Shown here piece by piece: positions 1-35,933 of a stretch of DNA of 35,933 bases. The stretch is from positions 1 through 35,933 of the forward strand of contig WFUT01000052.1 in the NCBI GenBank assembly GCA_015484845.1. The letters run 5' to 3'. Made by a program: the position numbers and the translations under genes. How positions within the stretch are numbered: the stretch's first letter is position 1; every line of letters begins with the position of its first letter. The stretch is from Desulfobulbaceae bacterium (lineage in GTDB: Bacteria > Desulfobacterota > Desulfobulbia > Desulfobulbales > Desulfobulbaceae). Under the pieces are notes generated by a model, which was not told where the DNA came from, made no database searches, and worked only from the letters and a program-made list of their open reading frames with translations.

Positions 1-194
1 CCCTGAGCCCGGCAAGGGCCCACCGGCCCGGGTCGCCACCCATCCTCCGCACCGCGCACCGCCCGATGACCTGCATGGCAAGTCACTGGTGCTGGAAAAC
101 GGGGTGAGATTTTTGTAAGATTCTCGTGCCGGGGGCGCAAAACATCTTGTAATAATTTTTTATTTATCGTACTTATCAGATATTCTTAATATTT

Positions 195-256
195 TTTCGA
201 TAATCCAGCACGGCTGGACCGGGTTTCCGGGGCACAGGCCCAACAAACCATGAACA
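195..256 (+). repeat. Divergent single copy of the 94-bp intergenic repeat
   Basis: This stretch aligns by eye with the core of the three tandem repeats at 30884-31165. They share the dyad CCAGC-nnn-GCTGG, then GGACC, GGTTTCC, CACAG, CCCA and AACCATGAA in the same order and spacing, with one single-base gap near the left end. The loop of the dyad differs (ACG here, AGG there) while both stem halves are kept. Similarity fades after about position 256. The copy lies upstream of a sensor gene, as do the tandem copies. Its role is unknown. Confidence 0.6.
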
Positions 257-269
257 GGGGCGACCATTA

Positions 270-294
270 CGTGACACCGCAGAGCGGTGTCACG
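270..294. promoter_or_regulatory. Perfect 11-bp hairpin/dyad upstream of hnoX
   Basis: CGTGACACCGC, a 3-base loop AGA, and GCGGTGTCACG form a perfect 11-bp inverted repeat 72 bases before the H-NOX start codon. No T-tract follows on either strand, so it is not a standard intrinsic terminator. It could be an operator for a dimeric regulator or a leader hairpin. The region to its left (about 140-200) is AT-rich and is the likely promoter zone, but I could not fix -35/-10 boxes with confidence. Apart from this and the repeat copy I see nothing else in the first 365 bases. Confidence 0.5.
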
Positions 295-344
295 AGGTTG
301 AAACAGGCATGCCGGCCCAATACCGCCGGCACCGACTGATTGGC

Positions 345-368
345 ACCTCAATCCTGCAACCGGCAATG
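345..368 (+). repeat. Short dispersed motif, copy A
   Basis: A 24-base stretch ending in the hnoX start codon matches 21 of 24 positions at 7227-7250. Its ACCTnAATCCTGCA core recurs on the minus strand at 13381-13397. All three copies lie outside well-supported coding sequence or at its edge. Chance cannot be excluded at this length. Confidence 0.3.
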
Positions 369-956
369 AAAGGCATCATCTTCAACCTCCTGGAGGACTA
401 TATCACCAGCCGCTCCGGTGAAGGGGAATACGAGCGCCTCCTCGCCCGCTGCTCTCTCAGGACCGAGGAGCCCCTGCTCATGGTCGCCCCGGGCACCTAC
501 CCGGACGAGGACTTCCACGAGATCATCAGGGTGGCCGCAGCGGCCGCCGACACCGAAGTGGCCGCCTTCTGCCGGGACTTCGGCCGCTATGCCATCCCGA
601 GGATGGCCGAACGCTACCCGGACTTCTTTACCCCCTTCCAGCATCCCAAGGCCTTTCTCAAGTTCCTCGGCATGGTCCACCTGGTGGAGGTGCGAAAACT
701 CTACAGGGACGCCCGGGTTCCCGACTTCACATGCCGCGACACGGGTCCAGGGGAACTTGTTCTCCTCTACACCTCCGAAAGGAGGCTCTGCCACCTGGTG
801 GAGGGGCTGATCGAGGGGGTGGCCGAGTACTACGGTGTCCGCACCGAATGTCGGCAGACACTCTGCCAGCACCGGGGCGACCGGAGATGCGAATTCCATA
901 TTCGCTTTGCAGAGGATTCCACCGCAAAGGCATCGGATGGGAAGCGATCCAGGTAA
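366..956 (+). CDS. hnoX: H-NOX heme nitric-oxide/oxygen-binding sensor protein
   Basis: A stand-alone H-NOX (HNOB) domain protein of 196 residues, which binds heme and senses NO in the cytoplasm. The start is taken at the ATG opening MKGIIFNLLED, the usual family N-terminus; an ATG 57 bases upstream is in frame but would add a non-family extension. The proximal heme ligand is His105 (FLGMVHLVEV), and the YxSxR heme-propionate motif is intact at Tyr135-Ser137-Arg139 (YTSER). Both sit at the numbering known for this family. A C-terminal Cys/His group (C162, C167, H169, C175, H178) resembles the zinc site of some bacterial H-NOX proteins, but the spacing is not identical. The helix that supplies a distal Tyr in O2-binding members cannot be judged by eye, so NO rather than O2 sensing is inferred from the kinase partner. 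The gene overlaps the next by 20 bases, so the two are probably translated together. Confidence 0.93.
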   Translation: MKGIIFNLLEDYITSRSGEGEYERLLARCSLRTEEPLLMVAPGTYPDEDFHEIIRVAAAAADTEVAAFCRDFGRYAIPRMAERYPDFFTPFQHPKAFLKFLGMVHLVEVRKLYRDARVPDFTCRDTGPGELVLLYTSERRLCHLVEGLIEGVAEYYGVRTECRQTLCQHRGDRRCEFHIRFAEDSTAKASDGKRSR

Positions 957-3483
957 AACCGAGAGGCTCAGGCGCAAGGTCCGGCTCCTGGAGGAGATGT
1001 TCGAGCAATCCAGCCGGCAGTCCTTCATCGATTCCCAGCGCCGGCAGCTCATCACCACCCTGCTTGAGCTGTCCCTGCACGCAAAGAGTGTTGAACACCT
1101 GCTGCAGGGAACCCTCGATTCCCTGCTCTCCTGCAACTTCCTGCAGATCGAAAACTGGGGCGCCATCTTTCTTGCCGAGGAGGACGGCTCCGCCCTTACC
1201 CTGAAGGCGCATCACAACTTCACCACCGGCCAGCTGAAGAACTGCAGCCGCATCCGCCCGGGGCAGTGCCTCTGCGGCCACGCCTTTGCCGGGCAGGAGG
1301 TCATCTTCACCACTTCCGACGATCCCCGCCACACCACCCGCTTCCCCGGCATGGCGCCCCATGGCCACTACTGCATTCCGATCCGGGCCGGCAGCCGCCC
1401 ACTGGGCCTGATCTGCCTGCACGTGCCGGACAGCCTCAGGCAGGAGCAGGAGGACGAGAACATGCTCACCACTGCGGCCGGCATCCTGGCCGGCTCCCTG
1501 CAGCGCCTTGCCTACGAGCAGAAGCTGGCCGGCTACCGCAGTCACCTGGAAGAGATGGTGAAGGAGAAGGTCGAGGAGCTGCGACAGGCGGAGAACAGGT
1601 ACAGGGCCATCTTCGAGAACTCCCTCAACGGCATATTCCAGACCACCCTGAACGGACAATTCCTGGCCTGCAACCCGGCCCTGGCCCGCATGCACGGCTA
1701 TGCGACCCCGGCAGAGATGATCGGCTCTGTCACCGATATCGGCCGCCAGCTCTACGTGAACCCCGGCGACCGCGACCGGTTCCTGCAGCTCCTGCGCCAG
1801 GGACCGGTGACCGACTTCGAGGCCAGGATGTACAGGAAGGACGGATCGACCTTCTGGGTCCGGATGTCAGCCCGGCTGGTGACCACCGCCCAAGGCGACC
1901 AGTACCTGGAAGGGACCCTGCTTGACATCACCAAGCGCAGGGAGGCAGAAGAAAAACTGGCTGAACAGAAGGAGCGGCTCGACGTCACCCTGCGCTCCAT
2001 CGGTGACGGCGTCATCACCACCGATACAGGCGGCAGGGTGGTCCTCCTCAACCGGGTGGCCGAACAGCTGACCGGCTGGAGCCAGGACATGGCCCGGGGC
2101 AGGCCCCTGGCCGAGGTCTTCCGCACCGTCTCCGAGGACTCCGGCCGGCCCTGTCCGGATGCGGTGCAGCAGGTGATGACCGGCAGCGCCTCCACCTGCC
2201 AGGAGCACCAGGTCCTGCTCATTGCCCGTGACGCGAGCCGGCGCAACATCTCCCACAGCGGGGCGCCGATCCTGGACTCGCAGGGTCGCAGCATGGGCGT
2301 TGTCCTGGTCTTCCGCGACATCACCAGGCAGCTCCTGCTCGAGGCCGAGGTGATCAGGAGCAAGAAACTGGAATCCCTGGGTGTACTCGCCGGCGGCATT
2401 GCCCATGATTTCAACAACATCCTCACCGCCATCCTCGGCAACCTGAGCCTGATCGAGGTCGCCCTGGGCCGCGACCCGGACACGGTCCGCGACATGGCCC
2501 GCCAGGGACGCAAGGCCGCCCTGCGGGCCCGCGACCTGGTGCGGCAGCTGCAGACCTTTGCCAAGGGCGGGGAACCGGTGCGCGGTGCAGCAGCCATTGA
2601 CGAGATCATCCGGGAATCGGCCGATTTTGTCCTCAGGGGCAGCAAGGTGGCCTGCACCTACCACTTTCCGCCGGATCTCTGGTTCGCCGACATCGATGCC
2701 AGCCAGATCAGCCAGGTGATCCAGAACCTGGTGATCAACGCCAAGCAGGCCATGCCCGGGGGCGGCCGCCTGGAGATCACCTGTGCCAACGTCAGCAAGA
2801 AACCCGACGACCCCCTGCCCCTTGCCGAGGGCCTCTACATCCGGGTCACTGTCCGCGACCAGGGCGCCGGCATGTCAGCCGATACCCTGGGCAGGATCTT
2901 TGACCCCTACTTCACCACCAAGGAGACCGGACACGGCCTGGGCCTTGCCATCTGTCACTCCATCATCCGCAGGCACGGCGGCTGCATCACCGTGACCTCG
3001 GAAGCGGGCAGGGGAACGGAGTTCACCTTTTACGTCCGGGCCACCCGGAAGGGGCCGGCCCGGGGCACCGCCGCCACGGCAGGGGATGGTCCGGCCTGCG
3101 GCCGCATCCTGGTCATGGACGACGACCCGCTGGTGGGCGAGTCGACCCGCAGGATGCTGGAGCACCTCGGCTACCAGGTCACCCTGGTTGCCGACGGCCG
3201 GGATGCGGTGGCACGCTACCGGCAGGCCAGGGAGGAGGCCAGGCCGTTTTCCCTGGTCATTGTCGACCTGACTGTTCCCGGCGGCATGGGAGGAGAGGAG
3301 ACGGCCGGGGCACTGCGCCGCCTCGATCCGGCGGCAAGGGTCTTGGTCACATCCGGCTATTTCGACAACCCTGTGCTGGCCAACTTCCGGGACCATGGTT
3401 TTGCCGGCGTCCTGGTCAAGCCGTTCCATGTGGCGGAACTGGCCTCGGCCCTGGACCGAATCCTGGCCACCGGCACACCCTGA
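937..3483 (+). CDS. Hybrid sensor histidine kinase, H-NOX partner (GAF-PAS-PAS-HisKA-HATPase-REC)
   Basis: A soluble hybrid kinase of about 848 residues. The ATG at 937 was chosen because AAAGG lies just upstream and an in-frame ATG at 835 would bury the start deep inside hnoX. In order: a GAF domain (about 30-190), a coiled linker, a PAS domain opening ENRYRAIFENSLNGIF (about 215-330), a second PAS opening LDVTLRSIGDGVITTD (about 345-475), the H-box GGIAHDFNN with His490, the N-box NLVINAKQAM, the G-boxes, and a C-terminal receiver with Asp777 (VIVDLT). No transmembrane segment is visible. H-NOX proteins commonly control an adjacent kinase through direct contact, and the overlap with hnoX makes this the likely NO-responsive output. 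No separate regulator lies next to it, so phosphate would pass to its own receiver and then to an unlinked protein. Confidence 0.92.
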   Translation: MGSDPGKTERLRRKVRLLEEMFEQSSRQSFIDSQRRQLITTLLELSLHAKSVEHLLQGTLDSLLSCNFLQIENWGAIFLAEEDGSALTLKAHHNFTTGQLKNCSRIRPGQCLCGHAFAGQEVIFTTSDDPRHTTRFPGMAPHGHYCIPIRAGSRPLGLICLHVPDSLRQEQEDENMLTTAAGILAGSLQRLAYEQKLAGYRSHLEEMVKEKVEELRQAENRYRAIFENSLNGIFQTTLNGQFLACNPALARMHGYATPAEMIGSVTDIGRQLYVNPGDRDRFLQLLRQGPVTDFEARMYRKDGSTFWVRMSARLVTTAQGDQYLEGTLLDITKRREAEEKLAEQKERLDVTLRSIGDGVITTDTGGRVVLLNRVAEQLTGWSQDMARGRPLAEVFRTVSEDSGRPCPDAVQQVMTGSASTCQEHQVLLIARDASRRNISHSGAPILDSQGRSMGVVLVFRDITRQLLLEAEVIRSKKLESLGVLAGGIAHDFNNILTAILGNLSLIEVALGRDPDTVRDMARQGRKAALRARDLVRQLQTFAKGGEPVRGAAAIDEIIRESADFVLRGSKVACTYHFPPDLWFADIDASQISQVIQNLVINAKQAMPGGGRLEITCANVSKKPDDPLPLAEGLYIRVTVRDQGAGMSADTLGRIFDPYFTTKETGHGLGLAICHSIIRRHGGCITVTSEAGRGTEFTFYVRATRKGPARGTAATAGDGPACGRILVMDDDPLVGESTRRMLEHLGYQVTLVADGRDAVARYRQAREEARPFSLVIVDLTVPGGMGGEETAGALRRLDPAARVLVTSGYFDNPVLANFRDHGFAGVLVKPFHVAELASALDRILATGTP

Positions 3484-3572
3484 TGCCGAACAACGATCCG
3501 GCACGGCAACCGGCGGAAAAAGGTGGAAAAATCCATCCGGTGGACCATTACTGCGACTTGCGGTGTGGCAAC

Positions 3573-3610
3573 AAAAAAAGGGATCCGGAAGATACTGCTC
3601 CGGATCCCTT
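3573..3610 (-). terminator. Intrinsic terminator of tRNA-Pro
   Basis: AAGGGATCCGGA and TCCGGATCCCTT form a perfect 12-bp stem around a 9-base loop. On the minus strand this is followed directly by a run of T (A-tract at 3573-3579 on the plus strand). It lies about 10 bases beyond the tRNA-Pro 3' end, the expected place for its terminator. It could also attenuate read-through from the converging kinase gene. Confidence 0.85.
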
Positions 3611-3619
3611 ACCGTCTAC

Positions 3620-3696
3620 TGGTCGGAACGAGAGGATTTGAACCTCCGACCCCCTGAACCCCATTCAGGTGCGCTACCAGGCTGCGCTACGTTCCG
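3620..3696 (-). tRNA. tRNA-Pro (anticodon GGG)
   Basis: The minus strand folds as a full cloverleaf with acceptor CGGAACG/CGTTCCG, a D-arm containing GTAGCGCAGCCTGG, anticodon stem CCTGA/TCAGG with loop ATGGGGT (anticodon GGG), and T-arm GGAGG-TTCAAAT-CCTC. The discriminator is A and CCA is encoded. The C1-G72 pair is the known bacterial tRNA-Pro identity feature. A strong terminator follows. Confidence 0.95.
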
Positions 3697-3853
3697 ATTT
3701 GTGTGAGATGTTGTAGCATCCCGAGCCCCCCGCTGTCAACAGCTTCTTGGCCCTCTTCTCTCCTTTTCACCCGGCCCCCGGACCGTGGAAAGGCAGAACA
3801 GATTCTTGCAGGTTCCGGGCCCCGGAAACCGGCGGAACGGAGAGCGGGCCGGA

Positions 3854-4270
3854 CTAGCGCCCGTTTTCGTCGCCGGCCGTTCCCGGTCCGCGGCCCGGCC
3901 GGTTCCCCTGCAACCGCTGCAGGATGGCCTCCAGCTCGCGCCGGATCAGGCGAAGGCGGCTGGCAGGCTGGGGGGCCGGCTCCTGTGCCCCTCTCTTGTC
4001 CCGCCTCTCCCGACGGCTCAGGAGCCTGCGCGCCCCGGAGATGGTGTAGCCCTCGTCATGGAGCAGGGTCTTTATCCGGAGCAGGTTTTCCACGTCCTGC
4101 CGCCGGTAGAGGCGTTGGTTGGACCTGGCCCTGCGCGGCCGGATGAGTTTGAACTCCGTCTCCCAGTACCGCAGCACGTGCGGGTCAACCCCGACCAGGC
4201 TGCTGACCTCCCCAATCCGGAAATACTTCTTGTCCGGTATCCTGGCTGCCTCGGGAGTGGGCTCTTTCAC
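3854..4270 (-). CDS. MerR-family transcriptional regulator
   Basis: A 138-residue DNA-binding protein. The N-terminal winged helix-turn-helix is clear at residues 14-85: [15 protein letters not shown], then the MerR signature [10 protein letters not shown], then [19 protein letters not shown]. The rest (about 90-138) is Arg/Gln-rich with a short coiled region. It has no recognisable effector domain and no metal-binding cysteines, so it belongs to the small MerR-like class rather than to metal- or drug-sensing members. The start is a GTG with a weak ribosome site. It is the last gene of the thrS-pheST-ihfA block, 96 bases after ihfA; a small merR gene directly after ihfA is common in Desulfobacterota and neighbouring phyla. 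Its target is unknown. Confidence 0.85.
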
Positions 4271-4366
4271 GTGTACCGTATTGCTCGACCAGGGTTCAGC
4301 TCATGGAACGAAATATTCTGTCATCAGTCCAGGGCGGACCACAGTATTGACGCGGCAACCAGGTGT

Positions 4367-4660
4367 TCAGTCGCTGTTCAGCCGTTCCCGCAGCCGCTTG
4401 CTGGGACGGAAGGAGACCATCTTTCTCTTGGTAATGGTCATGGACTCGCCGGTGCGCGGGTTCCTGCCCCGGCGCGGCGCCTTGTCCCGGACGGTCAGGG
4501 TACCGAACTGGACAAGCTTGATGGACTCGCCGCTGATCAGGGTCTTCTTCATGGTGGCGAAAACAGTGTCAACGATCTCGGCGGCATTACGCTGCGAGAC
4601 GCCGAGCTTGTTGTTCACCGAGATGGCCAGTTCCTTGCGGGTAACGTTTTTCTTCTTCAT
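4367..4660 (-). CDS. ihfA: Integration host factor alpha-type DNA-bending protein (HU/IHF family)
   Basis: A 97-residue HU/IHF fold protein that bends DNA as a dimer. The helical dimerisation part opens MKKKNVTRKELAISVNNKLG, and the DNA-intercalating beta-arm tip carries RGRNPRTGE with the conserved Arg-Asn-Pro. The C-terminus FRPSKRLRERLN is typical of the alpha subunit or its deltaproteobacterial equivalent. The start abuts the pheT stop with no gap, the same order as in E. coli (pheT-ihfA), which supports alpha over generic HU. Three sigma-54-type or kinase systems in this window could use such bending, but no specific site was identified. Confidence 0.92.
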   Translation of the reverse strand: MKKKNVTRKELAISVNNKLGVSQRNAAEIVDTVFATMKKTLISGESIKLVQFGTLTVRDKAPRRGRNPRTGESMTITKRKMVSFRPSKRLRERLNSD

Positions 4661-7102
4661 CTATTCCATTCCTTCACGATAGCGGGCGCCAAATGTCGCC
4701 ATCAGAGAATTTACAATTTTCTGGTGAATCCTGTCAACTGTCTCGTCGTCAAGGGTCTGCTCCGGTGAACGGTAGGTCACGGTCAGGGCGACGCTCTTCA
4801 TGCCGTCGGCAATGGGCTTGCCCCGGTAGACATCAAAGATGTCCGCAGACTCGACGAACCGCTCCTCCTGGTCAACAATGGCCTGCAGCAGGTCGCCGGC
4901 CGGCACCGGATCAGGCACGACCAGGGCGATATCGCGCCGGACACTGGGATAGCGCGGCAGGGGCCTGAACTCCCTTGCCCGCCGCGGCAGGGCCGCCAGC
5001 TCCTGCAGGTCAAGCTCGAAGAAGTAGACCTCCTGCTTGAGGGAAAATCCCCTGGCCGCCTTTCCGTTCAGCCTGCCGACCCTTCCGATCTCCCGGTCCC
5101 GGGCCACGATCCGCAGGCTCAGGTCCGGGTCACTATACGGTTGCGCGCCGTCATCATCAACAACAAAATCAACACCGTCATCGCCGCGCCGGATCCTGAG
5201 CGCCTCGAGCAGGCACTCGGCCGCGCCCTTGATATCGAAAAAGTCCGTTTCCCGGCCGGAGAAATACAGGGGCCGGGCGCCGGGATAACGACCGCCGCTC
5301 ATCACGGCGCAGAGCTGGAAGCGCTCTTCGGGCTGGCCGCCCTCTTCCTGCTGGAGAAAGATCTTGCCGATCTCGAAGAGGCGGATATCGGGGCGCTGGA
5401 AATTGATATTGCGCCGGATATTTTCCAGCAGGCCGGGCAGGAGCATGGACCGCATCACCGCCTGCTCCTCGGTCAGGGGATTGAGCAGCCGGGTGACACT
5501 GCGGCGGGGATCATCAGGGGCCAGGCCCATCAGGTCATGGTGTTTTTCCGCGGTAAAGGAGTAGTTGATGGCCTCGAAGAAACCCTGGGCAGTGAGGATC
5601 TCCGCAGCCTGCCTGCGCAGGGCACGGAGTTCGTCGCGCTGCGGATACTCCATGCTGATACGCGGCAGGCTCACCGGGATCTCGTTGTAGCCCACCAGCC
5701 GGGCGATCTCCTCGACCAGGTCCACCTCGCGCTCGATATCGATGCGAAAACTGGGGACCGTGACCCTGAGCACGTCCTGGGTCTCGTCGGCCACACCGAA
5801 CTCGATGGAACGAAGATAGGAGGCCACCCGGGGACTGCTCAACTGCACGCCGAGCAGTTCGTTGACCCGCCTGACCCGCAGGTCGAGCTGCAGGGGTTCC
5901 CTGCGGCCGGGATAGGCGTCGATCCCGGCGGAAGTCTCGGCGCCGGCCACCTCGACCATGAGCTGGACGGCACGTTCCATGGCCCTGGTCGCCAGCTCGG
6001 GGTCCACGCCCCGCTCAAAACGGTAGGAGGCCTCGGACGGCAGGTTGAGCCGCCGGGCCGTGCGCCTGATGGAGACCGGATCAAAGCAGGCCGATTCGAG
6101 CAGGATCTCGGTGGTCGCGTCGGTGACCTCGGAGTCAAGCCCGCCCATGACCCCGGCCACGGCCACGGGCCGCTGCCCGTCGCAGATCATCAACATGTCC
6201 GGTTCGATCCGCCGCTCGACGCCGTCCAGGGTGGTGAAACGATCTTCACCTGCAGCCGGCAGACGCACCACGATCTCGCCCCCTGCAAGTTTCGCAAAAT
6301 CAAAGGCATGCAGGGGCTGTCCATACTCGAGCATGACAAAGTTGGTCACGTCGACGATGTTGTTGATCGGCCGCATACCAACGGCGAGCAGTTGCCGCTG
6401 CAGCCACCAGGGGGAGGGCCCGACCTTGACATTGCCCAGTCGGCGGGCCGCATACCTGGGGCAGAGGGCGGGTTCACGGATGGTAACCCTGAAGTCCGCG
6501 CCCTCGCCGGTCAGGGCCGGGACCTCGGTGACGGGCTGGTGCAGCGGACGGCCGGTGAAGCCGGCCACCTCCCGGGCAATACCGATCACACTGGCGCAAT
6601 CGGGCCGGTTGGGTGTCAAGTCGATCTCGATCATGGTGTCGTCAAGGCCGAGGGCCTCTGTCAGGGGACGACCCGGGGCCAGTTGCGCATCCAGCTCGAT
6701 AATGCCGCTGTGATCATCCCCCAGGCCCAGCTCCCGGGCAGAGCAGAGCATACCCATGGACTCCTGGCCCCGGACCTTGGCCTTCCTGATCTTCATGCCG
6801 CCGGGCAGTCTCACGCCGGGCAGGGCAATGGCCGTGACCAGGCCGGCACGGACATTGGGCGCGCCGCAGACCACCTGCACGGTCTCCCGGCCGGTATCCA
6901 CGTCACAGAGCGTCAGCCGATCGGCGTTGGGGTGGGGACGGACCTGGACGACCCGGGCGGTCAGGATGGCGTCCAGCCCCTGGTAGAGCTCCTCCACCGC
7001 CTCGACCTCGAGTCCGAGCATGGTGAGACGATCGGCGAGCTGACCGGGGCTCAGGCCGTCGATGGAGACAAAAGTACTGAGCCAGCTGAGGGTGAATTTC
7101 AT
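4661..7102 (-). CDS. pheT: Phenylalanine--tRNA ligase beta subunit
   Basis: An 813-residue beta chain of the cytoplasmic alpha2-beta2 enzyme that charges tRNA-Phe. Recognisable in order: an N-terminal segment MKFTLSWLSTFV, the EMAP/tRNA-binding domain (about 40-150, with HPNADRLTLCDVD and VVCGAPNVRAG), the B3/4 editing domain (about 210-390, including NNIVDVTNFVMLEYGQPLHAFD), the B5 domain (about 405-475), the catalytic-like core, and the C-terminal FDX-ACB anticodon-binding domain (about 718-811, opening PLPRYPSVRRDIALVVPD). Length is normal. Its stop touches the ihfA start. On the upstream side it is separated from pheS by 448 bases, far more than in most bacteria. Confidence 0.97.
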   Translation of the reverse strand: MKFTLSWLSTFVSIDGLSPGQLADRLTMLGLEVEAVEELYQGLDAILTARVVQVRPHPNADRLTLCDVDTGRETVQVVCGAPNVRAGLVTAIALPGVRLPGGMKIRKAKVRGQESMGMLCSARELGLGDDHSGIIELDAQLAPGRPLTEALGLDDTMIEIDLTPNRPDCASVIGIAREVAGFTGRPLHQPVTEVPALTGEGADFRVTIREPALCPRYAARRLGNVKVGPSPWWLQRQLLAVGMRPINNIVDVTNFVMLEYGQPLHAFDFAKLAGGEIVVRLPAAGEDRFTTLDGVERRIEPDMLMICDGQRPVAVAGVMGGLDSEVTDATTEILLESACFDPVSIRRTARRLNLPSEASYRFERGVDPELATRAMERAVQLMVEVAGAETSAGIDAYPGRREPLQLDLRVRRVNELLGVQLSSPRVASYLRSIEFGVADETQDVLRVTVPSFRIDIEREVDLVEEIARLVGYNEIPVSLPRISMEYPQRDELRALRRQAAEILTAQGFFEAINYSFTAEKHHDLMGLAPDDPRRSVTRLLNPLTEEQAVMRSMLLPGLLENIRRNINFQRPDIRLFEIGKIFLQQEEGGQPEERFQLCAVMSGGRYPGARPLYFSGRETDFFDIKGAAECLLEALRIRRGDDGVDFVVDDDGAQPYSDPDLSLRIVARDREIGRVGRLNGKAARGFSLKQEVYFFELDLQELAALPRRAREFRPLPRYPSVRRDIALVVPDPVPAGDLLQAIVDQEERFVESADIFDVYRGKPIADGMKSVALTVTYRSPEQTLDDETVDRIHQKIVNSLMATFGARYREGME

Positions 7103-7550
7103 GGGTTATCCTGTGGGCAACGGACCAGGACGGAGAAGGGACTGCGGGCGAAAAAACAGGGGCTTGCGCTCTAACGACTCCCGACAATCAACCGACCCGT
7201 CTGTTGGTCACTCGCTGTATGGTTATACCTGAATCCTGCAATTGGCAATGCTGCCGGAGATGCGGGGCATCAAGGGCGCAGACGTGTACGAATGCTTCAA
7301 TCCCTTGATAACGAAGCAGATTCGGTAAAATTGCCAATGCCTGCGGGCGTGAAAATGAAAGAAAATCCTTCACACTGTCAGTGCTTCAAAAAAAACGATT
7401 ACCTTCGTGTGATTTGCTGATATTGCAAAAGAAAATTTTTTCTTCATTTTCGAAGAGCAGGACTGAGGTTATACGTTGATCACGGCCTCTGCCACAGACC
7501 GGCACAGGGGTTCAGGACAGAGGTGGTGTCTGCGGCGTACGACCCGACGA
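7103..7550. other. Long pheS-pheT intergenic region (no convincing gene)
   Basis: This 448-base gap splits two subunit genes that are normally nearly contiguous. Base composition drops in its middle (about 7310-7450 is A+T rich with several A and T runs). On the minus strand a 61-codon open frame (7188-7373) exists, but it has no ribosome site and resembles no family I know. A copy of a short motif also found at 345 and 13381 lies at 7227-7250. No intrinsic terminator or tRNA was found. It may be a decayed insertion or a dispersed intergenic repeat, and it may carry a promoter for pheT. Confidence 0.5.
7227..7250 (+). repeat. Short dispersed motif, copy B
   Basis: It matches copy A (345-368) at 21 of 24 positions; mismatches are at the fifth base and at two adjacent pyrimidines. 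Copy C is at 13381-13397 on the minus strand. It lies in the pheS-pheT gap. Confidence 0.3.
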
Positions 7551-8561
7551 TCAGAACTGGGAGAGAAAACGGAGATCGTTTTCATAGTAGAGCCGGATAT
7601 CGTCGATGCCGTACTTGAGCATCGCGATCCTCTCCACGCCCAGGCCGAAGGCAAAACCGGAATACCGGTCCGGATCATATCCAACCATGGTGAGCACGGC
7701 CGGATCGATGAGACCGGCGCCCAGGATCTCCAGCCAGCCGGTGTATTTGCACACGCGGCAGCCCTTGCCGCCGCAGAGAATGCAATCGATGTCCACCTCG
7801 GCGCTGGGCTCGGTGAAGGGAAAGAAACTCGGCCGGAACCGGACGGCCAGGTCATCGCTGAACATCCGGTGAATGAAACTGGTCAGAACGCCCTTCAGGT
7901 CGGCAAACGAGACAATGCGATCAACCAGGAACCCTTCCACCTGGTGGAACATGGGAGTGTGGGTGATGTCGGAGTCGCAGCGGTACACCTTGCCGGGGGC
8001 GATATAGCGCAGCGGCGGCTCCTGGCTCTCCATGATCCTGGCCTGCATGGGCGAGGTGTGGGTCCGCAGCAGGATCGAGTCCGTGACATAGAAGGTGTCG
8101 TGCATGTCACGGGCAGGATGGTGCCTGGGGATATTGAGGGCCTCGAAGTTGTAGTGGTCCGTCTCCACATCCGGCCCCTCGGCCACGGCAAAGCCCATGC
8201 CTTCAAAAATGCCACAGATCTCTTCCATGACCTGTGTCACGGGGTGCAGGCGGCCAAAGGGCAGGTAGCGCCCGGGCAGGCTGCGGTCGACCCCGGTCCC
8301 GGCGGTGGCCGGTGCGGCGAGCAGGTCCTCTTTCTTTGCCTCGAAGCGCTCCTGGACCTCCTTCTTGATGGTGTTGGCCAGCTGGCCGAGCCGGGGACGG
8401 TCCTCCTTGGGCACACGGCCGAGCTGGCGCATGAGACCCGGAATCAACCCGCCCTTGCGACCGAGATACTTGACCCGGAACGGCTCCAGTTCAGAGGCGC
8501 TGGTGATGCCCTCCAGGGCAGCCAGCGCCTCGTCCCTGAGTTGCTGTAGTTCGGTTTCCAT
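7551..8561 (-). CDS. pheS: Phenylalanine--tRNA ligase alpha subunit
   Basis: A 336-residue catalytic alpha chain. The N-terminal coiled-coil (residues 1-90) is followed by the class II synthetase core: [19 protein letters not shown], the motif 2 region [20 protein letters not shown], the family signature [10 protein letters not shown], and motif 3 [18 protein letters not shown] near the end. A C-x2-C-x4-C-x2-C-like set ([14 protein letters not shown]) follows at about 277-290 and is common in the family. The start is an ATG just 7 bases beyond the rplT stop, so it is co-transcribed with the ribosomal genes. Length is normal. Confidence 0.97.
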
Positions 8562-8568
8562 TGTCCGG

Positions 8569-8925
8569 TCAGGCGGAATGGACCCCGGCAGTCTTCACCA
8601 CCTCGGCAAAGGCATGGGGATCGACAATGGCAAGATGGGAAAGGACCTTCCTGTCCAGTTCGACGCCGGCCTTCTTCAGGCCACCCATCAGCTTGGAATA
8701 ACTGGTGCCGTTCATCCTGGCCGCCGCACCGATACGGGTGATCCAGAGACGGCGGAACTCCCGCTTCCGGGTGCGCCGGTCGCGATAGCTGTAACAGAGG
8801 GCCCGGTCCACGGCCTCGGTGGCGGTCCTGAATAACCGGTGCTTGCCGCCCCGGTAGCCCCTGGCCATCTTCAGCACCTTGTTTCTTCTGCGGCGTGCCT
8901 TGAATCCGCGTGTTACTCGTGACAT
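8569..8925 (-). CDS. rplT: 50S ribosomal protein L20
   Basis: A 118-residue protein of the large subunit that binds 23S rRNA early in assembly. The sequence opens [20 protein letters not shown] and contains the basic [16 protein letters not shown] and the conserved [17 protein letters not shown]. The ATG at 8925 was chosen because GGAG lies at good distance and the family begins there; the 14 extra upstream codons in frame are not part of L20. In other bacteria L20 represses its own operon by binding a leader RNA. Whether the 279 bases before rpmI do this here is not visible. Confidence 0.97.
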
Positions 8926-9094
8926 TCTCTCAACTCCGGAACAAAATGTTTTGGTAGCAATACCCATCCATGCCCTGCGGCACGGCAGACAGGGTCAACA
9001 AAGAGGCTTTCAACCCCTTTTCCCTCTTGACCCCGTCCGGGAGCAGACGCGTCTGGTTGCTGTCCCTGGCTCCTGTGAATCCGAAAATACCTGC

Positions 9095-9292
9095 CTACAG
9101 GTAGGGCAGCATCCGCTTGACCGCCTTGCTGTCGGCAGCCGTGATCAGGCCGGACTTGCGCAGGTTCCGCTTCCGCTTGGTTGACTTCTTGGTCAGGATG
9201 TGGGAGCTGTAGGCCTTGTTGCGCCGGATCTTGCCGGAGCCCGTGGCCTTGAACCGCTTCGCCGCCCCCCTGTTGGTCTTCATCTTGGGCAT
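9095..9292 (-). CDS. rpmI: 50S ribosomal protein L35
   Basis: A 65-residue basic ribosomal protein with the family start [18 protein letters not shown] and the central [15 protein letters not shown]. The start at 9292 is preceded by GGAGGAG. It sits between infC (279 bases upstream) and rplT (169 bases downstream), the usual order. Both spacers are longer than in E. coli. The upstream one carries a small GC hairpin (GCCGC-TGC-GCGGC at 9478-9490) but no clear known leader motif. Confidence 0.96.
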
Positions 9293-9571
9293 GATTACAT
9301 CTCCTCCAGGCCGCATTGGCCTGTCACTGCTCTCTTCAAACGTAGAAACGTGGTATCAATTACCTGGTCCTGCACACGCACCGCGCACTCCACCGGAACA
9401 GACGAGATCGCATCCGCCCACCGGGGCTATGCACAGTGCGCATCTCCCCTCTGTGGCAGAAAACAAGAGCCGTCGTAGCCGCTGCGCGGCGGTTCCCTGG
9501 TGCCATCTCCGCCGCAGGAGTTCACCCGCCGGCCGGTACCGGTCCGCGGACAGGGGAAAGGGGGCCGGGGA

Positions 9572-10117
9572 TCAGGGTTTAGGGCCGATGAACATCACCA
9601 GCTGCCGACCCTCCATCTTTGGTTCCTGCAGGATCACGCCATGGTCCCGCAGGGCGTCGGCAATCCTGTTGATGGCGTCGAGTCCCACCGACTGGGCATA
9701 GATGATCTCGCGTCCCCGAAAACGCATGGTCACCTTGACCTTGTTCTTGGCATCCAGGAACTTCTTGATCTTCTTGATCTTGAAGTTGAGATCGTGTTCC
9801 TCGGTCTTGGGCCTGAACTTGATCTCCTTTGTCTCGACAACGGTCTGTTTCTTCTTGGCTTCCTGGCGCTTCTTCTTCAGCTCGTACCGGTACTTGTCGT
9901 AATTCATGATCCGACAGACCGGCGGATTCGCCTTGCCCGCCACCTCTACCAGGTCGAGATCCTGGTTGTAGGCCCTCTCCAATGCCTCCCTGACAGGGAC
10001 GATCCCGAGCTGTTCGCCATCGGCATCGATGAGGCGAACCTCCGGATATTTTATCGCCTCGTTGATCTTGACCCGGATTTCCTGCTTCTGAGGAAGCCTG
10101 CTGCCTCGTCTTTTAAT
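9572..10117 (-). CDS. infC: Translation initiation factor IF-3 (ATT start)
   Basis: A 181-residue factor that keeps 30S subunits apart and checks the start codon. Translating upstream of the first conventional start gives the missing N-domain in frame (QEIRVKIN, VRLIDADGEQLGIVPV), followed by the linker and the C-domain (KEIKFRPKTEEHDLNFKIKK). The only sensible initiator is an ATT at 10117-10115, preceded by AGGAGG about 9 bases away. This is the classical infC autoregulation: IF-3 discriminates against rare start codons and so limits its own synthesis. It lies 34 bases after thrS. Confidence 0.95.
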   Translation of the reverse strand: MKRRGSRLPQKQEIRVKINEAIKYPEVRLIDADGEQLGIVPVREALERAYNQDLDLVEVAGKANPPVCRIMNYDKYRYELKKKRQEAKKKQTVVETKEIKFRPKTEEHDLNFKIKKIKKFLDAKNKVKVTMRFRGREIIYAQSVGLDAINRIADALRDHGVILQEPKMEGRQLVMFIGPKP

Positions 10118-10151
10118 GTCCCTTCCTCCTCTTCATTTCTTCAGTGGACCG

Positions 10152-12080
10152 CTACCCGGCCATCTTCTCTTCACATTCCCTGCGCACCATGTCCACGAAC
10201 TCCTCCGGTTGCATGGGCGGCAGGTTCTTTCCGTCTCTTCTGCGCACGGTGACCGTTCCCTCGTCCTTCTCACGGTCACCGATGATGAGCATGTAGGGAA
10301 TCTTCATGACCTGCGCTTCGCGGATCTTGTAGTTGAGCTTCTCGTTGCGCAGGTCCTTTTCCACCCGCACGCCGGCAGCCCGCAGGGTCGCAAAGACCCG
10401 GGCCGCGTATTCGGCCTGGTCATCGGTGATATTGAGGATGCGGGCCTGCTCCGGGGCGAGCCAGAGCGGAAACGCTCCCGCATAATGCTCGATCAGCACC
10501 CCGATGAACCGCTCCAGTGACCCCATGAGCGCCCGGTGGATCATGATCGGGCGGTGCTCCTCGCCGTCGGCGCCGGTATAGGTCATGCCGAAACGCTCCG
10601 GCAGGTTGAAGTCCACCTGGATGGTGGAACACTGCCACGATCTTCCCAGCTGATCCTTGATCTTGATATCGATCTTCGGGCCATAGAAGACGCCCTCACC
10701 CGGATCGATCTCAAAGGCCAGTCCCTTCTTCTCCATGGCCTGCTTCAGGGCCTCGGTGGAGAGCTGCCAGTGTTCCTCGGACCCCACGTACTTGTCCGGC
10801 CGGGTGGAGAGATAGACATCATAGGAATCAAACCCGAACGTCCTCAGGATGTGCAGGTTCAGGTCGATGATGTTGAAGATCTCCTCTTCGAGCTGGTCGG
10901 GTCGGCAGAAGATGTGGGCATCGTCCTGGGTAAAGCCGCGCACCCGCATCAGCCCGTGCAGGGCGCCGGTGCGCTCGTAGCGGTACACGGTGCCCAGTTC
11001 GCACCAACGGATGGGGAACTCCCGGTAGCTGTGCCTGGCGGCGTTATAGATGCCGATATGAAAGGGACAGTTCATGGGCTTGAGCTGGTAGAGCACCTCG
11101 TCGATCTCCATGGCCGAGTACATGTTCTCGGCATAGAAATCAAGATGGCCGGAGGTCTTCCACAGGTCCTGGCGGGCAATGTGGGGGGTATAGAGCAGCT
11201 CGTAGCCGTGACGGTAGTGCTCGTCCTTCCAGTAGTCCTCGATCAGCCGCCGCAGCATGGCACCACGGGGCTGCCAGAGGATGAGGCCGGGGCCGATCTC
11301 GTCCTGGATAGTGAACAGTTTCAGCTGCTTGCCCAGCTTGCGGTGATCACGCTTCCTGGCCTCTTCAAGACGGTTCAGGTACCGCTTGAGGTCCTTGCGG
11401 TCAAAAAAGGCGGTGCCGTAGATCCGGGTCAGCATCTCCCGCTTTTCGTCACCCCGCCAGTAGGACCCGGCCACCCGCAGCAGCTTGAAGCTCCTGATCC
11501 AGGAGGTATCGGGAATATGCGGGCCACGGCACAGATCGATGAAGTCACCCTGCTGATAGAGGCTGACCGTATCGTCGTCCATCTCCCGCAGCAGCTCCAC
11601 CTTGTACTTCTCGCCCCGGTCGGCAAAGAACTCGATGGCCTCCTGCCGGGGCATCTCCCGGCGTTCGAACGTGGCGCGGGCCGCGATGATCTCGGCCATC
11701 TTGGCCTCGATCACGGGAAAGTCGTCCGGGGTGAAGGGGACGGGCCGGTCGAAATCATAGTAGAAGCCATCCTCGATGGACGGGCCGATGGCCACCCGGA
11801 TCTCGTCGCCATAGAGCTCTTTCACCGCCTGCGCCATGACATGGGCCGTGGAGTGCCGCAACATGTCCAGGGCCTGTTCCGAACCAACGGTCACCGGCTC
11901 GAGCACGGTGTCAGCGTCCAGAACAGTGGACAGGTCCGCGGCCTCGCCATTGCGGAGAACAGCGATGGTCCGCTTGCGCTGTTTGCTGGTGAGCAGCTCC
12001 TTCAGCGCCTCGGCGGCCGTGGTTCCCCGGGGGAAGGTTCCCTTCTTCCCGTCCTTTATGGCAATGGCGATCTCTGTCAT
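10152..12080 (-). CDS. thrS: Threonine--tRNA ligase
   Basis: A 642-residue class II synthetase. In order: an N-terminal TGS domain (about 1-64), the editing domain with HSTAHVMAQAV (about 75-210), the catalytic core with the YQLKPMNCPFHIGIY zinc-Cys motif and the motif 2 region RWCELGTVYRYERTGALHGL, and the C-terminal anticodon-binding domain (about 540-640). The ATG at 12080 (MTEIAIAIKDG) was preferred over an in-frame TTG 39 bases upstream because it matches the family start. It opens the translation operon, downstream of tRNA-Val on the same strand. Confidence 0.96.
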   Translation of the reverse strand: MTEIAIAIKDGKKGTFPRGTTAAEALKELLTSKQRKRTIAVLRNGEAADLSTVLDADTVLEPVTVGSEQALDMLRHSTAHVMAQAVKELYGDEIRVAIGPSIEDGFYYDFDRPVPFTPDDFPVIEAKMAEIIAARATFERREMPRQEAIEFFADRGEKYKVELLREMDDDTVSLYQQGDFIDLCRGPHIPDTSWIRSFKLLRVAGSYWRGDEKREMLTRIYGTAFFDRKDLKRYLNRLEEARKRDHRKLGKQLKLFTIQDEIGPGLILWQPRGAMLRRLIEDYWKDEHYRHGYELLYTPHIARQDLWKTSGHLDFYAENMYSAMEIDEVLYQLKPMNCPFHIGIYNAARHSYREFPIRWCELGTVYRYERTGALHGLMRVRGFTQDDAHIFCRPDQLEEEIFNIIDLNLHILRTFGFDSYDVYLSTRPDKYVGSEEHWQLSTEALKQAMEKKGLAFEIDPGEGVFYGPKIDIKIKDQLGRSWQCSTIQVDFNLPERFGMTYTGADGEEHRPIMIHRALMGSLERFIGVLIEHYAGAFPLWLAPEQARILNITDDQAEYAARVFATLRAAGVRVEKDLRNEKLNYKIREAQVMKIPYMLIIGDREKDEGTVTVRRRDGKNLPPMQPEEFVDMVRRECEEKMAG

Positions 12081-12152
12081 GGTCCCATTAAAAAGAAAGG
12101 CTAATGAGCAACCGGCCAAAAGGCGGCCGGCTGCATCCTAGCCTTTACTCTC

Positions 12153-12227
12153 TGGTAGGCGCGGGCGGTATCGAACCGCCGACCTCTACCGCGTCAAGGT
12201 AGCGCTCTCCCACTGAGCTACGCGCCT
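12153..12227 (-). tRNA. tRNA-Val (anticodon GAC)
   Basis: A complete cloverleaf on the minus strand: acceptor AGGCGCG/CGCGCCT, D-arm TAGCTCAGTGGGAGAGC, anticodon stem CTACC/GGTAG with loop TTGACGC (anticodon GAC), and T-arm GGCGG-TTCGATA-CCGCC. The discriminator is A and CCA is encoded. It lies 72 bases ahead of the thrS start, so the two may share a transcript. Confidence 0.95.
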
Positions 12228-12382
12228 ACATCAAAACTTTTCTCTTTTGGAGTGCTGACGTTACATCAAGCGTCGAAAAAACTCAAGTCAAATACCAGCA
12301 AACGCCTTGTCTGTCAAGTGATAATCTGCAGCCGGAAGGCGGAATCACTCCCTCCCTTTCCACCCCCGCCGGGGCTGTCGGG

Positions 12383-12985
12383 TCAGGCCATGGGCTGTCG
12401 TGACTCGATGGCCCTGGCCAGGGTGTGCTCATCGGCATACTTGATATCCATCCCCATGGGGATGCCACAGGCCAGCCGGGTTACTTTTACACCCATTTTC
12501 TGCAACCGGTCAACAAGAAACGAGGCCGTTGCCTCGCCGGGAACCGTGGAGCTCGTCGCAAGCAGGATCTCGGCCACCTCGCCGCGGCCCACCCGGTCAA
12601 GGAGTTCGCGGATCTTCAGCTCATCCGGGCCGATGCCGTCCATGGGCGACAGGACTCCGTGCAGGATATGGTAGACGCCCCGGAAACTGGCCGTCTTTTC
12701 AATGGCCAGCAGGTCGCCTGGCTCCTCGACCACGCAGACCAGCCGGTGGTTGCGGCGGGCATCGGCGCAGATCGAACAGGGGTCGGTCTCGGAAAAGGCA
12801 AAACAGGAGGAACAGAGCCGGATCGACTCGTGCAGCCCGGCCAGGTCGGCGGCCAGCCTGCGCGCCTCGGCCGCGGGACGGCGCAGCAGGTAGAGGGCGA
12901 GCCTGGTCGCGGTCTTGCGCCCGATGCCGGGCAGCCGGGTCAGGTCCCTGATCAGCTGTTCGAGGGCCGGTGGCACCGCCTGCAT
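12383..12985 (-). CDS. recR: Recombination mediator protein RecR
   Basis: A 200-residue protein of the RecFOR pathway that helps load RecA at gaps. The helix-hairpin-helix DNA-binding segment LTRLPGIGRKTATRLALYLL is at residues 15-34. The four-Cys zinc finger CSSC...CSIC is at about 58-73, and the Toprim domain follows (VCVVEEPGDLLAIEKT, then HGVLSPMDGIGP). Length is normal. It begins 9 bases after the ybaB stop in the conserved dnaX-ybaB-recR order. Confidence 0.97.
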   Translation of the reverse strand: MQAVPPALEQLIRDLTRLPGIGRKTATRLALYLLRRPAAEARRLAADLAGLHESIRLCSSCFAFSETDPCSICADARRNHRLVCVVEEPGDLLAIEKTASFRGVYHILHGVLSPMDGIGPDELKIRELLDRVGRGEVAEILLATSSTVPGEATASFLVDRLQKMGVKVTRLACGIPMGMDIKYADEHTLARAIESRQPMA

Positions 12986-12994
12986 GGCCGGGAC

Positions 12995-13306
12995 CTAGAA
13001 CATGCCGGGGATGTTGAGGCCACCGGTCAGCTTCGACATCTCGTCCCTGGCCAGCTCCTTTGCCTTGCGCAGGCCGTCGTTGACCGCCGCCCGGACCAGG
13101 TCCTGCAGCATGCCCACGTCGTCGGGGTTGACGATCTCCGGCTCGATGGCCAGGCCGACCAGCTCGCCGCGGCCATTGACCGTGGCCGTGACCATGCCGC
13201 CGCCCGACGTACCGGTGACCGTCCGTCCCGCCAGCTCCTCCTGGATGGTGGCCATCTTTTCCTGGAACTGCTGGGCATGCTTCATCAGTTCGCCCATGTT
13301 CAGCAT
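12995..13306 (-). CDS. ybaB: YbaB/EbfC family nucleoid-associated protein
   Basis: A 103-residue small DNA-binding protein. The family start MLNMGELMKHAQQFQEKMA is followed by the beta-sheet core with GGGMVTATVNGRGELV and the C-terminal helix VRAAVNDGLRKAKELARDEM. These proteins bind DNA as tweezers-like dimers; their role is loosely tied to nucleoid structure and repair. It lies between dnaX (227-base gap) and recR (9-base gap). Confidence 0.95.
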   Translation of the reverse strand: MLNMGELMKHAQQFQEKMATIQEELAGRTVTGTSGGGMVTATVNGRGELVGLAIEPEIVNPDDVGMLQDLVRAAVNDGLRKAKELARDEMSKLTGGLNIPGMF

Positions 13307-13380
13307 GTTCTCTCACCTCGTGTGTCAATAACTCGGAAGCCGGGTGACAGAAGCCGGATCAGCTTCCGCCTGCGGCGAAC

Positions 13381-13397
13381 AACTGCAGGATTCAGGT
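13381..13397 (-). repeat. Short dispersed motif, copy C (core only)
   Basis: On the minus strand this reads ACCTGAATCCTGCAGTT, 16 of 17 bases identical to copy B (7227-7243). Similarity does not extend further to the right. It lies in the dnaX-ybaB gap. Confidence 0.28.
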
Positions 13398-13533
13398 GCA
13401 AAAGGCGCCACAGGGCAGTGTACCATACAACCCAGGCAACGGGTTCCGGCGCAAGCCGCGGCACCACTCCCGGGCGTTGCACCGGGACGATGCCCGTCTG
13501 CGGCGCTGCCGTGCCGGCGCCCCGGGCATGCTG

Positions 13534-15441
13534 TTATTCCGGGACCTTGTTGTCCTCCTGCCCCGTGGCCAGGGACTGCCTGAATCGGGGGCCGACCCTG
13601 ATATCGCCGACCTGGCCGTTGAAGATCTCCAGGGCCGCCAGTACCAGTGGATCATTGGCCAGGGCCCTGCGTTCCTGCTGGGGCGAGGCGCCGTTTTCCG
13701 GGTCGATCTCGCAGGCCAGCGAATCGGGAACGTGGAACTTTACTGTAAGGCTCTCCTGGAAAAAGTCCAGGGCAAACTCGGTCAGCGGCCTGATGTTTTC
13801 CCGGTTCTTGAGCAGGCGGCAGTCGGCCGCGTCATCGTACTGGATGATCAACCGGTCTCCCCTGCGACTGACCGAGGAGGCACGGCTGAGCGCTGCCGCC
13901 ATCCAGGGTTTACGCTCCCGCACATAGGCCAGGAAGTCGTCCCAGTGCCGGCGGACATCCTTTTTTTCCGCCGGCGCATCGGCGCTCCGGGCCGGGGCAG
14001 GCCCTGTCTCCCCGCCTGCCGGCGCCCCCTCTTCCTGCTTTCCAGGGGTCGGGACCGCCATGGGAGCGTCCCCTGCCGCCGCGGGCGCTGCCTTGCCGGT
14101 CGCTTTCTTTTCCGGTGCCGCGTCCCGGGCAGGAGCCGGCGGCGCCTGCTCCGGGGGGCTCACCTCTGCCGTCCCCTGCTCCACCGGCTGCATGGCCGGC
14201 TGCATGATGCGGCCGGCCGTCACTGCCGGGCCCGGGTCCGCGTTCCCCCGGCCGGCGGCCGTGGACCGGGGAACCGCTGCAGCAAGGCTCTCCGCCGGCA
14301 CACCGGCCAGGACCTTGTCCAGGCGGGCCAGGAGATCCGGGACCCCGACCACGTCTCCCACCTGCACCGCCCTGATAAATGCCAGTTCCAGGGCCAGGCG
14401 CGGCTGCTGGGACCAGGTAACCTTCTCCAGGCTCTCCAGCAGCAGGTTGAACAGGGCAAAGAGGCTCTGGGGAGAATAGTTGCCTGCAATCCCGACCAGC
14501 TCCTGCAGCTCGTCCTCCGGCAGGTCGAGCAATTGCTCCGGCCGGCGGCTGACCCGGCAGACGATCAGGCCACGGAACCAGGAGAGCAGCTCGTTGATGA
14601 ACCGTTTCAGGTCCATGCCAAAGGTGTAGACCTGTTCCAGGCTGTCCAGGGCACGGGCCAGGTCGGCCTCCAGCAGCGCCGTGCCCAGGGCGGTGATCAC
14701 CTCGTGGCTGACCAGCCCCAGGACCTCGACCACGTCCGCGGCCGTGACATCGGCGCCGCAGTAGGAAAAAACCTGGTCCAGCAGGCTGAGGCCGTCCCGG
14801 ACCGAACCGCCGGCCTCGCGCGCGACCAGGTTCAGGGCCGCCGGCTCGATGTTCACCCCCTCCTGGCCGGCCAGGCGGGCAAAATGCTCCTGCAGCTCGC
14901 GGTGGCTGACCCTCTTGAGTTCATAACGCTGGCAGCGGGAGAGGATGGTCACCGGCACCCGGTGCAGCTCGGTGGTGGCGAACATGAAGTAGACGTGGTC
15001 CGGCGGCTCTTCCAGGGTCTTCAGAAGCGCGTTGAAGGCCTCGGTGGTGAGCATGTGCACTTCGTCGATGATGATAATCTTGAAGCGCGCCGCCGTGGGC
15101 ATGAAACGGATATTTTCCTTCAGCTCCCGGATCTCCTGGATACCCCGGTTGGAGGCGCCGTCCACCTCGTGCAGGTCAACGCTGCCGCCGGCCATGATCT
15201 CGCGGCAGGACTGGCAGGTGCCACAGGGTTCGTCGGTGGGGCCCTGCTCGCAGTTCAGGGCCTTGGCCATGATCCGGGCCAGGGTCGTCTTGCCGGTGCC
15301 CCGGATGCCGCTGAAGATCAGGGCATGGGGGACCCGGTTCTGGCGGAGCGCGTTCTGCAGGGTCCGGACCACGGCCTGCTGGCCGACGACCTCGTCAAAA
15401 CGCTGCGGACGCGATTTCCTGGCAAGAACGAGATAGGACAC
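13534..15441 (-). CDS. dnaX: DNA polymerase III subunits tau and gamma
   Basis: A 635-residue clamp-loader ATPase. The AAA+ part (about 1-370) shows MSYLVLARKSRPQRFDEVVGQ, Walker A GIRGTGKTT, a four-Cys zinc module (CEQ...CGTCQSC), Walker B IIIIDEVHML and sensor ATTELHRVPVTILSRCQR. A Pro/Ala-rich linker (about 395-490) follows, and then the tau-specific C-terminal domain with DDFLAYVRERKPWMAAAL. The start codon is GTG with a weak ribosome site, fixed by the family N-terminus. An AAAAAAG heptamer in the correct phase sits at the linker end and could produce a shorter gamma form (see the separate entry). SRP RNA lies just upstream on the same strand. Confidence 0.97.
   Translation of the reverse strand: MSYLVLARKSRPQRFDEVVGQQAVVRTLQNALRQNRVPHALIFSGIRGTGKTTLARIMAKALNCEQGPTDEPCGTCQSCREIMAGGSVDLHEVDGASNRGIQEIRELKENIRFMPTAARFKIIIIDEVHMLTTEAFNALLKTLEEPPDHVYFMFATTELHRVPVTILSRCQRYELKRVSHRELQEHFARLAGQEGVNIEPAALNLVAREAGGSVRDGLSLLDQVFSYCGADVTAADVVEVLGLVSHEVITALGTALLEADLARALDSLEQVYTFGMDLKRFINELLSWFRGLIVCRVSRRPEQLLDLPEDELQELVGIAGNYSPQSLFALFNLLLESLEKVTWSQQPRLALELAFIRAVQVGDVVGVPDLLARLDKVLAGVPAESLAAAVPRSTAAGRGNADPGPAVTAGRIMQPAMQPVEQGTAEVSPPEQAPPAPARDAAPEKKATGKAAPAAAGDAPMAVPTPGKQEEGAPAGGETGPAPARSADAPAEKKDVRRHWDDFLAYVRERKPWMAAALSRASSVSRRGDRLIIQYDDAADCRLLKNRENIRPLTEFALDFFQESLTVKFHVPDSLACEIDPENGASPQQERRALANDPLVLAALEIFNGQVGDIRVGPRFRQSLATGQEDNKVPE
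13960..13967 (-). promoter_or_regulatory. Candidate programmed -1 frameshift site in dnaX
   Basis: On the minus strand the zero-frame codons GAA-AAA-AAG contain A-AAA-AAG, the same heptamer and phase as the E. coli dnaX shift site. The slip falls at Lys493-Lys494. The -1 frame then reads 16 codons (starting GGA TGT CCG) to a TAA. The product would have 510 residues, keep the AAA+ domains and lose the tau C-terminal domain, as gamma does. The run of seven A could also allow transcriptional slippage. No certain upstream Shine-Dalgarno stimulator or downstream stem was established. Confidence 0.55.
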
Positions 15442-15533
15442 GGGCGCTGACTGTCAGATTCGGTTTGCAAAAAGAGAGGCCAAGACCGGCCAACGTATGC
15501 CGGTCAGGCAAAAAAGGGGTGTCCTGAAAAAAG

Positions 15534-15635
15534 GATAGCCGGGCAACCCTGCAACACACAAAGAGGTTCACTACCGCTGCTTCCTCCCGGACCTGACGGG
15601 GTTCGTGATTCTTTGTTGCGCAGGACCCGGCTATC
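15534..15635 (-). ncRNA. ffs: Signal recognition particle RNA (4.5S, small bacterial type)
   Basis: The minus strand carries the conserved apical loop sequence GGTCCGGGAGGAAGCAGC flanked by pairing arms. The termini pair perfectly (GATAGCCGGG with CCCGGCTATC), giving a rod of about 102 bases. This is the short SRP RNA that binds Ffh and targets membrane proteins for co-translational insertion. A T-run directly after the closing stem serves as terminator. A further hairpin (GACCGGC/GCCGGTC, 15484-15505) lies before dnaX. tRNA-Ser lies 19 bases upstream. Confidence 0.95.
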
Positions 15636-15654
15636 ACACTGAGATCCTTTGAGC

Positions 15655-15740
15655 TGGCGGAGAGGGTGAGATTCGAACTCACGGTACTTTCGTACACACG
15701 CGTTCCAGGCGTGCACCTTAAGCCACTCGGTCACCTCTCC
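15655..15740 (-). tRNA. tRNA-Ser (anticodon GGA)
   Basis: The acceptor is GGAGAGG/CCTCTCC with discriminator G and encoded CCA. The D-arm is GACCGAGTGGCTTAAGG, and anticodon stem CACGC/GCGTG holds loop CTGGAAC (anticodon GGA). The long variable arm (TGTAC-GAAA-GTACC) is the tRNA-Ser hallmark. It precedes the SRP RNA on the same strand and is probably co-transcribed with it. Confidence 0.95.
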
Positions 15741-15887
15741 GCGGCATGGGCAGCGCGGCAAAAGGGAGAAAGATTTTTCGCTTATCTCCATGCCGGCTGT
15801 CCGGCACCTCTATGTAAACTGTGCCAGGCTTTTTGACAACAGAAAAATACACCATTTTCCATTTTGTTGCCAGGGGTGGGGGAAAGG

Positions 15888-16469
15888 TTACCGTGCCTTT
15901 CTCCTGCTGCGGAAAAAATCACGCAGGAGATCGCCACAGGGTTCGGCCAGCACACCGCCGGTGACGTGAAAGCGGTGGTTGAGACGGCCGTCGATCCCGA
16001 TGGCATAGACCGAGCCGACCCCGCCGGCCCTGGGGTCGGTGGCCCCGAACACCAGCCGGTCGATACGGGCGATCACCATGGCGGCGGCGCACATGGCGCA
16101 GGGCTCCAGGGTGACGTAGAGGGTTGTTCCGGGCAGGCGGTAGTTGCCGACCCGGGCCGCGGCGGCGCGCAGGACCCGCACCTCGGCATGTCCCGTGGGA
16201 TCGCTGGCAGCGACGCAGTTGTTGCCCGAGGCAGCGAGCACGACGCCATCCCGGTCCACCAGGAGTGCGCCCACCGGCACCTCGCCCGCCGCAGCCGCCA
16301 GCCGCGCCTGGGCAATGGCCTGCTCCATCAGGCAGATGTCCCGCTCCGTGTCGCCGCCCTGTTCTTGCCGGCCCGCGGCAGGGTCCGGCAGCCCGGCTGT
16401 ATCCCCGCCCTTCCCCCCGGCCGCCGGTGGCCGGGCAGATGCAATATCCGGGCTAAAAAAAATTCTCAT
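15888..16469 (-). CDS. tadA: tRNA-specific adenosine deaminase TadA
   Basis: A zinc deaminase that converts wobble A34 to inosine in tRNA-Arg(ACG). The catalytic HAE motif (His94, Glu96, in GHAEVRVLR) and the zinc Cys pair PCAMC (Cys124, Cys127) are intact, with LMEQAIAQARLAAAAGEVPV in front as in the family. The start is uncertain: the ATG at 16469 gives 193 residues with an N-terminal extension of about 40 residues rich in Pro, Gly and Ala that most TadA proteins lack. No better start with a ribosome site is visible closer in. It is divergent from the sigma-54 regulator, with a 95-base shared upstream region. Confidence 0.92.
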   Translation of the reverse strand: MRIFFSPDIASARPPAAGGKGGDTAGLPDPAAGRQEQGGDTERDICLMEQAIAQARLAAAAGEVPVGALLVDRDGVVLAASGNNCVAASDPTGHAEVRVLRAAAARVGNYRLPGTTLYVTLEPCAMCAAAMVIARIDRLVFGATDPRAGGVGSVYAIGIDGRLNHRFHVTGGVLAEPCGDLLRDFFRSRRKAR

Positions 16470-16493
16470 CTTTATTTTTTCCGGAAAAAGCCC

Positions 16494-16499
16494 TATAAT
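16494..16499 (+). promoter_or_regulatory. Candidate -10 box for the sigma-54-type regulator
   Basis: A perfect TATAAT lies 65 bases before the start of the regulator gene in a short AT-rich divergent region. The best -35 at 17 bases spacing is TTTATT, only half matching. It is plausible as a housekeeping promoter. Confidence 0.4.
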
Positions 16500-16564
16500 T
16501 ACAAAATAGACATTAAGGTGACAAATCCGAAAATCGCGGAAGCGGTCCAAGCATTTACATTTCC

Positions 16565-17938
16565 ATGAAAAACCAAAGATACTCGGTAGTAGCCTACGAA
16601 TGGCTCCCGGACAGCCGGCAGAGCATTACCGAGGCGCTGTCCGAGTCTTCCGACATATCCTTCCATAACGACCCCAAGTCGTTCGAACGGGAAATCAGCA
16701 AGAAACAGCACGACATCATCTTTATCAACGTCAGCCAGGACAACCCCTCCTCCTTCAAACTGCTGGAACAGACCAGGGAAAAGACGCCGCACACACCGAT
16801 CATTGTCACCAGCGCCACCGAGAAGGCCGAGCTGATCGTCAAGGCCATCAAGCTCGGGGCCTATGACTTCATCGCCAAGCCCTTCTCGCCGCCCAGGATC
16901 CAGCTCGTTGTCCAGAAGGCGATCAAGTACCGGACCCTGCAAAACGAGATCGACTACCTGCGCCGCAAGCAGGACATCGTCTATGATTTCGACTCCATCA
17001 TCGCCGAAAGCCCGTCCTTCAAGAAGGTCATCGTCAGCCTGAAAAAGTTCGCCTCCACCGACTCCACCATCCTGATCACCGGCGACACGGGCACCGGCAA
17101 GAGCTTTCTCTCCGGCTCCATCCACTACAACTCGCCGCGGCGCGAGAACCCGTTCATCAAGATCAATTGCGCCAATATCCCGGAGGCGCTCCTGGAGTCC
17201 GAGCTGTTCGGCCACGAAAAGGGGGCCTTCACCGGCGCCGACAAGCAGCGCATCGGCCGCTTCGAGCAGGCCAACGGCGGCACGATCTTTCTTGACGAGA
17301 TCGGCGAGATCTCCATGGAGATCCAGACCAAGCTGCTCCGCGTCCTGGAGGAAAAATCTTTTGAACGGGTGGGAGGCAACAAGACGATCCGGGTCGATGT
17401 CCGGGTCATCGCGGCCACCAACAGGGACCTGGCGCAACAGATCAGGGAGGGAAAGTTCCGGGAGGATCTCTACTACCGGATCAACGTCCTGCCCATCCAG
17501 CTGCCGCCCCTCAGGGAACGGCCCCTCTGCATCGAACCCCTGGCCATGCGCCTGCTCGACAAGGCCTGCACCTCCCTGAAAAAACACATCACGGGCTTTT
17601 CACCCGGTGCCCTGGCCATCATCAAGAACTACCACTGGCCCGGCAATATCCGCCAGCTGGCCAACACCATCGAACGGGCCGTGATCCTGGAAGACAGCGA
17701 CGTGATCAACGTGGAGGCCATCCAGATCCCCGACTTCCACAACCCGCCGGGCACCTCCCGGGTCACGGTGTGCGAGCCCCTGGAGACCCACGAGAAAGAA
17801 CTGATTCTCAAGGCCCTGGAAGAGAACCTCTGGGTGCAGAAGAACGCCGCCAAACGGTTGGGCATAAGCCCCAGGGCCCTGAACTACAAGATCAACAAGT
17901 TCGGCATCACCCACCCCAACTGGCGCCGCAACAAGTAG
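16565..17938 (+). CDS. Sigma-54-dependent response-regulator-like activator with degenerate receiver
   Basis: A 457-residue NtrC-family protein. The N-terminal receiver-like domain (about 6-120) lacks key residues. The phosphorylation site Asp is Asn55 (IIFINVS where the family has LLD), and the acidic pair near the N-terminus is replaced (VVAYEW for VVDDE), while the late Lys in FIAKPF is kept. The AAA+ domain is complete: Walker A GDTGTGKS (173-180), the sigma-54 contact loop GAFTGA (220-225), Walker B GTIFLDEIGE, and the arginine-finger region REDLYYRINVLP. The C-terminal Fis-type helix-turn-helix is at about 415-450 (KNAAKRLGISPRALNYKI). It should open sigma-54 promoters without normal phosphorylation, controlled by a ligand, a partner or its own level. 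No kinase adjoins it. Confidence 0.93.
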   Translation: MKNQRYSVVAYEWLPDSRQSITEALSESSDISFHNDPKSFEREISKKQHDIIFINVSQDNPSSFKLLEQTREKTPHTPIIVTSATEKAELIVKAIKLGAYDFIAKPFSPPRIQLVVQKAIKYRTLQNEIDYLRRKQDIVYDFDSIIAESPSFKKVIVSLKKFASTDSTILITGDTGTGKSFLSGSIHYNSPRRENPFIKINCANIPEALLESELFGHEKGAFTGADKQRIGRFEQANGGTIFLDEIGEISMEIQTKLLRVLEEKSFERVGGNKTIRVDVRVIAATNRDLAQQIREGKFREDLYYRINVLPIQLPPLRERPLCIEPLAMRLLDKACTSLKKHITGFSPGALAIIKNYHWPGNIRQLANTIERAVILEDSDVINVEAIQIPDFHNPPGTSRVTVCEPLETHEKELILKALEENLWVQKNAAKRLGISPRALNYKINKFGITHPNWRRNK

Positions 17939-18016
17939 CCACCTTACCGGCCGCTGCCAGGGCTTTTGCCTGTTTCTCCCGCGCCCGGACCGGGAGAGTC
18001 GCGGCCCGCTGATGCC

Positions 18017-18427
18017 TCAGTGCAGCTGCCCGCCGGTGCTGGACATGGTCAGGTTGCCGTCCTTGACGCCGCGCAGGGCGATCATCCGTTCCGCCAGCTC
18101 CTGGACCCGGGACGCCTTGCCCTTGACGATGGTCACGTCCAGGCAGTTATTGTGATCCATGTGGACATGGGTCGAGGAGGTGATGAGCCGGTAGAACTCG
18201 TGCTGGAGCTCGGTTATCTTCTCCTGCAACTGGGCCTGGTGATGGTTGAAGACCAGCGTCACCACGCCCACCACCTCGCAGTCACTCTCCCACTCCTGCT
18301 TGACCAGCGCCTTCCTGATCAGGTCGCGTACCGCCTCGGACCGGTTGGAATAGCCGCGCTTGCGCATGTAGACATCGAACTCGTCCAGCAGGTCCTCTTC
18401 AAGCGATATGGAAAAACGTCGCAGCAT
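18017..18427 (-). CDS. nikR: Nickel-responsive regulator NikR
   Basis: A 136-residue ribbon-helix-helix regulator. The N-terminal RHH (LRRFSISLEEDLLDEFDVYM...SNRSEAVRDLIRKAL) is followed by the ACT-like nickel domain. The four high-affinity nickel ligands are all present and fall at the E. coli numbering: His76, His87, His89 and Cys95 (THVHMDHNNC). It normally represses nickel uptake when Ni(II) is plentiful. No nickel transporter or hydrogenase gene lies in the window, so its targets are elsewhere. It ends the leftward group that follows the M48 protease, with a 142-base gap before it. Confidence 0.95.
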   Translation of the reverse strand: MLRRFSISLEEDLLDEFDVYMRKRGYSNRSEAVRDLIRKALVKQEWESDCEVVGVVTLVFNHHQAQLQEKITELQHEFYRLITSSTHVHMDHNNCLDVTIVKGKASRVQELAERMIALRGVKDGNLTMSSTGGQLH

Positions 18428-18569
18428 GGTCAGGCCTTGTCAGAAATCAGAAGACAGAAAGCAAAACTCGAAAAAACAACACAACAACGGACAGGAAGCA
18501 GGACCCTGCCGCCAGGATCCCGGCCGCCGCCCTGCCCGCCCCGGTTGAAAAAGGGCGGCAGCGGCGCTG

Positions 18570-20009
18570 TCACAGATTCTTCAGTTCATTGAGCCGGGCG
18601 ATGATGGCGGCGGCCTCGTTGCGGTACTTTTCGGCAATGGTCTTGTCCTTTGCCGCCTGGCCCAGGTACTGGCGGGCAAAATCGAGTCGCCCCTGGTAGA
18701 GGTAATACTTGCCCAGGTAGAAGCGGCTGAGGCTGTTGGCGCCCTGCGCCGCCTTGATCTTGCCAAGCTCGAAGTAGAGCCGGGAATACTCGGGCATGTG
18801 CTCCTCCACCTGGCCGAGCAGGGCGTAGGCCCTGTCCAGGTCCCCTTTCTTCTCCAGGGCCCGGGCCAGCTCAAAGGTGGCATACATACTGCCGGGCATG
18901 CGGCGGTGGGCAAAGCGCAGCAGGTCCAGGGCCTGGTCGAGCTGGCCAGACTCCATCCGCATCACGCCGGCGTCCACGGCCAGGATATCCCGGTCGGGAT
19001 AGCTGGCGCGCACCCCCTGCAGTTCCTTGAGCCCACCCCTGAAATCGTGTTCCGCGGCCAGGATCAGGGCCAGGCCGTAGTGGGCCATGATCCGCTCTTC
19101 CCTGTCCCTTGTCCGCTCGATGATATTGCGGCAGCTTATCTGCAACTGGTCCAGGTCCACGGTCTGGACCATGACCCGGTACTTGAAGCGCAGGAACCTG
19201 AAATTGTCGTGCCTGCGGTAGTAGCCCGGCACCTTCTGGTCCGGATCCATCTCCACCAGCGACTCGACATAGTTGAGCCGGGCCTCGGGGTTGGGATGGG
19301 TCAGCAGGTACTGGGGCAGCTTGTCCGAGCGGTAGCGGCTGATCCTGCGCATGATACGCAGCATCCCCTCCATGGCCACCGGGTTGCGGTGCATCTTCCG
19401 CATCCACTCAAAGGAGAGCCGGTCCGCCTGTTCCTCGTCCTGGCGGCTGTAGTGCAGGTTGATCGCCTGGCCTGCCGCCATGGAGCCGGCCAGCAGCCCC
19501 TGGGACAGGGCCGGGATACCGATGGCGAGGCTGGCAATGCCCAGCAGCATGGTGGCGGCGCTGACCTTGCCCCCCTTCTCCATGCGCTGCGCGATGTGCC
19601 GACTGACCACGTGCCCGACCTCGTGTGCCATGACACTGACCAGCTCGTCCTCGTTCTGCATCCGGCTGATCAGGCCGGAATAGAAAAAGACCAGCCCGGC
19701 CGGGGCGGCAAAGGCGTTGAACTGGTTGCTGCGGACCACGAAGAAATGGTAGTCAAAGTACTGGGTTCCGGCCACCGCCACCACCTGCTGCCCCAGGTCG
19801 TTGATGTACTGGCTGATATCCGGATCATCAAGGATCCGGAGCTCGGCGCGGACCGAGTAGAGCAGCTTTTCGCCGATTTTCCGCTCCTCGCCGATACTCA
19901 TGGCCGACGCCTGCAGGGGCTGCAGGAGCTGGAAAAAGAGGAGCAGCCAGGCGGCAAGCCGTCGCGCGGCCACGAACCGGTTGCATGAAAAAGGTCTTTT
20001 CTCCATCAT
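18570..20009 (-). CDS. Periplasmic M48 zinc metalloprotease with TPR tail (BepA/YfgC-like)
   Basis: About 479 residues. A basic n-region and a hydrophobic stretch (AAWLLLFFQLLQPLQASA) form a signal peptide. The M48 domain has HEVGH at 129-133 and the third zinc ligand in DEEQADR. A hydrophobic segment (TMLLGIASLAIGIPALSQGLLAGSMAAG) lies between them, and a TPR-like C-terminal half follows (about 290-479). This is the layout of BepA, which supports outer-membrane protein assembly and degrades stalled substrates. Tandem ATGs at 20009 and 20006 are both possible. It begins 4 bases after the ABC permease stop, so it is the last gene of that operon, an unusual partner. Confidence 0.9.
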   Translation of the reverse strand: MMEKRPFSCNRFVAARRLAAWLLLFFQLLQPLQASAMSIGEERKIGEKLLYSVRAELRILDDPDISQYINDLGQQVVAVAGTQYFDYHFFVVRSNQFNAFAAPAGLVFFYSGLISRMQNEDELVSVMAHEVGHVVSRHIAQRMEKGGKVSAATMLLGIASLAIGIPALSQGLLAGSMAAGQAINLHYSRQDEEQADRLSFEWMRKMHRNPVAMEGMLRIMRRISRYRSDKLPQYLLTHPNPEARLNYVESLVEMDPDQKVPGYYRRHDNFRFLRFKYRVMVQTVDLDQLQISCRNIIERTRDREERIMAHYGLALILAAEHDFRGGLKELQGVRASYPDRDILAVDAGVMRMESGQLDQALDLLRFAHRRMPGSMYATFELARALEKKGDLDRAYALLGQVEEHMPEYSRLYFELGKIKAAQGANSLSRFYLGKYYLYQGRLDFARQYLGQAAKDKTIAEKYRNEAAAIIARLNELKNL

Positions 20010-20013
20010 GACG

Positions 20014-20946
20014 CTACAATACTTCCTCTCCCCGGCACAGGCAACCCCAATCATGGCCGTCTCCTCCATGGCGCCGGGCCAGCCGGGCCTCCAGGCGGGC
20101 GACCAGCAGGGAGCAGGGAAAGGTAAGCAGCATGTACATCAGGGCCACGGTCACCCAGACCTCGATGGTGAGATAGGTGGAGGCCATGAGCTGGCTGCCC
20201 TGGTAGGTCAGCTCCTGGATGGAGATCACCGAGACGATGGAGGAGTCCTTGACCAGCGAGATGAACTGCCCGGCCAGGGTGGGCAGGACCTGGCGGAAGG
20301 CCTGCGGCAGGACGACATGGCGCAGCACCTGGTGGCGGCGCAGGCCCAGGGCATGGGCCGCCTCCCACTGGCCGCGCTCCACCGACTCGATGCCGGCCCG
20401 CAGGATCTCGGTGATATAGGCGCCCTCGAACAGGGCCAGGGTGCAGACGGCGGACAGGAAGGCGGAGATGGAACCCGGCTCGGCCACCAGCAGGGACAGC
20501 AGCCAGCGGACCCCGGGCCCGGCCTTCCGGGCCCGGACGTCCAGCGCCAGGTGCGGGATCAGCTGGTCGGCCAGGAAGAAGTAGAAAAGGAAGATGATAA
20601 CCAGGGGCGGCAGGTTGCGCAGCAACAGGACATAGGTGCGCGCAATCAGCCGCCAGTAGAGACTCCGCCCGGTCCGGGCCAGGGCCATGGCCAGGCCCAG
20701 GGCCAGGGCCAGCAGGCCGCCCCAGAGACTGAGGCGCAGGGTGGTGAACAGGCCACGCAGCAGGTAGTTGGGCACCCAGCGGCCGGTCCGGTCGTCATGG
20801 CGCAGGATATACTGCGGGATCTCGCCCCAGTGCCAGGCATAGTCCAGGTGGACGGTGATCCGGTAGGCAATGAAGCCGACCAGGCAGGCGAGCAGGGCCA
20901 GCAGGGCAAGGTCCAGGGACAGGCTTGTACGCCTGGTGCGGATCAT
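20014..20946 (-). CDS. Polar amino-acid ABC transporter permease (HisM/GlnP type)
   Basis: A 310-residue inner-membrane protein with an N-terminal anchor (LALLALLACLVGFIAYRI), an external loop with YAWHWGEIP, and the permease core. The EAA loop that contacts the ATPase is ERGQWEAAHALGLRRHQVLRHVVLPQA (split by family convention around GLRRHQ), followed by KDSSIVSVISIQEL. The long N-terminal extension before the usual membrane domain also occurs in the second permease of this operon. It lies 8 bases after the binding-protein gene. The two different permeases probably form a heterodimer. Substrate cannot be told from sequence. Confidence 0.92.
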   Translation of the reverse strand: MIRTRRTSLSLDLALLALLACLVGFIAYRITVHLDYAWHWGEIPQYILRHDDRTGRWVPNYLLRGLFTTLRLSLWGGLLALALGLAMALARTGRSLYWRLIARTYVLLLRNLPPLVIIFLFYFFLADQLIPHLALDVRARKAGPGVRWLLSLLVAEPGSISAFLSAVCTLALFEGAYITEILRAGIESVERGQWEAAHALGLRRHQVLRHVVLPQAFRQVLPTLAGQFISLVKDSSIVSVISIQELTYQGSQLMASTYLTIEVWVTVALMYMLLTFPCSLLVARLEARLARRHGGDGHDWGCLCRGEEVL

Positions 20947-20954
20947 GGCCCCGG

Positions 20955-21785
20955 CTACAGCGCCTTCTTCCAGGCCGTGGTCTCGAACCAGTAGTGGTAG
21001 CGGTCCGCGATCCAGCCCTTGCTCTTCACGATCTCGATCCAGTTGTTGAAAAAATTCAGGGTATCGACATCCCCCTTGCGGATCCCGAAACAGATGGGCT
21101 CCTTCATGAGCTGCCTGTTGAATGCCTTGAAGATTTTCGGATTCTCGGCAGCCATCTGCGCCGGCAGGGGCTGGGAGCCGATCATGGCATATACGCGGCC
21201 GTTACGGACCTCCTGGACGGCAGAGGGCTCGTCGTCAAAGAGACGCAGCTTGGCCAGGGGGAAATTCTTCCTTGCCGCCAGGGCCGCCGTCGAGCCCAGG
21301 CGGGCCGCGATGGTCACCTTGGGCGAATTGAAATCCTGCAGGGTGAAGTTGCCCGCCTTTTTCCGATTGGCCAGCAGTCCCTGGCTGGAATAGTAATAGG
21401 GGTTGGTGAAGTTGATCTTCATGTTGCGCTGGGGCGTCACCGACATGCCGCCGATGATGACGTCAAACTTGCCCGCGATCAGGGCCGGGATGATCCCGGA
21501 CCAGCGGGTGGGCACGAATTCCACCTTGACCCCCATGTCACTGGCCAGCTGCCGGGCCACGTCGATCTCGAAACCGACCAGCTCCCCCTTCTTGTTCCTC
21601 ATGGCCCAGGGGACAAAGATGTCCATGCCCACCCGGATCACGCCGCGCCGGGCGATCTGCTCGATGGTGCTCTCGGCGGCCAGTTTCTGCTGCAGTTCGC
21701 CTGCAGTGGCTGTAAATGCAAGGTTCATGAGAACCAGGAGCACGAGCCCCGCCCGGATCGATTTTTTCTTCATCATCTGCATCAT
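20955..21785 (-). CDS. Amino-acid ABC transporter periplasmic substrate-binding protein
   Basis: A 276-residue family 3 solute-binding protein. A signal peptide (KKKSIRAGLVLLVLMNLAFTATAG) precedes the mature protein. Family signatures are GVIRVGMDIFVPWAMRNKKGE, GFEIDVARQLASDMG and FDVIIGGMSVTPQR with NFTNPYY. The ATG at 21785 has AGGAG 6 bases upstream; ATGs at 21776 and 21773 are less likely. A 149-base hairpin-rich spacer separates it from the ATPase gene, which fits higher expression of the binding protein. Its ligand is a polar amino acid or a similar compound, not identifiable here. Confidence 0.93.
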   Translation of the reverse strand: MMQMMKKKSIRAGLVLLVLMNLAFTATAGELQQKLAAESTIEQIARRGVIRVGMDIFVPWAMRNKKGELVGFEIDVARQLASDMGVKVEFVPTRWSGIIPALIAGKFDVIIGGMSVTPQRNMKINFTNPYYYSSQGLLANRKKAGNFTLQDFNSPKVTIAARLGSTAALAARKNFPLAKLRLFDDEPSAVQEVRNGRVYAMIGSQPLPAQMAAENPKIFKAFNRQLMKEPICFGIRKGDVDTLNFFNNWIEIVKSKGWIADRYHYWFETTAWKKAL

Positions 21786-21934
21786 GTTGCACTCCTCTGG
21801 CTATGTTCCGCTCTGCCGGCAGGATGCCGGCTCCTCGTGGATCGCCACCAGGCCCCGGGCAGCAGGGACAGCGCCCGGCGCCGGCCGGCATGCCCCCGGC
21901 CGGGGTGCGGCTGCCCTGACAGGGTGCCGCCGCC
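21786..21934 (-). other. Hairpin-rich intercistronic spacer in the ABC operon
   Basis: GCCGGC-AGGAT-GCCGGC (21815-21831) and further GC-rich dyads around 21885-21910 lie between the ATPase and binding-protein genes. Such spacers often stabilise or process transporter mRNA to raise binding-protein yield. None is followed by a T-run on the minus strand, so full termination is unlikely. Confidence 0.4.
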
Positions 21935-22687
21935 CTACAGGATCTGGCGAAGAAAGGCCCTGGTCCGCGCCCGGGCCGGGGTATTGAAAAACTGTTCCGG
22001 CGCCCCCTCCTCGATCACCCGGCCCTGCTCCATGAACAGGACCCGGTCGCTGACCTCGAGGGCAAACCCCATCTCGTGGGTCACCACCACCATGGTCATG
22101 CCGTCCTCGGCCAGTTGCCGCATCACGTCGAGCACCTCGCCGATCATCTCCGGGTCCAGGGCGCTGGTGGCCTCGTCAAAGAGCATCACCCGGGGCATCA
22201 TGGCCAGGGCCCTGGCAATGGCCACCCGCTGCTGCTGGCCGCCGGAGAGCTCGGCCGGAAAACTTGCCGCCTTGTCCGCCAGGCCCACCCGCGCGAGCAG
22301 CTCCATGCTGAACTCCCGCGCCCGGGCCCGGCTCTTGCCGCGCACCAGCCGCTGGGCCAGGCTGACATTCTCGAGCACGTTCAGGTGGGGAAAGAGATTG
22401 AAGGACTGGAAGACCATGCCCACCTCGCGCCGGATCTCCAGCCGGTGCTTCTCGTTATCGTCCAGCGGCAGGCCGTCGATGATGATGGTGCCGGAATCCA
22501 CCTCTTCCAGGCCGTTGAGACAGCGCAGGAAGGTGGACTTGCCCGAGCCCGACGGCCCGACAATGACCAGCACCTCGCCGCGCCGCACGGTGACGGAAAA
22601 ATCGTCCAGGGCCCGAACCGGTCCCGGAAAGGTCTTGACCAGGTTCGAGGCGATGATGATATCGTCGCCCTGCCCTTCCCTGTTCAT
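21935..22687 (-). CDS. Polar amino-acid ABC transporter ATP-binding protein (GlnQ/HisP type)
   Basis: A 250-residue ATPase. Walker A is GPSGSGKST, the Q-loop is [17 protein letters not shown], the signature is LSGGQQQR, Walker B is [14 protein letters not shown], and the switch His is in [10 protein letters not shown]. The true start is the ATG at 22687, overlapping the upstream permease stop as ATGA; the open frame continues upstream but only within the permease gene. It powers the two permeases of this operon. Confidence 0.95.
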
Positions 22688-23499
22688 GGCATCTTCCACG
22701 CGGGCTGGCCGGGACTGCCGAAACGTCGCTCCACCAGCCTGACCAGCAGGGAGAGCAGGCAGGCGAGCAGCAGGTAGATGGCGGCCAGGGTGAACCAGAC
22801 CTCGAAGACCAGGAAGGTCTCCGCCACGATCGCCCGGCCCTGCATGGTGAGATCGTAGACCGCGATGGTGCTCACCAGGGCCGAATCCTTGAGCAGGGAG
22901 ATGGCCTGGCTGGTCAGGGGCGGCAGGACACTGCGCACGGCCTGGGGCAGGATGATGTGGCGGTAGCTGGCAAACCGGCTCAACCCCAGGCTGTACGCCG
23001 CCTCCCACTGGCCGCGGTCAATGGAGACGATCCCGGCCCGGAAGATCTCCGAGGCATAGGCCCCCTCGAAAAAGGCCAGGGCCAGGACAGCGGCGGTGAA
23101 ACGGCCGAGATCAAGGATCGGTGCCATGACAAAGTAGAGGAAAAAAATCTGCACCAGCAACGGCGTATTCCGGATGGTCTCCAGGTAGAACATGGCCAGG
23201 AAGCGACCGACAAGGGAGGACGAGAGCCGCAGGAGCGCAGTGACCAGGCCGATCAACGCGGCCAGGACCAGGCTGAAGGCCGTGATCTCCAGGGTCACCA
23301 CTAACCCGTCGACCAGGGGACCCGCATGGAGGTGGCCATGGGCAAGGGTGAAGAAATATCCCGGGATCTTCCGCCAGTGCCAGTTGTAGCCGAGCTGCTC
23401 GCTGCCCCGGCCCACCAGCCAGGCCAGGCCGACCAGGGTGAGCATGAACTTGGTCACATCCACCCACGACGTGATGAACTTTCCCGGCCGCCGCTGCAT
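22684..23499 (-). CDS. Polar amino-acid ABC transporter permease (HisQ/GlnP type)
   Basis: A 271-residue inner-membrane permease and first gene of the operon. It has an N-terminal membrane segment ([13 protein letters not shown]), a loop with [12 protein letters not shown] that mirrors YAWHWGEIP of the second permease, and the EAA loop [13 protein letters not shown] followed by [12 protein letters not shown] and [22 protein letters not shown] precedes the ATG. The shared Trp-His-Trp loop suggests the two permeases arose by duplication. It diverges from the C11 protease gene. Confidence 0.93.
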
Positions 23500-23825
23500 C
23501 GTCTCCTCATACCCTCCTGTTGCGCCGGCCCCCGCAGCCGGAGATGGTCGGGACAGGGAACGCCCGATTCCTTAAACTCGGCATGGTATTCAATTTCACG
23601 GCCCGGTTCAAGAACCGTTTTCATGCTCAGTGGCCCCTGGCCGAGCGCGAACCTGTCATTTACACAGAACCGGAAAAGATACTTTCCGAAAAACAGCCCC
23701 TGTTTTTTTCGCATTCGTTACCAATCTGTGACCAACCGGCCGGTATACTTCTGCAGACAATCAATACCGCAGGAAGCAGGGGACACATTCTCCCTGCAGA
23801 ACCAGATGACAAAAGGAGGGCCATC
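23500..23825. other. Divergent intergenic region between the ABC operon and the C11 protease
   Basis: These 326 bases separate divergently read genes and must hold both promoters. The plus-strand frame of the protease stays open through it, but no start in it has a ribosome site comparable with the one at 23826. A hairpin (GCAGGG ... CCCTGC, about 23778-23799) lies just ahead of the protease ribosome site. I could not assign promoter boxes with confidence. Confidence 0.45.
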
Positions 23826-25799
23826 ATGGAGCAGAGGAAAACAGCTCAGGGAGGACCGGGAAGGCAGGGGCAGACAAGATCTGCAGGCAGGGATACAACA
23901 AGAGTCCCGGGAAGGGATCCGGCCGCATTCCCCTCCCATCTTCTGTGCACGCTGATCATGGTGTTCCTCCTGGCCGCCGTGCCGCCACGGGTCATGGCCC
24001 AGGCAGAATTTCCCGACAACGGTGATATCTCGCTGGCAACCTTCAACTATCCTGGCCGATATATCCGCCACCGGAACTTCCTTGGCGAGGTCACGGCCAT
24101 CCACACGGAACTGGACCAGCAGGATGCCACCTTCCGTGTGGTGCCCGGTCTTGCGGCCGAGGGAGAGGTGTCCCTCGAATCCGTCAACTATCCCGGTTTT
24201 TACCTGCGGCACCAGAACTATCGGCTCAAGCTGCAGTCCATGGCCGGCGACCCGAATCCTGACCTGTTTCGGGCGGACGCCACATTCCGGGTGGTGCAGG
24301 GACTTGCGGACAAGGAGGGCATCTCCCTTGAAGCCCATAATTTTCCTGGTTTCTACATCCGGCACCGCAACTTCCATCTCTACCTGGACAGGAACGACCA
24401 CACGCAGTTGTTCAGGGAGGATGCAACCTTCTGGACCCGGTTGCCTTTCTGGATCCCTGCCTGGACAGTGCTTGTCTACATCGATGGCGACAACAACCTG
24501 GAGCCGTATGCTCTTAACGATTACAGGGAGATGGCCAGGATCGGTTCTTCCGCCGACCTGAACATCGTTGTCCAGATGGACCGCGTCGGCGGCCACAGTG
24601 CTGAAGATGGCGACTGGACGGATACGCGCCGTTTCCTCGTCACCCGTGATCATGCCGCGGACGCCCCTGCCGTGGCCGAGCTCGGGGAAGTGAACATGGG
24701 AGAGATGGAAAGCCTGCGCGATTTCGCGCAATGGGGCGTATCGCACTATCCGGCCAGGCATTACCTGCTGGTCATCTGGAACCATGGCGCCGGCTGGCGG
24801 GCAGTGCCGCGGCCGAAGACGGCCGGAGGGACCGAAGGCCCGGGCCGGGCATCCCCCGGCGCGCTGGGGACGGTTGCCCTGGACGACACCGACAACGATG
24901 TCCTCTACATGCGCGAGGTACAGGATGCCCTGCAGGAGGCGGCCGCCAACCTCTCTGACCATGGCAGGCCGTTTCGGTTTGACATGGTCGGTTTCGACGC
25001 CTGCCTCATGGACATGCTCGAAGTCGCCTATGCGCTGCGCAACGTCACCGACACCATGGTCGCTTCCGAGTACTGCGAACCCGCCGATGGCTGGCCCTAC
25101 GACACCATCCTGGAACAACTCGCCAAGCAGCCGACCATGTCGGCGGCCCGGCTCGGTGGCCTGATCGTGGAGAAATATTATCTCTCCTATGGCGGTTCCA
25201 GTTCGTGGGGCATTACCCTGGCAGCGCTGGACATGGCGAAACTGCCGGAGGTCGTCTCTGCCCTTGATCGCTTTGCGGCCACCGCCACCAGGCGGTGGGC
25301 ACGACTGCGCCGGGCCAGGGGATCCGCCACTGTCTACCACGGCCTCACGGAAGGCAACTGCTGCGCCGGCGAGCCCTCCTGCTGGGGAGTTGATATCAAA
25401 AACTTTGCCGACCTGGTCCGGGCCCGCACCTCGCCGCGCAGCCCGATCCATCACGTGGCGTCACGCCTCGGCGCGGCCGTGGATTCCCTTGTGATCAAGG
25501 AGGCGCACAGTGACAATCTCGCCGGCTCACACGGGGTGGCCATCTATTTTCCCAGGACAAGAAAGATTTTCGACAAGGACCCCGAGTCGTCGGGATATAC
25601 CCAGGACAACACCTTCATGGCTGTCGATTTCGTCAGGGATCACGGCTGGGACGAATGGCTCGACCGGTTCTACGATCATGAACAGGAGGAGGATTACACC
25701 TGCGCCATGGACAGCGACTGTCCCGGCAACAGAAAATGTTGCGAGCCCTGGCCCCTGGGCCGGGGCATCTGTGTCCCGGCAGGGGCACATTGCCCTTGA
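23826..25799 (+). CDS. Secreted clostripain-type (C11) cysteine protease with AbfB-type trefoil
   Basis: A 657-residue exported protein. AAAGGAGGG just before the ATG at 23826 fixes the start. An unusually long polar n-region (about 38 residues) precedes the signal core LLCTLIMVFLLAAVPPRVMA. Residues 67-205 are three repeats of the AbfB/CBM42 pattern (NYPGRYIRHRN, NYPGFYLRHQN, NFPGFYIRHRN, each followed by DATFRVV or DATFW), a beta-trefoil known to bind arabinose-type sugars. The C11 peptidase follows from about 212 (VLVYIDGDNNLE) with catalytic His320 (WNHGAGW) and Cys393 (GFDACLMDM). A Cys-rich tail (about 625-657) has six Cys with DSDCPGNRKCC. It probably acts outside the cell or in the periplasm, cutting after basic residues if it is like its relatives. 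Confidence 0.9.
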   Translation: MEQRKTAQGGPGRQGQTRSAGRDTTRVPGRDPAAFPSHLLCTLIMVFLLAAVPPRVMAQAEFPDNGDISLATFNYPGRYIRHRNFLGEVTAIHTELDQQDATFRVVPGLAAEGEVSLESVNYPGFYLRHQNYRLKLQSMAGDPNPDLFRADATFRVVQGLADKEGISLEAHNFPGFYIRHRNFHLYLDRNDHTQLFREDATFWTRLPFWIPAWTVLVYIDGDNNLEPYALNDYREMARIGSSADLNIVVQMDRVGGHSAEDGDWTDTRRFLVTRDHAADAPAVAELGEVNMGEMESLRDFAQWGVSHYPARHYLLVIWNHGAGWRAVPRPKTAGGTEGPGRASPGALGTVALDDTDNDVLYMREVQDALQEAAANLSDHGRPFRFDMVGFDACLMDMLEVAYALRNVTDTMVASEYCEPADGWPYDTILEQLAKQPTMSAARLGGLIVEKYYLSYGGSSSWGITLAALDMAKLPEVVSALDRFAATATRRWARLRRARGSATVYHGLTEGNCCAGEPSCWGVDIKNFADLVRARTSPRSPIHHVASRLGAAVDSLVIKEAHSDNLAGSHGVAIYFPRTRKIFDKDPESSGYTQDNTFMAVDFVRDHGWDEWLDRFYDHEQEEDYTCAMDSDCPGNRKCCEPWPLGRGICVPAGAHCP

Positions 25800-25806
25800 C
25801 TCCCCG

Positions 25807-25830
25807 GCCCCCGGGGCCAGCCCCGGGGGC
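25807..25830 (+). terminator. Strong GC hairpin after the C11 gene
   Basis: GCCCCCGGGG, loop CCAG, CCCCGGGGGC is a perfect 10-bp stem that starts 8 bases after the stop codon. No T-run follows directly, so it may be a weak or factor-assisted terminator or an mRNA 3' stabiliser. An overlapping alternative stem (GGGCAG/CTGCCC) lies just downstream. Confidence 0.45.
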
Positions 25831-26028
25831 AGACCTTCTGCCCGGGCGGATATTTTCTGCAGGCTTACTGTTTAATCTTGTTGCATTACTGCTGCGAACA
25901 AGGTAGGATGTCTCAAATTCAGTTAAGTATAAGCATTTTCTTTACCGCTGCGTTCACCCCTGTTCGCGGCTCCCATCCTTTCCGGATGCCATAAAGTTTC
26001 TGCTGATCACTTACCAAGGAGAACCAGC

Positions 26029-26295
26029 ATGAAACTTTTTATCGGCAACCTTCCCTACAACATCACCGAGACCGAACTTACCGAGATCTTCAGCGGCTAT
26101 GGCAGTGTTGTCAGTACGCACCTGGTCACGGACCACTTCACCGGTCAGTCACGCGGCTTCGGCTTCGTGGAGATGGAGACCCGTGGCGAAGGCCACAAGG
26201 CCATGGAAGATCTGAACGGCAAGGAATACAAGCACCGGCGGCTGGCCTGCAACGAGGCCAAGCCCCAGAAAAAAAGAGGCAGCCGCCGCAGATAG
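26029..26295 (+). CDS. RRM-type RNA-binding protein
   Basis: An 88-residue single RNA-recognition-motif protein. RNP-2 is LFIGNL at residues 3-8 and RNP-1 is RGFGFVEM at about 42-49, with a basic tail (KPQKKRGSRRR). AAGGAGAA precedes the start. In bacteria such small RRM proteins occur in cyanobacteria and many Desulfobacterota and are often cold-induced RNA chaperones. The 229-base upstream region is AT-richer than the surroundings and could be a long regulated leader. It is followed 264 bases on by a DEAD-box helicase. Confidence 0.93.
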   Translation: MKLFIGNLPYNITETELTEIFSGYGSVVSTHLVTDHFTGQSRGFGFVEMETRGEGHKAMEDLNGKEYKHRRLACNEAKPQKKRGSRRR

Positions 26296-26559
26296 TCCAA
26301 GGGCAGGAGCCCGGCGCCGTCACAGCGGCAGGCCGGGATTCTACCAGCCTGGTTTATTTTTCCCGACGTAGAAAGAAGAATAAGAAAGACAGCAGGATGC
26401 AGGTCAAAACGACACGCATCCACTCCTCCTTCCGGCCAGGAACCATCCTGGTGCCGGACAGGGGGCCGGCCACCGGCACTCCAGCCGCTGACCACAACAC
26501 TTCAATGAAGATCTCCGGGGCCATGCGGCCTGCCGACGATCTTCGATTACAGGAGCTCT

Positions 26560-27837
26560 ATGCAATTCAACGATTTCAATTTTCACCCGGCCATCGCCAC
26601 CGCCATCACCAAGTGCGGCTATACCGCACCCACGGCCATCCAGGCGCAGGCCATTCCCCACCTCCTGGAGGGACGCGACCTCCTGGGCCTGGCCCAGACC
26701 GGAACCGGCAAGACCGCGGCCTTTGTCCTGCCCACCCTGCAGCGGCTGCAGCAGAAGCATGGCAAGGGACGGCAGGTCCGGTCCCTGATCCTGACGCCGA
26801 CCAGGGAGCTGGCCGAACAGATCCATGACAACATCCGGCAGATGGCCGGCAGGTCCGGCATCCGGAGCTGCACCGTCTACGGCGGCGTCAGCAAGAACAA
26901 GCAGTTACAGGAACTGCGCCGCGGCGCCGACATCGTTGTCGCCTGCCCCGGCCGGCTGCTGGACCATCTCAATGCCCGCGCCATCGACCTCTCGCACATC
27001 GAGATCCTGATCCTCGACGAGGCGGACCAGATGTTTGACAAGGGCTTTCTCCCCGACATCCGCCGCATCCTCGGGCAGGTGCCGCAGGAGCGGCAGTCCA
27101 TGGTCTTCTCCGCCACCATGCCCCGGGAGATCCGGCACCTTGCCGAAGAGATCCTCACCGATCACGAGACCGTGCAGGTGGACCATGAAAAACCGGCCGC
27201 CACCATCAGCCACGTCCAGTTCCGGGTCGCCCAGGCGAGGAAGACCGCCCTGCTGAAGAACATCCTCAAGGAAAAGGAGATGGCCACCACCCTGGTCTTT
27301 ACCCGCACCAAGTTCAAGGCCAAGAACCTGGCCCGGCAACTGCAGAAGGCGGGCTTCAGGGCCACTTCCCTGCAGGGCAACATGTCACAGAGCCAGCGCA
27401 GGGTGGCCATGGACGGCTTCCGCAGCGGCAAGTTCAACATTCTCGTGGCCACCGATATCGCGGCCCGGGGCATCGACGTCTCCGGTATATCGCACGTGGT
27501 CAACTATGATATTCCCGACACCGTGGAGGCCTACACCCACAGGACCGGCAGAACCGGCAGGGCCGAACAGACCGGCGAAGCGTTCAGTTTCGTGACCGCG
27601 GCCGACAGCCAGCTCATCAGGACCGTGGAGCGCACCCTCGGCAAAAAGATCCGGCAGGAGATCCCTGAGGGCTTTGACTGCGGTCCGGACGCCTTCCCTC
27701 CCCCGCAACGGCGGAACCAGGCTTCAAGGCGTCCCTCCAGGTCCTACGGCAAACCCTCCGGCCGCAGGACCAAGAGCAGCAGCGGCCGGAAACGGACCGC
27801 CTCGTTTGACTTTGGACTGACAGCGTCTGCAAAATAA
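26560..27837 (+). CDS. DEAD-box ATP-dependent RNA helicase (RhlE-like)
   Basis: A 425-residue helicase. Motifs in order: Q-motif region FHPAIATAITKCGYTAPTAIQ, motif I AQTGTGKT, Ia PTRELAEQ, II DEAD (ILDEADQMFD), III SAT, IV LVFTRTK, V ATDIAARGID, VI HRTGRTGRA. A basic Ser/Arg/Lys-rich tail (about 370-425) probably adds unspecific RNA binding. AGGAG precedes the ATG. It unwinds short RNA duplexes, with roles in cold growth, ribosome assembly or RNA decay. It lies between the RRM and cold-shock genes and is followed by its own terminator. Confidence 0.95.
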   Translation: MQFNDFNFHPAIATAITKCGYTAPTAIQAQAIPHLLEGRDLLGLAQTGTGKTAAFVLPTLQRLQQKHGKGRQVRSLILTPTRELAEQIHDNIRQMAGRSGIRSCTVYGGVSKNKQLQELRRGADIVVACPGRLLDHLNARAIDLSHIEILILDEADQMFDKGFLPDIRRILGQVPQERQSMVFSATMPREIRHLAEEILTDHETVQVDHEKPAATISHVQFRVAQARKTALLKNILKEKEMATTLVFTRTKFKAKNLARQLQKAGFRATSLQGNMSQSQRRVAMDGFRSGKFNILVATDIAARGIDVSGISHVVNYDIPDTVEAYTHRTGRTGRAEQTGEAFSFVTAADSQLIRTVERTLGKKIRQEIPEGFDCGPDAFPPPQRRNQASRRPSRSYGKPSGRRTKSSSGRKRTASFDFGLTASAK

Positions 27838-27844
27838 TGTACCC

Positions 27845-27898
27845 CGGCCTGAACGATCAGGCCGTTCGCCGGGTTCCACCAACGGCAACCCGGTTTTT
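27845..27898 (+). terminator. Double hairpin terminator after the DEAD-box gene
   Basis: CGGCCTGA-ACGA-TCAGGCCG (27845-27864) is a perfect 8-bp stem. It is followed by CCGGGTT/AACCCGG (27869-27893) and TTTTT (27894-27898), a standard intrinsic terminator. It would separate helicase mRNA from the cold-shock gene, or act in the latter's leader if transcription starts further up. Confidence 0.7.
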
Positions 27899-27945
27899 CT
27901 CAACAACGGTTTCCCAGAGAAACCAAGTAGCAAGGAGTAGTTACA

Positions 27946-28146
27946 ATGGCTGAAGGAACAGTAAAATGGTTTAATGATGCAAAGGGATTCGGCTTCATCG
28001 AGCAGGACGGCGGCAAGGACGTTTTCGTCCACCACACCGCCATCCAGGCCCAGGGCTTCAAGAGCCTGCAGGAAGGCCAGCGGGTAACCTTTGACGTCGT
28101 CGAAGGCGCCAAGGGCCCGGCAGCAGAAAACGTCGTTGCCATGTAA
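27946..28146 (+). CDS. Cold-shock protein (CspA family)
   Basis: A 66-residue OB-fold nucleic-acid chaperone. RNP-1 KGFGFIEQ and RNP-2 DVFVHHTAI are intact, after the typical [12 protein letters not shown] start, at normal family length. AAGGAG precedes the ATG. It melts RNA secondary structure and often assists DEAD-box helicases. It has a strong terminator of its own. Confidence 0.96.
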
Positions 28147-28216
28147 TCCCACGCAACAACGATAGATCGAGCGCCAGGCATGGGCCACCCGCCCAGGGCC
28201 GGGCCGTTCGAACATG

Positions 28217-28244
28217 AAAACCCCGCCTCGGCGGGGTTTTTTTT
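28217..28244 (+). terminator. Intrinsic terminator after the cold-shock gene
   Basis: AAAACCCCGCC-TC-GGCGGGGTTTT is a near-perfect stem with a T-run of 8 on the plus strand. The rest of the gap to the next gene (28245-28454) shows no further clear element; a promoter for the following genes probably lies there. Confidence 0.92.
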
Positions 28245-28454
28245 ATTCTCCCTCCCCCCTCTCCAGGCGGCCGGCGACAGTTCCTGAAAAACAATCCCTG
28301 CGCCGCAACGCTTTCCAGCCACAACAGACAAACATTCTTGATCCGCGAACATAAAGCTGCTAGCCTGCAGTCGTATCTTCGGGGCCAGGACGGCGCACGG
28401 CCCACCCGGCCTTCCCCCTTTGCGCCAGGGCTCCTGGCGGGCCAGGAGGACACC

Positions 28455-29327
28455 ATGGGAACACTTGTTGTCAGGCACTACCTCACAGACAGTTTTGCAC
28501 GTCTGGCAGACCACACCTACGTGGAATGTGGTACGGGCAAAAAGGGATGGAGCTGCTGGGGCGGCAAAACAGGCGGCAAGGAACTGCGCCGTGGCACCGG
28601 CTCCACCAGCAGGGCGGACAGGATCGCGCAGCCCGATGAAAAAGCGGGTATCACCTGCTACCTGGTCAACGGCGTCTGCCACCAGGCCGCCAACCGGATA
28701 CTGCTGCCGGCCCGGATTACCGTCAGGGGAGCCCGGGGCTACAGGATCTCCGAAACACTCTTCGGCCCTTACGGCCGAACAGGCACCAGGCCCTGCAGGT
28801 CGCCCTTCTACAAGTACAGGAATACCAGCGGGGACCTGGCGGAATGTATCGCAAAGGCCCGGCCGGCGATTGCCGAACCCGCCCCTCGTGCCCTTTCCGC
28901 GGATGACAAGCTGGACTGGCACTACATCAGGGGCGTTCTCAAGATATATGACCAGGCCGGATCACTGCTCCAGGGCAGAAGCCCTGATCCTGCAGCACTT
29001 GCGAACTTCCAGGTCCGCCTCTTCCTGTACATGGCAGAGTTCAACCTGGGCCCCCTGCTCAGCAGAAGGCTGGCGGCCCATCTCGAAAAAGCGCGGCGTA
29101 ATCTGGAGAAAAAACGGATGCGGCTTGAACGATCCTTTGTCGAAAAAGAGATGGACGGTCACGATTTTGCCAATGCCTTCAACAGGATGACCATTGCATT
29201 CGAGGACGAGATGGCCGACATAATGAAACCCCACGAATACACAACACTCTTTGACCTGGAACCCGGCGAGCACGTGGTCCTGGCCGACCCGGCGATTGTC
29301 AAGGCAATCTATGGCCCAGGGGAATAA
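28455..29327 (+). CDS. Conserved-looking protein with N-terminal Cys/His motif domain, function unknown
   Basis: 290 residues. AGGAGG 6 bases upstream fixes the ATG at 28455. Residues 1-135 look like a compact domain with strongly patterned motifs: HTYVECGTG (20-28), GWSCWGGKTGG (31-41), GTGSTSRADRIA (48-59), AGITCYLVNGVCHQAANRIL (65-83), then GARGY and LFGPYGR. The conserved-looking Cys25, Cys34, Cys68, Cys75-His76, Cys114 and Cys131 could be catalytic, metal-binding or disulfide-forming. The feel is that of a papain-like or NlpC-like fold, but I cannot assign it. Residues 150-260 are mostly helical and charged. There is no signal peptide or membrane segment. It is the first of three co-directional unknown genes. 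Confidence 0.82.
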   Translation: MGTLVVRHYLTDSFARLADHTYVECGTGKKGWSCWGGKTGGKELRRGTGSTSRADRIAQPDEKAGITCYLVNGVCHQAANRILLPARITVRGARGYRISETLFGPYGRTGTRPCRSPFYKYRNTSGDLAECIAKARPAIAEPAPRALSADDKLDWHYIRGVLKIYDQAGSLLQGRSPDPAALANFQVRLFLYMAEFNLGPLLSRRLAAHLEKARRNLEKKRMRLERSFVEKEMDGHDFANAFNRMTIAFEDEMADIMKPHEYTTLFDLEPGEHVVLADPAIVKAIYGPGE

Positions 29328-29350
29328 TCCCCGGTCTTCCCCACAGGCAA

Positions 29351-29767
29351 ATGACCCAGGACCCTGATTACGGACCCCGCCTCTCTGACGAGGAATACGA
29401 ACGGCGTTTAACCCGGCTGTATGAAAACCTGCCCCCGGTGCCGACCAGGAAACAGGACAGGCAACTCCGCCGTCAGCAACTTGACCTTGCCATTGACCAC
29501 CGCCTTGGCCGCAATTTCCCCCAGGACCGTCGGCAAGCCCTGTGGGCAGTACAACAGAGACTGGAAAGAAAGCATTTCCTGCGCGGATGGAGTTATTTCC
29601 TGAAGCGGCTCCTGGGCAGAAGCAGGACCGGTAATGCCAGGGGGCTTGCCGACTTTCTCATGGAGGAATATGGCAAGGTACTGAGTAAATCCGAGCTGGA
29701 ACAATTTTTCGGCAGGGAGGAGGTCCGGCACCCGGACCTGCCCGTTGACCCGGACCCTCCGAAATGA
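29351..29767 (+). CDS. Small charged helical protein, unknown
   Basis: 138 residues, rich in Arg, Glu and Gln (RKQDRQLRRQQLDLAIDHRLG, RQALWAVQQRLERKHFLRGW), with a Pro-rich C-terminus. It has no membrane segment and no motif I recognise. The ribosome site is weak. It begins 23 bases after the previous gene, so the two are very probably one transcript. It could be an accessory or adaptor to its neighbours; this is inferred from position only. Confidence 0.72.
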   Translation: MTQDPDYGPRLSDEEYERRLTRLYENLPPVPTRKQDRQLRRQQLDLAIDHRLGRNFPQDRRQALWAVQQRLERKHFLRGWSYFLKRLLGRSRTGNARGLADFLMEEYGKVLSKSELEQFFGREEVRHPDLPVDPDPPK

Positions 29768-29936
29768 GCCACCAGGACCAGGAGGCGGGTGGCCCTGGGA
29801 GGGGAACGCGATTACAGGATAAGATGGAAGGTACGGCTTCGCCGGGGCCGGGTGACGGTCCCTTTGCGGATGACAAGATACGATGGCGACAGATTACCTG
29901 TCACCATCTCTGGCAGCGAGGTGGGAGGCTGGCACC

Positions 29937-30764
29937 ATGGATCACGATAAAAACGCCGAACAAAAGCAAGATATTATAGAGGATGTCATGTCACTGGTCA
30001 GTGACCTGGCAAAACATCTGCAGGAGTTTCAGAAACTGGGCCTGGAGGCAAAACCACGGTGCGGAGAGACCATTGACCGGCATCTGCCAAAGATATTTGA
30101 ATCCCACGGCGATTGCCGTCACTTTGCCGAGACCGGCATGGCGTATGCCGCACAATTTGCTGAAAAAGGCATGGAGCTTGGCTACCTTTTTGCGAGCCGC
30201 GGCATGGAACTCGGGTATGAGTTTGCCTCCAAGGGCGAAGAAGTGGGCCCCATGGCGAACCGTATCCTGTTTATGGCCACCCAGATCGGTGAAATGGCCG
30301 ACCGTATCGGAGAGATGGCGGATCGCATCCTTTTTATGGCAGACAAGATCGTTGAATTCGGCGACAGGATCGTCTATGTCGCCCAGCTTATCATGTATAC
30401 GGAACAACTGATCGTCAATGTCGGCGTGCTGATGAATGATACGTTTCGTATCATCTCCGACCTTATTCTTGCCCTTGTTGCGCTTTCAACAGGTGACAAC
30501 GCTTACCTGCAGCAGCGTCTCGAATGCCTGCAAGCCAGCCAGTCCCTCCCCTTTATCTATGAAAACATGAACCTCATGCTCAGCAACATGCATGAATTTT
30601 CACTTAAACTCCTGGAAAACGAGGACAGGCAGCGCCAGAACGAGCTGAAGGTGAGGGAGCTGCAGATCAGGCTGCGGGAAGAAACCAAGCGGGCCAATGA
30701 ATGTTTCTGTCCCTGCTTCTGTGTACCCCGGGAAGAGGAGCAAAAAGACACTGGCGAGGAGTAA
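29937..30764 (+). CDS. 11-mer/heptad repeat helical protein with CxCxCxC tail, unknown
   Basis: 275 residues. GGGAGG 8 bases before the ATG at 29937 supports this start over an in-frame ATG at 29883. Residues 63-106 are four tandem 11-residue units of the form FAxxGMELGYx. Residues 107-169 continue as nine 7-residue units of the form AxRIxxM (ANRILFM, ATQIGEM, ADRIGEM, ADRILFM, ADKIVEF and so on). Hydrophobicity rises through the heptads toward about 180 (DLILALVAL). A charged helix follows, and then ECFCPCFCVP with Cys256, 258, 260 and 262. A long amphipathic or coiled-coil rod that assembles into bundles or lies on a membrane fits best. The Cys cluster could bind metal or form disulfides. 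I know no family. Confidence 0.8.
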   Translation: MDHDKNAEQKQDIIEDVMSLVSDLAKHLQEFQKLGLEAKPRCGETIDRHLPKIFESHGDCRHFAETGMAYAAQFAEKGMELGYLFASRGMELGYEFASKGEEVGPMANRILFMATQIGEMADRIGEMADRILFMADKIVEFGDRIVYVAQLIMYTEQLIVNVGVLMNDTFRIISDLILALVALSTGDNAYLQQRLECLQASQSLPFIYENMNLMLSNMHEFSLKLLENEDRQRQNELKVRELQIRLREETKRANECFCPCFCVPREEEQKDTGEE

Positions 30765-30883
30765 AGGGCAGCGGCCGACAAGCGGCCGGGTTACTCTTTC
30801 CGGCCTGCCCCGCCTGCCGGGTGGACACGAAAAAAACAGTATGGTGCCATATGCCGTGATCGGTTACCATTGGAATTCTCCCG

Positions 30884-31172
30884 GATGAACCAGCAGGGCT
30901 GGACCAAATTTTCGGGTTACAGCCCCAACGAACCATGAAAATACAGCCGTCCCTTGCGCTGCGGCCAACCATTTTCCGATGAACCAGCAGGGCTGGACCA
31001 AATTTTCGGGTTACAGCCCCAACGAACCATGAAGATACTGCCGTCCCTTGCGCTGCGGCCAACCATTTTCGGATGAACCAGCAGGGCTGGACCAGGTTTC
31101 CAGGTCACAGTCCCAGTGAACCATGAAGATACTGCCATCCCTTGCGCCGCGGCCAACCAATTTCGGATGAAC
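30884..31172 (+). repeat. Three 94-bp tandem repeats plus a 7-base start of a fourth
   Basis: Units begin at GATGAAC at 30884, 30978 and 31072, and the next GATGAAC is at 31166, so all three units are exactly 94 bases. Units 1 and 2 are nearly identical; unit 3 has diverged by about ten substitutions. Each holds the dyad CCAGC-AGG-GCTGG and, in units 1 and 2, a longer pairing GGGCTG/CAGCCC. 94 is not a multiple of 3, so it is not a repeated protein segment, but each of units 1-3 has a 17-codon frame from ATGAACCAGCAGGGC to TGA. The array fills most of the 445-base gap before the second hybrid kinase. A divergent copy is at 195-256. Confidence 0.95.
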
Positions 31173-31209
31173 CGAACGCTGACGAGTATACAACCTTGGA
31201 GACCGGCGT

Positions 31210-33780
31210 ATGCCCCAGGAAGCTGCTCGCCCGGAGCTGGAAAAAACGATCGCGGAGCTGCAGGAACTTCTCGACTTCCACAGGAAATCGGAGGAGAATC
31301 TCCGCAATAAGTACGAGGCGCTACGATCTTATCTCGATGCCAGCCAGGGCAATATCGTCGTCCTGGACCAGGATTTCAACGTCACCGAGGTCAACGATCC
31401 CCTCCTGCAGAGTTTCAACCTGGAAGACCGGGAGGCCGTGGTCGGCCGCAAGTGCTACCGGGCCATGAAGGGACTGGAAAAACCATGCAAATGCTGCGCA
31501 GTTCCCGAGGCCTACCGGACTGGCGAGGCGGTCTGCCGCAGGTCAACGGAGGAGGAAAAACGGTTTATCGGTAACAGGACCCTGGAGATCTGTGCCATTC
31601 CAATCCGGGACAGGGAAGGCAATATCGTCAATGTCCTGGAGTTTGCCAGGGATATCACCGAGCAGAGCCGCCTGGAGGAGGAGATCCGCCGGCGCCGGGC
31701 CACCGAGGAGGCCCTGCGGCAATCCGAGCAGGACAAGACCAGCATCCTGCAGACCATCTCCGATCCGGTGCTCTACCTGGACACGGAGTTGCGGATCATC
31801 TGGGCAAACCGGGCCGCAGCCGAGTCGGTCGCCATGCCGGCCGAGGAGCTTATCGGCCAATACTGCTACCGGGTATGGCTCCAGAGAGAAGAGCCCTGTT
31901 CCCTCTGTGCCGCCCGCAGGGTCCTGCAGACCGGGGAACCGGCCCGGGAGGCGGTGCGAACACCAAGCGGCCGTACCCTGCACATCCAGGGCTACCCTGT
32001 CAAGGACGAGCATGGTCGGGTCGTTCGCATTGTCGAGGTGGTGGAGGAGGTCTCCAGGGAACTGCGGGCCGAGGAGGCCCTCCGCTCCCAGCTTTCGCTG
32101 GAGCGGCTGGTCGCGTCCATCTCCACCCGGTTCATCAACTCTCCGCCCGAGCAGGTCGACGAGGGCATTGACCTGGCCCTGCAGACGCTTGGCGCCTTTT
32201 TCCGCGTTGACCGCAGTTACCTCTTCCTTCTGCGCGACCAGGGCCGCATCATGGACAATACCCACGAATGGTGCGCAGCGGGTATCGAACCGCAGAAGGA
32301 TCTTCTCCAGGGCCTGCACCTTGATGAGTCGCCCTGGTGGCGGGACATGCTCCATCATGCCGAGTACATCCACATTCCGCGGGTCGCCGACATGCCGCCG
32401 GAGGCCGAGGCCGAGAAGGAGGTCCTCCTGGCGCAGCAGATCCAGTCCCTGATCACCGTGCCTGTCAGCCATGGTGGTTCGCTGCTCGGTTTTCTCGGCT
32501 TTGACTCGGTACGCTGCGAACGGACCTGGTCAGAGGAGAGCATCGCCCTGCTGCAGCTTGTGGGCGAACTGATCGCCGGCGCCCTGGAACGACGCCGTTC
32601 GGAAGAGGAAAGAAAGAGCCTGGAAGAGCAGCTCCACAATGCCCAGAAGATGGAGGCCATCGGCACCCTGGCCGGCGGGATAGCCCATGACTTCAACAAC
32701 CTCCTGATGCTGATCCAGGGCCACGCCTCCCTGATGCTGCTGGGCCCCGGCCCGGCCCCTGACCACTACGAACGGATCGAGGGTATCCTGGATGCGGTCA
32801 GGAGGGGGGCCGAGCTCACCGGCCAGCTCCTCGGTTTTGCCCGCGGCGGCAAGTACGAGGTCCTGCCCAGCGATCTCAACACCATCGTGAAACAGAGTTC
32901 CCGCATGTTTGCCCGCACGGGCCGCGGCATCCGGATCCACCGTCACCTGGAACCGCATCTCCGTACCGTTGAAGTGGATCGTGGCCAGATCGAACAGGTC
33001 CTGGTCAACATCTATGTCAATGGTTGGCAGGCCATGCCCGGGGGCGGCGACCTCTCCCTGACGACATGCAACATGGACCTGGACCAGGGAGCGGCCGAGC
33101 CCCTTGGCCTCGAGGCGGGCAGGTATGTCCGGATCTCGGTAACCGACACCGGCGTGGGCATGGAGCCGGATGTCCGCAAGCGGGTCTTCGAGCCCTTTTT
33201 CACCACCAGGAAGATGGGGGGCGGCTCGGGTCTCGGCCTGGCCTCGGCCTATGGGATCATCAGGAATCATGGCGGTGCCATCGAGGTGAAGAGCCAGCCC
33301 GGCCACGGCACCACGTTTCACATCTACCTTCCTGCCTCGACAGCCGAACCGGTGGAGCAGGTAGAAGCGGAGACAACCACACCCGAGGGCATTGTGCCGG
33401 GGACCGGGACCATCCTGCTGGTCGATGACGAGGAGATGATCCTCAATATCGGCGAGACGGTCCTGAACCTTGCCGGCTACCGGGTACTGCGCGCCGCATC
33501 GGGCAGGGAGGCCGTTGCCGTCTACAGGGCCCGGGGGGAATCCATCGATCTCGTGATCCTGGACCTGATCATGCCGGACCTGCACGGCAGCACTGTTTTC
33601 GACAGGATACGGGAGATGAATCCCGCCGCCAGGATCCTTCTCTCCAGCGGCTACAGTATCGACCACCATGCCGCCTCGATCCTGGAACGGGGGGCGGACG
33701 GCTTTATCCAGAAGCCCTTCGGCACCACGGAACTCTCGGCCATGGTCTCCCAGGTCCTCAACAGGAATCAAGCCCCGTAA
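31210..33780 (+). CDS. Hybrid sensor histidine kinase (PAS-PAS-GAF-HisKA-HATPase-REC)
   Basis: An 856-residue soluble hybrid kinase. A coiled start leads to PAS 1 (about 38-150) and PAS 2 (about 172-290). Each carries a Cys signature of the form CY-x9-PC-x2-C (Cys82, Cys93, Cys96; Cys219, Cys230, Cys233). A GAF domain (about 300-460) follows, then GGIAHDFNN with His493, the N-box NIYVNGWQAM, the G-boxes DTGVGM and GSGLGLA, and a C-terminal receiver with Asp785 (VILDLIMPD). GGAG precedes the ATG. Its layout resembles the H-NOX partner kinase, with a different sensor end. The Cys sets might sense redox state or metal. It starts 37 bases after the tandem repeats. Confidence 0.93.
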   Translation: MPQEAARPELEKTIAELQELLDFHRKSEENLRNKYEALRSYLDASQGNIVVLDQDFNVTEVNDPLLQSFNLEDREAVVGRKCYRAMKGLEKPCKCCAVPEAYRTGEAVCRRSTEEEKRFIGNRTLEICAIPIRDREGNIVNVLEFARDITEQSRLEEEIRRRRATEEALRQSEQDKTSILQTISDPVLYLDTELRIIWANRAAAESVAMPAEELIGQYCYRVWLQREEPCSLCAARRVLQTGEPAREAVRTPSGRTLHIQGYPVKDEHGRVVRIVEVVEEVSRELRAEEALRSQLSLERLVASISTRFINSPPEQVDEGIDLALQTLGAFFRVDRSYLFLLRDQGRIMDNTHEWCAAGIEPQKDLLQGLHLDESPWWRDMLHHAEYIHIPRVADMPPEAEAEKEVLLAQQIQSLITVPVSHGGSLLGFLGFDSVRCERTWSEESIALLQLVGELIAGALERRRSEEERKSLEEQLHNAQKMEAIGTLAGGIAHDFNNLLMLIQGHASLMLLGPGPAPDHYERIEGILDAVRRGAELTGQLLGFARGGKYEVLPSDLNTIVKQSSRMFARTGRGIRIHRHLEPHLRTVEVDRGQIEQVLVNIYVNGWQAMPGGGDLSLTTCNMDLDQGAAEPLGLEAGRYVRISVTDTGVGMEPDVRKRVFEPFFTTRKMGGGSGLGLASAYGIIRNHGGAIEVKSQPGHGTTFHIYLPASTAEPVEQVEAETTTPEGIVPGTGTILLVDDEEMILNIGETVLNLAGYRVLRAASGREAVAVYRARGESIDLVILDLIMPDLHGSTVFDRIREMNPAARILLSSGYSIDHHAASILERGADGFIQKPFGTTELSAMVSQVLNRNQAP

Positions 33781-33990
33781 CCGACCAGGGGCGCATGCAA
33801 GCAGCCGGGTTGCCCGTGCCGTGGCCGGTTGCCATGCTGCTCCGCATCCAGCAACAGCCTGCTACTCCATGCAAAACCGTTACCAGCAAGCAACCCGGTT
33901 CCGACAGCGACAGCCGGACAGCACCATCCGCCCCGGCCGGGTCCTGTTGCCCGTGTTCCCTTTCCCTTTTTCCCCAGGGCGGCCGCCGGC

Positions 33991-35310
33991 ATGATCCGCT
34001 CCCGGCTTCCTTTTGTCCGCATCATCCTGGTCCCCTACCTGCTCCTGCTGCTGCTGTTTGTCGCGGTCACCGGGGCGGGCTCGGCCTGGCTCTATTTCAA
34101 GTCCCGCCAGGCCCAGTCGCAACTGCTCATCCACGGCCTGGTCAGGACCGTTACCCCGCTGGTGGAACACCTGGCCAGGTCCGACATCGCGGGCCTGCTG
34201 CGCAACCGGCAGTCGTGGCTGCACCGCGACCTGGAAAGCATCTTTCGCCGCATGCCGAACCTGGAGGACGTCACTGTCCATTCGGCACAGGGCGGTTTCC
34301 GCAAGTTCCATGGCCGGGACCGCACCCTGGTGACCCAGCCGGTGGCAGCCGGAACCACCGGCAGCTCCGGCGACATGCGTTCCGCCACCGCCGCGCGGCG
34401 GCTCTACTCCGAGTCGGCCCCCCTGCTGCGCATCGAGTTCCTGGTAAGGGGCCAGGGCCGGCAGCCGGTCCGCCTGGAGTTCGGCTTCAACCGCACCGCC
34501 CTGCGCAATGCGGTCAGCCGGGCCATGGCCACCCTGCTGCAGGCCATCACCTTCTTCATCGCCATCTCCTCCCTGGCCCTCGTGTTCGCCTTTGCCGTCA
34601 CCCTCTGGGCAGTGGGCCGGGTCAGGAGGCTGGAGGCCCATGTGCAGGAGCTGTACCGCCATGCCTCGGCCGCCGAGCTGATGGCCGGCCTGGTCCATGA
34701 CCTGCGCAATCCCCTGGCCAGTTTCCGCGCCAACCTGGCCGCCCTGCGCATTACGCCGCAGCAACGCGACGAGATCCTTGCCGACATGGACCAGGACCTG
34801 GTCCGCCTGGACACCAAGCTGGGGGCCATGCTCGACCTGACCCGGAAGCGGGACGACCCGGTGCAGGAGACGGACGGTAGCCGCCTGCTGGCAGAGGTGG
34901 CCAGGCTTGCCGGTCCCCGCCTTGCCCGGCAGAACCTGCGCCTGAACACCCGGTGCCGGCTCGATGGCCCCATAGCGGTCATGGCCGACGCCATGCGAGA
35001 CGCCCTCCTGAACCTGGTCATCAACAGCGCGGAGAGCGGCCAGGAGGACGGCGAGATCGAGCTGGAGGCGTGGCAGGAGGAGGGACGGGTCCTGTTCGCG
35101 GTCCGGGACCGGGGCAACGGCCTGCCGGCTGGCAAGAATGTCTTTGCCCCGTTCGTGACCACCAAGGACACGGGACACGGCCTGGGCCTGGCCATCTGCC
35201 GCCGCACCGTGGAGGCCCACGGCGGCACCATACGGGCCGAAAACCGCGACGGCGGCGGCGCCACCTTCACCATCACCCTGCCCCAGCCGCCTTCCGGAGG
35301 ACCACGGTGA
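33991..35310 (+). CDS. Membrane sensor histidine kinase
   Basis: A 439-residue two-pass inner-membrane kinase. TM1 is at about 10-34 (IILVPYLLLLLLFVAVTGAGSAWLYF, split by a Gly pair). A periplasmic sensor of about 145 residues follows, then TM2 at about 185-207 (ITFFIAISSLALVFAFAVTLW), the H-box LVHDLRNPLASF with His236, the N-box NLVINSAES, and the G-boxes RDRGNGL and TGHGLGLAICRRTVEAHGG. The ATG at 33991 was chosen over the longer open frame because TM1 then begins normally. Its stop overlaps the start of the regulator gene (GTGA), so the two form one operon and a cognate pair. The 210 bases before it show no clear element. Confidence 0.9.
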   Translation: MIRSRLPFVRIILVPYLLLLLLFVAVTGAGSAWLYFKSRQAQSQLLIHGLVRTVTPLVEHLARSDIAGLLRNRQSWLHRDLESIFRRMPNLEDVTVHSAQGGFRKFHGRDRTLVTQPVAAGTTGSSGDMRSATAARRLYSESAPLLRIEFLVRGQGRQPVRLEFGFNRTALRNAVSRAMATLLQAITFFIAISSLALVFAFAVTLWAVGRVRRLEAHVQELYRHASAAELMAGLVHDLRNPLASFRANLAALRITPQQRDEILADMDQDLVRLDTKLGAMLDLTRKRDDPVQETDGSRLLAEVARLAGPRLARQNLRLNTRCRLDGPIAVMADAMRDALLNLVINSAESGQEDGEIELEAWQEEGRVLFAVRDRGNGLPAGKNVFAPFVTTKDTGHGLGLAICRRTVEAHGGTIRAENRDGGGATFTITLPQPPSGGPR

Positions 35311-35933
35311 AAGAACACGACGACCTGCCTGATCTTTCCGGCCTGCGGCTGCTTATCCTTGATGACGACCAGGCCATCCTGCGCAGCCTCGGCCGCGCCC
35401 TGCGCGGTCTTGGCGCCGAGGTGAACACGGCCGCCGGCCTGCGCGAGGCCCGGCTCCGGCTGGCGGAAAACCCGCCGGACGTGGTCCTGGCCGATCTCAA
35501 GCTCCGCGACGGCACCGGCCTGGACCTGCTGCCCCGCTACCAGGAACTCCATCCCGGCGGCACCTTCTACCTGATCACCGGGCACGGGTCCGTGGACAAC
35601 GCGGTCACTGCCCTGCGCCACGGCGTGCGCGACTACCTGCAGAAACCTGTGGATCCCATCGACCTGGCCCGTCGCCTGCAACGGGACGCGGCGCCGGGGA
35701 AACGGTCGATCCTCGAGACCCGGCTGGCGCCCTTTCTCATCTTCCACGACCCGGTCATGACCGAGGCCCTGGCCGATGTGCCCCGCTTTGCCGCCCTGGA
35801 CCAGGACCGGTTCGTCCAGGGCGGCAAAGCGGGGCACATCGGCCAGGGCCTCGGTCATGACCGGGTCGTGGAAGATGAGAAAGGGCGCCAGCCGGGTCTC
35901 GAGGATCGACCGTTTCCCCGGCGCCGCGTCCCG
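35307..35933 (+). CDS. NtrC-type response regulator, truncated at the contig end
   Basis: The start is a GTG overlapping the kinase stop, with GGAGG before it. The receiver (about 8-125) is complete: LLILDDDQAILRSL, Asp63 (VLADLKL), ITGHG, and Lys in YLQKPVDP. A linker leads into the opening of a sigma-54 AAA+ domain (HDPVMTEALADVPRFAALD). From about 35800 the plus-strand reading is not credible, because the sequence folds back on itself. The opposite strand through the loop reads LDEPVLVQG, exactly what is expected before a Walker A GExGTGKE. So only about the first 165 codons are trustworthy and the remainder of the gene is missing. It is the partner of the kinase just upstream. Confidence 0.85.
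   Translation, partial: MKEHDDLPDLSGLRLLILDDDQAILRSLGRALRGLGAEVNTAAGLREARLRLAENPPDVVLADLKLRDGTGLDLLPRYQELHPGGTFYLITGHGSVDNAVTALRHGVRDYLQKPVDPIDLARRLQRDAAPGKRSILETRLAPFLIFHDPVMTEALADVPRFAALDQDRFVQGGKAGHIGQGLGHDRVVEDEKGRQPGLEDRPFPRRRVP
35682..35933. repeat. Perfect 119-bp terminal inverted repeat (fold-back) with 14-base loop
   Basis: The left arm 35682-35800 and right arm 35815-35933 are exact reverse complements, with loop CCAGGACCGGTTCG. The right arm runs to the last base of the window. The arms lie inside the regulator gene, where no natural protein would read the reverse complement of itself. A small natural inverted repeat, CCCTGGAC ... GTCCAGGG, spans the loop and could have primed fold-back synthesis. 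Most likely an amplification or assembly artefact at a contig end. Confidence 0.93.

Follow-up and report, generated by a model that had tools for sequence, protein, structure and literature searches.

Genes 1 and 2 of three adjacent genes in a Desulfobulbaceae draft genome are best explained as a self-contained, horizontally spread two-gene cassette, with gene 3 as an independent neighbour. The pairing and the spread are shown by the sequences; the explanation as a whole, which adds a probable enzyme and its regulated complex, is one we give about even chances. The window (the entire stretch of 35,933 nucleotides analysed) is one whole contig of the 3.38-Mb draft genome. Along it, a cold-shock gene is followed by a terminator, genes 1 to 3, an array of 94-bp repeats and then a sensor kinase. 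A preliminary description of this DNA had reported three same-strand genes flanked by a terminator and a repeat array, and all of these are present:

28216-28241, + strand: intrinsic-type terminator of the cold-shock gene, with an 11-pair stem and a T run; upstream edge of the variable interval
28455-29327, + strand: gene 1 (P0001), 290 aa, with AGGAGG upstream of the ATG; N-domain at approximately residues 1-130, C-terminal helical domain at approximately 149-286
29351-29767, + strand: gene 2 (P0002), 138 aa, predicted all-helical; paralogue of the gene 1 C-terminal domain, starting 23 bp past gene 1
29937-30764 (275 aa; 293 aa from 29883, the open reading frame being 29883-30764), + strand: gene 3 (P0003), an 11-mer then heptad helical rod with a CFCPCFC tail; neighbour outside the conserved pair
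30882-31173, no strand: 94-bp tandem array of 3.1 copies downstream of gene 3, with repeat copies dispersed through the genome

The gene 3 start at 29937 is the better spaced and follows GGGAGG; 29883 is an alternative. A match to the Rfam cspA thermoregulator (window 27843-28205; 79.7 bits, cut-off 78) lies over the cold-shock gene. The cassette is absent from both same-genus genomes. One of them (G001) has retained both flanking genes, cold-shock and kinase, but different genes lie in the interval. The 94-bp unit recurs as dozens of partial copies (73-91% identity) on other contigs of the genome and in two same-genus genomes. Window positions 30678-31079 are 98-99% identical to sequence in the second of these (G002; L031, L090), split there at window position 30822 between two contigs, which suggests an insertion or rearrangement at that point.

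A search of 84,980 genomes with a gene 1 profile yielded 27 loci. Wherever a close, complete gene 1 relative was found, a relative of gene 2 lay directly downstream (22/22 loci). The remaining five comprise a contig that stops within gene 1 (L050) and four divergent single-gene relatives (L056-L059). Distances between gene 1 sequences and between gene 2 sequences are correlated (r = 0.74, a value that none of 2,000 permutations reached), consistent with joint inheritance, while the co-divergence of the C-terminal domain with gene 2 may be caused solely by their wider range of distances. Gene 3 behaves differently, having no relative at E<=1 in any of the 22 pair loci. It is also absent from two pair carriers of the same family (G015 and G037). 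Family members with the pair include genomes taken as Desulfogranum marinum DSM 2058 (L053) and a Desulfobulbus MAG (L033). The preliminary description had treated the three genes as one unit, which would be undone if their homologues occurred separately; gene 3 relatives do occur apart from the others, whereas genes 1 and 2 are kept together. What had been noticed is thus partly confirmed, as a real, unnamed protein family forming a two-gene mobile cassette beside an unrelated neighbour. None of the three had been assigned to a nameable family, and this holds, as no significant match was found in Pfam, NCBIfam, PHROGs or PADLOC.

Several other loci have features of their own. A second, divergent copy of the pair (L093:3379-6698), in the HGW-Gammaproteobacteria-1 genome, has a radical SAM protein next to it. 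In the Desulfobulbus MAG (L029:2514-6130) two proteins are encoded upstream of the pair, one with a transthyretin-like domain and one of DUF6345 (7e-59). At L030:6727-8806 a divergent gene 1 relative directly precedes a ricin-B-lectin protein (PF14200, 9.5e-8) whose C-terminal half appears pore-former-like, as judged by eye only.

Gene 3 is a repeat rod, as originally described: its first repeats are 11 residues long (z = 10.4 for self-match at 11), heptads then take over (z = 12.5 for self-match at 7), and the C-terminal end reads ..ECFCPCFCVP, that is, CxCxCxC. Its heptad segment, MADRIGEMADRILFMADKI, is common to a family of mostly signal-peptide-bearing proteins, which includes a paralogue on another contig of the same genome (L002) and tandem arrays in the same order. 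Members of this family (L002, L013-L027) mostly bear signal peptides together with the motif LRLSDDIGLMADRILEMADKILVMADNIG, form tandem gene arrays in some genomes, and match no significant Pfam family. It is conceivable that all three genes belong to a single operon, with gene 3 acting as scaffold to the other two, since they share a strand, only 169 bp separate genes 2 and 3, and no + strand terminator-like site was reported between them. However, the lack of gene 3 at every pair locus and in both same-family carriers, the occurrence of its rod family in genomes without the pair, and its different GC3 make this very improbable. The three-gene unit was rejected, gene 3 being unlinked to the pair elsewhere. 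The suggestion that gene 3 is a self-assembling scaffold or partner is likewise unsupported within the unit, where the partner is gene 2, derived from the C-terminal domain of gene 1.

The origin of gene 2 was apparent from several comparisons. The gene 1 profile itself matches the adjacent downstream gene 2 in four genomes (3e-7 to 3e-5), and alignment of the gene 1 C-terminal domain with gene 2 (hhalign) gave E 8e-9 and Prob 95.8. When hmmsearch was run both ways over 7,702 stop-to-stop frames, gene 2 ORFs were recovered with the C-domain profile (best 2e-8) and gene 1 C-domains with the gene 2 profile. On a viral contig, the gene 2 profile also matched the small helical gene that follows a relative consisting of the core alone (8e-4). 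Gene 2 had been described as a small helical protein and is indeed modelled as all-helical, its predicted helix order agreeing with that of the gene 1 C-domain. By sequence comparison, then, gene 2 is a paralogue of the C-terminal helical domain of gene 1. From the reciprocal matches and the split version on the viral contig it follows that three architectures exist: a single gene encoding core plus helical domain; two genes, one for each of these parts; and, as here, the single-gene form accompanied by a second helical gene. Mean identity is 67% for the gene 1 N-domain, 28% for its C-domain and 43% for gene 2. A membrane-binding helix was considered for gene 2, and amphipathic basic segments are found in some members only.

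The conserved N-domain contains a candidate active site. Across 29 relatives the invariant polar residues of gene 1 are D19, H20, T21, Y69, N72, C75, H76, N80 and S99, and four further divergent relatives retain D-H-T, Y69, C75, H76, Q77 and N80. In the gene 1 model (pLDDT 88.5, pTM 0.88), C75 lies in the first turn of helix 72-86 and H20 begins strand 20-25; Y69, six residues before C75, is kept in all 29 rows. No invariant polar residue that could serve as a conserved third triad residue was found in the strand after C75 in the 29 relatives, and some divergent members have a His after CWGG. Gene 1 had been credited with a dense Cys/His motif domain, and binding of zinc or another metal, in place of enzyme activity, would suit the Cys-rich close relatives (C25, C34, C68, C114 and C131 are present in most). 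However, C75, H20 and H76 are the only invariant Cys or His residues in the 29 sequences, so gene 1 is not a dense metal-binding array. With the other Cys varying and lost in divergent members, and a spacing that is not that of a zinc knuckle, we regard a metal-binding domain as highly unlikely. The same description had also raised an enzyme-like, papain- or NlpC-like protein, which the invariant residues and the predicted order of secondary structure fit, although profile and fold searches gave no confirmation. Gene 1 relatives matched no Pfam family with the N-domain in native or re-ordered (papain-order) form, and no member of the pair has a Pfam match. Peptidase_C92 (PF05708) compared with gene 1 gave an hhalign Prob of 0.1 and no Pfam match. 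Searches with the whole gene 1 model returned no meaningful match in Foldseek or in VIA-align, and the same was true of fold searches with the gene 2 model. PDB sequence matches were at chance level only, and beta-lactamase matches of the re-ordered profile were discarded since they straddle the artificial joint. A literature search on the motif strings found no paper. Given no sequence or fold match, the enzyme class of gene 1 is something we infer: judging from conserved residues and the model, gene 1 may work like a circularly permuted Cys hydrolase, a proposal whose chances we consider evenly balanced and one that makes no claim of family membership.

The cassette is rare and scattered. 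It occurs in 5/193 genomes of the class and has four clear carriers among 247 Xanthomonadaceae; the N-domain profile hits 2/297 genomes in the phylum, the window's own genome included. One further match, in G059 (8.6e-4), was treated as spurious, since its reading frame contains three stops and an integrase ORF overlaps it. The gene 1 tree, which is poorly resolved, mixes Verrucomicrobia, Elusimicrobia, Campylobacterota, Nitrospinota, Desulfobacterota and Proteobacteria, the taxonomy of MAG bins being only as reliable as the binning. There are no fixed neighbours, and in the window GC3 is 0.70 for gene 1 and 0.66 for gene 2, compared with 0.85 for the flanking helicase and 0.80 for the kinase. 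The pair could instead be an accessory enzyme of metabolism or housekeeping whose small subunit is obligate, with differential loss and occasional transfer explaining why it is so sparsely spread. Most neighbours are ordinary chromosomal genes without a common theme and the N-domain is strongly conserved, in keeping with such a role; but presence in only ~2-3% of genomes of the class and of one gammaproteobacterial family, integrase islands and atypical GC3 render it unlikely.

A closer inspection of the loci reveals mobile and, in places, defence settings. The cassette comes after a tRNA-Ser(tga) gene and a DUF6538 tyrosine integrase, in that order, in Stenotrophomonas maltophilia MDMC339 (L045) and Xanthomonas arboricola (L055). 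The Stenotrophomonas locus continues with a type III restriction enzyme (REase_III 2e-178), an Old-family nuclease (4e-231) and an MNT-like protein, and GajB of Gabija (2e-221) lies nearby in Xanthomonas. A search for attachment-site copies near both tRNA-Ser genes found none. Distant single-gene relatives of gene 1 are carried on conjugative Rhizobiaceae plasmids, on the opposite strand near ArdC, flanked by a ParB-domain gene on one side and a gene for a helicase or N6-methylase on the other. Phage records contained no gene 1 relative, the sole viral one being on the single IMG/VR contig, and a gene 2 search of viral contigs found none. None of the window's three proteins matched a known defence family in PADLOC-DB 2023. 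Clear defence islands were seen at two loci only (Stenotrophomonas and Xanthomonas); most of the other cassettes viewed have ordinary chromosomal neighbours that share no theme, so the defence association is suggestive and not established. The sparse, cross-phylum, island-borne setting with plasmid relatives is suggestive of genetic conflict such as defence, a role for genes 1 and 2 that appears more likely than housekeeping.

We infer enzyme activity, complex formation, regulation and a defence role for the pair along the following lines. Gene 1 would be a cytosolic Cys-His enzyme, with C75 at the start of its helix as nucleophile, H20 at the start of an earlier strand as base and Y69 in the oxyanion position. 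The elements of its N-domain would be ordered as in a papain-like hydrolase or acyltransferase that is circularly permuted. Behind the N-domain comes the C-terminal helical domain, of which gene 2 is a second, free-standing copy. The helical domains may bind one another as well as the catalytic domain (a cis copy plus a trans copy), forming a regulated complex, and some trigger would then release or re-target the held enzyme. Less probably, the pair could be an undescribed mobile anti-phage or abortive-infection system, its effector a new family of permuted papain-like Cys enzymes kept under control by a second, free copy of the enzyme's regulatory domain. Another arrangement, a toxin-antitoxin or abortive-infection pair in which gene 1 is a growth-stopping Cys hydrolase neutralised by gene 2 as the copy of the regulatory domain, would account for two small adjacent genes of sporadic spread in islands with restriction genes and Gabija GajB, and for the split core and helical gene pair on the viral contig. 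However, the distant relatives (L056-L059, plasmid) carry gene 1 alone, so a separate antitoxin is not always needed, and it is the catalytic domain that is conserved (67% identity), whereas most toxins change fast; we therefore rate this arrangement as rather unlikely.

Genes 1 and 2 thus define an unnamed protein family with one invariant Cys-His site that the searched libraries miss. The cassette crosses phylum boundaries and is at times accompanied by restriction and Gabija genes, and its series of architectures makes it testable whether an enzyme can be regulated by a separate copy of one of its domains.

In the circularly permuted NlpC/P60 class (YiiX/Peptidase_C92, LRAT, PPPDE) the His-strand comes before the Cys-helix and a conserved Tyr lies near the active site, and PPPDE1 and LRAT may not need a third triad residue (PMC3142127). 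Gene 1 resembles this class in that its His-bearing strand precedes its Cys-bearing helix and a Tyr (Y69) is conserved. It differs in having no C92 profile similarity and no conserved third polar residue, and in its extra C-terminal helical domain and paralogous partner gene. In the active site of papain (C1), Gln19 lies six residues before Cys25. The Y69...C75 spacing of gene 1 is like that of Gln19...Cys25, with a Gly two residues before the Cys, an Asp/Asn-His strand start and a Trp-Gly after the second strand; however, the order is swapped and the re-ordered sequences match no Pfam family. Propeptide-like protease inhibitors of the I29 type have a helical regulatory domain that is joined to the enzyme in some cases and forms a protein by itself in others. 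The helical domain of genes 1 and 2 likewise exists in fused and free form, inhibition being an analogy only. Finally, as a compact pair with sparse spread and some defence-island settings, genes 1 and 2 resemble two-gene toxin-antitoxin or abortive-infection modules, but differ from them in that the partner is paralogous to the enzyme's own domain and single-gene relatives exist.
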